The position numbers were made by a program, and so were the translations under genes. The notes beneath the pieces were generated by a model. The model had not been told where the DNA came from. It saw only the letters and a list, made by a program, of their open reading frames with translations, and made no database searches. DNA of 64,000 nt, from NCBI GenBank assembly GCA_947628175.1, contig CANQZA010000003.1, forward strand, positions 1-64,000. The letters run 5' to 3'. Shown piece after piece: positions 1-64,000 of the stretch (within the stretch, counting starts at the first letter, position 1; every line of letters starts with the position of its first letter). Source of the DNA: an uncultured Clostridia bacterium (lineage in GTDB: Bacteria > Bacillota > Clostridia > Oscillospirales > Acutalibacteraceae).

Positions 1-939
1 GCTCATCTTCTTCAGGCTGCTCTTCGCAGGGTACTCGGAACACATGTAGAACAGGCGGGGCAACTTGTTGATGACAGAGAGGTTCGTTTTGATTTTACCC
101 ATTTCAACCCTATGACAGACGAGGAATTGTCATCTGTAGAACAGCTTGTAAATGAATTCATAATGAGTGCACAGGCCGTAACCATGCAGGAAATGCCGAT
201 TGAAGAGGCTAAGAAAATGGGTGCAATGATGCTCTTCGGAGAAAAATACGGCGATATAGTAAGAGTTGTTAAAGCCGGTGATTTTTCAACGGAATTCTGC
301 GGCGGCACGCATGTTTCCAACAGCGGAAAGCTCGGTCTGTTTAAAATTATGTCCGAGTCATCTGTTGCGGCAGGCATAAGAAGAATTACGGCAGTGACAG
401 GATTTAATCTTATGCGTGTTCTTAATAATGATGAAAACAGGATTAAATCTGTCTGCAATACTGTTAAGGCTTCTGCAAGTGAACTCACCGAAAAAGTGGG
501 AGCCCTTGTGGCGGAAAACAGAGAAAAGGAAAAGAAAATTCAAAATCTGAATGCCGAGCTCACAAAGCTTAAAAGCGCCGATATGTTCTCTAAGCCTGTC
601 GATGTTGACGGACTTGAGGTCTATACTGCAAAGGTTTCGGGTACTACGCCCGAAGCGCTCCGCTCCATGGGTGACGACTTAAAGGCAAAGGGTGACAATA
701 TAGTTGCAGTCATTGCAGGCAATACTGACGGAAAGGTTAATTTTGTTGCAGTGTGTGGTAAAAATGCGATTTCAAAGGGTGTTAAAGCAGGTGACCTGGT
801 ACGAGAAATTGCAAAGCTTGCCGGCGGAGGAGGCGGAGGAAGACCTGATTCCGCAATGGCAGGCGCCAAGGATGCTTCAAAGATTGATACGGCAATCCAA
901 TCTGTTGTTGATACAGTTCAATCATTACTTAAATCATGA
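1..939 (+). CDS. alaS: alanyl-tRNA synthetase, C-terminal part (5' end outside window)
   Basis: Frame 1 is open from base 1 (AHLLQAALRRVLGTHVEQAGQLV...); CGGTHVSNSG motif and C-terminal GGGGGGRPDSAMAGAKD typical of AlaRS. Confidence 0.95.
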   Translation, partial: AHLLQAALRRVLGTHVEQAGQLVDDREVRFDFTHFNPMTDEELSSVEQLVNEFIMSAQAVTMQEMPIEEAKKMGAMMLFGEKYGDIVRVVKAGDFSTEFCGGTHVSNSGKLGLFKIMSESSVAAGIRRITAVTGFNLMRVLNNDENRIKSVCNTVKASASELTEKVGALVAENREKEKKIQNLNAELTKLKSADMFSKPVDVDGLEVYTAKVSGTTPEALRSMGDDLKAKGDNIVAVIAGNTDGKVNFVAVCGKNAISKGVKAGDLVREIAKLAGGGGGGRPDSAMAGAKDASKIDTAIQSVVDTVQSLLKS

Positions 940-950
940 GGTGATAATAG

Positions 951-1283
951 ATGTGTTTGTTTTGTGAAATAATTGCAGGCAATATTCCTTCAACAAAGGT
1001 ATACGAGGATGATATGGTGCTTGCGTTTAAGGATATTAATCCTGTTGCACCGGTTCATATTATCGTTGTGCCTAAAATTCATATTGACTGTGCAAATGGA
1101 GTTAACGCCGAAAACAGCTCTTATGTTGCACATATTTTTGAAAAAATACCCGCAATAGCAAAATCGCAGGGTATTGAGGATTACAGGATTATAAATAACT
1201 GTGGTGCTGATGCCGGGCAGACAGTTATGCACCTGCATTTTCATATCATCGGCGGTACAAAATTGGGAGAAAAAATAATATGA
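951..1283 (+). CDS. HIT family hydrolase
   Basis: CLFCEIIAGNIPSTKVYEDD N-terminus and HLHFHIIGG histidine triad. Confidence 0.95.
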   Translation: MCLFCEIIAGNIPSTKVYEDDMVLAFKDINPVAPVHIIVVPKIHIDCANGVNAENSSYVAHIFEKIPAIAKSQGIEDYRIINNCGADAGQTVMHLHFHIIGGTKLGEKII

Positions 1284-1822
1284 GTGATGCGTACTACACT
1301 CTGAAAATCGCAGGGCTTACAAGGCGGCTAAAAAAATTCCCCGTATCAGACAGTCTTGATATTGCGGCGTTTATATTTTTCGGTGATGTTGAACTGACCG
1401 AGGCGTGCGCAAAGGCACTTCTTGAGAAATGCCCCGATTTTGATTATATAGTAACGCCGGAGGCAAAATCAATACCGCTTGCGTATGAAATGAGCAGACG
1501 CAGCGGCAAAAAATATATTGTTGCGAGAAAAGGCGTTAAAATCTATATGGACAGACCGGAGAAGGTCTGTGATGTATCGCTTACAACTCAATCGGAACAG
1601 GCATTGTATCTCGGTCACGAGGACGGTGATTTGCTGGCGGGAAAAAGAGTTCTGATAGTTGATGATGTTATTTCAACAGGCGGCAGCTTAAAAGCCGTGA
1701 AGCAACTGGTAGAACGCTTTAAAGGTGATATTGCGGCATGCTGCGCTCCGATTGCGGAGGGTGACGCCGCCGAGAGAAAAGATATTATTTTTCTTGAAAA
1801 GCTGCCTCTGTTTTTTAAATAA
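1280..1822 (+). CDS. phosphoribosyltransferase family protein (adenine PRTase-like)
   Basis: VLIVDDVISTGGSL PRPP-binding loop; overlaps the HIT gene by 4 nt. Confidence 0.85.
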   Translation: MSDAYYTLKIAGLTRRLKKFPVSDSLDIAAFIFFGDVELTEACAKALLEKCPDFDYIVTPEAKSIPLAYEMSRRSGKKYIVARKGVKIYMDRPEKVCDVSLTTQSEQALYLGHEDGDLLAGKRVLIVDDVISTGGSLKAVKQLVERFKGDIAACCAPIAEGDAAERKDIIFLEKLPLFFK

Positions 1823-1843
1823 TCTTATATAATAAAAGTATAT

Positions 1844-1875
1844 GCGTCTGATTCATTTCAGACGCTGCTTTTTTA
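1844..1875 (+). terminator. rho-independent terminator
   Basis: GCGTCTGA-ttcatt-TCAGACGC stem followed by a T run. Confidence 0.8.
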
Positions 1876-1935
1876 TGTTTGTATGCACCTGTATTTTTTT
1901 GTTGGAATTGTAAAATATATTACTGGTGAAAGGAT

Positions 1936-2880
1936 ATGATGAGTGATTCTAAAAAAGTTGCGGTTGTAGGAGTGGGCATGGTCGGAATGTCCTTTGCATA
2001 CGCACTGTTAAATCAGAATATATGCGACGAGCTTGTTTTAATTGATATAAACAAGGAAAGAGCGAGAGGGGAGGCGGCGGATCTTTCTCATGGACTTGCG
2101 TTTGCTCCGAGCTCAATGAAAATAAGCGCCGGAGGATATCGGGAATGTAAAGATGCTGATGTTGTTGTAATATGTGCAGGCGCACCGCAGAATCCCGGCG
2201 AATCCAGGCGCGATCTCCTGAAGAAAAATTATATTGCGTTGCAGTCAATCGTAAATTCAGTTATAGCCAGCGGATTTGACGGTGTTTTTCTTGTCGCATC
2301 AAATCCTGTTGATATTATGACACAGGCAGTGTATGCGTTATCAGGATTTCCTGCATCAAGAGTCCTTGGCTCGGGAACGGCACTTGATTCGGCAAGACTG
2401 CGCCATATGATGAGTGATTATTTTCAAATCAATCCCAGAAATGTTCATGCTTATGTAATAGGGGAACATGGTGATTCCGAGTTTGTTGTTTGGAGTCAGG
2501 CATCCATATCCTTCAATTCTCTTGATAAGCTTTCGCAAAAAAATGATAAACTTATGGAAGATATGCAAAAAATAGCAGTTGATGTTCGCGATTCCGCCTA
2601 TGAAATTATTAAGGCAAAAAAAGCAACATATTACGGTATAGGTATGGTGCTTGCAAGACTGACAAGAGCAATTTTGTTTGATGAAAACTCCATTTTTACC
2701 GTATCCGCTTATTTGAAAGGCGAATATAATCAAAAGGGAATTTATGTAGGGGTTCCCTGTGTTGTAAACGGAAACGGCGTCAGAGAAATTCTTGAAATGG
2801 AATTAAATAAAAAGGAGCAGGAGCTTTTTGAAAAGTCCTGCTCGGTTTTGCGTGAAATGAAAGATGAAATCGGTTTATAA
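1936..2880 (+). CDS. ldh: L-lactate dehydrogenase
   Basis: GVGMVGMSFAYALL Rossmann motif, GEHGDSEF catalytic motif, ~314 aa. Confidence 0.93.
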   Translation: MMSDSKKVAVVGVGMVGMSFAYALLNQNICDELVLIDINKERARGEAADLSHGLAFAPSSMKISAGGYRECKDADVVVICAGAPQNPGESRRDLLKKNYIALQSIVNSVIASGFDGVFLVASNPVDIMTQAVYALSGFPASRVLGSGTALDSARLRHMMSDYFQINPRNVHAYVIGEHGDSEFVVWSQASISFNSLDKLSQKNDKLMEDMQKIAVDVRDSAYEIIKAKKATYYGIGMVLARLTRAILFDENSIFTVSAYLKGEYNQKGIYVGVPCVVNGNGVREILEMELNKKEQELFEKSCSVLREMKDEIGL

Positions 2881-2895
2881 TCTGTGCATTTCTAC

Positions 2896-3582
2896 TTAAT
2901 ATGTGTTGTCAACAAGATATGTTCCGCTGCTCATTACGGCTATGGCATTATCGCCGAATTTGTAAAAACGCTTTATGCTGTCATTAAAATTCAGGTAGTC
3001 TGACACAGTGAAATTGTTTCCGTCAATTTTTCTTACCTTATTATTATCACAGCAGACATAGATATCGTTGTTGTCATATGAAATATGGGTGGGATTGACG
3101 AAGGTTTTTGCCTCCTTTGCACCGATACGCAAATCAACGCTCATATTCTGGCAGGAATACCTTATAGCACAGTTTTCCTGCGGGCATATGCTCCAGAAAT
3201 ATTTTCCATCCAGTGCAAGATATCTTACCGGTCCGGAGTGGTATTCAAATTCTCCGTTCCATTCAAGCTCCCCCTCACGGTTGAATATTCCTGCTTCTCC
3301 GTTGGGATATATTACAAGAACCCGCCTGTCATACAATACGGCAGCGTCACATTGTACAAAATTAGGAATTGTTTTGCTGATTTTATTGAAATTGGCACCG
3401 AATTTTTTTAACAGATATGCACTTTTTGTCGATACATCAATACGCATTGTGTCAAAATTTACAACTGAGTACTGCACCTTGTACTGGCTTGGATTTGCAA
3501 GCGGCTTTTTTTCGACAATAATTACAGAATTGTCTGAATATTTAATTATATCCACTATTTCTTTAGAACTTATCAGTTGCAA
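2896..3582 (-). CDS. hypothetical protein, possible beta-propeller-like
   Basis: Complete ORF immediately downstream of rex on the same strand; repeated short beta-strand-like segments. Confidence 0.6.
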   Translation of the reverse strand: MQLISSKEIVDIIKYSDNSVIIVEKKPLANPSQYKVQYSVVNFDTMRIDVSTKSAYLLKKFGANFNKISKTIPNFVQCDAAVLYDRRVLVIYPNGEAGIFNREGELEWNGEFEYHSGPVRYLALDGKYFWSICPQENCAIRYSCQNMSVDLRIGAKEAKTFVNPTHISYDNNDIYVCCDNNKVRKIDGNNFTVSDYLNFNDSIKRFYKFGDNAIAVMSSGTYLVDNTY

Positions 3583-3585
3583 GGC

Positions 3586-4236
3586 TCAGTCCTCCGATTC
3601 CGTATTAGAAGTATTTGCAAGATATCCGAGCGTTAAAAGACTGTCTGTAAGATGTACATCTTCAACAAGAACATCCGGATGTGCCATTGCAATATCAAAT
3701 GTTGAAAAATTCCAGAAGCATTTTATGCCGATTTTAACAAGCAAATCCGTTATCTCTCCCATATCTGTTGAAGGGATACAGGTGACGGCGCATATCGGTG
3801 AATTGTCAATACAGAAGTTTTCAAGATAATTTATATTTCTTACAGGTATTCCTCTGATCATATTGCCGCATAGCGCCTCGTTTTTATCAAATATTCCTAT
3901 AAGCTTAAAGCCGCTTTTTTTTGAAAACATTTTGTTTGTAACGGCTTTTCCGAGATTACCTGCGCCAATAAGTATGGTTTTAATTTCCTTCTCAACGCAA
4001 AGTATTTCCCCTATTTTACCGTGCAGTTCCGGAACATTGTAGCCGTAACCCTGCTGACCGAAACCGCCGAAGCAGTTAAAATCATGGCGTATCTGAGAGG
4101 CGGTAAGCCCCATTCTTGAAGCGAGCTCCTTGGAGCTTATTCTTACAATTCCGTTTTCTTTAAGTGATTGCAGAAAACGGTAGTATCTCGGTAGTCTTTT
4201 AATTACGGATATAGATATATCATCCCTGCCGACCAT
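3586..4236 (-). CDS. rex: redox-sensing transcriptional repressor Rex
   Basis: N-terminal HTH (RISSKELASRMGLTASQIRHDFNCFGGFGQQGYGY) and Rossmann motif ILIGAGNLGKAV. Confidence 0.95.
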   Translation of the reverse strand: MVGRDDISISVIKRLPRYYRFLQSLKENGIVRISSKELASRMGLTASQIRHDFNCFGGFGQQGYGYNVPELHGKIGEILCVEKEIKTILIGAGNLGKAVTNKMFSKKSGFKLIGIFDKNEALCGNMIRGIPVRNINYLENFCIDNSPICAVTCIPSTDMGEITDLLVKIGIKCFWNFSTFDIAMAHPDVLVEDVHLTDSLLTLGYLANTSNTESED

Positions 4237-4263
4237 TCCTTTTTCCTCTCTTATGGTTAGATA

Positions 4264-5439
4264 TTATTTTGACATATTTGTAATCGTTTCCATTACATAG
4301 TCGCCGAATTCACTGCAGGTACAGCCGTCGGCTCTGCCTGTAACGGAAAGCTTCTTTTCCTCAAACATACATTTATCAAGCGCAGCCTCGAGTGACTGAG
4401 CCTCTTTTTGATATCCTATATGTGACAAAAGCATAACGGATGCTCTGAGCATGGAACACGGATCCGCATACTGCCCTCTGCCTTCTTTTATCATACGGGG
4501 AGCAGAGCCGTGGATAGCCTCAAACATAGCGTACTTTTTACCGATATTTGCGGAACCTGCGGTGCCAACCCCTCCCTGAAATTCAGCGGCCTCATCAGTA
4601 ATGATATCACCATAGAGATTGGGAAGTACAAATACCTTGAAATCTCTTCTTCTCATCGGGTCAATGAGTTTTGCCGTTGTGATATCAACATACCAATCAT
4701 CTGTAACTATATCCGGATACTCCTTGCCGATTTTCTGAGCGGTTTTCAGGAATTTGCCGTCTGTTGTTTTGATGATGTTTGCCTTTGTAATGATTGAAAC
4801 CTTGCCCTTGTTGTTCTTTCTTGCATATTCATAGGCAAGGCGTGCAATTCTTTCACAGCCTTCCTGTGTTGCAACGGTAAAATCAACTGCAAGGTCATCT
4901 GTGATATTTACACCATGAGAGCCTACTGCATATCCGCCCTCGGTATTTTCACGGAAAAAGGTCCAGTCAATGCCCTCCTCGGGAACTTTTACCGGGCGCA
5001 TATTTGCAAAAAGATCAAGTTCCTTTCTCATGGCAACATTGGCTGATTCCACATTGGGCCACGGATCACCTGCTCTGGGAGTAGTGGTAGGTCCTTTTAA
5101 TATCACATGGCATGATTTCAGTTCCTCAAGAACATCATCGGGAATAGCTTTGTTGCACTTTGCGCGGTTCTCTATTGTCAGACCGTCGATTTCCTTGAAT
5201 TGCACCTTTCCTTTTTCAACCTCATCTTTGAGGAGAAATGCAAGCACTCTTTCGCTCTCTTTCGTAATAACAGGTCCTATTCCGTCACCGCCGCATATTC
5301 CTATGACAATGGTGTCAAGCGCTTCATAGTCCGTAAAATCTCTGTCTTCTTTAATTTTTTTTGCTCTTTGAAGCTGTGATTGCATAAGTATTCTGAATTT
5401 TTCAACAGCCTCGTCAATCGCCTTTTCTTCGTCTTTCAT
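4264..5439 (-). CDS. isocitrate/isopropylmalate dehydrogenase family protein (probable isocitrate dehydrogenase)
   Basis: GGDGIGPVITKE, FRENTEGGY, NLYGDIITDEAAEFQGGVGTAGSANIG, EAIHGSAP; adjacent to aconitase. Confidence 0.9.
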   Translation of the reverse strand: MKDEEKAIDEAVEKFRILMQSQLQRAKKIKEDRDFTDYEALDTIVIGICGGDGIGPVITKESERVLAFLLKDEVEKGKVQFKEIDGLTIENRAKCNKAIPDDVLEELKSCHVILKGPTTTPRAGDPWPNVESANVAMRKELDLFANMRPVKVPEEGIDWTFFRENTEGGYAVGSHGVNITDDLAVDFTVATQEGCERIARLAYEYARKNNKGKVSIITKANIIKTTDGKFLKTAQKIGKEYPDIVTDDWYVDITTAKLIDPMRRRDFKVFVLPNLYGDIITDEAAEFQGGVGTAGSANIGKKYAMFEAIHGSAPRMIKEGRGQYADPCSMLRASVMLLSHIGYQKEAQSLEAALDKCMFEEKKLSVTGRADGCTCSEFGDYVMETITNMSK

Positions 5440-5455
5440 ATAATCTCTCCTTAAT

Positions 5456-7393
5456 CTATTTGTTCATTTCTCTTGTATAGTCGAGCAGACCGCCGCATAC
5501 AAGCATAGCCCTCTGCCTGTTTGAAAGGTGAGAAGAGTCAAGCTCATATTCCTCGTTCTTACTGATATTTTTCAGAATAACCGTTTTTTTGTTTTGAATG
5601 GCGTCTTTAATTCCGATTAAAGCAAGTTCATCCATCTGATCAATCTTGTCATAATCTTCTTCATTTGCAAAGGTGAACGGAAGAATTCCCGCATTGACAA
5701 GATTTGCAACATGAATTCGCGCAAAGGATTTTGTTATGACAGCCTTTACCCCGAGATAAAGCGGAACAAGTGCCGCATGCTCTCGTGAAGAGCCCTGGCC
5801 ATAGTTTGAACCGCCGATGATTATGCCCTTACCCTCAGCCTTAATTCTTTCAGGGAAAGTTTCATCACATACGCCAAAGCAGTACTGTGAAAGATGAGGA
5901 ATATTTGAACGGTATGGAAGAATTTTTGCACCTGCGGGCATAATGTGATCGGTTGTGATATTGTCACCGACCTTCAAAACTGCCTTTGCAGTAATGTCAT
6001 CAGGCAGAGGCATTGTCTTAGGAAACGGTTTGATGTTCGGGCCGCGAAGCACCTCAACGCTGTCTGCACTTTCCTCAGATGCGGGGGGTTCAATCATATT
6101 ATCGTTTACTATAAATTTTTCAGGCATTTTAACAACAGGAGCCTCACCGAGTTCTCTTGGATCTGTGAGATATCCTGTAAGAGCCGATGCCGCGGCAACC
6201 TCAGGAGACACAAGATAAATTCCCGCGTCTTTTGTTCCGGAGCGTCCTTCAAAGTTACGGTTGAAGGTTCTCAGGGAAACACCTGCCGAGTTCGGTGACT
6301 GTCCCATTCCGATACACGGACCGCAGGCAGATTCAAGAATTCTTGCACCTGCGTTTATCATATCGGATAAAGCTCCATTGAGCGCAAGCATATTGAGCAC
6401 CTGCTTTGAACCGGGGGCGATGCACAGTGATACCGAAGGGCATACTGTTTTTCCCTTGAGAATGGACGCCACCTTCATCATATCTACATATGATGAATTT
6501 GTGCAGGAGCCTATTGCAACCTGATCAACTTTGATTTTTCCTATTTCTTCTGCTGTCTTCACTTTATCAGGCATATGAGGGCAAGCAGCCATCGGAGTGA
6601 GCGCACAAAGATCAATGTCAATTACTTCATCGTAATGCGCGTCTGCGTCAGGTTGAATTTCAGACCAGTCGTTTTCTCTTCCCTGCGCTTTTAAGAATGC
6701 AAGCGTGATTTCGTCCGAGGGGAAAATGGAAGTGGTTGCACCGAGCTCCGCGCCCATATTAGTAATCGTTGCTCTTTCAGGAACGCTGAGAGTTTTTACA
6801 CCTTCACCTGCGTATTCAATAATTTTTCCTACTCCGCCCTTTACACTCATGATTCTCAGCACTTCAAGAATAACATCTTTTGCCGAAACCCACGGTTTCA
6901 GATATCCGGTAAGATTGATTTTTGTCATTTTCGGCATAGGAATGTAATATGTACCGCCGCCCATAGCTACGGCTACATCAAGACCTCCCGAACCCATTGC
7001 AAGCATACCGATACCACCGCATGTAGGGGTATGACTGTCAGAGCCGATAAGCGTTTTACCCGGAATGGCAAATCTTTCAAGGTGAACCTGATGGCAGATA
7101 CCGTTGCCGGGACGGCTGAAGTATATGCCGTGTTTTTTTGCAACAGACTGAATATATCTGTGGTCATCAGCATTTTCAAAGCCCGTCTGAAGGGTATTAT
7201 GGTCAATGTATGCAACCGATTTTTCCGTCTTCACACGGTCAACACCCATTGCTTCAAATTCAAGATAGGCCATGGTTCCCGTGGCGTCCTGCGTAAGCGT
7301 CTGATCTATTTTCAGACCTATCTCAGTACCCGGAATCATTTCACCCTCAATAAGATGAGATTGAATTAACTTCTGAGCAAGCGTAAGTCCCAT
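5456..7393 (-). CDS. aconitate hydratase
   Basis: GSDSHTPTCGGIGMLAMGSGGLDVA, GSCTNSSYVDM, ESACGPCIGMGQSP, NYGQGSSREHAAL. Confidence 0.95.
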   Translation of the reverse strand: MGLTLAQKLIQSHLIEGEMIPGTEIGLKIDQTLTQDATGTMAYLEFEAMGVDRVKTEKSVAYIDHNTLQTGFENADDHRYIQSVAKKHGIYFSRPGNGICHQVHLERFAIPGKTLIGSDSHTPTCGGIGMLAMGSGGLDVAVAMGGGTYYIPMPKMTKINLTGYLKPWVSAKDVILEVLRIMSVKGGVGKIIEYAGEGVKTLSVPERATITNMGAELGATTSIFPSDEITLAFLKAQGRENDWSEIQPDADAHYDEVIDIDLCALTPMAACPHMPDKVKTAEEIGKIKVDQVAIGSCTNSSYVDMMKVASILKGKTVCPSVSLCIAPGSKQVLNMLALNGALSDMINAGARILESACGPCIGMGQSPNSAGVSLRTFNRNFEGRSGTKDAGIYLVSPEVAAASALTGYLTDPRELGEAPVVKMPEKFIVNDNMIEPPASEESADSVEVLRGPNIKPFPKTMPLPDDITAKAVLKVGDNITTDHIMPAGAKILPYRSNIPHLSQYCFGVCDETFPERIKAEGKGIIIGGSNYGQGSSREHAALVPLYLGVKAVITKSFARIHVANLVNAGILPFTFANEEDYDKIDQMDELALIGIKDAIQNKKTVILKNISKNEEYELDSSHLSNRQRAMLVCGGLLDYTREMNK

Positions 7394-7525
7394 TGTTAAA
7401 AAGTCCTCCTAATTGTCAATAATTTTAACGAAGTCTATTCTATTATAAAAGAGCGTTCTTGTCAATGACTAAACAATTACATTTTATAATAGAAGATATA
7501 TTATATTTGCCTGACTTAATTAATG

Positions 7526-7554
7526 TTGAAATAGATATGCTCTTGTGCTATAAT
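7526..7554 (+). promoter_or_regulatory. sigma-A-like promoter for the ClpP-like gene
   Basis: TTGAAA - 17 nt - TATAAT with extended TG. Confidence 0.7.
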
Positions 7555-7606
7555 TAAAATAAATATGCAATGCGTTTTTGGGTATAAATAATATTGAGGT
7601 GTTTTT

Positions 7607-8341
7607 ATGCTCAAGGATGAAATGAACAATAACGAAGACGAAAATGATAACGAAAAGGATAATGAGAGTGAACAGCAGGCAAGCAGCGCATCTGATTTTG
7701 AAACAGGTTCAATCACTGTTTCAAAGGACGGTCATTTTATTCACTGTCTTACTATAATCGGGCAGATTGAAGGTCATTATATACTGCCCAGCCAAAATAA
7801 AACGACAAAGTATGAGCATGTTATCCCACAGCTTGTAGCTATTGAGGAAAGCAAGGAAATTGAAGGTCTGCTGATTATTCTCAATACGGTCGGCGGTGAT
7901 GTTGAGGCGGGACTTGCTATTGCAGAGTTGCTTTCAACCATGAAAACGCCCACGGCCTCGCTTGTTCTTGGCGGAGGTCATTCAATCGGCGTTCCGCTTG
8001 CAGTAAGTTGTAAAAAGAGCTTTATTGTCCCGAGCGCCACAATGACTGTTCACCCCGTAAGAATGAACGGTCTCGTTTTAGGTGTTCCGCAGACGCTTTC
8101 CTATTTTGAAAAAATGCAGGACAGAATTGTTAAATTCGTATCCAATAACTCAAAAATAACAGGTGATGACTTTCGAAAACTTATGATGAAAACAGGAGAG
8201 CTCATTATGGATGTAGGCACTGTTCTTGATGGCGAGGGAGCTGTGCAATCCGGTCTTATAGACTGCCTCGGGGGTTTGAGCGACGCGCTTGATTTTCTGA
8301 ATTTGTGTATTGAGGAGAGGGAAAAATGCTCTGGACAATAA
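7607..8341 (+). CDS. ClpP-family serine protease (TepA/YmfB-like)
   Basis: [47 protein letters not shown]; directly upstream of ylzJ-like/spoIIIE as in Bacillus. Confidence 0.88.
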
Positions 8342-8562
8342 TTTCCGAAAATGATATTTTTTCATCTTCGGTTTCGGCTGATAACCGTGTCAGGCCGAGC
8401 AATCCATACAGTTATATCCGTGACGGCTATTTTTTAGATAATGCTTCTCTTTACGGAGGTAAAAATTATGTCAGTTTTAACAGCAATATTCCAGGCTTTG
8501 GCGCAGGCAGTGGCATGGGTGTTGCCGATATCAGAGAGCGGTCATTCCGCAATATTCCATGA
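8326..8562 (+). CDS. short protein, possibly YlzJ-like
   Basis: [13 protein letters not shown] start resembles YlzJ; position between the ClpP-like gene and spoIIIE; overlaps the next ORF. Confidence 0.35.
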
Positions 8563-9325
8563 CTTTTCAGGTCGCTATACAGATGCCTGCTCACAACTTA
8601 CAGGCATTATACATATCGGAATCGCGATAGGTTTATTTGTTGCGTTTTTCAAGCTGTTTGTAAATCTTGGCAGGAATTTTTTTATGGCATGGAACGATTT
8701 GTTTCATAAAAGATTTAAAATAAACCGTGTTTCTCCTTTAAGGAAATTTATGTTTATGACCGTTGTGTCTTTCGTATTTTTTATATTTTATTTGCTTCCT
8801 GCCGGAAAATACGGCAATGTTTACAGCCTTTTTCATCACACGGCATATAACGGTAATCTCGTGGGGGAGGGAATTTGTATTGCTCTCACCGGAGTACTGC
8901 TTATAGCGGCAACAAGTCTTTTCAGCCGCGGACTGAAAAAAATGCCTGAACCCGTAATAGCGCTTGTTCTCGGCATTGTAGCTTTTTTTGCTGTGCCGAC
9001 AGCTGGCTCTTCTCTTGTGGCGGGAGTTTTTGCCGCTGCACTTTTAATGGGTATGAGCGATAAATATGCACTCCGATATGCTATGGTATTGTCCGTTCCC
9101 GTTTTGATTGTAACCGGAATCATTGAAATCTGCCTCGGTGTTACAAAGATCGGTGTCATTCAGGCAGTTCTCGGACTGACAGTTTCGGCGGCAGCAGCTT
9201 TTTTGGCAGTAAAAGTTTTAGTGTACATAATACATAACCGAAAACTACATTACATAGCGTTTTATGATCTTGCAACCGGTCTGTTATGCTTTGTTATAGG
9301 GATATTTGAAATAGTTATAAAATAA
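8468..9325 (+). CDS. UppP/BacA-like membrane protein, divergent paralog
   Basis: LPISESGH vs canonical LPISSTGH, multiple TM segments; start placed at the ATG after GGAGG (ORF track start is 8441). Confidence 0.75.
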   Translation: MSVLTAIFQALAQAVAWVLPISESGHSAIFHDFSGRYTDACSQLTGIIHIGIAIGLFVAFFKLFVNLGRNFFMAWNDLFHKRFKINRVSPLRKFMFMTVVSFVFFIFYLLPAGKYGNVYSLFHHTAYNGNLVGEGICIALTGVLLIAATSLFSRGLKKMPEPVIALVLGIVAFFAVPTAGSSLVAGVFAAALLMGMSDKYALRYAMVLSVPVLIVTGIIEICLGVTKIGVIQAVLGLTVSAAAAFLAVKVLVYIIHNRKLHYIAFYDLATGLLCFVIGIFEIVIK

Positions 9326-9334
9326 GAGGTACAT

Positions 9335-11866
9335 ATGGCAAATCAAAAAAAGAAAAGCGGCAATAACAGTAAAAAGAAAACTTCACCGCAGAAAAATACA
9401 AAAACGCCCGCAATGAATCATCATTCCGAGCACAATTCGGATGTGAGCAGAATAACAGGCATAGCCGTTTTTGCTGTTTCACTGATATTTTTTTTCATGG
9501 CGGTCATCGGCGGCGACGGTGTGTGGAATATTCTGCATAATTTTTATGTCGGCGTGTTCGGCGTATTCGGCGCCTGCATTTTTCCTCTGATCACAATTGT
9601 TGTTATCATTTACTATTCGCTTAAATATAATTATCTTTCAAAAATTATTGCGAAAGCAATTGAAACAGTCATTTTGGTTTTTCTCATAACCGCGTTTATA
9701 CATATTATTCAAAATGATACAGGAACAGATTTCAAAGAAGCAATCTTCCAATCCTACATCGATGCCCCCGTCATATTTAACGGTGGGTTTGTCGGTGCTG
9801 TCTTTGGATGGCCTTTGCTTACAATGGGTAAAGTTCCCGCCATAATCGTTTCTCTTGTGCTGTTGCTGGTAGATTTTCTCCTTCTTACCGATATGACGGT
9901 TATACAGTTTTTTACAGGTGCATTCAAACCCGCAAAAGCAACCTATAAAAAGGTTGCGCCTGTTATAGAAGAACGCATAGAGCAAAGAAAAATGAATAGA
10001 GCCAATATAGATGTTCCGCTTGATATTGCGCCTTTGGAAGAAAGCGGCAAAAAAACAAAAAGCTCTAAGAAAACTCCGCAGGAAAATGACAGTGCAGTCA
10101 GTGATGCATCTGTTCCCAAAGATATAATTGATGAGATTAATGCCGCCACTGAACGAAACAGAAAGGCAAGGAATAATCGGGATACTTCTGATAAAACAAT
10201 AGATGAGATTGTTGAAAATGCTTCTTCGGAGAAAAGACAAAAATCTTCCTCCGCCTCCTTTGAAGAAGAAAAGTTCACCGTTTCCAAAGAATCTATGGAA
10301 TCGACCGTAAATGATTACCAGCTTCCTTCCGTAAAACTCCTTGCACAGGGCAGCAAAAAGGCACAGAAGGATATCAGCGGCGAGCTTAAAGAAAACGCGG
10401 AGCGCCTTATTGAAACGCTGGCCTCATTTAATGTTGACGCAACGATTACCGACATATCCAGAGGGCCTACCGTTACAAGGTATGAAATAAAGCCTGCGGC
10501 AGGTATTCGTATTTCCAAAATAACAAACCTCGCGGATGATATAGCGTTGAATCTTGCTGCAACGCATGTCCGTATTGAGGCACCAATCCCCGGTAAGGCC
10601 GCTGTCGGAATAGAAGTTCCGAATATAATTAAAAATTCCGTTTCAATGCGTGAACTGATTGATACGGATGAATTCAACGAACAGAATTCAAAGCTTTCGG
10701 CAGGGCTTGGCAAGGACATAGGCGGCAAATGCGTATTCTGTGACATTGCAAAAATGCCGCACCTTCTTATTGCGGGAACTACCGGTTCCGGTAAATCTGT
10801 ATGTATGAATTCCATTATTGTTTCCATACTTTACAGAGCAAAACCGGACGAGGTTAAATTCCTGATGATTGATCCCAAGCAGGTTGAGTTTTCAAAATAT
10901 GCGGGTATACCGCATCTGCTTGTTCCTGTTGTTTCAGACCCGAGAAAGGCGGCAGGCGCCCTTGGCTGGGCTGTTTCCGAAATGCTTCAGAGATATCAGA
11001 AATTTTCACAAACAGGTGTAAGAGATATCGAAGGCTATAATAAATATGTTGAAAAGCACAGCGATATGGAATTTATGCCCAAAATATGTATATTTATTGA
11101 TGAACTTGCCGATTTGATGATGGCAGCGCCAAAAGAGGTTGAGGATTCTATATGCCGTTTGGCTCAGATGGCGCGCGCGGCAGGCATGCACCTTGTCATT
11201 GCGACTCAAAGACCGTCTGTTGATGTAATTACAGGTTTGATTAAGGCAAACATTTCCTCACGAATTGCCCTTACTGTTTCATCCCAGATTGATTCAAGAA
11301 CAATACTTGACACGGGAGGCGCGGAAAGGCTGCTTGGAAGAGGCGATATGCTTTATTCACCCATAGGCTCGTCCAAACCGCTTCGTGTTCAGGGATGCTT
11401 TATTTCTGATGAAGAGGTTGAAAAGCTCTGTGATTTTGTAAAGAATCAGGGTGAAAGCAGTTACGATGATAATATTCAGAAAGAAATTGAAGCAAAGGCT
11501 GTTCAGGATAAAAAAGCTTCACCGTTTGAGGATGAGGACGACGGAGAACAGCTTGACGCACTGTTTGAAAAAGCGGTGGATGTCGTTCTTGAAACAGGTA
11601 CCGCCTCTACTTCTTTCCTTCAAAGAAAGCTTTCTGTCGGTTATGCACGCGGTGCAAAAATTATTGACCAGCTTCAGGAAAAGGGTATAATCGGACCTGC
11701 AAACGGAGCAAAGCCGAGAGAAATTCTCATTAATCGACAGCAGTGGATGGAAATGCAGGCATATTCATCAAACGGTGAATTTACTGTAGAAAATACAGAG
11801 CAGATGTCATTTGATCAGACCTCTGACGATAATAATATGACTGATGGTTCAGAGGAGTATTCATGA
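9335..11866 (+). CDS. DNA translocase FtsK/SpoIIIE
   Basis: Four N-terminal TM segments, IAGTTGSGKSVCMNSI Walker A, IDELADLMM Walker B, C-terminal gamma-like wHTH. Confidence 0.96.
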   Translation: MANQKKKSGNNSKKKTSPQKNTKTPAMNHHSEHNSDVSRITGIAVFAVSLIFFFMAVIGGDGVWNILHNFYVGVFGVFGACIFPLITIVVIIYYSLKYNYLSKIIAKAIETVILVFLITAFIHIIQNDTGTDFKEAIFQSYIDAPVIFNGGFVGAVFGWPLLTMGKVPAIIVSLVLLLVDFLLLTDMTVIQFFTGAFKPAKATYKKVAPVIEERIEQRKMNRANIDVPLDIAPLEESGKKTKSSKKTPQENDSAVSDASVPKDIIDEINAATERNRKARNNRDTSDKTIDEIVENASSEKRQKSSSASFEEEKFTVSKESMESTVNDYQLPSVKLLAQGSKKAQKDISGELKENAERLIETLASFNVDATITDISRGPTVTRYEIKPAAGIRISKITNLADDIALNLAATHVRIEAPIPGKAAVGIEVPNIIKNSVSMRELIDTDEFNEQNSKLSAGLGKDIGGKCVFCDIAKMPHLLIAGTTGSGKSVCMNSIIVSILYRAKPDEVKFLMIDPKQVEFSKYAGIPHLLVPVVSDPRKAAGALGWAVSEMLQRYQKFSQTGVRDIEGYNKYVEKHSDMEFMPKICIFIDELADLMMAAPKEVEDSICRLAQMARAAGMHLVIATQRPSVDVITGLIKANISSRIALTVSSQIDSRTILDTGGAERLLGRGDMLYSPIGSSKPLRVQGCFISDEEVEKLCDFVKNQGESSYDDNIQKEIEAKAVQDKKASPFEDEDDGEQLDALFEKAVDVVLETGTASTSFLQRKLSVGYARGAKIIDQLQEKGIIGPANGAKPREILINRQQWMEMQAYSSNGEFTVENTEQMSFDQTSDDNNMTDGSEEYS

Positions 11867-13731
11867 CTGATTTTTTGCCGATAAATAAAAAAGAAATGAG
11901 CGACAGGGGATGGAATGAGGCGGATTTTGTCTATGTTACAGGCGACAGTTATGTTGACCATCCTTCCTTTGGAGCTTCTATTATAACAAGAGTTTTGGAA
12001 AGTCAGGGATATAAAGTAGCCGTACTCAGCCAGCCGGATTGGAAAAGTACGGCTGATTTTGTGCAGTTTGGCAGACCAAGACTCGGCTTTTTCGTAACAA
12101 GCGGAAATATTGACTCCATGGTTGCACACTATACCGCCGCTAAAAGACTCCGACGCGATGATGCCTATACCGCTGGGGGAAAAGCAGGTAAAAGACCCGA
12201 CAGAGCCGTCATTGTTTATTCAAATCTGATTAAGCGTATTTATCCCGATATTCCTGTAATCATAGGCGGTCTTGAAGCTTCACTGCGCAGATTTGCGCAT
12301 TATGACTATTGGGATGATAAAGTACGCCCGAGTATTCTGATGGATTCAAAGGCGGATCTTCTGACATTCGGTATGGGTGAAAAGCAGACGATAGAAATTG
12401 CCGAGAGACTTGCAAACGGAGAAAATATCTGCGATATGCGTGATATCAAAGGGACTTGTTATGTCTGTCCCACCGTTGAAACACCTTATGACGGCGTTGA
12501 ATGCCCAAGCTATGACAATGTTGTTAAAAACAAGGTTGAATATGCCAAATCATGCCGTATTCAACAGGATGAGCAGGATCATATCCGAGGCAGGGTAATA
12601 AAGCAGAAACACGGCAAATGGATGGTTGTGCAGAATAAACCTATGCCTCCTCTTACTCAAAAGGAACTGGACTGGGTCTATTCTCTGCCGTATATGCGTA
12701 CATATCACCCAAGCTATGAAAAGCTCGGCGGTGTCAGCGGAATTAAAGAAGTGGAATTTTCCATAACGCATAACAGGGGCTGTTTCGGTGCCTGCAATTT
12801 CTGTTCCATTGCCTTTCATCAGGGCAGGTATGTTACCGCCCGTTCAAAAAACAGCATTATTGCCGAGGCAAAAAAGCTCGTGAATATGCCGAATTTTAAA
12901 GGGTATATTCACGATGTGGGAGGGCCTACCGCAAATTTCAGGAAGCCGTCCTGCACCCTCCAAGAGACAAACGGGCTTTGTAAAGGGAAAAAATGCCTTG
13001 CTCCCACGCCCTGTAGGAATCTCACGGTCGATCACAGCGAGTATCTTGATATTCTTCGCTGTTTAAGAAAAATTGACGGAATAAAAAAGGTTTTCATACG
13101 AAGCGGAATAAGATATGATTATCTGCTTGAGGATAAAGATGATGCATTTTTTAAGGAACTGGTTGAGCATCATGTTTCAGGTCAGCTAAAGGTTGCTCCT
13201 GAGCATTGCTCGGCGGCTGTTCTTGAAAAAATGGGTAAACCGTATATTGAGGCATATATACGCTTTTCAAAGCGCTATTTTCAGTACACGGGGCAAATTC
13301 ATAAAGAACAGTATCTTGTCCCTTATCTGATGTCCTCACATCCGGGTTCAACGCTTGATGATGCCATTGAGCTTGCGCTGTTTCTAAAAAAGAATCATAT
13401 AAGACCTGAACAGGTGCAGGATTTCTACCCCACACCGGGCACAATATCCACCTGTATGTTTTATACAGGCCTTGATCCATACACTATGAAAGAGGTCTAT
13501 GTGGCAAAAACAGAGCACGACAAAGCGTTGCAAAGAGCTTTGCTTCAGTATTTTAATCCCGCAAATCACCGCCTTGTTGAAGAGGCGCTCAAAAAGGCCA
13601 AGCGCTTTGATTTGATAGGATATGACAGAAAATGTCTCATAAGACCGTCAAAAGATGCAAGCGGCAAAAGAAAACCTGATTTATATTATTCAAAGAAATA
13701 TAACAATAACAGAAAGAGCAGGAAAAGATGA
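11863..13731 (+). CDS. YgiQ family radical SAM protein
   Basis: NRGCFGACNFCSIAFHQGR CxxxCxxC, IIGGLEASLRRFAHYDYWDD, KVAPEHCS. Confidence 0.95.
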   Translation: MTDFLPINKKEMSDRGWNEADFVYVTGDSYVDHPSFGASIITRVLESQGYKVAVLSQPDWKSTADFVQFGRPRLGFFVTSGNIDSMVAHYTAAKRLRRDDAYTAGGKAGKRPDRAVIVYSNLIKRIYPDIPVIIGGLEASLRRFAHYDYWDDKVRPSILMDSKADLLTFGMGEKQTIEIAERLANGENICDMRDIKGTCYVCPTVETPYDGVECPSYDNVVKNKVEYAKSCRIQQDEQDHIRGRVIKQKHGKWMVVQNKPMPPLTQKELDWVYSLPYMRTYHPSYEKLGGVSGIKEVEFSITHNRGCFGACNFCSIAFHQGRYVTARSKNSIIAEAKKLVNMPNFKGYIHDVGGPTANFRKPSCTLQETNGLCKGKKCLAPTPCRNLTVDHSEYLDILRCLRKIDGIKKVFIRSGIRYDYLLEDKDDAFFKELVEHHVSGQLKVAPEHCSAAVLEKMGKPYIEAYIRFSKRYFQYTGQIHKEQYLVPYLMSSHPGSTLDDAIELALFLKKNHIRPEQVQDFYPTPGTISTCMFYTGLDPYTMKEVYVAKTEHDKALQRALLQYFNPANHRLVEEALKKAKRFDLIGYDRKCLIRPSKDASGKRKPDLYYSKKYNNNRKSRKR

Positions 13732-14216
13732 AAGACAGTAAAAGGCAAAGCATAATTATGACAGGCATAGGGTTAATATTCATTTCATTTGTTTTGTTTT
13801 ATTTTGCTTTTTCACAGCCAAAAATTCATACTGTTGATAATGCCGCAACAGTTTCACAGAGTGCCACACAGGTTTTGTCAGAAAAATCGGTATCTCAACC
13901 TGCTGTTGATGTAACGCAAAGTAATCGCACCGCCGCTTCAAAAGCGCAGACGCAGCAATATCAGACACAGAAAACGACAATATCACAGGCCAATACCTCC
14001 AAGGAGGATTCAGACGCTGTTATATATCCGCTTAATATCAATACATGTACCGAGCAGGAGCTGACAAGTGTAGACGGAATAGGTCCGACAAGAGCAAATG
14101 CAATTATTCAGTACAGGGATTACCTTAAAGGGTATACAAGCGTTGAGCAAATCAAAAATATTAAAGGAATAGGGGATAAACTTTATGAAAAAATTGCCCC
14201 TTATCTTACGGTATGA
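13728..14216 (+). CDS. ComEA-like helix-hairpin-helix protein
   Basis: N-terminal TM; PLNINTCTEQELTSVDGIGPTRANAIIQYRDYL...IKGIGDKLYEKI. Confidence 0.92.
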   Translation: MKDSKRQSIIMTGIGLIFISFVLFYFAFSQPKIHTVDNAATVSQSATQVLSEKSVSQPAVDVTQSNRTAASKAQTQQYQTQKTTISQANTSKEDSDAVIYPLNINTCTEQELTSVDGIGPTRANAIIQYRDYLKGYTSVEQIKNIKGIGDKLYEKIAPYLTV

Positions 14217-14923
14217 CTGTTTTTATCTCTGCTCTTAGGAGCTTTTTAAAAATCCTTTTTCCGAACAGATGTGCATTTTGCGGCGATGTTATAGAACTTG
14301 ACCAAACCATATGTGAGCAGTGCGGAAATCTTCCGTCCATTAAAATGCCGATTTGTTGCGATTGCGGCTGTTCAAAATCAGACTGTACCTGCAAAAACCG
14401 TAAAAACGAATATAAGAAAATCTGCGCGCCTTATTATTATGAGGACAATGCGGTAAAGGCTGTCAACAGATTAAAAGAGTCAGATATGCCTTTCATCGCA
14501 AAAAGACTTGCTGCTGATATGTCCGCGTGTATAAAGGAAAATTATTCCGATGTAAAATTTGATATCATTTGTTATGTCCCTTTGAGCAGGTGTAAAATCA
14601 ATAAAAGGGGATATAATCAGTCACAACTTCTTGCGGATGAAATTTCAAAATCCATAAATGTTCCCGTTTCTTCTCTGCTTTATAAGGTGCGGGAAAATAA
14701 GCCGCAGAAACGCCAGAGTGAAAAAGAAAGGAAACTCAATGTTTTCGGTGTATTTGATGTAAAGGATAAAGCATTTGTCAGGGATAAAACCGTGCTGCTT
14801 ATAGATGATGTTAAAACCACAGGCTCTACCTTGAATGAATGCTCGAAAATGCTTAAAATCCACGGCGCAAAGGCAGTCTATGCAGCCGTCGCGGCAATCG
14901 TAATGCATAAAACGCCAAAATGA
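14213..14923 (+). CDS. ComF family protein (phosphoribosyltransferase-like)
   Basis: CAFCGDVI...CEQC zinc-binding cysteines, KRGYNQSQLLA, VLLIDDVKTTGSTL. Confidence 0.93.
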   Translation: MTVFISALRSFLKILFPNRCAFCGDVIELDQTICEQCGNLPSIKMPICCDCGCSKSDCTCKNRKNEYKKICAPYYYEDNAVKAVNRLKESDMPFIAKRLAADMSACIKENYSDVKFDIICYVPLSRCKINKRGYNQSQLLADEISKSINVPVSSLLYKVRENKPQKRQSEKERKLNVFGVFDVKDKAFVRDKTVLLIDDVKTTGSTLNECSKMLKIHGAKAVYAAVAAIVMHKTPK

Positions 14924-14932
14924 CAAAATGAA

Positions 14933-14957
14933 GCTTCAGCCTCATTGAGGCTGAAGC
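14933..14957. terminator. perfect 11-bp hairpin after comF, no strong T run on +
   Basis: GCTTCAGCCTC-att-GAGGCTGAAGC. Confidence 0.5.
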
Positions 14958-14989
14958 AAGTAGTAATAATATATTTTTTATAAGGATTT

Positions 14990-15460
14990 ATGCATATGTA
15001 TATAAAAGAAATTTATGATGATACGGAAAAACAATGTATTACCAGATGTATAATAGAAAACCTTACCGATTGGTTTGCCATCCCGTTAGCCAGAGAAAAA
15101 TACATACAAAATAGTGCGGGAAAACATTATTTTTGCGCCTATGTCAAGGATAAACCTGTTGGATTTCTCTATCTTAAACAAACGGGCAAGGATACACTTG
15201 AACTTGAAATAATGGGTGTTTTGAAAAAATATCACAGAAACGGCATAGGTAAGGCGTTATTTGAAAATGCCAAGGCGTTGGCTCGTGAAAACGGATATTC
15301 TTTTATCCAAGTCAAAACCGTACAGATGGGGAAATATAAACATTATGACAATACCAATAAATTTTATCTTTCGTTAGGATTTAAAGAACTTGAAGTATTT
15401 CCCACATTGTGGGATAAAGATAACCCATGTCAAGTCTATGTGATTTCATTAACGGAATGA
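14990..15460 (+). CDS. GNAT family N-acetyltransferase
   Basis: GVLKKYHRNGIGKALFENAKALARENGYSFIQVKT acetyl-CoA binding motif. Confidence 0.88.
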   Translation: MHMYIKEIYDDTEKQCITRCIIENLTDWFAIPLAREKYIQNSAGKHYFCAYVKDKPVGFLYLKQTGKDTLELEIMGVLKKYHRNGIGKALFENAKALARENGYSFIQVKTVQMGKYKHYDNTNKFYLSLGFKELEVFPTLWDKDNPCQVYVISLTE

Positions 15461-15644
15461 GCTTGCAGCATTAATAGAATTTTTTACCGCTTATTTCCTG
15501 TTTTCTTTATCGTATGCTTTAATCCAAAATTTGAGAATTTTTTTGGATTCACCATATTTTTATGCGGATAATACGAAAGATACTTTACAACCTTCTTTTG
15601 CTTACCCACTTAAACATATCATCGCAGTAACCAATGCCTGTATT

Positions 15645-16151
15645 TTACTTTTGAACTTCTTTTTCATATATTTCAAGCCGATTTTCGGGAGATATTTCTC
15701 CCGTATTTATAAATCCGTTGCTTAACCAAAATGGTTTACCCGTAACGGGATCGGAGGTAAGATATATTCTCTGTGTTTCGTGAGAGGCAAATAAAAATTC
15801 AATACGCCGAAACATATCTTTTCCATACCCTTTGCGACGGAATTCGGGTATAACATAAAATTCCATAATATAGCCATATTCGGGTTTTATAAACCCCTTA
15901 TGCCCATAATGATCAACCATACAGTAATAAAAACCTATCAAAACATCATTATCATAGCAAAGTTCAAGATGGCGGTCATAATCACCCTGAATATTTATCA
16001 TACTCTGTGTAACTTGACATATCACATCATAAGATGTTTTTCGGTTCTGATGCGCGTCAAGCTCCTTGTTGTAAGGAATCATCAGATTTAAAAGCAGATT
16101 ATAGTGACTTACATTGCCATGTTCTACCTGCACAAATTTTAAATTTTTCAT
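15645..16151 (-). CDS. GNAT family N-acetyltransferase preceded by a leader-peptide attenuator
   Basis: MEFYVIPEFRRKGYGKDMFRRIEFL GNAT motif A. Confidence 0.88.
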   Translation of the reverse strand: MKNLKFVQVEHGNVSHYNLLLNLMIPYNKELDAHQNRKTSYDVICQVTQSMINIQGDYDRHLELCYDNDVLIGFYYCMVDHYGHKGFIKPEYGYIMEFYVIPEFRRKGYGKDMFRRIEFLFASHETQRIYLTSDPVTGKPFWLSNGFINTGEISPENRLEIYEKEVQK

Positions 16152-16174
16152 TTCAACACCTCTAAATTATTGAT

Positions 16175-16208
16175 AAAAAAATCACCGCTGATAAAATCAG
16201 AGGTGATT
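16175..16208 (-). terminator. intrinsic terminator (attenuator) upstream of the GNAT gene
   Basis: AATCACC-t-CTGAT-ttt-ATCAG-c-GGTGATT followed by TTTTT, ~24 nt before the GNAT start codon. Confidence 0.8.
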
Positions 16209-16230
16209 CAATATCCGTATAAAAAGGTAT

Positions 16231-16281
16231 TTATCCCGCAGACAAAACGGCATCTGATTTTATCAGTATAACATTTGTCAT
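16231..16281 (-). CDS. 16-aa putative leader peptide MTNVILIKSDAVLSAG
   Basis: ATG preceded by GAGGTGG; ends in TAA before the terminator; contains the antiterminator strand CTGATAAAATCAG. Confidence 0.65.
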   Translation of the reverse strand: MTNVILIKSDAVLSAG

Positions 16282-16315
16282 TTTGTCCACCTCGCTTTCT
16301 TTTTTGGATAATATG

Positions 16316-16344
16316 ATAATATCATAAAAATCGTAAATTGTCAA
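16316..16344 (-). promoter_or_regulatory. sigma-A-like promoter of leader/GNAT
   Basis: TTGACA - 17 nt - TATTAT on the minus strand. Confidence 0.8.
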
Positions 16345-16415
16345 TTTCAGTAATTTTCATTTTATTTAAAAATAAAATAAAACAACCTTAACAAAAAGCT
16401 AAGACTGTTTCATTT

Positions 16416-16501
16416 TGGTGCGGAAGAAGGGACTTGAACCCTCATGAACTTGCATTCACTAGAACCTGAATCTAGCGCGTCTGCCATTCCGCCACTTCCG
16501 C
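16416..16501 (-). tRNA. tRNA-Leu (CAG), CCA encoded
   Basis: Minus strand GCGGAAGTGGCGGAATGGCAGACGCGCTAGATTCAGGTTCTAG...GGGTTCAAGTCCCTTCTTCCGCACCA; long variable arm; anticodon CAG. Confidence 0.95.
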
Positions 16502-16721
16502 ATATTTGATTTTTGTCCTCTAAATTTTACACGGCGAGGACGACCGAGGCGGAGCTTACTTTCAGTTAGAAACTTACTTTTCTGCTTAATCCGCATTTTA
16601 TAATAACAGCAAATGCCGAAATTATTGCTTTTATATGCCACTGTTCACTAACAGCATATGAATAATAACACAATAAGCTTGAAAAGTCAATTCATTATGA
16701 TATAATTTACTCGGTGAAATT

Positions 16722-17258
16722 ATGAGAAAATTTTTTTGCGTTTTATCAGTGCTCACAGCGTCCGGAATATCAGGCTATTATATGTGCATAGGCGGAATAT
16801 CAGGCAATGAAAGTGCATTTTCCAAAGTAGGTTTGAGCCATCCTATTCTTTTTTTCGTTTGGGGGATCAGTACATACATCGCGCTTTGTGTCAATCTTTA
16901 TGCCGGATATAAAAAAACAAAATATAATTTTTACATACCTCTTTTGTTTGTTTCCGCTATTGCAATGATATTGACTCTGATATGTGATTTTGACTATAGC
17001 CGGCATACACAATATATGATTCATTGTGCCGCATCACTTACTTTTTCTGCTGTAAACGCAATACTTGTATTTGCACTGTTTTTACTGACAAAAAAATATC
17101 TTTTTACTTTTATAACAGGAGCGGTACTCGTGACGGATTTAGTTTTGCTCCTGATTTTTAAAGAAACTGCTCTTATAGAAATTGTCCCGATTTTTGCAGG
17201 ATATATACTGCTTTTAATTAACAATCTTAAAAAGGAGAAAGAATTAGTTGGAACTTGA
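16722..17258 (+). CDS. hypothetical multi-pass membrane protein
   Basis: About six hydrophobic segments; start follows a promoter-like AT-rich region. Confidence 0.7.
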   Translation: MRKFFCVLSVLTASGISGYYMCIGGISGNESAFSKVGLSHPILFFVWGISTYIALCVNLYAGYKKTKYNFYIPLLFVSAIAMILTLICDFDYSRHTQYMIHCAASLTFSAVNAILVFALFLLTKKYLFTFITGAVLVTDLVLLLIFKETALIEIVPIFAGYILLLINNLKKEKELVGT

Positions 17259-18555
17259 CAGAAAACTGAAAAATATTCAGTCATATCCCTTTCATATGCC
17301 CGGACACAAGAGAAATAAATGCTTTGATCTTCCGTCAAGTGATATTGATATAACGGAAATCAGCGGTTTTGACAATCTTCATAATCCCAAGGATATAGTA
17401 AAGCAAATTCAAGAGCAGACGGCAGAACTGTTCGGATATAAAAAAAGTATTATCAGTGTCAACGGTTCAACCTGTTGTGTCCTTGCGGCGATATCCGCAG
17501 TATGCAGCCGTGGAGACAAGATCATCATTGCAAGAAACTGTCATAAGTCCGTATATAATGCCTGTTATATTAATGAGCTTGATACTGTTTATATAGAGCC
17601 CGAATATAACAGTGAATATGGTTTTTGGGGCAGAGTTTCGCAGGAGTCTGTCGATCGGGCAATTGCTGAAAATCCCGAGGCAAAGGCACTTGTTATTACC
17701 TCTCCTACTTATGAGGGCTTTGTAAGCAATATAAAATGTGGCATTACGCTTATTGTTGATAACGCACACGGGGCTCATTTCGGTTTTGCTGACTGGCTTC
17801 CTCAAAGACAGAACGGTGATATCATAATTCAGTCGCTTCATAAAACCCTGCCATGCCTGACGCAGACTGCGGTTATACATATAAATAACGGGCGCTATTA
17901 TGACAGTGTCAGGAAATATATGGATATATTTGAGACAAGTTCACCGAGCTATGTCCTTCTTGATTCTGTTGATAAATGTATGGACTTTTTAAAGGACAGC
18001 AGGGCGGATTTTGAGAAATACAAAAAAAGGCTTTTTACTTTTTATCAAGAAGCTAAAAAAATTGAGGGCATCCATATCATTAAAAATGATGATATAACAA
18101 GGATTGTACTTTCAGCTGACTCAATGAACGGTGCGCAGCTTGCACAGTTTATGAGAGAAAAATATGCAATTGAGTCTGAATGCGCCGGTGTCGATTATGT
18201 TATTCTTATTTCAACGGTAGCAGACAGCGATAACGGCTTTGAGAAGCTCTTGAATTCCTTAAAAAATATTGGTATCGGAAAAAAGCGCAGAGCAGAAATT
18301 CCCAAGCCTGTTATTCCTGTAAAAAAATGTCTTCCGTGTGATGTGGGCTGTACGGCTGAAACGGAGCTTGAGAAAAGCGAAAATCTTATTTGCGCGGAAA
18401 CGGTTTTTGCTTATCCTCCGGGTGTGCCTATAATCATTGCAGGAGAGGTAATCAGCAGAAATATTATTGATTATATCAATAAGCTGTTCCATTCTGGCGT
18501 GAATGTAATGTCAGATTCCGCACTGCTGCCTCTAAAGATATTGACAAAGAAATGA
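17248..18555 (+). CDS. Orn/Lys/Arg decarboxylase family PLP enzyme (TTG start)
   Basis: PFHMPGHKRN, DNAHGAHFGF, SLHKTLPCLTQTAVIH PLP lysine. Confidence 0.88.
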   Translation: MELDRKLKNIQSYPFHMPGHKRNKCFDLPSSDIDITEISGFDNLHNPKDIVKQIQEQTAELFGYKKSIISVNGSTCCVLAAISAVCSRGDKIIIARNCHKSVYNACYINELDTVYIEPEYNSEYGFWGRVSQESVDRAIAENPEAKALVITSPTYEGFVSNIKCGITLIVDNAHGAHFGFADWLPQRQNGDIIIQSLHKTLPCLTQTAVIHINNGRYYDSVRKYMDIFETSSPSYVLLDSVDKCMDFLKDSRADFEKYKKRLFTFYQEAKKIEGIHIIKNDDITRIVLSADSMNGAQLAQFMREKYAIESECAGVDYVILISTVADSDNGFEKLLNSLKNIGIGKKRRAEIPKPVIPVKKCLPCDVGCTAETELEKSENLICAETVFAYPPGVPIIIAGEVISRNIIDYINKLFHSGVNVMSDSALLPLKILTKK

Positions 18556-18602
18556 TATTAATGTAAAATAGCCTTAATAAAATTTGGAAAGAGGTGTTCT
18601 CT

Positions 18603-18749
18603 GTGAAAAGAATTAACACTTTAAGCTCACGCAATCTTTGCGATTCAGCTAAAAAGGGCGGCTGCGGTGAATGTCAGACATCTTGCCAATCAGCAAGCAA
18701 AACTTCATGCTCTGTAGCAAATCAGAAATGCGAGCAGTTAAAGAAGTAA
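18603..18749 (+). CDS. SCIFF-type six-cysteine ranthipeptide precursor (GTG start, 48 aa)
   Basis: MKRINTLSSRNLCDSAKKGGCGECQTSCQSASKTSCSVANQKCEQLKK: six Cys in 45 residues, SD GAGGTG upstream, directly upstream of a SPASM radical SAM gene. Absent from the ORF track (short, GTG start). Confidence 0.92.
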   Translation: MKRINTLSSRNLCDSAKKGGCGECQTSCQSASKTSCSVANQKCEQLKK

Positions 18750-18800
18750 AGGAAACGAATTATGGTGGGTGAATGCCCGCCTTTTTCTTTGGAGTAAATT

Positions 18801-20192
18801 ATGATTCATTCTTATAAAATGAACGGCTATAATATTGTTATTGACCAAAACAGCGGTTGTGTTCATTCAGTTGACGATGTCGCCTATGATATAATCAATA
18901 TGTATGAAAGCAAAAGCAGAGAAGAGATAAAAACCTTTATCCTTAATAAGTATAGCGATAAGGCAGATGTAACACCGGAAGAAATTCAACTGTGTTTTGA
19001 CGATATAGAAGAGCTGATTTCGGAAAATAAGCTGTTTTCGCACGATATCTTTGAGAAGACTGCACAGCAGTTCAAAAAAAGACAGGGCATTTTAAAAGCG
19101 TTATGCCTTCATGTTGCGCACGACTGCAATCTTGCCTGTAAATACTGCTTTGCCGGTAAAGGCGGATATGACGGACCCAAAGGTATTATGAGCCTTGAAA
19201 CAGGTAAAAGAGCGCTTGATTTTTTAATAGAGCAAAGCGGCACAAGAAAAAATCTGGAGGTTGATTTTTTCGGTGGTGAGCCTCTGCTTAACTGGGAAGT
19301 CTGCAAAAAACTTGTCAGATACGGCAGAGAGCAGGAGAAAAAGTATAATAAAAATTTTCGTTTTACGCTTACAACAAACGGACTTCTTATTAATGACGAT
19401 GTTATTGAATTCTGCAATAAGGAAATGGCGAATGTCGTTTTGTCGCTCGATGGCAGAAAAGAGGTAAACGATAAAATGAGAGTCTCGCCAAACGGCAGAG
19501 GCTCCTATGATTTGATTGTTGATAAGTTTAAAAAATTTGCCGCTTCGAGAAATCAAAAGGATTATTATATGCGCGGCACATTTACGCATCATAATCTTGA
19601 TTTTGCAAGTGACATTATACATATGGCAGATTTAGGCTTTAAAGAGCTTTCAATAGAGCCTGTTGTGTCATCCCCGGATGAGGATTACGCTTTGAAAAAT
19701 GAGGATTTGCCTTTCATTAAACAGCAGTATCAGCTTCTTGCTGATGAGATGCTCAGAAGATACAGAAAAGGCAATGGCTTTACCTTTTATCATTATATGA
19801 TTGACCTTAACTCGGGTCCGTGCATAGTAAAAAGAGTGTCGGGCTGCGGAGTCGGAACCGAATACCTTGCCGTTACGCCAAACGGGGATTTGTACCCCTG
19901 TCATCAATTTGTCGGTGACGACAGTTTTCTTGTCGGAAATATTTATGACGGAATAAAAAATAAATCTGTTCTGGAGCAGTTTGAACAGTGCAATGTCTAT
20001 TCACATCGCGCATGTCTTGACTGCTTTGCAAAACTATACTGTTCCGGCGGGTGCGCGGCAAACGCATATCACACAACAGGGAGCGTGGACGGCGTTTATG
20101 AATTTGGCTGTGAACTTCACAGAAAAAGAATAGAATGTGCGATTATGCTCAAAGTAGCCGAAGCGGAGGAAAATTTAAAAATAGAATATTGA
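18801..20192 (+). CDS. SCIFF maturase, radical SAM/SPASM protein
   Basis: CNLACKYCFAGKGGYDG, SPASM cysteines CLDCFAKLYCSGGCAANAYH; next to the SCIFF peptide. Confidence 0.93.
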   Translation: MIHSYKMNGYNIVIDQNSGCVHSVDDVAYDIINMYESKSREEIKTFILNKYSDKADVTPEEIQLCFDDIEELISENKLFSHDIFEKTAQQFKKRQGILKALCLHVAHDCNLACKYCFAGKGGYDGPKGIMSLETGKRALDFLIEQSGTRKNLEVDFFGGEPLLNWEVCKKLVRYGREQEKKYNKNFRFTLTTNGLLINDDVIEFCNKEMANVVLSLDGRKEVNDKMRVSPNGRGSYDLIVDKFKKFAASRNQKDYYMRGTFTHHNLDFASDIIHMADLGFKELSIEPVVSSPDEDYALKNEDLPFIKQQYQLLADEMLRRYRKGNGFTFYHYMIDLNSGPCIVKRVSGCGVGTEYLAVTPNGDLYPCHQFVGDDSFLVGNIYDGIKNKSVLEQFEQCNVYSHRACLDCFAKLYCSGGCAANAYHTTGSVDGVYEFGCELHRKRIECAIMLKVAEAEENLKIEY

Positions 20193-20198
20193 AAATAA

Positions 20199-20229
20199 AC
20201 GGACGCCCTGAAAACATCGGGGCGTCCGT
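20199..20229. terminator. bidirectional rho-independent terminator
   Basis: ACGGACGCCCTG...CGGGGCGTCCGT, T run on + side, between convergent genes. Confidence 0.8.
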
Positions 20230-20230
20230 T

Positions 20231-21721
20231 TTACTGTGTTGTATTGTTGTAAATCTTTATGTTTTCATGAACATTGTCTATCGGTTTGCCAACGCATAAT
20301 GGTTCTAAAACAACAGGATTTTTTTGCGAAAAGCTGTTATCGTGAATATTCATATTTTTACAAGGACCTGATTCATACCATTCTTTGCAGTCACAGGAAA
20401 TATAGATATCAGGCATTCTGATATTTTTAAATCTGTTGTTGTATATTTCTGATTTTCTGTCAGTGGAGCAAAGTATTCCTCTTGTAGGTATTGCTTTAAA
20501 ATAACAGTTTGAAATAGTTACTTCGGGGTTATATGTAATATTTTCAATGACAGTCATTTTTTCGGCAAGCTCAGGTAATTCCTCCCTGAACTTTATGGTT
20601 ACCTCCTTGTTCTCAATGTCGTCCTTGGTCTGTTCAACCGTATAAATATCGCCTGTCTGCGCAAGATTTTCACGCCTGTAAAATTTTACACTGTCACCGG
20701 GGAAAAAGGCTCTGTAACCGCCCTGCTGCTTATGTACAAATTCAAATACCGCGGTTTTACCGTCAATCATTTTTTTAGTTCTCAGAAAAGCGCCGTGGAT
20801 ATTAATTGCGTCATCATGCGGATGCGTAAAAAAGCAATCGTTTATTTTTACTGCACCCTTACATCCGCAGATATGAATACTGTCGGCAAAAGAGGATACG
20901 ATATGATTTTCAGCGGGTTTAAACTGAATCTGCTCAAAAGTGATATTTTCACACATCTGGCAGAGCCAGCCGAATCCGTGCATATAATGGACTGTTATAT
21001 TTTCAAAAACCATATTGCCGCATTCCCAGAAGAAAAGACCGCAGTTGTCCCTGAGACGATTCTGCGACATCGTTATAATATCGCCTATTTTAAATTTCGG
21101 TGCAATCAGATAGGATATTACAATATCAAAGTCACCGGATTTTTTTATTGAAATTCTGCGTCTGATAGGTGAGAGCTGTGTTCTGTAAACCTCATCTCCT
21201 CTGTGCATAACATTGCAGTAAGTATTTGTGTTGTTATGTAACTCATAATATTTTTCACCGGTAAGCGGGCTTTTTTCAAAAAAATAAATATTTCTTTTAT
21301 TAATTTCAAATTCCGTGTTTTCACCAAGCGAATATGTAATTTTGTTTCCTTGTATTTTTTTGACAGTCATTTCGATGTTAGTAGGTGCGTTGTATTTTAT
21401 TGTGACATTTTTAAGGTTAATACCGGCGCACCTTACGGCAGCAAAGGAGCACATATCACCGTGGATAATAAATTCTGACCCGTTGCCGTCTATTGTAATA
21501 TTATTTTTATCCTCAATCAGAATCGCAAAGTATTTATCGGGTTTTACAAAGGAATCCGTGTTGGTCATATGGTATGCCTTGCATCTGCTGAGCTCCTTGA
21601 AAAAATGATATGCGTTTTTCGGAAAAAATAAGGTGTCGCCATCACATAAATCGCTGATTGCTTTTTGAACACCGGTTGAAGCGTTGTCCGCGCTGCAATA
21701 TTTTGTAACATCAATAATCAC
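20231..21721 (-). CDS. right-handed parallel beta-helix protein, possibly glycoside hydrolase (GH110-like)
   Basis: NITIDGNGSEFIIHGDMCSFAAVRCAGINLKNVTIKYNAP repeats; GTG start at 21721 follows GGAGG (ORF track start is 21805). Confidence 0.65.
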   Translation of the reverse strand: MIIDVTKYCSADNASTGVQKAISDLCDGDTLFFPKNAYHFFKELSRCKAYHMTNTDSFVKPDKYFAILIEDKNNITIDGNGSEFIIHGDMCSFAAVRCAGINLKNVTIKYNAPTNIEMTVKKIQGNKITYSLGENTEFEINKRNIYFFEKSPLTGEKYYELHNNTNTYCNVMHRGDEVYRTQLSPIRRRISIKKSGDFDIVISYLIAPKFKIGDIITMSQNRLRDNCGLFFWECGNMVFENITVHYMHGFGWLCQMCENITFEQIQFKPAENHIVSSFADSIHICGCKGAVKINDCFFTHPHDDAINIHGAFLRTKKMIDGKTAVFEFVHKQQGGYRAFFPGDSVKFYRRENLAQTGDIYTVEQTKDDIENKEVTIKFREELPELAEKMTVIENITYNPEVTISNCYFKAIPTRGILCSTDRKSEIYNNRFKNIRMPDIYISCDCKEWYESGPCKNMNIHDNSFSQKNPVVLEPLCVGKPIDNVHENIKIYNNTTQ

Positions 21722-21884
21722 AAGCTGCACCTCCGTAATAGCTTTTATTATAATTATATAGTATTTTTTGTATATGCGCAATATTTTATTGACACGGTTA
21801 TCCATTCTAATGTATTATATTCATGAACACTTATTTTCAGTAAGTGTTGCCGTAATTTGGTGTAATTATCGGAGGGGTGTATAT

Positions 21885-23306
21885 ATGGGATGGAAAGATA
21901 TTTACCAGAGTAAATTGGTAACGGCGCAGGAGGCTGTAAAAGCAATCCGCGACGGTGACAAGGTTGTTACAGGATTTGGATGCGGTGAGCCTTTCGGTAT
22001 TGAAAGGGAATTGATTAATAACTATGAGAAGTATCATGATGTTGAAATAATAAATATGCTAACCCTCGGTGATTCGCCATGGTGTCGGGAGGAAATGAAA
22101 GGTCATTTTACTCTTAACTGCCTCTTTGCCTCACCGAGCAACCGCAAGGCTATTTCAACAGGAATCAGTGAGTTTACCACATCACATTTTTATGAAATAC
22201 CGGAAGTCATCAAAACATATCTGCGCCCGAGAGTCTCCATTGTTATGGTATCTCCTCCTGATGAGCACGGTTATGTCTCTTTCGGTACGACTGTTGATTA
22301 TACAAGAGGGACAGCGGAATACTGTGAGGTGGTTATTGCTCAGGTCAATAAATATATGCCTCGTACATTCGGAAACAGTATTATGCATGTAAGAGATTTC
22401 ACATATTTTGTGGAATGTGATGAAAAGCTGCCTGAAGTAAAAGGTGTAGAAATTTCTGATACAGAAATGAAAATCGGAAAATACTGCGCGTCTCTTATTA
22501 ATGACGGCGACTGCCTGCAGCTTGGAATCGGCGGAATACCTAACGCTGTCTGTGCGCAGCTTTGGGATAAAAAAGATTTGGGTATACACAGTGAGCTTGT
22601 CGGCGATGGTGTTGTAGACTTGCTTGAGGCGGGAATAATCAATAACAAGAAAAAGCAGACCAACAGGTACAGAACCGTTCTCGGCGCGGCGTTCGGCTCT
22701 GAAAAGCTTAATAACTACATAAATAACAATCCTTCCGTGGAGCTTCATCCAATTGATTATGTAAATAACCCGATTGAAATTGCCAAAAATGACAATGTTG
22801 TTTCCATAAACTCCTGCCTTCAGGTTGATTTGCTCGGTCAGGTTGTATCCGATACGGTAGGTCTTAATCAGTTCTCTGCGGTCGGAGGTCAGGTGGATTT
22901 TGTCCGCGGAGCTACTATGAGTAAAGGCGGCAGATCCATTATTGCAATGCCATCAACCGCAAAGAAGGGGCTTATTTCAAGAATTGTTCCGATTATTACG
23001 GAGGGAAGCGCGGTTACAACACCGCGAAATGATGTCAATTTTGTGGTTACCGAATACGGAATTGCGCAGCTTAAGGGAAAGTCACTTAAAGAAAGAGCAA
23101 AGGCGCTTATACTCATATCTCATCCAAAATTCCGTCCTCATCTTGTAATTGAATATATAAAAAGATTTAACGAGGAGCCGTTCAGCAAGCATGAACTGAG
23201 AGAACAGTTTGTCGGTGTAAAGGAGCAAATAGAAGAGAGACGGCAGCAAATAAGAGAAGATCTGCGCAAAAAGCTTCCCGGAAATGATGAAAAATCAACA
23301 GTCTGA
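21885..23306 (+). CDS. acetyl-CoA hydrolase/transferase family (butyrate/4-hydroxybutyrate CoA-transferase-like)
   Basis: GIGGIPNAVCAQLWDKKDLGIHSELVGDGVVDL, QVDFVRGATMSKGGRSIIAMPSTAKKG; start after GGAGGGG (ORF track starts at 21768). Confidence 0.88.
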   Translation: MGWKDIYQSKLVTAQEAVKAIRDGDKVVTGFGCGEPFGIERELINNYEKYHDVEIINMLTLGDSPWCREEMKGHFTLNCLFASPSNRKAISTGISEFTTSHFYEIPEVIKTYLRPRVSIVMVSPPDEHGYVSFGTTVDYTRGTAEYCEVVIAQVNKYMPRTFGNSIMHVRDFTYFVECDEKLPEVKGVEISDTEMKIGKYCASLINDGDCLQLGIGGIPNAVCAQLWDKKDLGIHSELVGDGVVDLLEAGIINNKKKQTNRYRTVLGAAFGSEKLNNYINNNPSVELHPIDYVNNPIEIAKNDNVVSINSCLQVDLLGQVVSDTVGLNQFSAVGGQVDFVRGATMSKGGRSIIAMPSTAKKGLISRIVPIITEGSAVTTPRNDVNFVVTEYGIAQLKGKSLKERAKALILISHPKFRPHLVIEYIKRFNEEPFSKHELREQFVGVKEQIEERRQQIREDLRKKLPGNDEKSTV

Positions 23307-23383
23307 TCCCTTTAACCCTTATTGACAATTTTCAGTATAAATGATAAAATATGAGCATTATTTTTTAAGGAGATTCATTAATA

Positions 23384-24307
23384 ATGGCATTGATTAAAGA
23401 AGAATATTTCGGTATTGCAAGAAAAATCGTATCCAATATGACTGCCGAAAGCTGGGAAACAATTCCACATGCGACTATGACCTATGAGCCGGATGTTACT
23501 GAACTTTTTAAGGAAATAAAAATATTGAATCAGGATTGTACCGATAAAACAAAGAAAATAACCATCAATACAGTCATGCTTAAAATTATATGTGAGGGTC
23601 TGAAAGCAGCACCTAAGATGAATACACACCTGCTTTTTAACAGAAAGCTTGTTCGCGGAACACTAAAATATTTCGATAACATTGACATTTCAATGCCTAT
23701 GGTACTTCCGTCAGGAGAAATGATGACTGTAAATATGCATGATATGGGCAGCAAATCGCTTTCTGAAATGACGGCTGCTATAAATGATACAATCAGAAGA
23801 GCAAAGCATTCGGATATGAATGAAGTTATGTTTGAGGTGTCTCTTGACAATACGCTTACAGGTCTTAAAAACGGTAAAATACTTCAGACAGTTCGACGCT
23901 TATACGGTTCAAAGACTCCCGGTAAGCATATGGTACATTCGCTTTCAGGTTCTGCTAAGAAAAAATATTATTCCATTCCTGTTTCAGAAAGGCTTACAAA
24001 GCATGACATTGAGCAGGGCACTACAACCGTATCAAACCTCGGCTCAATATACAGAGAGCAGAGGGGCGTTTGTGCTCTTTTAGAAATTATACCGCCTCAG
24101 ACAACAGCCTTTGCAGTAAATGCGGCTCAGAGAAGACCTACTGTTGTAAAGGATGAAAACGGCAATGAGAAGATAGAAGTAAGAACTGTTCTGCCGCTTA
24201 CTATTGCCATTGACCACAGAGCTCTTGACTATGGCGATGTGGTTCCGTTTATGAAAAAGCTTGATGAAATCTTTGCAAACCCTTCCATCATCCATAGTTG
24301 GAAGTGA
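23384..24307 (+). CDS. 2-oxo acid dehydrogenase acyltransferase (E2) catalytic-domain protein without lipoyl domain
   Basis: C-terminal LPLTIAIDHRALDYGDVVPFMKKLDE (DHRxxD motif) and TTTVSNLGSIY; no lipoyl DKA motif. Confidence 0.82.
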   Translation: MALIKEEYFGIARKIVSNMTAESWETIPHATMTYEPDVTELFKEIKILNQDCTDKTKKITINTVMLKIICEGLKAAPKMNTHLLFNRKLVRGTLKYFDNIDISMPMVLPSGEMMTVNMHDMGSKSLSEMTAAINDTIRRAKHSDMNEVMFEVSLDNTLTGLKNGKILQTVRRLYGSKTPGKHMVHSLSGSAKKKYYSIPVSERLTKHDIEQGTTTVSNLGSIYREQRGVCALLEIIPPQTTAFAVNAAQRRPTVVKDENGNEKIEVRTVLPLTIAIDHRALDYGDVVPFMKKLDEIFANPSIIHSWK

Positions 24308-24327
24308 TATTCTCGGTTATAATTAAA

Positions 24328-24359
24328 ACAACGGTACAGTCGTAAAACCATACCGTTGT
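24328..24359 (-). terminator. hairpin terminator downstream of the spore-surface-like gene
   Basis: ACAACGGTA...TACCGTTGT, TTTTAATT on the minus side. Confidence 0.6.
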
Positions 24360-24408
24360 GAAAAAATATTGTTATCTGATCGGACATTGCTGCCGTAAAT
24401 ACATATGA

Positions 24409-25029
24409 TTAAGCCAATCTTATAAAAGAAATATTTGTTCCTACTGTGGGAGTACCTGTAGTAACGCTTCCGGCTACAAGATTAACGCTTACTGTGGAAA
24501 CTGAATTTGCAGGAACGGCAACTATATAGCTTCCGTTTGCAATGCCAGCATCATTTAATGCAGTTGTAGTTGGATTTACAGTGCTTCCGTTAACAACCAG
24601 TGCTACCTGAGAGGTACTGAATGTTCCTGCAACCTGCCAGTTTACTAAATAGGTGCGGCCTGTTGTTCCGCCAGAAAGTGTAAATATTTCGCCTGTAGCA
24701 TTTGGTGTAATGCCTGCTGCGTCCGTATTATAAGCAGTTAAAGGAAATGGTACATTATTACCTTGTGTTACACTTACCGGAGTTGCAGAAGCATTATAGA
24801 ACAGCGCGTATGATGCAGTAACAGGTGCCGGAATTATCGGAGGTGTAGGCGGCATAGGCGGCATTGGCGGATTAGGATTTACTGGCGGCATTGGAAATAC
24901 CGGCGGGAAAAAATTGGGAAATCCATCAGCAAATCGAACGGTTACATTGTTGTTGTCACAGCAGCATGGTGATGCGGTGCTGTAAACTGTTGTATTTAAA
25001 TTGCTGAGATTTCTTCGTGAACAGCTCAT
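24409..25029 (-). CDS. Pro-rich protein with C-terminal BclA/C1q-like domain (possible spore-surface protein)
   Basis: Cys cluster SPCCCD, PMPPVNPNPPMPPMPPTPP linker, NVPFPLTAYNTDAAGITPNATGEIFTLSGGTTGRTYLVNW; start after AAGGAG. Confidence 0.65.
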   Translation of the reverse strand: MSCSRRNLSNLNTTVYSTASPCCCDNNNVTVRFADGFPNFFPPVFPMPPVNPNPPMPPMPPTPPIIPAPVTASYALFYNASATPVSVTQGNNVPFPLTAYNTDAAGITPNATGEIFTLSGGTTGRTYLVNWQVAGTFSTSQVALVVNGSTVNPTTTALNDAGIANGSYIVAVPANSVSTVSVNLVAGSVTTGTPTVGTNISFIRLA

Positions 25030-25251
25030 AGCTAATCTCCTTTCATAAATTAGGTTATAACAACCGTACTTTATACTATGAAAATTATCAAAAAAAGAGA
25101 TAAAACAATTCAAAAATAATAACGATAGCGTTAAAATGGCACACGGATAAACAATCGGAAATGCTCAAACCGGCAAATATGCCGGATATCACTGCTGCCG
25201 CAGTGTAAACAATTAAAAAAATCAGATTCAAAAAGTCTGATTTATATAAAT

Positions 25252-25338
25252 GCAGGTATGGTGAAACTGGCAAACACGCTGGATTTAGGATCCAGTGGAG
25301 CGATCTCCTTGCAGGTTCAAGTCCTGTTACCTGCACCA
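25252..25338 (+). tRNA. tRNA-Leu (TAG), CCA encoded; left boundary of the integrated element
   Basis: GCAGGTATGGTGAAACTGGCAAACACGCTGGATTTAGGATCCAG...GGTTCAAGTCCTGTTACCTGCACCA; anticodon TAG. Confidence 0.95.
25285..25338 (+). repeat. attachment-site direct repeat, left (within tRNA-Leu)
   Basis: TTAGGATCCAGTGGAGCGATCTCCTTGCAGGTTCAAGTCCTGTTACCTGCACCA. Confidence 0.88.
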
Positions 25339-25383
25339 CAAAGCAGCAAGCTTTTCGGCTTGCTGCTTTTCTCTTTTTGGATT

Positions 25384-26991
25384 CTATGATGCTATTGATG
25401 AATCTACCAATTCACCAGTATCATAGATATCAGTGTGGCTTTTAAATCTGCCATTAAGTGTTATGTTTACATCTAATTTGCCGTTCACTTCAGATATTTT
25501 AATATGATCAACCAACATTCTTAAATCAGAATCATTGATTGATTTCTCTTCAATGATTTTGTCGAGCACTTCAATGCTACTTTTGATATCAGCCTTTCGC
25601 TTTTTAATGGTTTCGTCTATATGCTCGATTTCATCGATTCTTTTTGATATTCTTTCAATATCGTTTTCGCATTTCTCAAGCATTTGAGTGTAAACATCAG
25701 CTCGCTCTTTATCCCTCAATCGTTCAAGCAAGATTTCTTCTTGATCTAATTTTCTTTGAGATAGTTGTTCAGTCAAGGATTTAATGTTGTTTTGGCTGAG
25801 CGCTTTGTTCTGCTTCCACAGACTTAACTTTGCATCAATCTGCTTAAAATTTTCCTGTGCCTGTTGTCTGATGTTTAACAATTCTGAATATACAATTTCA
25901 TCGAGTACACTTTCATTTATTCTGTGTGGACTGCAATGCTCTTTACCATATCGATGGTAGCTGTTGCAGACATATTCAATTCTGTCGGGTTTATCTTTAC
26001 ATTTCCTGATTTTGCACGAGAATGAAGATCCACAGTCACCGCACTTAATCAAACCTGTATATCTATGATAAGGTTTATCGAAGTTTGATCTCACATTATC
26101 TTTTTTCTTGCTTTCAAGCAGCATCTGAACTTTGTCAAAATCTTCTTTGCTTATTAGTGCAGGAACTGCATTGTCATGCCTGATTTGTTCGTCTGTTGAA
26201 TAAGTTTTTCTCTGCTTGTTTATCTTGTCAAGCATGTACTTATGATTAACAAGATTACCACAATAAAATTCATTTATTAACACTCGTTTAACTGCTGTGC
26301 CATTCCATAAATACCTTGTAGTTATTTCGGGTTTATTGTACCCTTGTTTTTTATTAAGATATTTCAGTTGATAGTATGCAGGTGTCTTTAATCCTTCAGC
26401 ATTTAATTTGTGAGCAATGTTTTTCAGTCCATAACCATCAAGATACATTTGAAATATCCTTCTGACAATGTTTGCAGGTTCTTCCATTATGAGAATCTCT
26501 TTTGTATTCTTGTCTTTGAAATATCCCATCGGAGGTATCATAACCAATCCTTCTTTTTGCTTTTGAAGAAATCCAGCACGAACTTTTCGACTGATGTCAC
26601 GGGCATACATATCATTGAACAAACCTTTGAATCCGATAATTAAATCATCATTCTCATTACTTGTGTCAAGATTTTCTGTAACAGATAACACTTTAACATC
26701 ATTTTCACGCAAATAATCAATGAACAATGCCGTTTGCGTTTTATGTCTGCCAAGTCTTGACATATCCTTAACGATGACTGCATCAATTAATTTATTCTCA
26801 ACAGCTTCATAAATTTTATTGATACCATCACGGTTAAAATGCATACCGCTTACATTGTCATCAAAGGATTCACCGACGATATTAAAACCATTTTTGTTTG
26901 CATATTCTCTGATAATGTTCTGCTGATTTGTCAATGAATTTAATTCGTCATCTTCATCTCTTGAGAGTCGTGCATATAACCATACTCGCAT
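25384..26991 (-). CDS. large serine recombinase (resolvase/recombinase/zinc-ribbon)
   Basis: MRVWLYARLSRDEDDELNSLTNQ, VKDMSRLGRHKT, CGDCGSSFSCK zinc beta-ribbon, coiled-coil C-terminus; start at 26991 after GGAGTGAT. Confidence 0.94.
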   Translation of the reverse strand: MRVWLYARLSRDEDDELNSLTNQQNIIREYANKNGFNIVGESFDDNVSGMHFNRDGINKIYEAVENKLIDAVIVKDMSRLGRHKTQTALFIDYLRENDVKVLSVTENLDTSNENDDLIIGFKGLFNDMYARDISRKVRAGFLQKQKEGLVMIPPMGYFKDKNTKEILIMEEPANIVRRIFQMYLDGYGLKNIAHKLNAEGLKTPAYYQLKYLNKKQGYNKPEITTRYLWNGTAVKRVLINEFYCGNLVNHKYMLDKINKQRKTYSTDEQIRHDNAVPALISKEDFDKVQMLLESKKKDNVRSNFDKPYHRYTGLIKCGDCGSSFSCKIRKCKDKPDRIEYVCNSYHRYGKEHCSPHRINESVLDEIVYSELLNIRQQAQENFKQIDAKLSLWKQNKALSQNNIKSLTEQLSQRKLDQEEILLERLRDKERADVYTQMLEKCENDIERISKRIDEIEHIDETIKKRKADIKSSIEVLDKIIEEKSINDSDLRMLVDHIKISEVNGKLDVNITLNGRFKSHTDIYDTGELVDSSIAS

Positions 26992-27020
26992 TTTATCACT
27001 CCTTTCGCAAGCACACATTA

Positions 27021-27197
27021 TCACAACTCCTTTTCCAAGTCCAGACGATTAGAATTATTTTCATTGCAGATTGAAATATCGTTGTTGAATAGATAATTTT
27101 TGATGATAGATTCTAAAAATTTATCAAATTCATTTTGCTTTCCGTTGTAGGAAATCGTAACACTGTTAATGTTATTTTGAATTTTATTCGTTGCCAT
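27021..27197 (-). CDS. small hypothetical protein (58 aa)
   Basis: MATNKIQNNINSVTISYNGKQNEFDKFLESIIKNYLFNNDISICNENNSNRLDLEKEL; lies tightly in the minus-strand mob-recombinase gene string. Confidence 0.5.
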   Translation of the reverse strand: MATNKIQNNINSVTISYNGKQNEFDKFLESIIKNYLFNNDISICNENNSNRLDLEKEL

Positions 27198-27212
27198 ACG
27201 GCAACACAGAAT

Positions 27213-27341
27213 CTAAAACTTTTCCGTCATTCCCCCAATCAAATTGTATTTGCGATAATAATTATCGACTTGGATTTCAGTTTTTGTTTCATATATTTCC
27301 TTTCCGCCTGCCGATTGATCTGCAGGACTTTTTAATTTCAC
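27213..27341 (-). CDS. small hypothetical protein (42 aa, GTG start overlapping relaxase stop)
   Basis: VKLKSPADQSAGGKEIYETKTEIQVDNYYRKYNLIGGMTEKF; ATGTGA overlap suggests translational coupling. Confidence 0.45.
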   Translation of the reverse strand: MKLKSPADQSAGGKEIYETKTEIQVDNYYRKYNLIGGMTEKF

Positions 27342-28324
27342 ATAAACAAACCGATACCGTGGTTTTGTTCCTGATTGTTGTATTCATTTCTGCAATGAGC
27401 AAGCTGTGCTTTTGTAATTTTCAATCCGTGAGCACGCATTTTTTCAATGATTTTATCAAGTTCCATATCTTCAATTTCGACTGCATAATAATCATCGTTC
27501 TGTTCAATCGTTGGCAAATTTGAAAGCATTTCAAAAATATTTGCAGTCAATCCGTCTGTGCAATTACCCGATGTTGGTGTTTTGTATTCGAGTATGTCCT
27601 CTGCAAGAATTGAATTGCAGCCGCCCAAGTCAAAATATATTTCAAGATTTTTCTTTAGTAATCTCTCATCAAACAATTTTGCATCACGACACCTATGACC
27701 TTCACTGTCTGTGTAAGTCATATATTTGTATTTCGGATCGTACTTGATATCAATTCCGTGCATGCTCATTTTCCAAATGAATTCTTCCATATCGTAGGAC
27801 TCTTGCATCATTTTCAATGCCCAATATCTAATTCTTTGTTTCCATTTTGGATTTTCATTTCGTCTTGTTTTTGCTTCGGTAACGATAAATCCGTTCTCTT
27901 TGCACAACTGATTAGAATAATTTTTTATATCAAGTAAGTTTTGTGGTGAGATATTCATCTTCTTACCGTCCTTGTGGCTGACAGAATTGATAATGAAATG
28001 ATTGTGCATATGCTTTTTATCAATGTGTGTTGCAACGAGAACTTGAAATTCGGGGAAACAATGCTCAGCCATTTGCATACCAATTTCGTGACATTTTTCG
28101 GCTGTGATGTCATCATCCTGAGCAAAGGATTGTATCATATGGTAGTAAGTTCTACCGCCTTGCTTGTTAAAGTTATTTCGCACCATCTCAAATTCATCGT
28201 AACAGCTTTCGGGCATACAATTCTTTCCGCTGATTAACTTTTCCAAAGTTTTCTCTTTATTGCAAACATAATCAATACCTATACGAGCAGATATTTTTGC
28301 AGAGCTGAGTTTAATAATTGCCAT
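27338..28324 (-). CDS. relaxase/mobilization nuclease (MobP/VirD2-like)
   Basis: GGRTYYHMIQSFAQDD...ATHIDKKHMHNHFIINSV HxxxHxHxH-type relaxase motif III. Confidence 0.92.
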   Translation of the reverse strand: MAIIKLSSAKISARIGIDYVCNKEKTLEKLISGKNCMPESCYDEFEMVRNNFNKQGGRTYYHMIQSFAQDDDITAEKCHEIGMQMAEHCFPEFQVLVATHIDKKHMHNHFIINSVSHKDGKKMNISPQNLLDIKNYSNQLCKENGFIVTEAKTRRNENPKWKQRIRYWALKMMQESYDMEEFIWKMSMHGIDIKYDPKYKYMTYTDSEGHRCRDAKLFDERLLKKNLEIYFDLGGCNSILAEDILEYKTPTSGNCTDGLTANIFEMLSNLPTIEQNDDYYAVEIEDMELDKIIEKMRAHGLKITKAQLAHCRNEYNNQEQNHGIGLFM

Positions 28325-28599
28325 ATGCTTGCTACCTCTTTTCGCATTTCTGTTAAGTCAATCGCTGAACATATTCCACAATTGACGGCTCGAGTTAATT
28401 GATTCAGATTGTTTCCGATTGCATTCAATTCATCTTGTATTCCCGATAGACCAGGAATAACAAGTATTTCTTTGTCCAACGCACAGTCACGAAGGTAAGG
28501 TGCAAGCGTATCGTATTTGATAAACGCTTTATCCTCAATTATTCTTTTTTCTTCTTTAGTTACTCTAAAATTTAGAATTTCAGTTCTGTTATCACTAAT
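28279..28599 (-). CDS. MobC-like relaxosome accessory protein, full length with non-canonical start
   Basis: Minus frame reads ISDNRTEILNFRVTKEEKRIIEDKAFIKYDTLAPYLRDCALDKEILVIPGLSGIQDELNAIGNNLNQLTRAVNCG; ORF track lists only 28279-28479. Confidence 0.7.
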   Translation of the reverse strand: MSDNRTEILNFRVTKEEKRIIEDKAFIKYDTLAPYLRDCALDKEILVIPGLSGIQDELNAIGNNLNQLTRAVNCGICSAIDLTEMRKEVASIWQLLNSALQKYLLV

Positions 28600-29079
28600 C
28601 GTTTTGTACCTCCAATTTCAAAATTATATTACAGCGAAAGATACTTGTACTTTCGCTGAGAAGAGAAACATATGGAGTGATTGTTGTATGTTATTCAACA
28701 TATTTAATCACGGAATATGTTCGGACGAGGGGTTTGGGCTTAGCCCAATGGCTTTGTTTCGCTGCCATTTGGCGAGCGTAATACAAAGCCGAAACTCGCA
28801 GATACCAAAGCATCTACTGCATCGTCACAAGTTACATATCGCTCATTTCCGAGTAGAACTCGAAAAATCACTCATTCCACTGCTCCTCCTTTCCCCAAAA
28901 AGCTAATGCTTTTCGGGGATCCCCGATAGTTCGGTCCATTTGCTCCTGTGACCTTGACAAATGTCCTCAAACTGATTTCTATATTTGTTTCGATTAGTTT
29001 GCTGCCATTCACTTTCTTGTTCTGAAAGGCTTTTATATTGTTTGTCACTATCTGTTAGAGTACTGAAGAAGATTGTAAA

Positions 29080-30114
29080 TTGTTTGAAGATATGCTGAAT
29101 CGTACTTCATGGATTTGGTATTCGAACGGAGATTTAGATATAAATAAAACAACTCTTGAAGAGCTTATTGAGAGGTTTATTATTTTGGATTCCATGCCTT
29201 GCGGAATGTATACAAATTTTTGGGAAATTCCCGAAAGTGATTATATTGATGTTAATGATCCAAAAAACGAATTTTCAGGATGTTATAAACTGAATGCTGA
29301 TAATGTTGATTGGATAATAAAAAATGTTTTTTGTTTAACACCTGACAGAAATATTTCAAGTAATAATTTCTATTATAATGGCGACTCATTATATCGCAGC
29401 AGTGATTTAGGTGGTGGACTGGATGCAGATTATGAAGTTATAGATACTATAATTTTAAACAATAGAAAAGTCGGATTTACAGTTCGTGGTAAAGAAGATA
29501 ATGATAATGGATATGATTGGTATCAATATTTCATTGCTGAGTTAAAAAATGATAACACAATGGGAAAATATTGGTCGATTTATGCAGCCTCAAGAAATTC
29601 ATTGATTTTAGAAAATGGTAAAACAGAAATTATTAATTCAAAAAATATATCCATAAAAGATTTAACAAAAAAGTACAACAACGCATTTGATTTTTATGCA
29701 TTTTATATTTATGGTAATACTCAGTATCAGGATTTTGATAACACTATAAAATCAGGAGAACTTGTTTTAACTGAATATGGTGAAATAGATACATATAGCG
29801 AATTTTTAAATGAGGCAAAAAAGTATTTTACTGAAGACATAGCAATAGAGTTGTTAAAACAAATCGATGCACAAGACCATAATGGTAAACTATACACTAA
29901 AGCAAATGGTGGTGTAGGAGGAGCCGAATGTGTGGAAAGCATAAAGATTTTGAAATTAAATAATGTTACATATCAAGTTAAGTCAACTTATGAATGGTAT
30001 TTTGAAGGAGACGATTTACCTACAGTTAGAGAGAAAAATTTTGTATTTGAAAATAATAAATGGGTATTGGATAATGCTGATTTTATTTGTGGAGAATTAA
30101 ATATAGAATTATGA
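29080..30114 (+). CDS. hypothetical protein, possibly 5'-truncated (TTG start)
   Basis: Long ORF with coding-like composition; no SD before the TTG, in-frame stop at 29056. Confidence 0.6.
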   Translation: MFEDMLNRTSWIWYSNGDLDINKTTLEELIERFIILDSMPCGMYTNFWEIPESDYIDVNDPKNEFSGCYKLNADNVDWIIKNVFCLTPDRNISSNNFYYNGDSLYRSSDLGGGLDADYEVIDTIILNNRKVGFTVRGKEDNDNGYDWYQYFIAELKNDNTMGKYWSIYAASRNSLILENGKTEIINSKNISIKDLTKKYNNAFDFYAFYIYGNTQYQDFDNTIKSGELVLTEYGEIDTYSEFLNEAKKYFTEDIAIELLKQIDAQDHNGKLYTKANGGVGGAECVESIKILKLNNVTYQVKSTYEWYFEGDDLPTVREKNFVFENNKWVLDNADFICGELNIEL

Positions 30115-30127
30115 AGGGTATTTTTAT

Positions 30128-33100
30128 ATGAAATGTAAGAATTGTAAAGCCGAGATTAAAACAAGTCAAAAATTCTGTCCCAAATGCGGAATGGAAATCA
30201 AAACAAAAAAGAAATTAAGCAAAAAGGCACAAGCATTTATCGCTTGTGTCTGCTGTCTTATACTTATAATTACTGGAACAATAGGTGGATTATATTTTTA
30301 CCAAAATAATCATGCTGTTGATGATCCAGACAGTAATTATATTGCTCTTGAAGCAGGATTTACAGATGTGAAAGTAACAGATGAAAAAACTGCACTTGAA
30401 GCAATAGAATCTGTTGCTGATGTTATTGGCATTGATGATGTTCAAAAAGGATTATTGATTGAGAGAATAGATACAATTGGGGGAATAAACTATTACCGCT
30501 TTAACCAGAACTGTAATGCTGTACCTGTTGATGGTAAATTCATAATAATTGCTGCTGATAAAGAAGGAGAAGCTTTAGCACTTACTTCTAATTATGAGAA
30601 TACGGATATGTGTAGTTTACATTTGAATGATAATCTCACACAGAATGTGGTGAGTAAAAACATACAAAATGCTATTGGTGAAGCTATCACAAGTGTTGAA
30701 GAGCTTGATACACAAAAAATCGTTTGTACTCCAAGCAACAATGAGTTTATCTATGCTTATAAACTTTTAGCGTCAACAGAATCAAAACTATATATAGTTT
30801 ATATTAATGTAGAAGACGGAACTGTAATAAAATATAATAACTCATTTGATTATACTTCCGCAGAAGTGGTTTCAGAAGATGGTACTTCAAAAGCAATTGG
30901 TTGGAAAAATGATGATGGTTCGTATCATCTTTATAATGATGAGCATAAAATAAGTGTGTTTGATTTTTCACAGTTTTCCGAATCTAAACAAACCAATTGG
31001 AATTTCAAAGAATTAGGTATTGATACAATGTATTCTGAAAGTAACATATTTAATGAAAAAGGAATAAAGTTAATGTCCTATTTATGTCAGTTCGATGATT
31101 ACTTCGTGCAATTAGGAGATAAAGGATTTGATAGGATACATGCTGCAATTAATGATTCAATTGGTTCTAATGCCAGTGCAGATGGAGCAGAGTCACCTGA
31201 AGGAAAAAACGAAGGCCGCGTCGGAGCACTGTTTGTAGGAGAAGAGAGAAATATTGATGATGTCGATATTATTGCTCACGAATACACCCATATGGTCTCA
31301 AAAGCAATTAATCGTTGGTCCGGCAAAGAACCAAGTGCGTTAAATGAAGGCATTTCTGATATATTTGGTGAAATTATTGAAAGTAGCATTAAAGGAAATT
31401 GTGACTGGAAACATGATGGAAGAAATATCGCTGATCCGGAAAATAAAAATAACAAGCAACGCTACCCTGCCACGGTTGAATATTTAGAAAAAGCAAAGAA
31501 AAATGGGGATAATTACTTTATAAATGGTAATTCTCTGTTTGGAGGACAAACTGAGGATTATAGTCATTTTGCAAGTGTTATTATTTCCCATTGTGCTTAC
31601 TTAATGAATAACGGTATAGATGGGAACAATGAAAAAAAGATTAACACAGACCTTTTAGGACAGCTTTGGTATAACGCTCTTTATTTAATGCAACCTGATT
31701 CGTCTTTTGAACAATGTAGGTGTGCGATTGAATTATCATCAAGAATAATGCTAAAAAACAAAGAATTAACACAGGAACAATATAATTGTGTTTGTGAAGC
31801 ATTTGATACAGTTGGTATTGAAAATGCTAATTATACTTATCAAAGCAAAGTGAAAAATGATTTTAATCTGAAAGTTTTAAGTAGTAAAGACACAGACAAT
31901 GTGAATTTTAATCTTAAAATCTACAAACTTCGTAATTATGAATTTGATATAAAGTCAATTATTAAACAACCGAAATTGGTTTTAGAAGAAAACTCGCTTT
32001 ATGGAAATAAGCAGATACATTTAGATGATGGTGTTTATTATCTTGAAATTATGGATTTAGATGAAAATGCACAAAATTCTATACCAATAAAAACTAAAAT
32101 AATAGTTGACGGTGATGATGAGAATACAGTAGATGAGGTTATTATAAAAACAGATTTTTCTGATATAACAACTGTTATATTGAATAAAGATGAAGAGGAT
32201 AAGAATTTAGCAACACTACCTGGTGAATATGTGTTTTCATCAGGAGTTAGTGCTTGGTCAACAGAACTAAACATCAACGAGGATTTTACCTTTTCGGGTA
32301 TGTATTATGATAGTGAATTAGGTTTAACCGGAGAGAAAAATCCTAACGGAACAGTTATTATTTGTGAATTTACAGGCACATTTTCAATTCCTGAAAAAAT
32401 TGATGATTATACATACAAATTAACGGTAAAATCTATTTCACTAAAGCATGAAGATGGTTATGTTTATTATGATAATGGAATTGAATATGAATGCGTAGGT
32501 GAGCCGTATGGATTTGACGGTTGCAAAGAATTCTATTTGTATATTAAAGGAAGACAAGCAAATGATCTTTCAGAAGACTTTTTGGGTTGGATTTATGAAT
32601 ATGATGAAAAAGCTGGAATACTTCCTTGCAACTGCATAAGAAATCCTCAGACCAATGTGTGTTTTGTTAAATATGAATCGACTGAAGCAAATGATGCCAA
32701 AGATATGCAAAGCGAATCCACTACAGTAAAAGAATCGACTGAAAATAATGTTGGTAGATTTTATGGCAATGAAACAGCTGAACAATTAAGAAAAAGCATC
32801 ATTGGTTCTTGGGGTGCTTTAGGTTCTATTGTCCCCGAATATAACTTCTTTGATGATCAAAATTGTTCCGGTGATATGCCTTGGAGAACAAGCGGAACAT
32901 ATTCAATTTCAGACAACAAAACATTAACGATAAAATGGGCTGGAGAGTCTGAAAAGGAAGAATATATTTGGAGTGAAGAATCATGGGACGACTTTTATTC
33001 TCACCATGAATATGGAACTGACTTTTGGTATATGACTGACGATGGTGTGTTAAAACTAAACGGTAAAGAAAAATATCGTGACGGAGTAGATAATTTCACT

Positions 33101-33418
33101 TACAATAGCGATGGTGATTTGATGAAAAGCATTTCGGGAACATGGATTAATGATACGCGATCTAAAGAATATCGGATTTATGATGACGGCACTTGGGAGG
33201 AAAGTACAATTTATATTTCAGGCGGACATTTAATTAGTCGAAATGTGCTTGATAATGGTAAAGTTGAAATTATTGATGATACAACCGCGAAACTTTGGCA
33301 AGAAGTAGAACATCTCAATCAAATACCGGGTGCATCTGAATTGATTTATGATAATAAAACCGATAATATTTCTGTTGGTGGCACGAACAATACTTACAGT
33401 AGAGCAAAATACAAATAG
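30128..33418 (+). CDS. zinc-ribbon / TM / M4 (thermolysin-family) metallopeptidase
   Basis: MKCKNCKAEIKTSQKFCPKCGMEI zinc ribbon, TM FIACVCCLILIITGTIGGLYFY, IIAHEYTHMV (HExxH) with LNEGISDIFGEI third-ligand motif. Confidence 0.88.
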   Translation: MKCKNCKAEIKTSQKFCPKCGMEIKTKKKLSKKAQAFIACVCCLILIITGTIGGLYFYQNNHAVDDPDSNYIALEAGFTDVKVTDEKTALEAIESVADVIGIDDVQKGLLIERIDTIGGINYYRFNQNCNAVPVDGKFIIIAADKEGEALALTSNYENTDMCSLHLNDNLTQNVVSKNIQNAIGEAITSVEELDTQKIVCTPSNNEFIYAYKLLASTESKLYIVYINVEDGTVIKYNNSFDYTSAEVVSEDGTSKAIGWKNDDGSYHLYNDEHKISVFDFSQFSESKQTNWNFKELGIDTMYSESNIFNEKGIKLMSYLCQFDDYFVQLGDKGFDRIHAAINDSIGSNASADGAESPEGKNEGRVGALFVGEERNIDDVDIIAHEYTHMVSKAINRWSGKEPSALNEGISDIFGEIIESSIKGNCDWKHDGRNIADPENKNNKQRYPATVEYLEKAKKNGDNYFINGNSLFGGQTEDYSHFASVIISHCAYLMNNGIDGNNEKKINTDLLGQLWYNALYLMQPDSSFEQCRCAIELSSRIMLKNKELTQEQYNCVCEAFDTVGIENANYTYQSKVKNDFNLKVLSSKDTDNVNFNLKIYKLRNYEFDIKSIIKQPKLVLEENSLYGNKQIHLDDGVYYLEIMDLDENAQNSIPIKTKIIVDGDDENTVDEVIIKTDFSDITTVILNKDEEDKNLATLPGEYVFSSGVSAWSTELNINEDFTFSGMYYDSELGLTGEKNPNGTVIICEFTGTFSIPEKIDDYTYKLTVKSISLKHEDGYVYYDNGIEYECVGEPYGFDGCKEFYLYIKGRQANDLSEDFLGWIYEYDEKAGILPCNCIRNPQTNVCFVKYESTEANDAKDMQSESTTVKESTENNVGRFYGNETAEQLRKSIIGSWGALGSIVPEYNFFDDQNCSGDMPWRTSGTYSISDNKTLTIKWAGESEKEEYIWSEESWDDFYSHHEYGTDFWYMTDDGVLKLNGKEKYRDGVDNFTYNSDGDLMKSISGTWINDTRSKEYRIYDDGTWEESTIYISGGHLISRNVLDNGKVEIIDDTTAKLWQEVEHLNQIPGASELIYDNKTDNISVGGTNNTYSRAKYK

Positions 33419-33431
33419 TGATTTAAATAAA

Positions 33432-33464
33432 AAGAACTTGGTTAATTGAATAATCCAAGTTCTT
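33432..33464 (+). terminator. rho-independent terminator
   Basis: AAGAACTTGG...CCAAGTTCTT followed by a T run. Confidence 0.8.
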
Positions 33465-33584
33465 TTTTATGTATCAATATATGATAATATTGAGTTATCA
33501 AATTAAAGTGATTAAAAGTTGAGATTTTTCGATATATGTGATATGATTAGAAATGTAGTGAATTTTAAATTAGAAGGGATAGTT

Positions 33585-34388
33585 ATGTTTCCAAGATTAG
33601 TGCAAAGTGAAGTTGAAGAAATTTCTAATATTTTAGGAGCAACCAATGGTGGTTTTACAGGTAGTGAAATATCAAGACTATTAGAAGTTTGTTTAATTCC
33701 TGATATAGATCCAACAAATACTAAAAGAAAGAGATTATATAATGCTTTTGCAAACAAATGCAATTCAAATAATAATTCAGACTGTGTTTATGATTTTATA
33801 AAAGAAGCCTTTATGCCATCGAGGTGGCTTTCAAAAGTTGAAGAAAAAGAAAAAATGTTGGTAAGTATAAATGAGGTTCTTGCATTAAAAGGGATACAAC
33901 TTACCGAAGATAATAGATTTATTAACATAGATGTTGCAACTACTGCTTCGGAAGCAAAAGCCAGAGCAGCGAGATTATCAAAAAAATTACAAGCGATTAA
34001 TGCACATTATTATGTTCTAAATTGTTGTAAAGAGGAATTATTAGTTAATGATTATTTTCATGCTGTACAGGAGGCGGCAAAGAGCTTAACTGATAGGATT
34101 TCAAACGAAACAGGATTGACACAGGACGGAACAAATCTAATAGAACGAGCATTTAGTCAAAATAATCCAGCTGCTGTTATAAATACACTCTCTAATCAAA
34201 GTGAAATTAATGAACACAGAGGTGTAAAGGAAATGCTTCTAGGAATTAATTATTCTGTTAGAAATGTTACCGCACATGAAATGCGTATAAATTGGGATAT
34301 TGATGAAAATACAGCAATAAACTATCTAAGTATAATTTCAGCATTACATAAAATACTTGATAAGTTTCAATTTATTAGACAAACATAG
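33585..34388 (+). CDS. TIGR02391/Ymh-like protein with RxxxxH (HEPN-like) motif
   Basis: C-terminal SLTDRISNETGLTQDGTNLIERAFSQNNPAAVINTLSNQSEINEHRGVKEMLLGINYSVRNVTAHEMR; ATG at 33585 after AGAAGGGA. Confidence 0.68.
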   Translation: MFPRLVQSEVEEISNILGATNGGFTGSEISRLLEVCLIPDIDPTNTKRKRLYNAFANKCNSNNNSDCVYDFIKEAFMPSRWLSKVEEKEKMLVSINEVLALKGIQLTEDNRFINIDVATTASEAKARAARLSKKLQAINAHYYVLNCCKEELLVNDYFHAVQEAAKSLTDRISNETGLTQDGTNLIERAFSQNNPAAVINTLSNQSEINEHRGVKEMLLGINYSVRNVTAHEMRINWDIDENTAINYLSIISALHKILDKFQFIRQT

Positions 34389-34397
34389 GTGATTATT

Positions 34398-34745
34398 ATG
34401 TTAAGTAAAGAAATGTATAAAGTTTTATCATGTTTTCCAATGAAACACGGAAGAGGAATGAAATACGAAGATATTATCCAAAATTGTGATTTAACAAAAG
34501 AAGAAATTGATGAATGTTTAAATGAAACATTGTTTCCTAATTGGAATTACATAAGAGCGTCTAATGGCTTTAAAAATGGAAGTGTATTATATCTTACAGA
34601 AAGTGGACTTGCGGAAATTGAAAAACAAAATGATAATGAAAATAACCAAAAGTTATCAAAAAGAGCTTATATTATTTCAATTCTTGCAATGATAGCAACT
34701 ATCATAAATGCAATCGCAGCTGTGATTGTCTTTTTCGTAAAATAG
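34398..34745 (+). CDS. small winged-helix-like protein with C-terminal TM segment
   Basis: MKYEDIIQNCDLTKEEIDECLNETLFPNWNYIRASNG...YLTESGLAEIEKQ then hydrophobic AYIISILAMIATIINAIAAVIVFFVK. Confidence 0.65.
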   Translation: MLSKEMYKVLSCFPMKHGRGMKYEDIIQNCDLTKEEIDECLNETLFPNWNYIRASNGFKNGSVLYLTESGLAEIEKQNDNENNQKLSKRAYIISILAMIATIINAIAAVIVFFVK

Positions 34746-34803
34746 TAAGAACTTAAAATATAATTCATATGTTATAAAACCTTTCACCAAGGTAACGATA
34801 GCA

Positions 34804-34855
34804 TTAGGATCCAGTGGAGCGATCCTTGCAGGTTCAAGTCCTGTTACCTGCACCA
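34804..34855 (+). repeat. attachment-site direct repeat, right (tRNA-Leu 3' fragment)
   Basis: Matches 25285-25338 except for a 2-nt deletion (GCGATCTCCTT vs GCGATCCTT). Confidence 0.88.
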
Positions 34856-34918
34856 TTTGGAGTGTTTACTACAAAACGAAACACTCCTTTTTTTGTGACG
34901 GCTTATTTTCTCATTTTT

Positions 34919-34948
34919 CCTGATGGTGCATTACCTGATGGTGCATTA
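34919..34948 (+). repeat. perfect 15-bp tandem duplication
   Basis: CCTGATGGTGCATTA x2. Confidence 0.9.
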
Positions 34949-35023
34949 TCAGTATTCAATGAAATCCCTTGATTGATGAATGCAAGACTGACAATTGATC
35001 CGGTATAAAGGAGAATCAATTAT

Positions 35024-35896
35024 ATGAACAATATTTGGTCAAAATATATTCAAGGTACAAAAACATTATATTATACACGCAAACTCCGTTTTGATGATAT
35101 GTTTTCACAGCAGTATAAAATACTGTTTAACCTGGATATCGACAAACAGCTCAAAATCCTTGAAATCGGATGCGGTCCCGGAGCTCTTGCCGGAGCGCTT
35201 CACCGTTGGTATCCGAAGGCAGAGATTTTTGCGGTTGATCGTGACAGCGATTTCATCAGCTTTGCAAAAGAACATGAAAAGGGAATAGCTTTTTTTGAAG
35301 GCGATGCCCAAAATCTTTTGTTTGATGATAATACATTTGATGTAACCATTTCAAATACTGTTGCCGAGCATATGGAACCCTCCGTTTTTTATGGAGAGCA
35401 GCTTCGTGTTCTCAAACCGGGCGGAATCTGCCTTGTGCTTTCGTCCCGCAAAGGTATAAATGTAATGCCTGAATGGATGTCTCTTGACGAGTATGAACAG
35501 GAATTCTGGAAAAAAATAGAAAAGTACGATCATTCAAATGAAAAATATAATGTGTGCGGATATCCTATGAACGAAGCGCAATTACCCGAAGCAATGGAAA
35601 AATACGGATTTAAAAATGTAAGTACAGGATATTCAATCATTAATCTTACTCCTGATAATCCTGAAGTTTCTGCTGCAATGGCACATGATATGATAAACGC
35701 AAACAGATACACAGCCGTTGAGGCTATAGATGCCGCGCTTCAAAATATGCCGAATCAGTTTACATTTAATGAAATTGAAAACATGAAGAGCATTACAAAT
35801 AATAGGTATGATTTAAGAATGAAACAGTATGAGCGCGGAGAAAAACAATGGGATACGAATGTAACGGTAATAATGGTTGTACGCGGCGTTAAATGA
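35024..35896 (+). CDS. class I SAM-dependent methyltransferase
   Basis: ILEIGCGPGALAGALHRWYPKAEIFAVDRD, FDVTISNTVAEH. Confidence 0.9.
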   Translation: MNNIWSKYIQGTKTLYYTRKLRFDDMFSQQYKILFNLDIDKQLKILEIGCGPGALAGALHRWYPKAEIFAVDRDSDFISFAKEHEKGIAFFEGDAQNLLFDDNTFDVTISNTVAEHMEPSVFYGEQLRVLKPGGICLVLSSRKGINVMPEWMSLDEYEQEFWKKIEKYDHSNEKYNVCGYPMNEAQLPEAMEKYGFKNVSTGYSIINLTPDNPEVSAAMAHDMINANRYTAVEAIDAALQNMPNQFTFNEIENMKSITNNRYDLRMKQYERGEKQWDTNVTVIMVVRGVK

Positions 35897-35937
35897 CAAA
35901 GTGAATTTTATAGCGCTGAATTTAAGCATAAAAACAA

Positions 35938-35970
35938 GCCCTCCTGATAAAGGAAGGGCTGCTTTTTTAC
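35938..35970 (+). terminator. rho-independent terminator
   Basis: AGCCCTCCT-gataa-AGGAAGGGCT followed by a T run. Confidence 0.65.
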
Positions 35971-35975
35971 GCAGA

Positions 35976-36140
35976 TTATTGCTGCTCCTGCTGAGCATTT
36001 GCATCTTCTCCGCCGGGGCCGTCTCTGCGCTCTCTGTCATCAGGATAATATTTGAGATTGCTGTTTGTCCATTGATTATCAACGGCTGTCTTTTCGTTAT
36101 CCTGCTGGTTGTTGTTCTTGTTTTTGCTTTTGTTTTTCAT
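35976..36140 (-). CDS. small hydrophilic protein (54 aa)
   Basis: MKNKSKNKNNNQQDNEKTAVDNQWTNSNLKYYPDDRERRDGPGGEDANAQQEQQ; ATG immediately downstream of the structured leader (copy A). Absent from the ORF track because of length. Confidence 0.65.
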   Translation of the reverse strand: MKNKSKNKNNNQQDNEKTAVDNQWTNSNLKYYPDDRERRDGPGGEDANAQQEQQ

Positions 36141-36148
36141 ACTAATCA

Positions 36149-36213
36149 ATAGCCTTTCCGGCTACTTAAATGTTAAATCACATAGCTCCCTGCGTAGCCG
36201 TACAAGGTGTGAT
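36149..36213 (-). promoter_or_regulatory. structured leader element, copy A (candidate RNA switch)
   Basis: ATCACACCTTGTACGGCTACGCAGGGAGCTATGTGATTTAACATTTAAGTAGCCGGAAAGGCTAT; near-identical core to 51513-51580. Confidence 0.65.
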
Positions 36214-36363
36214 GATAGCCGCACCGACTGAAAAGCAAATTTTGCTTTTTTTGTGCAATAGTATTATGTGTTATTTTGAAAGAATTATTATATAGATAAT
36301 CTGTGTTATATAGAACCTGAAGGGCAAACTAAGTGCATGATTAAACCGGATTAGTGAGGAAAA

Positions 36364-36564
36364 TTGTACCCGTATCACAATATGATTAAAAAAAGAATTA
36401 AAAACGGCGAGCTTATAGGTTATGAATATGTTGAAAATTATAGAAAAATAGGTGAATGTCTCTTATTGCATTTTTGCACACCACCGTTTGAAAGACCAAT
36501 CAGACCGCATAAATATTATGAATATACAGATATTCTTATAAAATGGGAAAGTGAACAAGCGTAA
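36364..36564 (+). CDS. small hypothetical protein (TTG start)
   Basis: LYPYHNMIKKRIKNGELIGYEYVENYRKIGECLLLHFCTPPFERPIRPHKYYEY; SD GAGG upstream. Confidence 0.65.
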   Translation: MYPYHNMIKKRIKNGELIGYEYVENYRKIGECLLLHFCTPPFERPIRPHKYYEYTDILIKWESEQA

Positions 36565-36708
36565 TTAACCAAAATAAATTTCAGTATTTCTACCTAATCA
36601 ATAGAAACAGAAGAATTCAAAGCAGTTGATATTTTCACCACAAGCGCAAACCCCGGTGACGATAATGATACTCCGTTCCTTTGGGAATAAATAAAATAAC
36701 AAGCAAAA

Positions 36709-36734
36709 ACGGACACCGAAATCGGTGCCCGTTT
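36709..36734 (-). terminator. terminator of gdhA
   Basis: ACGGGCACCGA-ttt-CGGTGTCCGT followed by T run on the minus strand. Confidence 0.8.
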
Positions 36735-36756
36735 AAATGTATACAACTTCATTTTA

Positions 36757-38106
36757 TTAATATATACCCTGTGCCATCATTGCCTCGGCAACTTTTTCAA
36801 AGCCTGCAATGTTTGCCCCTGCGACAAGGTTATAACCGAGTCCGTATTTTTCAGCAGCTTCAACCGAATTTTTATGAATATTTATCATAGCGTTGTGAAG
36901 CTTTGCATCAACTTCTTCCGCCGTCCATGACAGTCTCTGGCTGTTTTGGCTCATTTCAAGTCCCGACACGCATACACCGCCTGCATTAACGGCTTTTGAT
37001 GGAGCGACAATAATGCCGTCGGTGTTCATAAGAAAGTCGAGTGCCTCTTCTGTCGTAGGCATATTTGCAACCTCAATATAGTATTTCGTTTTATTTGCGA
37101 CAATCTGCTTTGCTTCCGCAATACCGATTTCATTCTGTGTTGCACAAGGCATGGCTACATCAACTTTGACGCCCCATGGTTTTTTTCCTTCATAGAAAGG
37201 AACACCGAATTTGTCTGCATAGTCTTTGCATCTGTCTCTGCCGGATGCTCTCATTTCAAGCATATAATTAAGCTTTTCCTCGGTAATAATACCGTCCGCG
37301 TCATAAGCATATCCGTCCGGGCCGGAGATTGTAACCGGGATACCGCCAAGCTGAGCAATCTTTTTGCAGGCACCCCATGCAACATTACCAAATCCCGATA
37401 TCGCAAAGGTTTTGCCTTTTATGCTGTCGTTTTCGTGATTGAATACTTCACAGGTATAATATACTGCGCCGTATCCCGTTGCCTCAGGTCTTATAAGAGA
37501 ACCTCCGTATGAAATGCCTTTGCCGGTGATAACACCGTTTTCAAAAGCGTCTGATATTCTTTTATACTGACCGAACAAAAAGCCTATTTCCCTTGAACCG
37601 ACACCGATATCACCTGCGGGAACATCGACATTAGGGCCTATGTGGCGGTACAACTCTGTCATAAATGCCTGGCAGAAGCGCATTATTTCGCTTTTGCTTT
37701 TTCCTCTCGGGTCAAAATCGGACCCGCCCTTTGCTCCTCCCATAGGGAGTCCCGTCAGAGAATTTTTAAAGGTCTGTTCGAAACCGAGGAAATACATAAT
37801 AGAAGAATTAACACTCGGATGAAATCTGAGGCCGCCTTTATACGGACCTATACTTGAATTAAACTGAACTCGGTAGCCTCTGTTAATTTGTGTTTTGCCT
37901 GCATCATCAACCCAAGCAACACGGAAAGTAATGAGCCTGTCAGGTTCGGCCATTCGCGTCAGAAGGTCATCTTCAACATATTCGGGGTGCTCTTCAATCA
38001 CTTTCTCAAGCGAGCGAAACACCTCTTTAACACATTGAATATACTCGGGTTTGGCACTGTCTCTTCTTTCTACTGTTTTGATTACGCTTTCAATGTAATC
38101 GTTCAT
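36757..38106 (-). CDS. gdhA: NADP-specific glutamate dehydrogenase
   Basis: GPYKGGLRFHPSVN, LPMGGAKGGSDFDPRGKSKSEIMRFCQ, VPAGDIGVGSREIGFL. Confidence 0.97.
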   Translation of the reverse strand: MNDYIESVIKTVERRDSAKPEYIQCVKEVFRSLEKVIEEHPEYVEDDLLTRMAEPDRLITFRVAWVDDAGKTQINRGYRVQFNSSIGPYKGGLRFHPSVNSSIMYFLGFEQTFKNSLTGLPMGGAKGGSDFDPRGKSKSEIMRFCQAFMTELYRHIGPNVDVPAGDIGVGSREIGFLFGQYKRISDAFENGVITGKGISYGGSLIRPEATGYGAVYYTCEVFNHENDSIKGKTFAISGFGNVAWGACKKIAQLGGIPVTISGPDGYAYDADGIITEEKLNYMLEMRASGRDRCKDYADKFGVPFYEGKKPWGVKVDVAMPCATQNEIGIAEAKQIVANKTKYYIEVANMPTTEEALDFLMNTDGIIVAPSKAVNAGGVCVSGLEMSQNSQRLSWTAEEVDAKLHNAMINIHKNSVEAAEKYGLGYNLVAGANIAGFEKVAEAMMAQGIY

Positions 38107-38202
38107 TAAAATTCCCCCTTATGGTATATGTGACATTGAGCATTGTAAATATTGCTCTGCAATTATACTATATCACCAAATGTACACAAAAAGCAACATT
38201 AA

Positions 38203-39294
38203 ATGTTGAAAATTTTTGTATTATATGCTATAATCCAAATAAAAAAGGATGAAGGACGATTTGCTGTGAGAAACCATGAAGTAACTGAGAAAAAACCTTT
38301 GCTTTGCAATGACGGAAGTTTAAGCGAGCCGGGCTGGAGCAGAAATCTTGTACAAATTTACGATAGAAATGCAATCAAAAAAAGAAAAACCAGAATAAAG
38401 GAATGGGATTATTACTATATTATTTCTCATAAAAATAATATCGCAGTATGCTTTACCGTTTCAGATCTTGGATATCTTGAACTGGAGAGCGTGAGCTTCA
38501 TCGATTTTTCCGCTGTGTATGAAAATACACAGGGCTGTATGGCACCTTTTCCCATGGGAAAACTCCATATGCCGTCAGACTCTTCATACGGCGATGTCAA
38601 GGTTAAAAATAATAAGCTTGCCCTTGAATATCTTGTAAGAACCGACAAAAGAATTATACGCTGTGACTTTCCCTCCTTTGATTCGGGAAAAGGGCTCAAG
38701 GTAAATATAACTCTTAATAATCCTTCTCAGGATTCAATGGTTATAGCCACTCCTTGGAAAAAGGATAAGAAAGCGTTTTACTATAATCAGAAAATTAACT
38801 GTATGCCGGCAAGCGGCAGGGTTGAATACGCAGGAAAGGTTTATACTTTTTCACCCGACACGGATTTCGGAGGTCTTGACTGGGGAAGGGGAGTATGGAC
38901 ATATGATAATTACTGGTACTGGGGATCAGGCTCGGGTACTGTTGACGGACACCGCTTCGGATTTAATATAGGCTATGGCTTCGGTGACACCACGGCGGCG
39001 TCTGAAAATGTTATTTTTTATGATGGAAAGGCACATAAAATTGATGATGTCATATTTAATATCAGTGATAATTTTATCGATCCATGGACCTTTACCTCGT
39101 CAGACGGCAGATTTGAAATGGACTTTGTTCCGATTATTGACAGGAGTGATTATACAAGCGCGCTCGGTCTGATTGTGACAGACCAGCATCAGGTTTTCGG
39201 AAAAATGTCAGGAAGGGCGGTTCTCGATGACGGAAAAGTAATTGAACTGAAAGATTTTCTCTGTTTTGCCGAAAAGGTGCATAACAAATACTAA
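38203..39294 (+). CDS. DUF2804 family protein
   Basis: GWSRNLVQIYDRNAIKKRKTRIKEWDYYYI, DWGRGVWTYDNYWYWGSGSG; true start probably near 38266. Confidence 0.82.
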   Translation: MLKIFVLYAIIQIKKDEGRFAVRNHEVTEKKPLLCNDGSLSEPGWSRNLVQIYDRNAIKKRKTRIKEWDYYYIISHKNNIAVCFTVSDLGYLELESVSFIDFSAVYENTQGCMAPFPMGKLHMPSDSSYGDVKVKNNKLALEYLVRTDKRIIRCDFPSFDSGKGLKVNITLNNPSQDSMVIATPWKKDKKAFYYNQKINCMPASGRVEYAGKVYTFSPDTDFGGLDWGRGVWTYDNYWYWGSGSGTVDGHRFGFNIGYGFGDTTAASENVIFYDGKAHKIDDVIFNISDNFIDPWTFTSSDGRFEMDFVPIIDRSDYTSALGLIVTDQHQVFGKMSGRAVLDDGKVIELKDFLCFAEKVHNKY

Positions 39295-39310
39295 TTTTAT
39301 ATGAATTTTT

Positions 39311-39338
39311 AAGGGATCTGAATAGTTTCGGATCCCTT
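39311..39338 (+). terminator. rho-independent terminator
   Basis: AAGGGATC...GGATCCCTT, then ATTTTAAATTTT. Confidence 0.65.
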
Positions 39339-39475
39339 ATTTTAAATTTTATGTAATGTTTTTGTAATTTATTTTGGTTTAGATATTTATTTTGTAATTC
39401 TTTTCTGTTATAATAAAATAAATTTTGACTTGTTGATGCTTTTTTGCACGGTGTCATTTTATCAAGATAACTGAA

Positions 39476-40807
39476 ATGAAACAGACGGGAAGTGTATGCG
39501 TGAAAAGAATAAAAATATCTTTTTTGCTTTTATGTATACTTTTTCTTTTTTCGGGATGCAGCAGCTTCCGCCTTGCAACATCAATAGATGATCTTATCTC
39601 TCCTGTTGCTCCCAGCGGCGAAAATGCGGATGTTCAAAGTGCGCTTGATGAATTCTGCAAAGGCGGTTATTCCATTAAGATTCCCGTTTCAGGCAGTTAT
39701 ACAACTTCGTTCATATTCTATGACCTTGACTCGGATGATACAAATGAAGCAATTGCTTTTTATGAGCCGTCAAACGATTTGGGATATGTCAATATGGCAG
39801 TAATAAAAAAGAACGGCAGCAAATGGAGCGTTATAGAAAATGTAAGAGGTAACGCAACAGATGTCAACGCGGTTGATTTTTGTGATGTCAATAATGACGG
39901 CTCTGATGAAATCCTTGTCTGCTGGAGTGTTGTTTCAAAAACAACGGGTTCAAATCTTACTGTTTACAGGCAGCAGTCAGCCGGCGAACAATACAGTTTA
40001 AAGCAGATTTCGGATTCTGTGGCTGCTGCGAGATTTCTGTGTACAGATATAAACAACGACGGTATGGACGAGGTGCTCGTCTTTACCAATGGTATATCGT
40101 CAGAATCTCCGAAAGCGCTGCTTTATTCCTTTGACGGTAACACAAAAAATCTCTTGGGTGAGACTAAGCTTGACAGTTCCATAACATCCTATAAGAGTAT
40201 AATTCAGGGGAAAACGGATGAAGGTGTAAGTGTTTATGCGGACGCGCTCAAAGCTGACGGTGATTCTATGGTTACTGAATTTATATACTGGTCTGATTAT
40301 TATGATTCCATTGTTTCGCCTTTTTACAGTTATAATACCGGCAGAACAAAGGAAACATCACGAAACTCAATGCTCACAAGCCGGGATATAAATAATGACA
40401 AGACAATAGAAATTCCTGTCGATTATTCATTTGAAAATCTGCCCTCCCAGATAACGGCGGAAAATTGGATGGCATATGAAAATACAGTCCTCAATCATAA
40501 ATGTTATTCGCTTTCGTGCAGGCGTGACGGATATCTGATTGTTATTCCGGATAAATATTTATCAAAACTGAAAGTGGAGTACGATTCGGATTTAAGAGAA
40601 ATGAAGGTCATTTCAAAGAAGAATAAAAAGGAATGCTTTAACATTGTTACACAAATTATTTCGAGCTATGACAGCAATGATGAAAAGTATAGTGATTATA
40701 CACAAATATTCAGTGATTCCGGGTTTGTCTATCTTGCAAAAGTAAACGACGACACCGATATAAAAATAACTTTACGGCAGTTACAGAATATGATAAAGGC
40801 TTATTAA
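39476..40807 (+). CDS. lipoprotein with FG-GAP/VCBS-like repeats
   Basis: LLCILFLFSGCSS lipobox; repeated DVNNDGSDEILV / DINNDGMDEVLVF. Confidence 0.78.
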   Translation: MKQTGSVCVKRIKISFLLLCILFLFSGCSSFRLATSIDDLISPVAPSGENADVQSALDEFCKGGYSIKIPVSGSYTTSFIFYDLDSDDTNEAIAFYEPSNDLGYVNMAVIKKNGSKWSVIENVRGNATDVNAVDFCDVNNDGSDEILVCWSVVSKTTGSNLTVYRQQSAGEQYSLKQISDSVAAARFLCTDINNDGMDEVLVFTNGISSESPKALLYSFDGNTKNLLGETKLDSSITSYKSIIQGKTDEGVSVYADALKADGDSMVTEFIYWSDYYDSIVSPFYSYNTGRTKETSRNSMLTSRDINNDKTIEIPVDYSFENLPSQITAENWMAYENTVLNHKCYSLSCRRDGYLIVIPDKYLSKLKVEYDSDLREMKVISKKNKKECFNIVTQIISSYDSNDEKYSDYTQIFSDSGFVYLAKVNDDTDIKITLRQLQNMIKAY

Positions 40808-40852
40808 ATTGCAGTTGTATTTTTAACTTTATTTGTTGAGGAGGTAGCTTTT

Positions 40853-41566
40853 ATGAAAAAAGTGCTTGTTGCCGAAGATGAGGAATCGATCAGAGAGTTT
40901 ATTGTAATCAACCTTACAAGAAGCGGTTATGATGTAGAACAGGCAGAAAACGGTGCAGTCGCTCTCGAAAAATTTTCTCAGGATGAAAACGGTTTTGATG
41001 TTGCCATTCTTGATATAATGATGCCCGAGGTGGACGGACTGACCGTGTGCAAGGAGATGCGCAAGAAATCATCCGATCTGGGTATCATTATGTTAAGCGC
41101 AAAAACACAGGAAATGGATAAAGTAACAGGTCTGCTTTTCGGTGCGGACGACTATGTTACAAAGCCGTTTTCACCGAGTGAGCTTATGGCAAGAGTTGAC
41201 GCTGTTTATCGTCGTGTGGAGATGACAAGGGGCTTTCGCAGGAATGATACAACCGGTGACAGCATAATTCTGGATGAATTTGAACTTAATCTGCGCAACA
41301 GAACCCTCTCAAAAAACAATACAATGATTGAACTCACTCAGGTTGAATTTCAGATAATAGAATATTTCTTTAAAAATCCAAACGCGGCTCTGTCAAGAAC
41401 ATCTATCCTCAAGCAGGTTTGGGGCGCTAATTATTTCGGAGACGAAAAGATTGTAGATGTAAATATACGCAGGCTGAGAATGAAGATTGAGGATAATCCC
41501 TCAAGTCCCAACAGGCTTCTCACAATATGGGGATTAGGATATAAATGGGTTACCGATAAGCAGTAA
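40853..41566 (+). CDS. OmpR/PhoB-family response regulator
   Basis: VLVAEDEESIREF, VAILDIMMPEVDGL, C-terminal wHTH VDVNIRRLRMKIE...GLGYKW. Confidence 0.95.
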   Translation: MKKVLVAEDEESIREFIVINLTRSGYDVEQAENGAVALEKFSQDENGFDVAILDIMMPEVDGLTVCKEMRKKSSDLGIIMLSAKTQEMDKVTGLLFGADDYVTKPFSPSELMARVDAVYRRVEMTRGFRRNDTTGDSIILDEFELNLRNRTLSKNNTMIELTQVEFQIIEYFFKNPNAALSRTSILKQVWGANYFGDEKIVDVNIRRLRMKIEDNPSSPNRLLTIWGLGYKWVTDKQ

Positions 41567-41592
41567 AAATCAGTCCGTCGGCAGGGAACGCA

Positions 41593-43125
41593 ATGAAAAA
41601 TTTTTTGAAGCAAAAACTTCATATACCCAAAATTGAGGGAATTACACTGAGGTGGATTATAAACATTATCGGCGTCATTGCTCTGTTCTTTATTATTGTT
41701 TTTATAGCCTCCTCGTTTGCTATTAAAACACATTATTATTCAAGTGTGGAAAGTATACTTAACTCCGGCGCGTCAACAACTGCGGTGAGCTATTTTTCGT
41801 CCTATCTCGACGCAGGCACCTCTCTTGAGCAATCCGCTGCCGATTATATTGACAGCTACAGCTATAAGGAGAAAACAACGGTATGGATTATAGATAACGA
41901 AGGTAATGTGATTCTTTCATCAAGCGGTTTTGCTATTGAAAAGCAGGAAATGCCGGACTATGAGCAGGCATTGACAGACAGTCAGGGAACCGGCAAATAT
42001 ATTGGCAAAATTGCCGGCGGCGAAAGAGTTATGGCTGTGTGCCGTGTAATCAGAAATTCAAATGGCGATATTGCCGGCGCCGTAAGAGTTATATCTTCGC
42101 TCGAGCAGGTCGATAAGCAGATCAGGACCGTCGTACTTCTTATATTTATAGGGCTGGTTATTGTTTTTGCCATAATCCTTTTTTCAAATCTGTTTTTTAT
42201 TCGTTCAATTATCATTCCGATTCAGGAGGTCAACGAAACAACAAAAAAAATATCTCAAGGGGATTATTCTGTCCGTATAGAAAAAAAGTATAATGACGAA
42301 ATCGGAAATCTCTGTGACTCCATTAACTCAATGGCTGAAGAAATATCGACAACAGATAAAATGAAAAACGATTTTATTTCCACAATTTCCCACGAACTGC
42401 GGACACCGCTTACATCAATAAAAGGCTGGGGAGAAACTCTCAACTTCGGTATGGATGATTCTGTTGATGAAATTACAAAAAAAGGTCTTGAGATTATTGT
42501 CAAGGAAGCGGGCAGGCTTGAGGGCTTTGTTGAGGAATTGCTTGATTTCTCCAGGCTTCAAAGCGGAAGAATGAAACTCAGACTTGCAAAGACAGATATT
42601 TTTGCGGAGCTTGATGAAACGGTATTTACTTTCCGCGAAAGGGCAATGCATGAGGGCATTGAGGTGAAATACAGTATTCCGGAAATTCCTGCTGTTGCCG
42701 ATGCGGATGCCAACAGAATAAAGCAGGTATTTATGAATATACTCGACAATGCGCTTAAATATTCACGCTCCGCGAGCAAGATCTTTGTCAAAGCGGAATT
42801 TGTCAGATTGGAAAATAAAGATTATGCAAAGATAGCAATAGCCGATCAGGGCTGCGGAATCAGTAAAGAAGATCTGCCTCATGTCAAGGAAAAGTTTTAT
42901 AAAGCAAATGTATCCGTTAAAGGCTCGGGTATAGGGCTTGCGGTTACAAATGAAATTGTAAATCTTCACGGAGGAAGGCTTGAAATCGACAGTGAAGAGG
43001 GAAAGGGTACGCTTGTTACCATTTATCTTCCGATAGAAAGTGCTCCCGCAAAAGGTGACATTAATGATATGAATATAAATTCGGATACGGCTGAAATTGA
43101 TAACGGTATGAAAATGAAAGGTTAA
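41593..43125 (+). CDS. sensor histidine kinase (HAMP, HisKA, HATPase)
   Basis: FISTISHELRTPLTSIKGW H-box, ADQGCGISKEDLPHVKEKF, GSGIGLAVTNEIV. Confidence 0.95.
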   Translation: MKNFLKQKLHIPKIEGITLRWIINIIGVIALFFIIVFIASSFAIKTHYYSSVESILNSGASTTAVSYFSSYLDAGTSLEQSAADYIDSYSYKEKTTVWIIDNEGNVILSSSGFAIEKQEMPDYEQALTDSQGTGKYIGKIAGGERVMAVCRVIRNSNGDIAGAVRVISSLEQVDKQIRTVVLLIFIGLVIVFAIILFSNLFFIRSIIIPIQEVNETTKKISQGDYSVRIEKKYNDEIGNLCDSINSMAEEISTTDKMKNDFISTISHELRTPLTSIKGWGETLNFGMDDSVDEITKKGLEIIVKEAGRLEGFVEELLDFSRLQSGRMKLRLAKTDIFAELDETVFTFRERAMHEGIEVKYSIPEIPAVADADANRIKQVFMNILDNALKYSRSASKIFVKAEFVRLENKDYAKIAIADQGCGISKEDLPHVKEKFYKANVSVKGSGIGLAVTNEIVNLHGGRLEIDSEEGKGTLVTIYLPIESAPAKGDINDMNINSDTAEIDNGMKMKG

Positions 43126-43131
43126 ATCAGT

Positions 43132-44103
43132 ATGAATAATAAAACAACTCATAAAACCTCGGTAGGCGGTCAGGCTCTTATTGAGGGAGTAATGATGCAG
43201 GGACCCAAAGGCATAGCTACCGCAGTCAGAAAAACAGATGGTGATATTGCTGTTGAACATCATGAATTCAAACATATAAGAGATAAATATAAAATTCTCG
43301 GAGTCCCCATCATCAGGGGTATGGTGAATTTTATCGAGTCTATGATTCTCGGTTATAAAATGCTTATGTACTCCGCAGAGGTGTCAGGTATGGAGGACCT
43401 TGAGGATGTCGAGATGAATAGGTTTGAAAAATGGCTTACCGATAAGCTCGGTGATAAATTTATGAATATCATAATGGGAATTGCGACAGTTGTCGGTTTT
43501 GCGCTTGCTTTTCTGATTTTTTTCTATCTTCCCGTTCTTGCTTTCAATAAACTCAACGAGGCGTTTTCAGGTTCATTGACTCCTCTTCAGGGTACTATTG
43601 AGGGAGTTTTAAAAATAATAATATTTGTTGTGTATATAGCGTTTGTAAGTCAAATGAAGGATATAAAAAGAACATTTATGTACCACGGTGCGGAACACAA
43701 AACGATTGCCTGTTATGAAGCAGGAATGGAGCTCACGGTAGAAAATGTGAAAAAATGCACGCGCTTTCATCCGAGGTGCGGTACATCTTTTATCTTTGTA
43801 ATGCTTATTTTAAGTATAGTAATAAGTACAATTCTGTCAAAAATCTTTCAGCCGATAGCGTCCGTAAGAATTCTCTGGATGATTTTAAAAATTGCGTTTA
43901 TTCCTCTTGTTATGGGACTTGGATATGAATTTATCCGATATGCGGGCAGGCATGATAATTTTATTACAAAAATTTTAAGCGCACCCGGTCTGTGGATGCA
44001 GCGACTGACTACAAAAGAACCTGATGAGAAAATGATAGAGGTGGGCATAGCCTCGCTTGAGGCCGTTATTACCGATAATCCTAAGGATGATGAAATCAGA
44101 TGA
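43132..44103 (+). CDS. DUF1385 family protein (YqhQ-like)
   Basis: GGQALIEGVMMQGP, YHGAEHKTIACYEAG, RFHPRCGTSFIF. Confidence 0.92.
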   Translation: MNNKTTHKTSVGGQALIEGVMMQGPKGIATAVRKTDGDIAVEHHEFKHIRDKYKILGVPIIRGMVNFIESMILGYKMLMYSAEVSGMEDLEDVEMNRFEKWLTDKLGDKFMNIIMGIATVVGFALAFLIFFYLPVLAFNKLNEAFSGSLTPLQGTIEGVLKIIIFVVYIAFVSQMKDIKRTFMYHGAEHKTIACYEAGMELTVENVKKCTRFHPRCGTSFIFVMLILSIVISTILSKIFQPIASVRILWMILKIAFIPLVMGLGYEFIRYAGRHDNFITKILSAPGLWMQRLTTKEPDEKMIEVGIASLEAVITDNPKDDEIR

Positions 44104-44918
44104 CGCTCAAAGAGGCTTATAACTACGGCGTTTACTTTTTATCATGCAACGGTGTTGATGAAGCTGATTTTAAATCACTGTGTCTTGTTTGTCATTTGGC
44201 AGGGATTAAAAACAGCGAGTATCACGCGCATACAGAAGACGGCATAATCATGAAAAAATTTGCCGATTTGCTATGGAAAATTAAAAACGGCGAGCCCTTG
44301 CAGTATGTTTTGGGAAAATGGGATTTTTACGAAAGTGAATTCTATGTTGGAAAAGGTGTTCTCATACCAAGACCTGAAACGGAGGAACTGACAAGTCTTG
44401 CTGTCGGGAAAGTACGCTCTTTAGGGAAATGTGTTGTCTATGATTTGTGTGCAGGCTCAGGTTGTATAGGAATAAGCATTGCAAGGGCATGCCCGGATGC
44501 ATTCGTTTATCTTCTTGAGAAAAGCCGAGACGCCATTTTTTATCTTCAAAAAAATGCAGAGAATGTTAAAAACGCAAAGGTCATTGAACATGATATCAGC
44601 AAGGCAGCAGAGCTTCCAAAAGCAGATATCATTGTTTCAAATCCTCCATATATAAAAACGGACGATATTCCAAATTTACAGAGTGAAGTTCTTTTTGAGC
44701 CGAAAATAGCACTTGACGGAGGAACGGACGGTCTTGACTTTTACAGAATAATCAACGATAATTGGACTGATAAGTTAAAGGACAACGGTACTCTGCTTCT
44801 TGAAATAGGTGATGAGATGGGAAAAAGCATTTCATCTGTACTTACAAAATATAAAAATATTACTGTAATCCGGGATATGTACGGCAATGACCGCATGGTT
44901 ACAGCATTAAAGGAATGA
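44100..44918 (+). CDS. prmC: peptide chain release factor N5-glutamine methyltransferase
   Basis: LIPRPETEEL, DLCAGSGCIGIS, IVSNPPYI. Confidence 0.94.
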   Translation: MTLKEAYNYGVYFLSCNGVDEADFKSLCLVCHLAGIKNSEYHAHTEDGIIMKKFADLLWKIKNGEPLQYVLGKWDFYESEFYVGKGVLIPRPETEELTSLAVGKVRSLGKCVVYDLCAGSGCIGISIARACPDAFVYLLEKSRDAIFYLQKNAENVKNAKVIEHDISKAAELPKADIIVSNPPYIKTDDIPNLQSEVLFEPKIALDGGTDGLDFYRIINDNWTDKLKDNGTLLLEIGDEMGKSISSVLTKYKNITVIRDMYGNDRMVTALKE

Positions 44919-44922
44919 TAAA

Positions 44923-45597
44923 ATGTTATCCATTATTTCATATCTTCGCGAGGGACTTTATTTTGAAGCAATAATTGTTATCTTATCACGGTGTTTTATC
45001 GTGTTCTGCTGCCTTCCCATTCACGAGCTTGCACACGGCTATATTGCCTACAAGCTCGGTGATGATACGGCAAGGCTTCAGGGCAGGCTTACCTTTAATC
45101 CGTTTTCTCATCTTAATCCGCTCGGAACATTAATGATTTTTCTGTTCGGAATAGGATACGCAAATCCGGTGCCGATTGATTTTTCAAGACTGAAAAATCC
45201 GAGAAAGGATACTGCAATTATTGCGCTTGCAGGACCTGTTTCAAATCTTCTGATGGGCTTTGTATCTGTGTTTGTATATTATGCTCTTTCCGTCTTTGAT
45301 AACGGCGGTACTGTTATGTACGCGATAAGATATTTCTTCTATTTTGCCGCTTCAGTAAATGTGACGCTTGCTGTGTTCAATATTCTTCCGATACCTCCTC
45401 TCGATGGCTCAAAAATACTTGCGTCGGTTTTGCCGGATAGGGTGTATTTCAAGTATATGCGTTACGAACAGTATGTGATGATAGCTTTAATGCTGCTGCT
45501 TTTCAGCGGTGTTTTGAGCGGAGTTATTTCCTGGCTTTCCAATAGTATGATGACGGTGATTTCAATTATACCCTCCCTTATTTTCAGAGGTGCGTGA
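44923..45597 (+). CDS. site-2 protease family (M50) membrane protein
   Basis: LPIHELAHGYIAYKLGD (HExxH), NILPIPPLDGSKIL. Confidence 0.92.
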   Translation: MLSIISYLREGLYFEAIIVILSRCFIVFCCLPIHELAHGYIAYKLGDDTARLQGRLTFNPFSHLNPLGTLMIFLFGIGYANPVPIDFSRLKNPRKDTAIIALAGPVSNLLMGFVSVFVYYALSVFDNGGTVMYAIRYFFYFAASVNVTLAVFNILPIPPLDGSKILASVLPDRVYFKYMRYEQYVMIALMLLLFSGVLSGVISWLSNSMMTVISIIPSLIFRGA

Positions 45598-46316
45598 TGG
45601 AACAGTTGAATTATAAAACAGATGTTTTTGAGGGTCCTATGGAACTTCTTCTGCATCTTATTGCAAAGCATAAGATTAATATTAATGATATACCGATAGT
45701 TGAGCTTGTCAATCAGTATCTCGAATATGTACGCCAAATGCAGGAAGCGGATTTTGATGTGGCAGGTGAATTCCTTGAAATGGCCGCAAGGCTCATTTAT
45801 ATTAAAACCGTATCTCTTTTGCCTAAGCATGAAGAGGCGGAAATGCTCAAAAAGGAATTGACCGGTGAGCTGATTGAATATCGCGACTGCAAGCTTATGG
45901 CTGAAAAACTTGCTCATCGTACGGATGGCTTCGGCAGATTTGTGCGTCAGCCACAGCAGGGGTATGTCAATTATAATTACGAACGCTTTCATGAAGGCGA
46001 GGAGCTTCTCAACGCATACATAAGTGCTGCGGGCAGGGGACAGCGTAAACTTCCTCCTCCGCTTGATTCGTTCAAAGCTATTGTTGCAAAAAAATTTGTT
46101 GCCGTTGCATCAAAGGTCAATACAGTTATGAGAAAGCTGTGGAGCGGTAGAAAGGTGAAGTTTCTCACGCTTTTTGAAGATGCCGCAACGAAAAGCGATA
46201 TGGTGGCGACTTTCCTTGCGGTTTTAGAACTTGCAAAGTCAAAAAAAATTATCCTTGAGGGTGAGATGAAAAATCCCTCGGTTCAAATAGCCAATGAGGT
46301 AAATGATGAACAATAG
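45597..46316 (+). CDS. scpA: segregation and condensation protein A
   Basis: FEGPMELLLHLIAKHKININDIPIVELVNQYLEYV. Confidence 0.95.
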   Translation: MEQLNYKTDVFEGPMELLLHLIAKHKININDIPIVELVNQYLEYVRQMQEADFDVAGEFLEMAARLIYIKTVSLLPKHEEAEMLKKELTGELIEYRDCKLMAEKLAHRTDGFGRFVRQPQQGYVNYNYERFHEGEELLNAYISAAGRGQRKLPPPLDSFKAIVAKKFVAVASKVNTVMRKLWSGRKVKFLTLFEDAATKSDMVATFLAVLELAKSKKIILEGEMKNPSVQIANEVNDEQ

Positions 46317-46941
46317 TAATATTTTGGCCTCGCTTGAAGCTATGCTTTTTGCGGCAGGTGATCCTGTTGAACCCGCAAAGATAGCAGAGGTACTTGAAAT
46401 TGATGTTGAAAACATAATAAAGATGCTCGGTCATTTAGAGGCAATGTATGACGAAAACAACAGCGGTTTAAGAATCGTCAGAATTGACGGTAAATATCAG
46501 CTGTGCACACGAGAGGAATATAGTGACGAGGTCAGGGGACTTCTTGAAATCAAAAAAAATACGCCTTTGAGTCAGGCGGCATTTGAAGTACTTGCAATTG
46601 TTGCATACAATAAGACAGTTACGCGCTCGTTTATTGAGCAAATCCGAGGCGTTGATTGCAGTGGACCCGTATCAAACCTTATCCAAAAAGGGCTTATTGA
46701 AGAAAAAGGCAGGCTTGATTTGCCGGGCAGACCGCTCGTTTACGGTACTACGGATAGATTTTTGAGGTGCTTTTCCCTTAACAGTCTTGATGACCTGCCG
46801 GATTTGCCCCGGGAGAGCGACACAGCCAATGATTCGCAGACATCGCTTTTTGAGGAAAAAAATTCCGAAAATAAATTATTCACAGAAAAAAATTCTTCTG
46901 ATTCCGATATTGCGCAAGAGACGAAAGGAGAAGATATATGA
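46303..46941 (+). CDS. scpB: segregation and condensation protein B
   Basis: LSQAAFEVLAIVAYNKTVTRSFIEQIRGVDCSGPVSNLIQKGLIEEKGRLDLPGRPLVYGTTDRFL. Confidence 0.95.
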   Translation: MMNNSNILASLEAMLFAAGDPVEPAKIAEVLEIDVENIIKMLGHLEAMYDENNSGLRIVRIDGKYQLCTREEYSDEVRGLLEIKKNTPLSQAAFEVLAIVAYNKTVTRSFIEQIRGVDCSGPVSNLIQKGLIEEKGRLDLPGRPLVYGTTDRFLRCFSLNSLDDLPDLPRESDTANDSQTSLFEEKNSENKLFTEKNSSDSDIAQETKGEDI

Positions 46942-47732
46942 CGGTATTTCTGATTGTTATTGCTGTTCTTGCAGTTATAACAGCCATGATTCTTTCGCTT
47001 TCGGCAACGCTTACTGTTGTATATGACAACGGCTGGCATACAAAAATAAAAGTTGTTTTTTTTGAAAAGGAAATTGTACTCTCACAGCTTTTGTCATTTA
47101 TTCTTTTTCCCCAGAAAAAAGCGGATGAAGTATCCGAAAGCAACAGAAAGAATAAAGAAAAGAAAAAGAAAGAAAAAGAACGGGATACTGTAAAAATCAA
47201 ACCCGAAGAGCAAAATAAAAGTGCACTTAAAAATGATGTTCGGGTGTCTGATGCCGATAGCGAAAAATCCAAAGCGAAGGAACAGTCCAAGCCGTCTGAA
47301 GAAAAGCCCGTGCAGCAAAAAAAGTCCAAGCCGAAAGAAAATCCGATATCAAAGCTTTGGAAAAATGAGGGTATAGTAGGCATACTGAATTTTGTTTCAA
47401 ATCTTCTCGACACAGCAAATTCTGCCGTTTTAACTTTAATTAGGGGTTTACATATTTACTCACTTTATGTTATGATAATAGTCGGTGGCGGTGATGCTGA
47501 CAGAATTGCCCGTTCATATGGTGAAATTTGCAGATATTATTTTCCTGTTAAGGGTATGATTTTGAACGCAATGCGTGTTGATTATTTTGACGATTATATT
47601 CAGCCCGATTTCATTGCGGAAAGAACTGAATTTCAGCTTCAGTTTATAGGAAGCATCAGCGTCGGTCTGCTTTTGAAGGTTGTGCTTAAGGCAGGGTTTG
47701 TATTTTTAAAGAATTTAATTAAGAATAAATAA
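46938..47732 (+). CDS. DUF2953 family protein (YtfI-like)
   Basis: Position between scpB and ytfJ; N-terminal TM, charged linker, C-terminal GSISVGLLLKVVLKAGFVFLKNLIK. Confidence 0.75.
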   Translation: MTVFLIVIAVLAVITAMILSLSATLTVVYDNGWHTKIKVVFFEKEIVLSQLLSFILFPQKKADEVSESNRKNKEKKKKEKERDTVKIKPEEQNKSALKNDVRVSDADSEKSKAKEQSKPSEEKPVQQKKSKPKENPISKLWKNEGIVGILNFVSNLLDTANSAVLTLIRGLHIYSLYVMIIVGGGDADRIARSYGEICRYYFPVKGMILNAMRVDYFDDYIQPDFIAERTEFQLQFIGSISVGLLLKVVLKAGFVFLKNLIKNK

Positions 47733-47741
47733 AAGGGGATT

Positions 47742-48146
47742 ATGATTATGAAAGAAACTCCGGTAAACAAAATAATGGAAAACACTCTTGAAAAAATGCG
47801 CCAAATGGTTGATGTTTCAACGATTATCGGCGAGCCTATGGTTACAGGCAATACTACGCTCATTCCTGTTTCAAAGGTTTCCTATGGTTTTACTTCGGGC
47901 GGTACAGACCTTCCGTCTAAATCAAATGCGGAGCTTTTCGGCGGCGGAGGAGGCGGCGGAATTACCATAACCCCTGTTGCTTTTATTGTCATTCAGGATA
48001 ATAAGTGCCGAATGATGCAGATTAACAATTACACATCATCTGCCGACCGTGCTATTGCAATGATTCCCGATCTTGTTGACAAGCTCACAGAGCTTCTTCA
48101 GGCTAAGGACTCTAAATCGGGAGAAGAGGAAACTTCTGCCGAGTAA
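47742..48146 (+). CDS. ytfJ: sporulation protein YtfJ/GerW
   Basis: TIIGEPMVTGNTTLIPVSKVSYGFTSGG, GGGGGGGITITPVAFIVIQ. Confidence 0.93.
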   Translation: MIMKETPVNKIMENTLEKMRQMVDVSTIIGEPMVTGNTTLIPVSKVSYGFTSGGTDLPSKSNAELFGGGGGGGITITPVAFIVIQDNKCRMMQINNYTSSADRAIAMIPDLVDKLTELLQAKDSKSGEEETSAE

Positions 48147-48184
48147 TATTATAAATGCCGATCACCTGCATATATTTTATGTAG

Positions 48185-49258
48185 GTGATTATTTTGTTAA
48201 AAAAATTTGCTTTTATTCTTGCATTTCTCTTCCTTTTGCCGTTTAATGTATACGGTGCGGATAACAGCGCTCAAAGTGCAATTGTTATAGATTCGGATAC
48301 AAAGACCATATTGTATGAAAAGAATGCGTATGAGCAAAGGGCAATCGCCTCTACAACAAAGATTATGACGGCGCTTTTGGCAATAGAAAGCAATCGGCTG
48401 GATGAAATCGTTGCTGTCAATGAAGAAATGGTGAATGTTGAGGGATCATCACTCGGACTTCGAGCAGGAGATAAATTGTCTCTTCAGGATCTGGTTGTCG
48501 GTATGATGCTCACATCGGGTAACGATTCGGCAAATGTTGCAGCGTATTTCCTTTCAGGCGGTATTGAAAATTTTGCCCTTTTAATGAATAAACGCGCTGA
48601 AGAAATCGGAATGAAAAATACATATTTTGTGACGCCTTCCGGTCTTGACGAGGGGAATCATCATTCAACGGCATATGATATGGCGCTTCTTGGGGCCGAA
48701 GCGGTAAAAAACGATATTTTTTGTGAGATTATGTCCATGCAAAGAGCGGATATCAATATCAGCTCCAAAACAGTCACTGTCTATAATCATAATAAACTGC
48801 TCGCAATGGATAAAAATATATTCGGCATTAAAACAGGATTTACCAAAAAAGCGGGCAGATGTCTCGTCTCGGCAAGAAATTATGAGGGAAACAGGCTTAT
48901 ATGCGTAACCCTTGGTGCGCCTGATGACTGGAACGACCATTTGTCTCTATATAAGGAATGTATAAAAAAATATACTAAAAAAAGCGTGAGAAATGAATGT
49001 TTTATTCCAGTTGTCGGAGCGCAGAAAAATGAAATCAGGTGTTCATATAAAGGTGAGTTTTATCTTCTCGGCGAGCCTGTGACGGAGGAATATTATTTTC
49101 CCTTTTTGTATGCACCGATTAAAAAGGGAGAACAGGTTGGAATAGCATTTGTCTATTACGGTAAAAAATTAGCGGAAAGACTGCCGATAACGGCAGATGA
49201 GGATTTAAAATATTATGTCATCGAGCAACGAAGTACGGCTTCAGAAATTTATGGCTGA
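48185..49258 (+). CDS. D-alanyl-D-alanine carboxypeptidase (DacF-like)
   Basis: AIASTTKIMTALLAIE (SxxK), SGNDSAN, GIKTGFTKKAGRCLVSA. Confidence 0.93.
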   Translation: MIILLKKFAFILAFLFLLPFNVYGADNSAQSAIVIDSDTKTILYEKNAYEQRAIASTTKIMTALLAIESNRLDEIVAVNEEMVNVEGSSLGLRAGDKLSLQDLVVGMMLTSGNDSANVAAYFLSGGIENFALLMNKRAEEIGMKNTYFVTPSGLDEGNHHSTAYDMALLGAEAVKNDIFCEIMSMQRADINISSKTVTVYNHNKLLAMDKNIFGIKTGFTKKAGRCLVSARNYEGNRLICVTLGAPDDWNDHLSLYKECIKKYTKKSVRNECFIPVVGAQKNEIRCSYKGEFYLLGEPVTEEYYFPFLYAPIKKGEQVGIAFVYYGKKLAERLPITADEDLKYYVIEQRSTASEIYG

Positions 49259-49964
49259 ATGCGGCGTGGCTTCGCGCCGCAAAAGCGAAGAACTGATTGA
49301 ACTGGGAAAGGTGAAGATTAACGGCCATATTGCGCGTATAGGAGATAAAGTAAACCCCAAAAAGGATATAGTAACCGTGCGCGGCAAAAAAATTCTCAAG
49401 GAGGAAAAACTTTATTATATTATGCTCAATAAGCCCAGGGGATATGTCACTACCGTGTCGGACGAGCTCGGCAGAAAAACTGTGCTTGATCTTGTGGATG
49501 TTGACGCGAGAATTTATCCTGTCGGAAGACTTGACAGGGATTCAGAAGGATTGCTCTTTCTGACAAATGACGGTTCTTTCGCTAACGCAATGACCCACCC
49601 GAGGCATAATTTTGCCAAGGTTTACCGTGTTACGGTAAGACCGGGTGTTAATGAAGAAATCCTTCAGCAACTTCGCAACGGAATTGAAATAGACGGCAGA
49701 AAGACTGCTCCCTGTGAGGTTACAGTCATCAGGGAAGAAAATAACAGAACCGTTCTTGAGTTTATTCTGCGTGAAGGCAGAAACAGACAGATAAGAAAGA
49801 TGTGTGAAGCAGTGAATCTTGAGGTTGCGCGTCTTAAAAGAATTTCAATCGGACCGATTAAGCTCGGTATGCTTCCGGCAGGAAAAACGAGGGATCTTAC
49901 ATCAAATGAAATCAAAAAGCTGCTTCGCTCGGCATATCCCGCAGAAAAAGAAGAATCGGTTTAA
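49215..49964 (+). CDS. 23S rRNA pseudouridine synthase, RluB/RsuA family
   Basis: S4 domain RLQKFMAECGVASRRKSEELI, YPVGRLDRDSEGLLFLTNDG. Confidence 0.94.
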   Translation: MSSSNEVRLQKFMAECGVASRRKSEELIELGKVKINGHIARIGDKVNPKKDIVTVRGKKILKEEKLYYIMLNKPRGYVTTVSDELGRKTVLDLVDVDARIYPVGRLDRDSEGLLFLTNDGSFANAMTHPRHNFAKVYRVTVRPGVNEEILQQLRNGIEIDGRKTAPCEVTVIREENNRTVLEFILREGRNRQIRKMCEAVNLEVARLKRISIGPIKLGMLPAGKTRDLTSNEIKKLLRSAYPAEKEESV

Positions 49965-50103
49965 TCTTCATTAAGATATTTTAAAAATATATCAAAGAAA
50001 AATATTGATATTGCCTGATTAAAGTGTTAATATTTAATATAAGTGAAAATGGAATATTCTGTTATTCCGTTTTGCGCCTTTATACTTAAGGAGGACATTT
50101 AAA

Positions 50104-51420
50104 GTGAGTGATACGAATAACTCTAAGGCATTGCAGCGCCTTGAAGCAATTTTTGACGACGGCTCTTTTGCGCAGATAGATGCCTTTGCCAAGTCGGCGG
50201 GGGGCGATGTTGAGGTTGCTGCCGGTTACGGAACCGTTAACGGCTGTGCGGTATACGCCTTTTCTCAGGATATCACTGTTGACGGCGGTGCCGTCAGTAT
50301 CGCACAATGTGCGAAGATTAAGAAAATGTATGATCTGGCAGTAAAAACCGGCTGTCCGATTGTGGGAATTTATGATTCAAACGGAATGAAGCTGACTGAA
50401 GGATTTGAGGGTCTCAGTGCTTACGGAGAAATCGTTAAGGCATCCGCTTCAATGAGCGGTGTATGTCCTCAGATTTCTGTTATTGCAGGCGCTTGCCTCG
50501 GTACATCGGCACTGATTGCAAATATGGCTGATGTTGTTATTGCGGTAAAGGATGCAGATTTTTATGTATCTGCCCCGAGTGATGTGACTGTTGAACAGTC
50601 CTATGAAGAGGGAACGGTTGACATTATCTGTGATGATTTTGACAGTGCCGCTGCTCAAGTCAAGAATCTTATAACTCTTCTTCCTTCAAATAACCTTACC
50701 CCATCATCTGTGCTTGATTTTACATCACCACAGAACTTCGCGGACGATGGCGCTGATGCTATGAGCATCATTGAAGCGATAGCAGATGTATCAAGCATTA
50801 CAGAGCTCAAGGGCGGTTACGCTTCATCAAACTGCAGGACGGTTTTAGCTTCCGTGATGGGCACAACAGTAGGTTTTATTGCTTTTGAAGGAAATGCACT
50901 TTGTCCCGGCTGTTCGTACAAGGCAGAGGCAATGATTAAATTCTGTGACGCTTATTCCATACCTGTTGTGACATTGGTTAACGCGAACGGGGTTATAAAA
51001 GAAAAGGAAAACCAGACGCTCACAGCGTTGACGAAGTTGACATCTGCTTATTCTTCTGCAACCTGTCCTAAAATTTCGGTTATTACAGGTAAAGCTGTCG
51101 GCATTGCTTATATTATTCTCGCCGGCAAAGCTTCAAATGCAGATCTGACATTTGCATGGGACAGCAGTATGGCCTCTCCTCTTGATACTGATGCGGCAGT
51201 TGCTTTCCTCTTTAATGACAGACTCGCAGACGGTGAGGACAGAAAAAGCCTCGAAAAAGAATATGTTGATACAATCGCATCTCCGTTTACCGCGGCTGCA
51301 TGCGGTGCTGTTGATGATATATTTACTCCTGCCGATACCCGTGCGAAAATTATAAGTGCACTGGATATTCTTGCAGGAAAGAGGGAGAACACACTTCCCA
51401 GAAAACATTCGGTTAAATAA
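50104..51420 (+). CDS. divergent acyl-CoA carboxyltransferase (MmdA/12S-like; GTG start)
   Basis: LQRLEAIFDDGSFAQID, GYGTVNGCAVYAFSQDITVDGGAVS, ISVIAGACLGTSALIANMADVVIAV; upstream of a BCCP and a 5S-like gene. Confidence 0.82.
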   Translation: MSDTNNSKALQRLEAIFDDGSFAQIDAFAKSAGGDVEVAAGYGTVNGCAVYAFSQDITVDGGAVSIAQCAKIKKMYDLAVKTGCPIVGIYDSNGMKLTEGFEGLSAYGEIVKASASMSGVCPQISVIAGACLGTSALIANMADVVIAVKDADFYVSAPSDVTVEQSYEEGTVDIICDDFDSAAAQVKNLITLLPSNNLTPSSVLDFTSPQNFADDGADAMSIIEAIADVSSITELKGGYASSNCRTVLASVMGTTVGFIAFEGNALCPGCSYKAEAMIKFCDAYSIPVVTLVNANGVIKEKENQTLTALTKLTSAYSSATCPKISVITGKAVGIAYIILAGKASNADLTFAWDSSMASPLDTDAAVAFLFNDRLADGEDRKSLEKEYVDTIASPFTAAACGAVDDIFTPADTRAKIISALDILAGKRENTLPRKHSVK

Positions 51421-51463
51421 TTCAGGATTGGTTCCGTTTTAAGAGAACGAATTACAATTATAT

Positions 51464-51503
51464 TGCCGTTTAAATGTGTACAAGTGTACTGTTTAATACG
51501 GCA
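51464..51503 (+). promoter_or_regulatory. stem-loop at 5' side of biotin-carrier leader
   Basis: TGCCGT-TTAAA-tgt-GTAC-aagt-GTAC-tg-TTTAA-t-ACGGCA. Confidence 0.6.
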
Positions 51504-51512
51504 CTGAGTTGC

Positions 51513-51580
51513 ATCACACCCTGTAGGGCTACAGCAGGGAAACCGTGATTTTAATTATAATTTGTAGCCAGAAAGGCTAT
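51513..51580 (+). promoter_or_regulatory. structured leader element, copy B (candidate RNA switch)
   Basis: ATCACACCCTGTAGGGCTACAGCAGGGAAACCGTGATTTTAATTATAATTTGTAGCCAGAAAGGCTAT; SD inside the terminal hairpin; core matches copy A. Confidence 0.68.
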
Positions 51581-51584
51581 GTGA

Positions 51585-51995
51585 ATGAATATGAAAAACT
51601 ATACTATTACTGTAAACGGCACACCATACAATGTAACTGTTGAAGAGGGTGTTTCTACTGCGGCAGCACCTGCTCCTGCGGCTGTACCTGCTCCGGCTCC
51701 CACTCCGACTCCATCTCCTGCCGCTGCACCTGCCGCCGCTCCTGCACCCGCATCCGCACCTGCCGCTGCAGGCTCTGCCGGTTCAGTGACTGTTGAGTCA
51801 CCTATGCCGGGTAATATACTTGATATCAAGGTAAAGGTAGGCGATTCCGTTTCTAACGGACAGGTTTTATGTATACTTGAAGCTATGAAAATGGAAAATG
51901 ATATTGTATCTCCTCAGGATGGAACGGTTGCTTCCGTAAATGTGAATAAGGGTGATAGTGTTGATGTCGGCCAGGTGCTGATTACATTAAACTAA
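51585..51995 (+). CDS. biotin carboxyl carrier protein (1.3S/OadA-C type)
   Basis: Ala/Pro linker; ESPMPGNILDIKVKVGDSVSNGQVLCILEAMKMENDI biotinylation motif EAMKM. Confidence 0.95.
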   Translation: MNMKNYTITVNGTPYNVTVEEGVSTAAAPAPAAVPAPAPTPTPSPAAAPAAAPAPASAPAAAGSAGSVTVESPMPGNILDIKVKVGDSVSNGQVLCILEAMKMENDIVSPQDGTVASVNVNKGDSVDVGQVLITLN

Positions 51996-52007
51996 GAGGT
52001 GGCATAA

Positions 52008-53405
52008 ATGGCTAAAATTGGTATTACGGAAACTGTACTGCGTGACGCACACCAGTCGCTTATTGCAACCCGTATGACAACGCAGGAATTTTCCGATATT
52101 CTGGAGAAGATGGATAAAATAGGATTCCATTCACTTGAATGTTGGGGCGGTGCCACTTTTGACGCATGTCTCAGATTTCTTGGTGAAGATCCTTGGGACA
52201 GACTCCGCCTTATTCGTAAAAAATGTCCAAATACAAAGTTGCAGATGTTGTTCCGCGGACAGAATATGCTCGGCTACCGTCATTATTCTGATGAAGTAGT
52301 TGATTATTTTGTAAAAAAAAGCATTGATAATGGTATTGATATTTTAAGAATTTTTGATGCGCTCAACGATGTTCGCAATTTGCAGACTGCTATTAACGCA
52401 GCTAAAAAATACGGCGGTCATGTGCAGGCTGCGATTTCATATACTACAGGTCCCGTGTTTGATATTGATTATTATTGCAGTTACGCAAAGCAGCTTGAAA
52501 ATGCAGGTGCAGATTCCATCTGTATTAAAGATATGGCAGGTCTGCTCACACCATACGGCACATATGATTTGGTAAAGGCGCTTAAAAAGTCTGTTCATGT
52601 TCCGATTCAGCTCCATTCTCATTACACATCAGGTCTTGCCTCAATGGTTCATCTCAAGGGCGTTGAAGCCGGTGTGGATGTCATTGACACAGCAATGAGC
52701 CCTCTTGCAATGGGTACTTCTCATCCTGCAACCGAATCAATGGTCGCTGCGTTTCAGGGAACACCTTATGATACCGGGCTTGATATCAAGGCGCTTACCG
52801 AAATACGCGAATTCTTTGTTCCTCTTCGTGAAAAGTATCTTGAATCAGGTCTGCTTGATCCTAAAATGCTCGGGGTTGACGCCAACACGCTTTTGTATCA
52901 AGTTCCCGGCGGAATGCTGTCCAATCTTGTTTCCCAACTCAAACAGGCAGGCAAAGCGGATAAGCTTGAGGATGTGCTCAATGAGGTGCCGAGAGTCCGT
53001 GAGGATTCAGGTTATCCTCCTCTTGTTACCCCTACCTCACAGATTGTAGGAACGCAGGCCGTGTTCAATGTCATAATGGGTGAGAGATACAAGATGGTTA
53101 CAAAGGAATTTAAGGATTTGGTAGCAGGAAAGTACGGCAAAACACCTTGTGACATTGATCCCCAATTCAGAAAAAAAATTGTAGGTGATGATGATATCAT
53201 TGACTGCCGTCCTGCCGATCTTATTACCGATACAGTTGATTCTTTTAAGAATGAAATAAAAGAGTTTTGTGAGCAGGAGGAGGATATTCTCTCTTACGCT
53301 CAGTTCGGTCAGGTTGCCGTTAAATTTTTTGAAAAAAGAAGAGATGAAAAATACGGCCTTGACGGAAAACATGACGATATGGAAAATAAGGTTCATCCCG
53401 TATAA
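52008..53405 (+). CDS. oxaloacetate decarboxylase alpha / transcarboxylase 5S-type carboxyltransferase
   Basis: ITETVLRDAHQSLIATRMTT, SLECWGGATFDACLRFLGEDPW, QLHSHYTSGLASM, MSPLAMGTSHPATE. Confidence 0.95.
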   Translation: MAKIGITETVLRDAHQSLIATRMTTQEFSDILEKMDKIGFHSLECWGGATFDACLRFLGEDPWDRLRLIRKKCPNTKLQMLFRGQNMLGYRHYSDEVVDYFVKKSIDNGIDILRIFDALNDVRNLQTAINAAKKYGGHVQAAISYTTGPVFDIDYYCSYAKQLENAGADSICIKDMAGLLTPYGTYDLVKALKKSVHVPIQLHSHYTSGLASMVHLKGVEAGVDVIDTAMSPLAMGTSHPATESMVAAFQGTPYDTGLDIKALTEIREFFVPLREKYLESGLLDPKMLGVDANTLLYQVPGGMLSNLVSQLKQAGKADKLEDVLNEVPRVREDSGYPPLVTPTSQIVGTQAVFNVIMGERYKMVTKEFKDLVAGKYGKTPCDIDPQFRKKIVGDDDIIDCRPADLITDTVDSFKNEIKEFCEQEEDILSYAQFGQVAVKFFEKRRDEKYGLDGKHDDMENKVHPV

Positions 53406-53410
53406 AAATT

Positions 53411-53435
53411 GCCTGCCGTTAAGAAAATGGCAGGC
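53411..53435 (+). terminator. rho-independent terminator
   Basis: GCCTGCC...GGCAGGC followed by TTTTAT. Confidence 0.75.
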
Positions 53436-53524
53436 TTTTATGTTATATGTTGTAAAATATATAAATTAATTGTATAATGATATCATCATATTGAATATTT
53501 CATGTTGATTTTGGAGCGTGTTTT

Positions 53525-55048
53525 ATGAAAAAGCTATATCGTATATTGATATTTATTCTTTCGGCAGTTATTGTATCTGCTTCATTCAGTACCTTTGCTT
53601 ATGCAGACAATTATTACTATGATTATGACTATGAGGATTATTACCAGTCTGTTGCAGATTCCATATCTGCGCCAAAACTTTCGGCTAAAGTTTCGGCTGA
53701 AAGCATTACATATTCATGGAACAGTGTTGGTGCAGACTGCTATTCACTTTTTATTAAAAAATCAGGCGGTAGTTATCAAAGATATGATGTTTACGGTGCG
53801 ACATCATATACGATGGACTTTCTTTCATCATCAAGCACATATTACGCTTATGTTTGCGCGAATCAGTACGGCTGTGTTTCAAAAAACAAATCCAAAACAG
53901 TCAAATCATTCACAAAGCCGAAAAAGGTTTCGGGCTTTAAATATTCCGCCTCCAAGAACAGTTTTACATTAAAATGGAATAAGGCCTTGGATGCCACGGG
54001 TTATGTAATTTACAAATATGACGCCAAGACCAAAAAGTATAAAAAATATAAAACTATAAATAAGAAAAGTAAAATATCTGTAAAAATCAGCGCTAAAAGT
54101 TCAAAGGTATATGCTTTTAAAATCAGAGCGTATAAAAAGCATGAAAATAAAACTTACTACAGCTCTTATTCCTCAGCTGTTGCAGCGGGTGCTGCGCTCA
54201 AAGCACCTTCGATTTCTTCCGTCAAATCCGGCAAGGACGCATGCCTTACCGTAAAATGGAAGGTTTTGCAAAAAAATGTTTCAGGCTATCAGATAAAATA
54301 TTCTTCATATGATACATTTGATTTTTATAATATCGCAACTGTAAAAAAGGGAAAAACCTCTTCCAAAACGCTTAAACTCAGAGAGGGTATACCATATATG
54401 GTCAAAGTGAGATCATATTGTGAAATAAACGGCAAAAAAATTTATTCCTCCTGGAGCAAGACAAAAAAATGCACAACAAAATCAAGCTATTCAAACGATA
54501 TAAAGGGAATGCTCAATAAAGTAAAATTAACACCCAAAAAGACGGGAATAGAAAAGCTTGATAAAATTTCTGCAAGAATTATCAAAGACATAAAAAAGAA
54601 GATTAAAAAGACGGGTAAAAAAGTGACTACCTATGAAATTATAAGAGGTTGTTATTCTTATATTGCTCAGGAAAAGTTTTCAACCTACGGTATAAAGAAC
54701 GGCAGAGACAACGGAACCGAATATTATCAGTACAGTGCCCTTTATCTGCTTGAAACAAAACAGGGAAGCTGTGTTGATTATAATTCTCTTTTTAAGGTGC
54801 TTTGTGAAAGAGTCGGAGTAAGATGTGAGTTGGGATCCGGCACAGTTGATGCTTCAGGCGGCGGAAGAACGGGTCATACATGGGCTGTCATCAAGCTTAA
54901 GGGTAATTATTACATATTTGACCCAAGGCTTCAGATTTATACAAATAACAAAAAAGGTTTTACATATTTCGGTCTTCCGCATACCAATTCAAATCATTAT
55001 TCAAAAATGTACAGATATTATGATGCCGGCGCATATCTGAACTGGTGA
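53525..55048 (+). CDS. secreted Fn3-like repeat protein with C-terminal transglutaminase-like domain
   Basis: Signal peptide; repeated VKWK...YQIKYSS Fn3-like segments; GSCVDYNSLF / GHTWAVIKL / IFDPRL Cys-His-Asp triad. Confidence 0.85.
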   Translation: MKKLYRILIFILSAVIVSASFSTFAYADNYYYDYDYEDYYQSVADSISAPKLSAKVSAESITYSWNSVGADCYSLFIKKSGGSYQRYDVYGATSYTMDFLSSSSTYYAYVCANQYGCVSKNKSKTVKSFTKPKKVSGFKYSASKNSFTLKWNKALDATGYVIYKYDAKTKKYKKYKTINKKSKISVKISAKSSKVYAFKIRAYKKHENKTYYSSYSSAVAAGAALKAPSISSVKSGKDACLTVKWKVLQKNVSGYQIKYSSYDTFDFYNIATVKKGKTSSKTLKLREGIPYMVKVRSYCEINGKKIYSSWSKTKKCTTKSSYSNDIKGMLNKVKLTPKKTGIEKLDKISARIIKDIKKKIKKTGKKVTTYEIIRGCYSYIAQEKFSTYGIKNGRDNGTEYYQYSALYLLETKQGSCVDYNSLFKVLCERVGVRCELGSGTVDASGGGRTGHTWAVIKLKGNYYIFDPRLQIYTNNKKGFTYFGLPHTNSNHYSKMYRYYDAGAYLNW

Positions 55049-55074
55049 AAACATATTTTTAATAGATTAATTTT

Positions 55075-55929
55075 ATGAGGGGTTTTATGGTTTTAAAGTT
55101 TATTGAAATTCTGAAGGTTATTTTTCTCGGAATAGTTGAGGGTATAACGGAATGGCTGCCTATAAGCAGTACAGGTCATATGCTGCTTGTTGATGAATTT
55201 ATCACTCTGAATATGAGTGAAGAATTCAAGGAAATGTTTTTTGTTGTGATACAGCTCGGCGCAATCCTTGCCGTAATTGTGATGTTCTGGAATAAAATGT
55301 TTCCGTTTCAATTTAAGGATAAAAGTCTTCCTTTCATAAGGAAAGACATTTTTTCAATGTGGTTCAAGGTCATTGTTGCGTGCATACCGTCCGCAGTATT
55401 GGGTCTGCTTTTTGACGATATTCTTGAAAAGTATTTCGGTCATGCGGTTTCCATCGCCGTTATGCTCATTGTTTACGGTATTGCCTTTATCGCTGTTGAA
55501 AAGTGGAATAAAAAGAGAACGCCCGAATATAAGACGCTCGACGATATTACATATAAAACCGCTTTTGTTATAGGCATGTTTCAGGTGCTTTCAATGATTC
55601 CCGGCACCTCAAGATCCGGCGCAACAATTATCGGAGCGCTATTAATCGGAGTGTCAAGAACTGCCGCGGCTGAGTTTACATTCTTTCTTGCCGTTCCGAC
55701 TATGTTCGGCGCAAGTGCTCTCAAGCTTGTAAAATACGGTTTTGACTTTACTTCACAGGAGCTTATCGTACTTTTAATCGGTATGGCTGTTGCCTTTGCC
55801 GTTTCTTTGATCGCAATAAAGTTTCTTATGAATTTCATCAAAAAGCATGATTTTACTGTTTTTGGCTGGTACAGAATTGTACTCGGCATTATAGTGATTG
55901 CTTATTTTACAATGATTGCACCAAAATAA
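55075..55929 (+). CDS. uppP: undecaprenyl-diphosphate phosphatase
   Basis: GIVEGITEWLPISSTGHMLLVDEF and IPGTSRSGATIIGALLIGVSRTAAAEFTFFLAVP. Confidence 0.96.
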   Translation: MRGFMVLKFIEILKVIFLGIVEGITEWLPISSTGHMLLVDEFITLNMSEEFKEMFFVVIQLGAILAVIVMFWNKMFPFQFKDKSLPFIRKDIFSMWFKVIVACIPSAVLGLLFDDILEKYFGHAVSIAVMLIVYGIAFIAVEKWNKKRTPEYKTLDDITYKTAFVIGMFQVLSMIPGTSRSGATIIGALLIGVSRTAAAEFTFFLAVPTMFGASALKLVKYGFDFTSQELIVLLIGMAVAFAVSLIAIKFLMNFIKKHDFTVFGWYRIVLGIIVIAYFTMIAPK

Positions 55930-56034
55930 TTATGAAATTGTTAATTATTTGGCATAGTTTTACATTTTTCTGTTGACGAAATGTTATCGCGGTGATATAC
56001 TTAAGTTTGTAAGTTATATTACGGAGGTTGCACT

Positions 56035-57054
56035 ATGAATGTACTCATTTTCGGCGGTACAGGACTTTTAGGTTCCGCTGCTGCCCAAATTTTTATTGAC
56101 AGAGGTCATAAAGTTAAGACCATTGCTCTTCCTCCTCTTCCGGAGGGTGCTCCTATTCCTGAGGAGATGGAAATTGAGTTTGGTAATTTCCTCGAGCTTA
56201 CCGACGAACAGCTTGAAAAAGCAATGACAGGCGTTGACGCTTTTGTTTACGCAGCCGGCGTTGACGAGAGGGTTGAATTTCCTGCTCCTGTTTACGAAGC
56301 TTATAAAAAGTACAATATTGATCCTGTTGACCGTTGCCTTGCAATGGCGAAAAAATGTGGTGTTAAACGCTGTGTTGTACTTGGCTCATATTTTGCTTGG
56401 CTTGCCAAAGAAAGACCGGATATGGATCTTTGTTCAAAGCATCCTTACATTCGTTCCAGAATTGATCAGGAAGAGGTTGCTTTTAAGTATGCAGATGATG
56501 ATATGGGCGTTGCAGTGCTTGAACTTCCGTATATATTCGGTACTCAGCCGGGACGCCGTCCTGTATGGGTAATTCTTATTGAACAGCTTCAGAGATTTGA
56601 AAAAATGCCGTTTACAATGTATCCTGCCGGAGGTACCGCAATGCTTACAGTCCGTCAGGTAGGTGAGGCTATAGTAGGTGCTGCCGAGCAGGTTAAAGGT
56701 GCAAGAGCGTATGGAATCTCCTGCTACAATATGACTTGGAGAGAATTCCTTAAAATCGTTTATCGCGCTATGGACGGTATTCCTGACAGAAAGATTATTG
56801 ATGTTCCAAAGTGGACTTTCCAGGCTTTCGGTCTTTTGATGAGAAAGGATTATGCAAAGCGCAATGTAGAAAGCGGTATTGATCCTGTCGGACTTGCCGA
56901 TATCATGGGTATGAATCTCTTTATTTCTACTGATGATACAAAAGAACTTGGCTGTACACCGGACGATATTGAGGCTGCAATTTTTGACTCAATCAAGCTT
57001 TCAAAGGATTCTTTTGAAGGTAAGGCAAAGCTCCTTGAGATGAAGGGAGAATAA
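56035..57054 (+). CDS. NAD-dependent epimerase/dehydratase family protein
   Basis: VLIFGGTGLLGSAAAQIFIDRGH Rossmann motif. Confidence 0.9.
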   Translation: MNVLIFGGTGLLGSAAAQIFIDRGHKVKTIALPPLPEGAPIPEEMEIEFGNFLELTDEQLEKAMTGVDAFVYAAGVDERVEFPAPVYEAYKKYNIDPVDRCLAMAKKCGVKRCVVLGSYFAWLAKERPDMDLCSKHPYIRSRIDQEEVAFKYADDDMGVAVLELPYIFGTQPGRRPVWVILIEQLQRFEKMPFTMYPAGGTAMLTVRQVGEAIVGAAEQVKGARAYGISCYNMTWREFLKIVYRAMDGIPDRKIIDVPKWTFQAFGLLMRKDYAKRNVESGIDPVGLADIMGMNLFISTDDTKELGCTPDDIEAAIFDSIKLSKDSFEGKAKLLEMKGE

Positions 57055-57071
57055 TATTTTTGAATAATGAG

Positions 57072-57106
57072 CACCGCTTGATTTTTCAGGCGGTGTTTTT
57101 TTTAGG
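57072..57106 (+). terminator. rho-independent terminator
   Basis: CACCGCtTGA...TCAgGCGGTG followed by a T run. Confidence 0.75.
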
Positions 57107-57137
57107 ATCATTTTATATCTTTATTAAAATAAAAACC

Positions 57138-57160
57138 GCTCTTGACATATCGTCAAAAGC
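57138..57160 (-). terminator. terminator of a minus-strand RNA
   Basis: Minus: GCTTTTGAC-gatat-GTCAAGAGC then GGTTTTTATTTT. Confidence 0.7.
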
Positions 57161-57345
57161 AGTCTTTGTAAATAATGAATCCACCCAGCCGCCGAAAGCT
57201 GAGAATAACCTGCATCCCAAGCAGGTGGGTTATGCTTTGCTGACTTTGTGCTACCAGCGTCCTCGTATAAGAGGGAGGTCTGCATTCCCGTTTCGCAAAA
57301 GACAAATCCCTTAATAAATCATGTTCGGGTTACTAAAGCCTCCGG
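57138..57345 (-). ncRNA. structured ncRNA, possibly 6S RNA (SsrS)
   Basis: Non-coding gap downstream of the DUF1292 gene; minus strand ...GCAGACCTCCCTCTTATACGAGGACGCTGGTAGCACAAAGTCAGCAAAGCATAACCCACCTGCTTGGGATGCAGGTTATTCTCAGCTTTCGGCGGCTGGGTGG..., hairpins and a minus-strand terminator. Confidence 0.5.
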
Positions 57346-57372
57346 TTGTCGAGAAGGGCAGATTGTTTATGA

Positions 57373-57708
57373 TTATTGCTCAAGAATATCAGAATCAAAA
57401 TATTCAACATCAAATTTTTCTTCAACCATTTGCATCAGAATATCAGATACCCGCTCGTACTCCATCTCGTCTTCAATTTCCGCAAGATATTCGTTGTCGT
57501 TGTCGTTAATCACTTTAAGTATTACTACCTCGTAATCTCCGTCAACGATTTCCTCGTCTGTTTCATAATATCTTGTTATGGCGACATAAACATTGTCGTC
57601 TGTTTCATATCTTTCAAGAAGCTCGAAAAGTATCTCGTTTCCGTCCTCATCGCTCACACTGAGAATATCCGGTTCATAGTATTCTTCGTTGTCTGCCATT
57701 ATATTCAC
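57373..57708 (-). CDS. DUF1292 family protein
   Basis: DILSVSDEDGNEILFELLERYETDDNVYVAITRY...YEVVILKVINDNDNEYLAEIED. Confidence 0.85.
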   Translation of the reverse strand: MNIMADNEEYYEPDILSVSDEDGNEILFELLERYETDDNVYVAITRYYETDEEIVDGDYEVVILKVINDNDNEYLAEIEDEMEYERVSDILMQMVEEKFDVEYFDSDILEQ

Positions 57709-57821
57709 GCACCTTTTTATACTGTATGCTATTTATTATATATTTTAATTTTGAAATAGTCAATAGAAATATATGGTTGGTTACTTTTTACAAAAAAAAT
57801 AAAAAATGTTGAAAAAAACTA

Positions 57822-57850
57822 TTGACAAAGTACAAAAGGCGTGCTATTAT
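57822..57850 (+). promoter_or_regulatory. strong sigma-A-like promoter
   Basis: TTGACA - 17 nt - TATTAT. Confidence 0.8.
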
Positions 57851-57935
57851 GTAATTGAACAAAGGGAAGACCTTAAGGAAGAAGTTTAAGGTAGAAAGAA
57901 AGAATTGTTCAATTTATGAAAGGAGGCTTGTCCCA

Positions 57936-57974
57936 ATGGATTTTGAACCAGATCAGACAAGCACTCATCAGTAA
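57936..57974 (+). CDS. 12-aa mini-ORF MDFEPDQTSTHQ
   Basis: AAAGGAGG Shine-Dalgarno ~10 nt upstream. Confidence 0.4.
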   Translation: MDFEPDQTSTHQ

Positions 57975-58035
57975 ATCCAATATACGATAGCGGATTTTGG
58001 TATCATAATAAAGTAATCAATATTGCGAGATTACT

Positions 58036-58152
58036 ATGGATACACACTTTATAAAGTATTTATTAAGTTATCAGGCAGAGTTGGAAAATGCTGAGAGTGC
58101 AGCAAAACTTAATAGTAAGGGTATAGATTTATATAGTATAAACGATTATTAA
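58036..58152 (+). CDS. 38-aa ORF MDTHFIKYLLSYQAELENAESAAKLNSKGIDLYSINDY
   Basis: Open frame with coding-like amino-acid composition; weak SD. Confidence 0.4.
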   Translation: MDTHFIKYLLSYQAELENAESAAKLNSKGIDLYSINDY

Positions 58153-58310
58153 TCTGCCGATAATCTGAAATGTTTATTTCATAAATTATAAAATAAAAAT
58201 TAATTTTAGGAGAAGTCCGATGCACTAAGTATTGAAACCTTGAGATTTTAATTTGAGGTAAGGACCAATGTACTAAGTTGATTTAAATTTAAAATTAAAT
58301 AATGTAACAG

Positions 58311-58342
58311 CTCCCGATATTCCTGTATCGGGAGTTTTTTTA
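58311..58342 (+). terminator. rho-independent terminator
   Basis: CTCCCGATA-ttcctg-TATCGGGAG TTTTTTT. Confidence 0.9.
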
Positions 58343-58384
58343 TATCTGCGTCACTTGACAATGGGTGATTATTATGTTAATATG

Positions 58385-58624
58385 ACTTCAATATTGAATG
58401 GCAATGAGGAAGAGGAGTACTCTGCTGCGTCTTTTAAGAGAGTGTCCGTTTGGTGAAAGGAGCAGGGCAGGCAGAGGAAGGTAGCTTCTGAGCCGGTATT
58501 ATGAACAGAGTAGTTTTATCCGTATGTCTGCGTTAAAGGCTTTGAGCGGCATTGAATCAATGCAATTTGAGTGGTACCACGGAAGTATGTGCTTTCGCCT
58601 CATATGAGGTGAAAGCATTTTTAT
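58385..58624 (+). promoter_or_regulatory. T-box leader of valS
   Basis: AGTA and AGAGAG/GGTGAAA stem I motifs, conserved TTTGAGTGGTACCACGG T-box sequence, terminator TGCTTTCGCCTCATATGAGGTGAAAGCATTTTT. Confidence 0.88.
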
Positions 58625-58642
58625 TTTAAAGGAGTTTTATTT

Positions 58643-61273
58643 ATGGCAAAAGAACTTGCAAAGCAGTATAATCCTTCTGATGTGGAGGAACGCACATATA
58701 AATTCTGGTGTGATCATAAGTATTTCCATGCACAGGTGAATTCTGATAAAAAGCCTTATACCATTGTTATTCCTCCGCCGAATATCACGGGTCAGCTCCA
58801 TATGGGGCACGCTCTTGATAATACGCTTCAGGATATTCTTATCCGATGGCGAAGAATGCAGGGTTATGAGGCATTATGGCTTCCCGGTACGGACCATGCT
58901 TCCATTGCCACTGAGGCAAAGATTGTTGAGGCTATGCGGGAAGAAGGTCTGACAAAGGAGAGTATAGGAAGAGAAGCTTTTCTGAAAAGAGCATGGGACT
59001 GGAAGGATAAATACGGTTCTCGAATTATTGAGCAGCTTAAAAAGATGGGCTCCTCCTGTGACTGGGACAGAGAGCGCTTTACGCTTGATGAAGGCTGTTC
59101 AAAGGCTGTTAACCGTGTTTTTGAAAATCTGTATAAAAAAGGGTTGATATACCGCGGTGAAAGAATTGTAAACTGGTGTCCGCATTGTTTAACCTCCATT
59201 TCGGATGCTGAGGTGGAATATGAGGATCAGGCCGGTCATTTTTGGCACATCAAATATCCTTTCACGGATGGCACCGGTTATCTTGAGCTTGCGACAACAA
59301 GACCTGAAACGCTCCTCGGCGATACCGCAGTCGCAGTAAATCCCAATGATGAAAGATATAAGCATTTGATTGGCAAAATGCTTGACCTTCCTCTTGTTCA
59401 CCGCTACATTCCTGTTATTGCGGACGATTATGTTGATATAGAATTTGGAACAGGTGTTGTTAAAATTACGCCTGCACATGACCCTAACGATTTCGAGGTC
59501 GGCTTACGGCATAATCTTGAAGTGATAGATGTGCTCACAGACGATGCTCATATAAAAGATGGTTGGGGAAGATACAGCGGTATGGACCGCTATGAGGCAA
59601 GAAAGGCAATTGTTGAGGATCTTGAAAAAGAGGGCGCACTGCTTGAAGTGGAAGATTACAGTCATAATGTAGGAACATGCTACCGCTGCGGTACAACAAT
59701 TGAACCGAAGGTTTCAAAGCAATGGTTTGTATCCATGAAGCCGCTTGCCGGTCCCGCGATTGATGCTGTAAAGAAAGGCGAAACAAAGTTTGTCCCCGAA
59801 CGATTTGAGAAAGTATATTTTCATTGGCTGGAGAATATTCGAGACTGGTGTATTTCAAGGCAGCTTTGGTGGGGACACAGAATTCCCGCGTATTATTGCG
59901 ATGACTGCAGTGAGATAACCGTAAGTGCAGATGCTGTCGAAAAATGCCCAAAATGTGGCAGTCACCATATTCATCAGGATCCGGATACACTCGATACATG
60001 GTTCAGTTCTGCCTTGTGGCCGTTCAGCACAATGGGATGGCCTGACGAGACTGAGGAATTAAAATATTTTTATCCGACAAATACACTCGTAACAGGATAT
60101 GATATTATTCCGTTCTGGGTTATGAGAATGATGTTTTCTGCGCTTGAGCAGACAGGTCAGGTGCCTTTTGATACTGTTCTCATTCATGGTCTTGTCCGTG
60201 ATGCGCAGGGCAGGAAAATGAGCAAATCTCTCGGAAACGGTATTGATCCGTTGCTCATCATTGATGAGTACGGTGCGGATGCTTTGCGGTTTACGCTTGC
60301 GACAGGCAATGCTCCCGGTAATGATATGCGGTTTTCTGACGATAAGGTTAAAGCGTCAAGAAATTTTGCGAATAAGCTGTGGAACGCTGCACGCTTTGTC
60401 CTTATGTACATTACGGATGATTTTCAGTATGAAGGACTTGATGCGGAGCTTGCAATTGAGGATAAGTGGATTGTTTCAAAGGTGAATACACTTGCAAAAG
60501 AAGTAACAGAAAATCTTGAAAAGTTTGAGCTCGGCATTGCAGTTCAAAAGCTGTACGACTTTATATGGGATGTTTTTTGCGATTGGTATATTGAAATATC
60601 GAAAATAAGGCTTCAGAGTGATGACGCAAAGGCAAAAAATACGGCTGTATCAACTCTTTTGTATGTTCTGACCGATATTCTTAAGTTGCTTCATCCGTTT
60701 ATGCCGTTTATCACAGAAGAAATATATCAGGTAATTCCCCACGATGAAGAATCAATTATGATTTCAAAATGGGTTCAATATGATGAAACGCTCCATTTTG
60801 TCGGTGAAGAAGCTGAGATGGAAGTAATTATGGCAGCTATCCGAGCTATCAGAAATACAAGGGCACAGATGAATATACCGCCGAGCAAAAAGGCCAAGAT
60901 TTATATTGAAACACAACTTGGTGATACTTTCAAAAACGGTGCAAAGTTTATAGAAAGACTTGCATCTTCAAATGAAATCAGTGTCTCTGCTTCTTATGAT
61001 GATCTGGGAAATACGGTTACAATAATCACGGACGAAGCTAAAATCTATATCCCAATGGGTGAACTTGTGGATTTTAAGACAGAGAGAAAGCGCCTTGAAA
61101 AGGAACTTGCACAGTGTAATGATAAGCTTGATTTTATAAATAAAAAGCTGTCAAATCCCGGCTTTGTGAATAAGGCTCCCGAAAAGGTTGTTGCGCAGAA
61201 TAAACAGGATGCCGAAAAGCTGATGGAAAGAATTGCAAATATTAAAAAAACAATTGAGGATTTAGAGCAGTAA
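58643..61273 (+). CDS. valS: valyl-tRNA synthetase
   Basis: PPPNITGQLHMGHALDNTLQD HIGH motif, GRKMSKSLGNGIDPL KMSKS motif, C-terminal coiled coil. Confidence 0.97.
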   Translation: MAKELAKQYNPSDVEERTYKFWCDHKYFHAQVNSDKKPYTIVIPPPNITGQLHMGHALDNTLQDILIRWRRMQGYEALWLPGTDHASIATEAKIVEAMREEGLTKESIGREAFLKRAWDWKDKYGSRIIEQLKKMGSSCDWDRERFTLDEGCSKAVNRVFENLYKKGLIYRGERIVNWCPHCLTSISDAEVEYEDQAGHFWHIKYPFTDGTGYLELATTRPETLLGDTAVAVNPNDERYKHLIGKMLDLPLVHRYIPVIADDYVDIEFGTGVVKITPAHDPNDFEVGLRHNLEVIDVLTDDAHIKDGWGRYSGMDRYEARKAIVEDLEKEGALLEVEDYSHNVGTCYRCGTTIEPKVSKQWFVSMKPLAGPAIDAVKKGETKFVPERFEKVYFHWLENIRDWCISRQLWWGHRIPAYYCDDCSEITVSADAVEKCPKCGSHHIHQDPDTLDTWFSSALWPFSTMGWPDETEELKYFYPTNTLVTGYDIIPFWVMRMMFSALEQTGQVPFDTVLIHGLVRDAQGRKMSKSLGNGIDPLLIIDEYGADALRFTLATGNAPGNDMRFSDDKVKASRNFANKLWNAARFVLMYITDDFQYEGLDAELAIEDKWIVSKVNTLAKEVTENLEKFELGIAVQKLYDFIWDVFCDWYIEISKIRLQSDDAKAKNTAVSTLLYVLTDILKLLHPFMPFITEEIYQVIPHDEESIMISKWVQYDETLHFVGEEAEMEVIMAAIRAIRNTRAQMNIPPSKKAKIYIETQLGDTFKNGAKFIERLASSNEISVSASYDDLGNTVTIITDEAKIYIPMGELVDFKTERKRLEKELAQCNDKLDFINKKLSNPGFVNKAPEKVVAQNKQDAEKLMERIANIKKTIEDLEQ

Positions 61274-62382
61274 TGACTTATATGGAAGCATTAGGCATTA
61301 TCACAAAAAGGGAAAGCCTCGGCATTGTGCCGGGGCTTGCTCGTATTTATCGTTTGCTTGAGAAAATGGGCAATCCTCAAAACGAATTGAAAATCATCCA
61401 TATTGCCGGAACAAACGGTAAAGGGACAGTATCTGCTATGCTTGCAGACGCAATAACAAGAGCAGGATTTACCACTGGCCTTTTTACATCGCCGTGGGTA
61501 ACGGATTATCGTGAGCAGATACAGATTGACGGTGCATTTATAAGCAAAAAGGATTTTTCATCATACATTGAAAAGTACAGGGATAATGACTGTACCGAGT
61601 TTGAATTTCTGACGGCTGTTATGTATAAATATTTCTTTGACAGGCGTGTTGATTACGCTGTTGTTGAATGCGGAATGGGAGGACTGGAAGATGCAACGAA
61701 TGCCATTTGCACACCTGAGCTTGCAGTGATAACCTCAGTTTCTGTTGACCATACAAACTTTCTCGGTGATACTCTTGATGAAATTGCTCTTAATAAGGCG
61801 GGTATTATCAAAAAAAACGGCAGAGTCGTCCTTTACCCAAATCCGAAAACACACAATCTATTTCAAACGCAGTGTAAAAAATGCAACTCTGTATTATACA
61901 GTGTTGACGATGCGGGAGACAGCCGCTTAAATAATATTCGAACGGTCAAAACCGCTCTGGATGTATTAGGTATCCGTTCACCGGTAAAAGAAGTTGCGCT
62001 TCCCGCGCGGCAGGAATATATCGGGCAGAATATAATGCTCGACGGTGCGCATAATCCAGACGGTATAAAGGCGCTGATTAAACACCTGCCGAAAAGAGAA
62101 ATCACTGCGGTAATAGGTATGATGCGTGACAAAAATGTCCGTGAGTGCATAAAAATGATAGCCCCACTGTGTAAAAAAATAATCACAACAACGCCGTCAA
62201 ATCCGAGGGCAATGATCGCGCAGGAGCTTAAAGCCATAGCTAAGATGTATTGTAAAGATGTTGAGGCTGTTGAGCAGCCGATTGATGCGGTGCATACGGC
62301 CGATTATGATTTTCTTCTTGTGTGCGGTTCATTTTATCTTGCGCGTGATGTCAGAAAAGAGCTTCTTCCATACAAAATGTGA
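61273..62382 (+). CDS. folC: folylpolyglutamate synthase/dihydrofolate synthase
   Basis: IHIAGTNGKGTVSAMLADAITRAGFTTGLFTSPW, MLDGAHNPDG. Confidence 0.94.
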   Translation: MTYMEALGIITKRESLGIVPGLARIYRLLEKMGNPQNELKIIHIAGTNGKGTVSAMLADAITRAGFTTGLFTSPWVTDYREQIQIDGAFISKKDFSSYIEKYRDNDCTEFEFLTAVMYKYFFDRRVDYAVVECGMGGLEDATNAICTPELAVITSVSVDHTNFLGDTLDEIALNKAGIIKKNGRVVLYPNPKTHNLFQTQCKKCNSVLYSVDDAGDSRLNNIRTVKTALDVLGIRSPVKEVALPARQEYIGQNIMLDGAHNPDGIKALIKHLPKREITAVIGMMRDKNVRECIKMIAPLCKKIITTTPSNPRAMIAQELKAIAKMYCKDVEAVEQPIDAVHTADYDFLLVCGSFYLARDVRKELLPYKM

Positions 62383-62448
62383 TAAATTATTCAATACCGG
62401 TCTGCTATTATTGTGGCAGACTGGTATTTTTTATTGGAGTGAAAAGGA

Positions 62449-62781
62449 ATGAATGTTACAATCGAGGCAAGCGGCAGTATAGTCATAGCGTATCTTATCG
62501 GTGAAATCGATCACCATACTGCTGCGAAGGTAAGAGAAAAAATTGATAATATAATTAATTATAAAAAACCTACTCATTTGATACTTGATTTCAGAAATGT
62601 TACCTTTATGGATTCATCAGGTATAGGTCTTGTTATGGGCAGATTCAGACTTATGCAGGGATTGTCTTCTGCCTCAACTCTTGAAATAAAAAATGTAACC
62701 TCCCAGACCAAAAAAATTATGGAGCTTGCAGGACTGGGAAGGATTGCAGTAATTAAGGAGATACAAAATGAAGAAAATTAA
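62449..62781 (+). CDS. spoIIAA: anti-sigma F factor antagonist
   Basis: STAS domain LILDFRNVTFMDSSGIGLVMGR; first gene of spoIIA operon. Confidence 0.95.
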   Translation: MNVTIEASGSIVIAYLIGEIDHHTAAKVREKIDNIINYKKPTHLILDFRNVTFMDSSGIGLVMGRFRLMQGLSSASTLEIKNVTSQTKKIMELAGLGRIAVIKEIQNEEN

Positions 62782-63205
62782 TGAATTCAAATTGACTGTT
62801 GACAGCAAAAGCATTAACGAGAGCTTTGCAAGAGTAGTAGTTTCCGCGTTTGTTACGGCGCTTGACCCCACGCTTGAGGAAATAGCCGATTTAAAAACAG
62901 CGGTAAGTGAAGCTGTTACAAACTGTATTGTTCATGGATACAGGGATACATATGGAAAAATTTACATATCAGGTGTTATTGATGACGCAAATTATGTCAA
63001 AATAACAATCCGTGACAAGGGCTGCGGAATCAAGGATATCCATGAGGCAATGACTCCCTTATTCACTACGGGCGGAGGTGACCGCGCCGGTCTTGGATTT
63101 ACTGTTATGGAGAGCTTTTGTGACAAAGTAAAAGTGCGTTCTTCAGACTCGAAAGGCACTTCGGTGACTCTCATAAAAAAGATTGAAGGAAAATCCCAAT
63201 GGTAA
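62768..63205 (+). CDS. spoIIAB: anti-sigma F factor
   Basis: AVSEAVTNCIVHGY, IRDKGCGI, GGGDRAGLGFTVMESF. Confidence 0.95.
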   Translation: MKKINEFKLTVDSKSINESFARVVVSAFVTALDPTLEEIADLKTAVSEAVTNCIVHGYRDTYGKIYISGVIDDANYVKITIRDKGCGIKDIHEAMTPLFTTGGGDRAGLGFTVMESFCDKVKVRSSDSKGTSVTLIKKIEGKSQW

Positions 63206-63855
63206 CTGATGCCAGAGAGCAGATGATAACGGATAATATAGGCCTTGTCCACTCCATTGCTAACCGTTTTCGCGGGAGAGGAACCGATTATGAGGATTTA
63301 TTCCAGAGCGGCTGTATAGGTCTCATTAAAGCTGTTGATAATTTTGACGAGTCCAAGGGCTTTGCGTTTTCCACCTATGCGGTACCTGTGATTATGGGGG
63401 AAATACGCAGAATTTTTCGGGACGGCGGTGCAATTAAAGTAAGTCGTTCTCTTAAGGAAAAGGCAATTAAGGCACAGTCGCTTCGTGAGCGCTTTATAAG
63501 TAAGCAGATGCGTGAACCGACAATAGGTGAGCTGTCACAGCTTCTTGACTGTACGCCCGAGGAGACGGCGGAAATTCTCAATATCATAAACCCGGTTATA
63601 TCATTAAATTCTTTCGGTGAGGACGGAGAAGATACGATAGACATACCTGTTGATGAAAGTGAACAGCTTTTTGACAGATTATCCATTTTTCAAATGATGA
63701 AGCATCTTGATGATTCAGAGAAAAAAATTATTGATATGCGGTACTATAAGGGCTATACGCAGGCGAAAACAGCAAAAGCTATGGGTGTATCACAGGTTCA
63801 GATATCAAGAAAGGAAAAAGCGATACTAAAAAAAATGCGCCTTCTTGCCGAATAA
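63199..63855 (+). CDS. sigF: RNA polymerase sporulation sigma factor SigF
   Basis: NIGLVHSIANRFRGRGTDYEDLFQSGCIGLIKAVDNFDESKGFAFSTYAVPVIMGEIRRIFRDGG, C-terminal QAKTAKAMGVSQVQISRKEK. Confidence 0.97.
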   Translation: MVTDAREQMITDNIGLVHSIANRFRGRGTDYEDLFQSGCIGLIKAVDNFDESKGFAFSTYAVPVIMGEIRRIFRDGGAIKVSRSLKEKAIKAQSLRERFISKQMREPTIGELSQLLDCTPEETAEILNIINPVISLNSFGEDGEDTIDIPVDESEQLFDRLSIFQMMKHLDDSEKKIIDMRYYKGYTQAKTAKAMGVSQVQISRKEKAILKKMRLLAE

Positions 63856-63922
63856 TGTGAGGCGCTTTGCAAAATATGAAAACAGTGTAGAGCATTATGT
63901 ATTGTGTATGTATATAAAATTT

Positions 63923-63955
63923 GGCGGGAGGGTTTCCTCCCGTTTTTCTATACTT
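63923..63955 (+). terminator. rho-independent terminator
   Basis: CGGGAGG-gttt-CCTCCCG TTTTT. Confidence 0.85.
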
Positions 63956-64000
63956 TTTCCAACACCTTAAATGTAATTCCTGACAGTATAAACCACAGGG

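Follow-up and report, generated by a model that had tools for sequence, protein, structure and literature searches.

One important question raised by this locus is whether the short leader ORF in front of a GNAT acetyltransferase gene acts as a switch for that gene and, if so, at which ribosome position the switch would be thrown. In the window, that is, the whole stretch of 64,000 nucleotides analysed here, the earlier note had placed a promoter, a Shine-Dalgarno sequence (SD), a 16-codon leader ORF, an intrinsic terminator and the GNAT gene one after another on the minus strand, and had read them as an attenuator of the erm/vml/bmr kind. All of these parts were found in the window sequence at the positions claimed (Table 1). 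The mechanism proposed there is correct in kind, and the leader belongs to a large, previously undescribed family in gut Clostridia, new in breadth and form.

Parts of the leader and their competing pairings

Table 1. Leader and gene features of the GNAT locus in the window
Feature	Position	Strand	Remarks
Promoter	16344-16316	(-)	-35 TTGACA 16344-16339, 17-nt spacer, -10 TATTAT 16321-16316
Leader SD, GAGGTGG	16293-16287	(-)	AGGTGG in 9/9 leaders found via the GNAT protein, not via the motif
Arm A, GGACAAAATG	16288-16279	(-)	Spans SD end and leader start codon; partner is arm C (anti-antiterminator); 10-12 bp helix
Leader ORF, MTNVILIKSDAVLSAG*	16281-16231	(-)	16 codons and stop
Arm B, CTGATAAAATCAG	16266-16254	(-)	Antiterminator arm within the leader ORF; first base is nt 16 from the A of AUG
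Arm C, CGTTTTGTCT	16249-16240	(-)	Partner of arm A; conceals leader SD/start
Segment D, ATACCTTTTTATACGGATAT region	16230-16209	(-)	Complementary to the SD region of the GNAT gene; putative translational layer
Intrinsic terminator hairpin	16208-16180	(-)	Arm E AATCACCtCTGAT 16208-16196, loop TTT, arm F ATCAGcGGTGATT 16192-16180
Terminator T run	16180-16174	(-)	First T doubles as stem-closing base
GNAT gene SD, AGAGGTG	16163-16157	(-)	Between terminator and GNAT
GNAT acetyltransferase gene, 168 aa	16151-15645	(-)	PF00583, 4.8e-9

The promoter matches the consensus at 11 of 12 positions. Four pairings compete in the leader RNA, namely A:C, B:E (in which arm B takes the 5' arm and loop of the terminator), E:F and a pairing of segment D with the SD of the GNAT gene. 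The last of these, overlooked in the earlier note, is present in the minimum free energy fold of the window leader. The antiterminator match was exact as described, CTGATAAAATCAG being the reverse complement of CTGATTTTATCAG (16200-16188) over 13 nt, or 14 nt with one flanking base included, and the third helix, given before as GACAAAA with TTTTGTC, was confirmed as a longer A:C pairing that takes in the start codon. The energies of the helices are similar (A:C -12.7, B:E -13.8 and terminator -13.3 kcal/mol). The leader RNA is more stable than 200 of 200 shuffles (z -4.3), and 300 shuffles gave no inverted match longer than 11 nt, as against 14 nt in the leader. Arm B of the window is itself palindromic (CTGAT-AAA-ATCAG), and part of its match to the terminator follows simply because both are the same hairpin; hence selection on the B:E pairing is shown by the family comparison given below and not by the match in the window.

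Other features of the window were recorded. A second GNAT-family gene, at 14990-15460 on the opposite strand, adjoins the first and lacks this leader. A tRNA-Leu (TAG) gene lies in the interval 25252-28324, and genes for a serine-recombinase-like protein (25384-27024) and a relaxase-like protein (27338-28324), both recognised by eye from their translations, come after it on the other strand; the interval is probably an integrated mobilizable element beside a tRNA gene. A T-box leader (Rfam RF00230, 120 bits) lies at 58395-58605, upstream of a valyl-tRNA synthetase-like gene (58643-61273).

The leader family and the genes behind it

Genome contigs were scanned with the pattern AGGTGGACAARATGN{15,45}TTTTGTCYG. 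At least 117 loci match it, not all of them proven members; among the matches listed, nearly all belong to Clostridia, many of them of animal-gut origin, and Paenibacillus and a Bacilli MAG contribute one case each. Named isolates among the carriers include Paenibacillus ginsengarvi KCTC 13059 (L069) and Pseudoflavonifractor capillosus An386a (L042). The reversed pattern, used as control, had no match in about 790 genomes, and in samples of 391 genomes of the class and 399 genomes of the phylum the exact pattern turned up in one further genome and in no further genome, respectively. When homologues of the GNAT protein were searched instead, the same leader was present at 9 of 16 places, the window's own counted, with homologues from other genera of the same taxonomic family, and was missing upstream of the remaining homologues among these 16. 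A covariance model (E<=0.01) matched in 77 of 398 genomes of the host's taxonomic family, with up to six matches per genome, the weakest of which are uncertain, and a phylum-wide search with it returned just weak matches outside that family. The window's own genome carries a single copy of the leader, as against 19 PF00583 genes. In three genomes of genus g76 (G320, G261 and G187) four to six model matches per genome stand before different genes. The leader had no match in Rfam at gathering or relaxed thresholds. Viral contigs contained no instance of the pattern and distant blastn against plasmids and phages gave short chance matches alone, so there is no sign of the leader on known plasmids or phages. 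An earlier description of the family was not found in the main texts of open-licence papers.

Three pattern matches are of questionable membership or spurious: L127 sits within a long ORF (441 codons), L087 has an unconvincing terminator and L073 lacks the layout. At L130 (5422-5566) another inverted repeat (GGGGCTGTTGCAAATG...GAAACAGCCC) occupies the usual place of the terminator and resembles an insertion-element end between leader and gene. The covariation and permutation sets omit L127, L087 and L130.

Two main subtypes were distinguished, 16-codon leaders with CTGATAAAATCA as arm B, to which the window leader belongs, and 18-codon leaders ending in LSVCD/K, in which arm B directly precedes arm C and the B:E helix has a one-base bulge. 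Among the matches listed, 115 of 117 keep arm C in frame with the start codon, and a stop codon follows 6 or 9 nt past TTTTGTCC in 110 of 117. A TATAAT-like box (at most one mismatch) was found in 101 of 110 upstream stretches of relatives, as against 64 expected from shuffles; its distance upstream of AGGTGG peaks at 20-23 nt.

The genes behind these leaders are varied. PF00583 was detected in 57 of the 95 downstream proteins scanned and the NAT_N/GNAT_C pair in 7; the others include histidine phosphatases, MFS and ABC transporters, methyltransferases, phosphorylase-family and HAD proteins and LD-carboxypeptidases, and members found with the covariance model precede a protein-kinase-like protein, GrpB and LytTR response regulators. 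The LytTR (AgrA-like) regulators stand behind a diverged group with longer leaders (L181, L184, L189, L192, L195, L198, L200 and L208), the assignment being confirmed by Pfam for L192. No ABC-F gene was assigned among the downstream proteins examined, the window gene being a GNAT. In 216 pairs of leaders with 85% identity or more, the proteins encoded downstream are non-homologous, and at L019 and L045 the sequence similarity spans promoter and leader and stops at the terminator. Both observations indicate that the leader is, as far as sequence comparison goes, a portable module, found in gut Clostridia ahead of many genes for enzymes and exporters.

Part of this gene list fits detoxification (efflux pumps, the kinase-like protein, GrpB, methyltransferases), whereas LD-carboxypeptidase and the response regulators have no obvious fit to it. 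The window GNAT falls under every curated NCBIfam resistance cut-off, its best score being 17.9 bits against the 140 required for AAC_6p_group_E, and the downstream GNATs in general resemble AAC(6') and streptothricin acetyltransferases weakly, with scores far under the cut-offs. Its AlphaFold model (pLDDT 92) has a Lactobacillus GNAT and PaiA as nearest PDB folds; the fold is generic, and the structure comparison implied no substrate. Drug-inducible resistance is a putative label for the gene, which scores below all curated cut-offs, has a generic fold and shares its leader with many non-GNAT genes; a resistance role is nevertheless plausible.

Comparative evidence for the helices

The leader ORF and its pairings, whose loss at homologous loci the earlier note had named as evidence against its reading, were kept in a comparison of many instances, and the helices A:C, B:E and E:F are each supported by comparison of the aligned leaders. 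In the terminator, 10 of 11 pairs vary on both sides and 94.7% of cells are paired. The A:C helix is almost invariant among pattern-selected members, as a consequence of the scan pattern itself, which fixes A:C. Once diverged members found with the model were added, changes on both sides were seen at 7 of 10 A:C pairs, in an alignment that is structure-fitted and hence biased towards structure; the compensatory change GGATAAAATG/CATTTTATCC in L192 and L195 can be read directly in the sequences.

Covariation of B:E exceeded that of shuffles and of slid controls. Over 59 non-redundant leaders, arm B formed a duplex of -14.3 kcal/mol with its own terminator and of -10.0 (sd 0.41) with swapped ones, a difference that none of 2000 permutations reached, whether over all leaders or inside each subtype, although relatedness among the leader sequences inflates the test. 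At the level of the compared leaders, this shows that the B:E pairing is under selection.

The pairing of segment D with the SD of the main gene was treated in the same way. The own duplex averaged -12.6 kcal/mol against -9.5 (sd 0.33) when swapped (0 of 2000 permutations, and 9 of 2000 within the 18-codon subtype, with the same inflation by relatedness), and duplexes reaching SD-like purines were found in 52 of 59 leaders. Complementarity of D to the gene's SD is therefore supported by these comparisons. A pairing of the conserved ACGGAT with GTCCG at the leader end was also considered and rejected, pairing with the SD region of the gene giving the better account. Imposing the antiterminator on the window leader raised the accessibility of the SD from 0.00 to 0.68. 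A release of the gene SD through segment D upon antitermination was not borne out for the whole family, accessibility moving from 0.31 to 0.36 over 52 leaders, with 21 up and 18 down. The complementarity suggests a translational brake of the vmlR and cplR type for segment D, a layer that remains a proposal because SD accessibility has no clear trend over the 52 leaders.

Ribosome position, alternatives and known systems

The effect of a ribosome on the leader was modelled in 59 non-redundant leaders by masking its footprint, with edges at +12, +15 and +18, and cutting the transcript before the 3' arm of the terminator. The antiterminator formed in 98-100% of cases with the ribosome on codon 1, in 92-100% on codon 2 and in 0-14% on codons 6-13; without a ribosome it formed in 32%, and A:C in 68%. 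In 18-codon leaders a ribosome on the last codons frees arm B again, so that the late codons differ by subtype in the model. The fold model is nested, and a pseudoknot of A:C with B:E is outside its scoring, which makes the OFF state predicted for the ribosome-free leader less certain. In 57 of the 59 leaders the first base of arm B is nt 16 or later, counted from the A of AUG, just past the footprint of a ribosome on the start codon; under tetracycline, the footprint edge of ribosomes on start codons is at +16 to +18 (PMC12121999). In the model, a start-codon ribosome would thus open the anti-antiterminator and spare the antiterminator arm.

On these grounds, and by analogy, the leader is probably a ribosome-mediated transcription attenuator of the vmlR/cplR kind, tuned to ribosomes at or next to its start codon. 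In unstressed cells the A:C hairpin, or ribosomes translating the leader, would prevent arm B from pairing, the terminator E:F would form and transcription would end upstream of the GNAT gene. Under stress, a ribosome frozen at the leader AUG or the next codon (pleuromutilins, lincosamides and tetracyclines arrest at the start codon) would cover arm A and block A:C, and arm B, just beyond the leading edge of the ribosome, would capture the 5' arm of the terminator and permit readthrough into the GNAT gene. Segment D might add a second, translational brake on leaky transcripts. We infer the identity of the ON state, start-codon arrest as trigger, antibiotics as the natural signal and the role of the GNAT, and induction of the window leader by drugs is proposed in the same sense.

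In a nascent-peptide attenuator like those of erm and msrD, the sequence of the leader peptide would stall a drug-bound ribosome at a specific internal or final codon. The recurrence of a C-terminal V/I-L-S-(A/VC), the frame kept in 115 of 117 among the matches listed and the freeing of arm B by a ribosome at the leader end in the 18-codon subtype are what such an attenuator would lead one to expect, but the recurrent residues coincide with the RNA constraint from arms B and C, and a ribosome on the internal codons 6-13 gives the OFF state in the model. The frame itself shifts while arm B is kept in L032, L069 and L084, and while arm C is kept in L110. Arm B, being read in other frames in those three leaders, is conserved as RNA and not as peptide, which makes the nascent-peptide stall quite unlikely and argues for the start codon as the likely stall site, the position known from vmlR and cplR. 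From the erm/vml/bmr assignment of the earlier note, the comparison of many instances strongly upholds the ribosome-mediated layout, the antiterminator and the third helix, but not the erm-type stall.

Since arms B and C are adjacent, the helices A:C and B:E might form together in a pseudoknot, and an untranslated leader might then be another ON signal. Carried to its end, this would make the leader a sensor of failed or absent translation, in which stacking of A:C and B:E gives an H-type pseudoknot, the untranslated RNA antiterminates and nothing but translation to the leader end brings about termination. B and C lie side by side with scarcely any overlap, as in classical H-type pseudoknots, and A:C is nearly unchanged in the core members; against this, vmlR and cplR lose induction when translation of the uORF is disabled (PMC9226507, PMC10201436), and nested folding without a ribosome gives A:C alone in 68%. 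We regard this sensor as unlikely. An amino-acid-starvation attenuator of the trp/ilv type would have the same layout of leader ORF and terminator/antiterminator, but a run of regulatory codons is absent, codons 2-5 are freely variable and the downstream genes are non-biosynthetic, so it is very improbable. Terminators are commonly found upstream of genes, and the locus might be an ordinary terminator close to a promoter, with a short ORF there by chance; the conservation, the covariation and the kept frame contradict this, and leave it hardly credible.

The start-codon reading preferred here has experimental precedents. In vmlR of Bacillus subtilis the logic by which an initiating ribosome opens an anti-antiterminator has been shown experimentally (PMC9226507). 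There the uORF lies within the anti-antiterminator, and arrest of the initiating ribosome blocks this structure, so that the antiterminator forms and the terminator is avoided, a scheme that comparison and modelling suggest for the window leader too; the SD of vmlR is partly sequestered as a second layer, for which D:SD is the putative counterpart here (PMC9226507). The vmlR uORF has 3 codons, lies in a bulge with its SD free and controls an ABC-F gene (PMC9226507), whereas the present leaders have mostly 16-18 codons (more in diverged members), hold the end of their own SD and the AUG in a helix, and form one module before many unrelated gene types, mostly GNATs. In cplR of Clostridioides difficile, induction by start arrest was demonstrated with retapamulin and lincomycin (PMC10201436). 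It shares the intrinsic terminator, the antiterminator and the clostridial host with the leader family, in which SD sequestration is putative; a 3-codon MRI uORF, a terminator that itself conceals the cplR SD and a single ABC-F target set cplR apart from the family (PMC10201436).

The toiL uORF upstream of topAI-yjhQ in E. coli is also alike in that tetracycline and retapamulin stalls at the start codon switch expression, with the footprint edge at +16 to +18, but it is translational and Rho-dependent, has no intrinsic terminator, has several possible stall codons and is a single locus (PMC12121999). The erm/cat attenuators resemble the family in the leader peptide before a resistance gene and in the alternative helices (PMC5418344). 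Their stalls are drug- and peptide-specific (PMC5418344), whereas the leader family conserves its arms at the RNA level and has the start codon as ON position in the model.

More broadly, and only tentatively, the family might represent a general, portable start-arrest sensor, possibly pseudoknotted with the SD hairpin and the antiterminator stacked, whose placement before many unrelated genes would amount to an undescribed translation-inhibitor stimulon; the downstream GNAT, kinase-like, GrpB, methyltransferase and exporter genes would then form a hidden inducible detoxification set. If this is true, AGGTGGACAAAATG...TTTTGTCC with a matched terminator marks genes predicted to be ON in gut Clostridia at initiation arrest, candidate inducible resistance or detoxification enzymes could be found without knowledge of their substrates, and a large set of unannotated GNATs would be tied to one particular type of stress. 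It would also mean that the logic of vmlR and cplR, familiar from single ABC-F genes, serves as a general-purpose module.

What the first reader, a model, noticed from the sequence alone, without database searches (positions are those of the whole stretch)
36140..36232. Second copy of the same leader on the minus strand before a 54-aa ORF (copy A)
Minus strand: ATCACACCTTGTACGGCTACGCAGGGAGCTATGTGATTTAACATTTAAGTAGCCGGAAAGGCTAT...ATG. Versus copy B: ATCACACCCTGTAGGGCTACAGCAGGGAAACCGTGATTTTAATTATAATTTGTAGCCAGAAAGGCTAT...ATG. Conserved segments keep order and spacing, while linkers differ. The pair CCTTG/CAGGG vs CCCTG/CAGGG is a U-G/C-G change that keeps the stem. Both have a different 5' hairpin (here AAGCAA-aat-TTGCTT) and an SD in the last loop. 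Conserved pairing with divergent linkers argues for RNA function rather than recent duplication.
Basis: partly seen in the sequence, partly recalled or inferred. Interest (0 to 1): 0.8.

Follow-up and report, generated by a model that had tools for sequence, protein, structure and literature searches.

The report
Mobile RNA leader inserted at ribosome sites
The two look-alike leaders in this window are diverged copies of a previously uncatalogued, about 165-base, folded repeat present some 27 times in this gut bacterium; it inserts between a gene's ribosome-binding site and its start codon and brings a replacement ribosome-binding site inside a knotted RNA fold.

Summary
The block at 36140-36232(-) and its partner at 51505-51590(+) are two of about 27 copies in this genome and at least 167 distinct copies in related Clostridia (Eubacterium coprostanoligenes relatives). 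No Rfam family matches. Orthologues without the element show that it lands between the original Shine-Dalgarno and ATG; the old SD still abuts its left end in 54 of 59 copies. Copies 98% identical precede unrelated genes of one genome, so it has moved recently. It has no terminal inverted repeats, target duplication or ORF, and no consistent Y1 transposase. Old copies keep the pseudoknotted half while its stems change sequence, so that half is probably selected as a working, possibly regulated, ribosome-binding site. The mobilising enzyme and any ligand are unknown.

The parts
36141..36256 (-). Copy A of the element (hairpin B-like stem plus right half), up to the base before the ATG of the 54-aa ORF
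   Evidence: (bits 64, E 3e-12)
36221..36256 (-). Copy A: hairpin B equivalent (GCAC...AAAGCAAAATTTGCTTT...GTGC), sequence wholly different from consensus, stem kept
   Evidence: position equivalent to TTGCCCTCAAAATTTGCC..GGCATAATTTTGAGATGGC in full copies
36177..36213 (-). Copy A: P1 (36213-36208 with 36182-36177) and P2 (36207-36203 with 36192-36188)
36194..36200 (-). Copy A: pseudoknot 5' strand CGGCUAC in the P2 loop
36159..36165 (-). Copy A: pseudoknot 3' strand GUAGCCG
36153..36158 (-). Copy A: element-borne Shine-Dalgarno-like GAAAGG
35976..36140 (-). 54-aa ORF served by copy A; homologues in 3 of 79 other genomes of the genus, without the element
   Evidence: no Pfam match
51428..51590 (+). 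Copy B of the element, inserted between the degenerate old SD (AGGA 51424-51427) and the BCCP start codon at 51591
   Evidence: (bits 85.9, E 8e-18)
51430..51453 (+). Copy B: hairpin A equivalent
   Evidence: predicted fold
51464..51503 (+). Copy B: hairpin B equivalent (TGCCGTTTAAA..TTTAATACGGCA)
51513..51549 (+). Copy B: P1 (51513-51517 with 51545-51549) and P2 (51519-51523 with 51535-51539), loop GGCUACA 51527-51533
51563..51569 (+). Copy B: pseudoknot 3' strand UGUAGCC
51571..51576 (+). Copy B: element-borne SD-like GAAAGG
51591..51995 (+). Biotin carboxyl carrier protein gene served by copy B, followed by the oxaloacetate/pyruvate carboxylase-type carboxyltransferase gene (52008-53405)

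Best explanation
This is a small non-coding mobile element that carries a replacement translation start. A full copy is about 165 nt: [old SD of the host gene]-[hairpin A TAGTGTGAAAAATCACACTA]-[hairpin B]-[P0 5' strand]-[hairpin P1/P2 with loop CCGGCUACA]-[AU-rich linker]-[UGUAGCCGG]-[AAAGGCU]-[P0 3' strand]-NNN-[AUG]. It inserts between a gene's Shine-Dalgarno and its start codon, in the sense orientation (shown by orthologous empty sites). The old SD is then too far away to work. The element supplies GAAAGG about 14 nt before the AUG, within a fold in which the P2 loop pairs with the GUAGCC just upstream of GAAAGG (pseudoknot) and P0 closes the domain just before the AUG (pairings shown by covariation). 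Inferred: the P2+pseudoknot fold is the translating state because it leaves AAAGG unpaired, whereas competing pairings of the same strands (P2 5' strand GCCUU with the SD's AAGGC, or GUAGCC with GGCUAU) would hide it. The host gene's translation then depends on which fold forms, so selection keeps the pseudoknotted half in old copies while the left half drifts. The two copies in this window are such old, retained copies. Not known: what moves the element, and whether a ligand, a protein or only folding sets the balance.
For: Family: 27 model hits at E<=0.01 in this genome, each running into a start codon at the expected distance (L040 read by eye), before unrelated genes (SHMT, AIR synthase, transketolase, ribosomal protein L9, pantothenate kinase, deformylase, IspF, QueA, TrpC). 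167 unique copies, 157 with ATG 21-35 nt after the start of the core, 107 at exactly 27. Empty sites: BCCP has the insert only here and an ordinary SD...ATG in the 28 other genomes where the start was read; yicC filled in G004 (..tctGGAGA|atagtgtg...) and empty in G433 (..tttGGAGAattttaaatATG); tsaD filled in one MAG and empty in the 29 genomes read. An SD-like 4-mer directly precedes hairpin A in 54 of 59 copies against 103 of 462 control windows. Mobility: copies before dxr and yicC of one genome are 98% identical; one copy sits at the 3' end of another (L194). Structure: 150 double-sided changes against 46.7+/-6.4 shuffled and 9-32 in slid controls, 92.6% of cells paired; pseudoknot neighbour base C-G 110, U-A 16, A-U 14; P0 score 7.95 against a shuffled maximum of 6.96. 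Retention: the two tpiA copies in different species of another family keep loop CGGCUAC, GUAGCC and GAAAGG while the P2 stem changed completely.
Against: No expression or transposition data. No transposase assigned. Some insertion sites may be shared by descent rather than independent. The copy collection partly selected for GAAAGG (though the model search did not). That the pseudoknot is the ON state is inference; a plain thermodynamic fold of a full copy prefers a nested helix that buries the SD. GAAAGG to AUG is long (about 14 nt), so the real contact could be the G-rich P0 3' strand nearer the AUG. Some spacer bases may be lost on insertion, so 'pure insertion' is not proven.
Confidence: 0.78

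Rival explanations
1. A conventional metabolite or ion riboswitch class of this lineage, spread over a large regulon, with mobility only incidental.
For: 5' UTR position, pseudoknot next to the SD, conserved loop sequences, alternative pairings that could hide the SD.
Against: Downstream genes share no pathway. Which genes carry it differs between species and it is absent at orthologous sites in near relatives. 98% identical copies precede unrelated genes in one genome. Hairpins A and B and the old SD at the left edge are not explained.
Confidence: 0.12
2. A selfish repeat whose folds serve transposition as single-stranded DNA (IS200/IS605- or REP-like); the SD-like right end only makes insertions tolerable and there is no regulation.
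For: No TIR and no target duplication, strand-specific orientation, hairpin at the left end, and left flanks complementary to the hairpin A right arm beyond chance (mean 2.44 bases against a shuffled maximum of 1.43), as guide-target pairing would give.
Against: No Y1 transposase domain in G015, G021 and G009, which carry about 26, 25 and 10 copies. Old copies conserve the P2+pseudoknot half with compensatory stem changes (tpiA pair; copies A and B).
Confidence: 0.25
3. A mobile promoter/operator cassette: hairpin A is a DNA operator, hairpin B contains a -35/-10 pair (TTGCCC-17-CATAAT), and the right half is the 5' end of the new transcript. (Not exclusive with the best explanation.)
For: Promoter-like pair within hairpin B of a full copy; hairpin A is a near-perfect palindrome.
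Against: Neither window copy keeps such a promoter on the gene's strand; one subgroup (e.g. L087, L111) lacks the CATAAT; hairpin A stems change sequence (TAGTG/CACTA to TAGCG/CGCTA; entirely different in copy B); several copies sit inside operons.
Confidence: 0.2

Closest known systems
BOX / RUP / SPRITE repeats of Streptococcus pneumoniae (PMC3049150)
   Same: Small, non-coding, structured, many copies per genome, inserted near genes, co-transcribed, likely mobile
   Different: Not described there as confined to the SD-AUG interval or as supplying a pseudoknotted ribosome-binding site; MITE-type repeats as defined there have TIR and TSD, which are absent here
REP / IS200-IS605-type (Y1 transposase) non-autonomous elements
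   Same: No TIR or TSD, hairpin end, oriented insertion next to a short target motif
   Different: No Y1 transposase domain found in three carrier genomes; position at start codons and replacement of the ribosome-binding site
Translation-controlling pseudoknot riboswitches (preQ1, SAM-II types; from general knowledge)
   Same: Hairpin loop pairs with the strand next to the SD; competing pairings could switch the SD
   Different: No Rfam match at any level, no coherent regulon, dispersed mobile copies
MITEs in bacteria
   Same: Short non-coding repeats that amplify in a genome
   Different: Terminal inverted repeats and target duplications tested and absent

Membership tests
Riboswitch | Match to a catalogued aptamer family | tested here: not met
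   Rfam 15: no match to the element in the window (gathering scan, and E<=10 scans of both copies) or in full-length copies
Riboswitch | Conserved structure in 5' UTRs supported by covariation | tested here: met
Riboswitch | Regulated genes share a pathway or metabolite | tested here: not met
Riboswitch | Ligand binding changes expression | not testable with these tools
   needs probing and reporters
MITE | Terminal inverted repeats | tested here: not met
   ends compared: AATTCCCATAGCC.. versus TAGTGTGAAAAAT..
MITE | Target site duplication | tested here: not met
   flank direct repeats 3.35 observed versus 3.36 shuffled
IS200/IS605-REP element | Y1 (HUH) transposase present in carriers | tested here: not met
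   PF01797 absent from G015, G021, G009; assemblies 89-92% complete, so absence is not absolute
IS200/IS605-REP element | Oriented insertion 3' of a short target motif without TSD | tested here: met
   SD-like motif directly upstream in 54 of 59, no TSD
Small interspersed repeat (BOX-like) | Many dispersed near-identical structured copies in one genome, patchy between relatives | tested here: met
Group II intron or derivative | Catalogued intron core in the element | tested here: not met
   no Rfam match in full-length copies, E<=0.5

The most novel reading that the evidence does not exclude
A new kind of mobile element whose target is the ribosome-binding site itself: it recognises the Shine-Dalgarno region (possibly by base pairing with the variable right arm of its terminal hairpin), inserts before the start codon, and places the gene under a shared, switchable pseudoknot, so that one RNA family has rewired translation of dozens of unrelated housekeeping genes.
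Probability: 0.35. Interest if true: 0.93.

Novelty: new variant of a known kind. Interest (0 to 1): 0.8.

Why it matters
Mobile DNA is known to bring promoters; an element that lands precisely between SD and AUG and brings its own folded ribosome-binding site would be a direct route by which translational control spreads through a genome. It offers natural before/after pairs (filled and empty orthologues) to measure what a mobile leader does to expression, and a type strain carrying it exists in culture collections (Eubacterium coprostanoligenes ATCC 51222, loci L163 and L171). It also opens two clear questions: what enzyme moves an element with no TIR, TSD or ORF, and whether something senses through the pseudoknot.

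Tried and rejected
Known RNA family: Rfam at gathering and permissive thresholds, none. Phage or plasmid origin: no match in viral contigs, phages or plasmids. The SD-sequestering last hairpin as the conserved structure: rejected for lack of compensatory changes, although it can form in 99.4% of cells. Y1 transposase as mobiliser: not consistent with carriers. TIR/TSD: none. A first script failed on an N. Paper searches for an element inserting between SD and start codon, or a structured RNA of this lineage, found nothing that describes it; the library lacks most subscription papers.

Full report
OBSERVATION. The sequence described is present at 36140-36232 on the minus strand, and its partner at about 51505-51590 on the plus strand. 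The string GTAGCCRGAAAGGCTAT occurs twice in the window and never in shuffles. No Rfam family matches either copy.

IT IS A FAMILY. A pattern search of the whole genome gave 19 matches against 8 for the reversed control pattern, and reading them showed one common architecture directly upstream of ATGs in nearly all. A covariance model (R1) found 27 copies at E<=0.01 in this genome, copies in 17 other genomes of the genus out of 24 searched (up to 26 per genome) and none in 15 genomes of other families. Over 394 genomes of the order, 10 genomes and 3 of 168 genera had matches (stricter filters). Named records are mostly gut Clostridia around Eubacterium coprostanoligenes, including the type strain; one hit is in a MAG labelled Bacteroides, probably a label or binning error. 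Viral, phage and plasmid collections had none.

FULL ELEMENT. Some copies carry about 90 further structured bases between A and B (L223, L234, L239). In the window, copy B keeps stems at both hairpin positions and copy A at the hairpin B position, with quite different sequences. A full copy folds far better than its shuffles (z -7.5).

STRUCTURE. On 54 full copies the structure A, B, P0, P2 and pseudoknot pairs in 92.6% of cells, with 150 double-sided changes against 46.7 +/- 6.4 in shuffles and 9-32 in slid controls. The pseudoknot joins the P2 loop (CCGGCUACA) to UGUAGCCGG; the base next to the hexamer varies C-G 110, U-A 16, A-U 14, and hexamer pairs such as GGCTGC/GCAGCC and GACTAC/GTAGTC occur while the third hexamer GGCTAT stays. 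P0 pairs the bases upstream of P1 with the bases between GAAAGG and AUG (AATTCCCAT/ATGGGAATT, AATTCACAT/ATGTGAATT, AATCACCAT/ATGGTGATT and others), above all of 200 shuffles. The last hairpin (GUAGCC/GGCUAU) shows no compensatory change.

WHERE IT INSERTS. 157 of 167 unique copies have an ATG 21-35 nt after the start of the core, 107 of them at exactly 27. In copies with a recognisable left end, an SD-like 4-mer ends within 9 nt of hairpin A in 54 of 59, against 22% of control windows. Orthologues show the empty site. For BCCP, relatives read ..TAATGGAGGATaaatactATG where this genome reads ..TAATTCAGGATT[element]AATATG. For yicC, G433 reads TTTTGGAGAATTTTAAATATG where G004 reads TCTGGAGA[ATAGTGTG...GGGAATTGAT]ATG. 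tsaD is the same. Two homologues of the 54-aa gene served by copy A (L307, L308) have an ordinary GGGGTGATAAAATG start. So the element lies between the old SD and the start codon, in the sense of the gene.

MOBILITY. Copies before dxr and yicC of one genome are 98% identical, gene sets differ between species, and in L194 one copy lies at the 3' end of another. There is no TIR and no TSD signal, no ORF, and no Y1 transposase in three carrier genomes. The base of hairpin A pairs with the flank next to the old SD more than chance (2.44 consecutive pairs on average against a shuffled maximum of 1.43). This could be guide-target pairing at insertion, or later selection to bury the old SD; the data do not decide.

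HOW IT MOST LIKELY WORKS. Shown: location, structure, dispersal. Inferred: the old SD is displaced by the insert, so translation must start from the element's GAAAGG (and perhaps the G-rich P0 strand). The P2+pseudoknot fold leaves AAAGG unpaired. The P2 5' strand GCCUU can instead pair with the SD's AAGGC, and a nested thermodynamic fold prefers that. The pseudoknot may therefore be the state that permits translation, and the element a potential switch. Old copies keep loop, GUAGCC and GAAAGG while changing the P2 stem: copies A and B here, and the two tpiA leaders L081 and L085, in which P2 is CCTGC/GCAGG in one and GTGTCCGG/CCGGACAC in the other. That is what selection on the mRNA fold, not on mobility, would give.

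COMPARISON. It behaves like a small interspersed repeat (BOX of pneumococcus, PMC3049150) and like a pseudoknot translational leader at once. It fails the tested defining features of MITEs, and of riboswitches as regards family match and coherent genes. I file it as a new variant of small interspersed repeats, with unusual targeting and cargo.

LIMITS. No experiments; genomes are mostly MAGs; one genome per species, so exact junctions are inferred across species; the literature library is partial. Names of downstream genes rest on Pfam for those listed and otherwise on reading the N-termini.

Noticed in passing
L223, L234, L239 (upstream of core): Longer form of the element with about 90 extra structured bases (CTCAGTTGCGGTACC...CTCGCACTGCGAGCGGTCGCAAACGAACCCC) between hairpins A and B; origin unknown.
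   Followed up: partly
L194: Two copies in tandem before a dUTPase gene, the second inserted at the 3' end of the first.
   Followed up: partly
hairpin A base, full-length copies (alignment A4 columns 7-9 with 31-33): Variable host-side bases are complementary to the right arm of hairpin A far above chance; possible guide-target pairing at insertion or burial of the old SD.
   Followed up: partly
L143:5399-5427 (-): Hairpin B of full copies contains a sigma-70-like pair TTGCCC-17-CATAAT; possible promoter starting transcription just before P0.
   Followed up: partly
window 35976-36140 (-): 54-aa hydrophilic protein of unknown function with homologues (54-58% identity) in three other species of the genus; no Pfam match.
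   Followed up: partly
window 58395-58605 (+): T-box leader (Rfam RF00230, 120 bits).
   Followed up: no
L112: An element copy in a MAG labelled Bacteroides sp.; probably mislabelled or contaminated rather than a jump between phyla.
   Followed up: no
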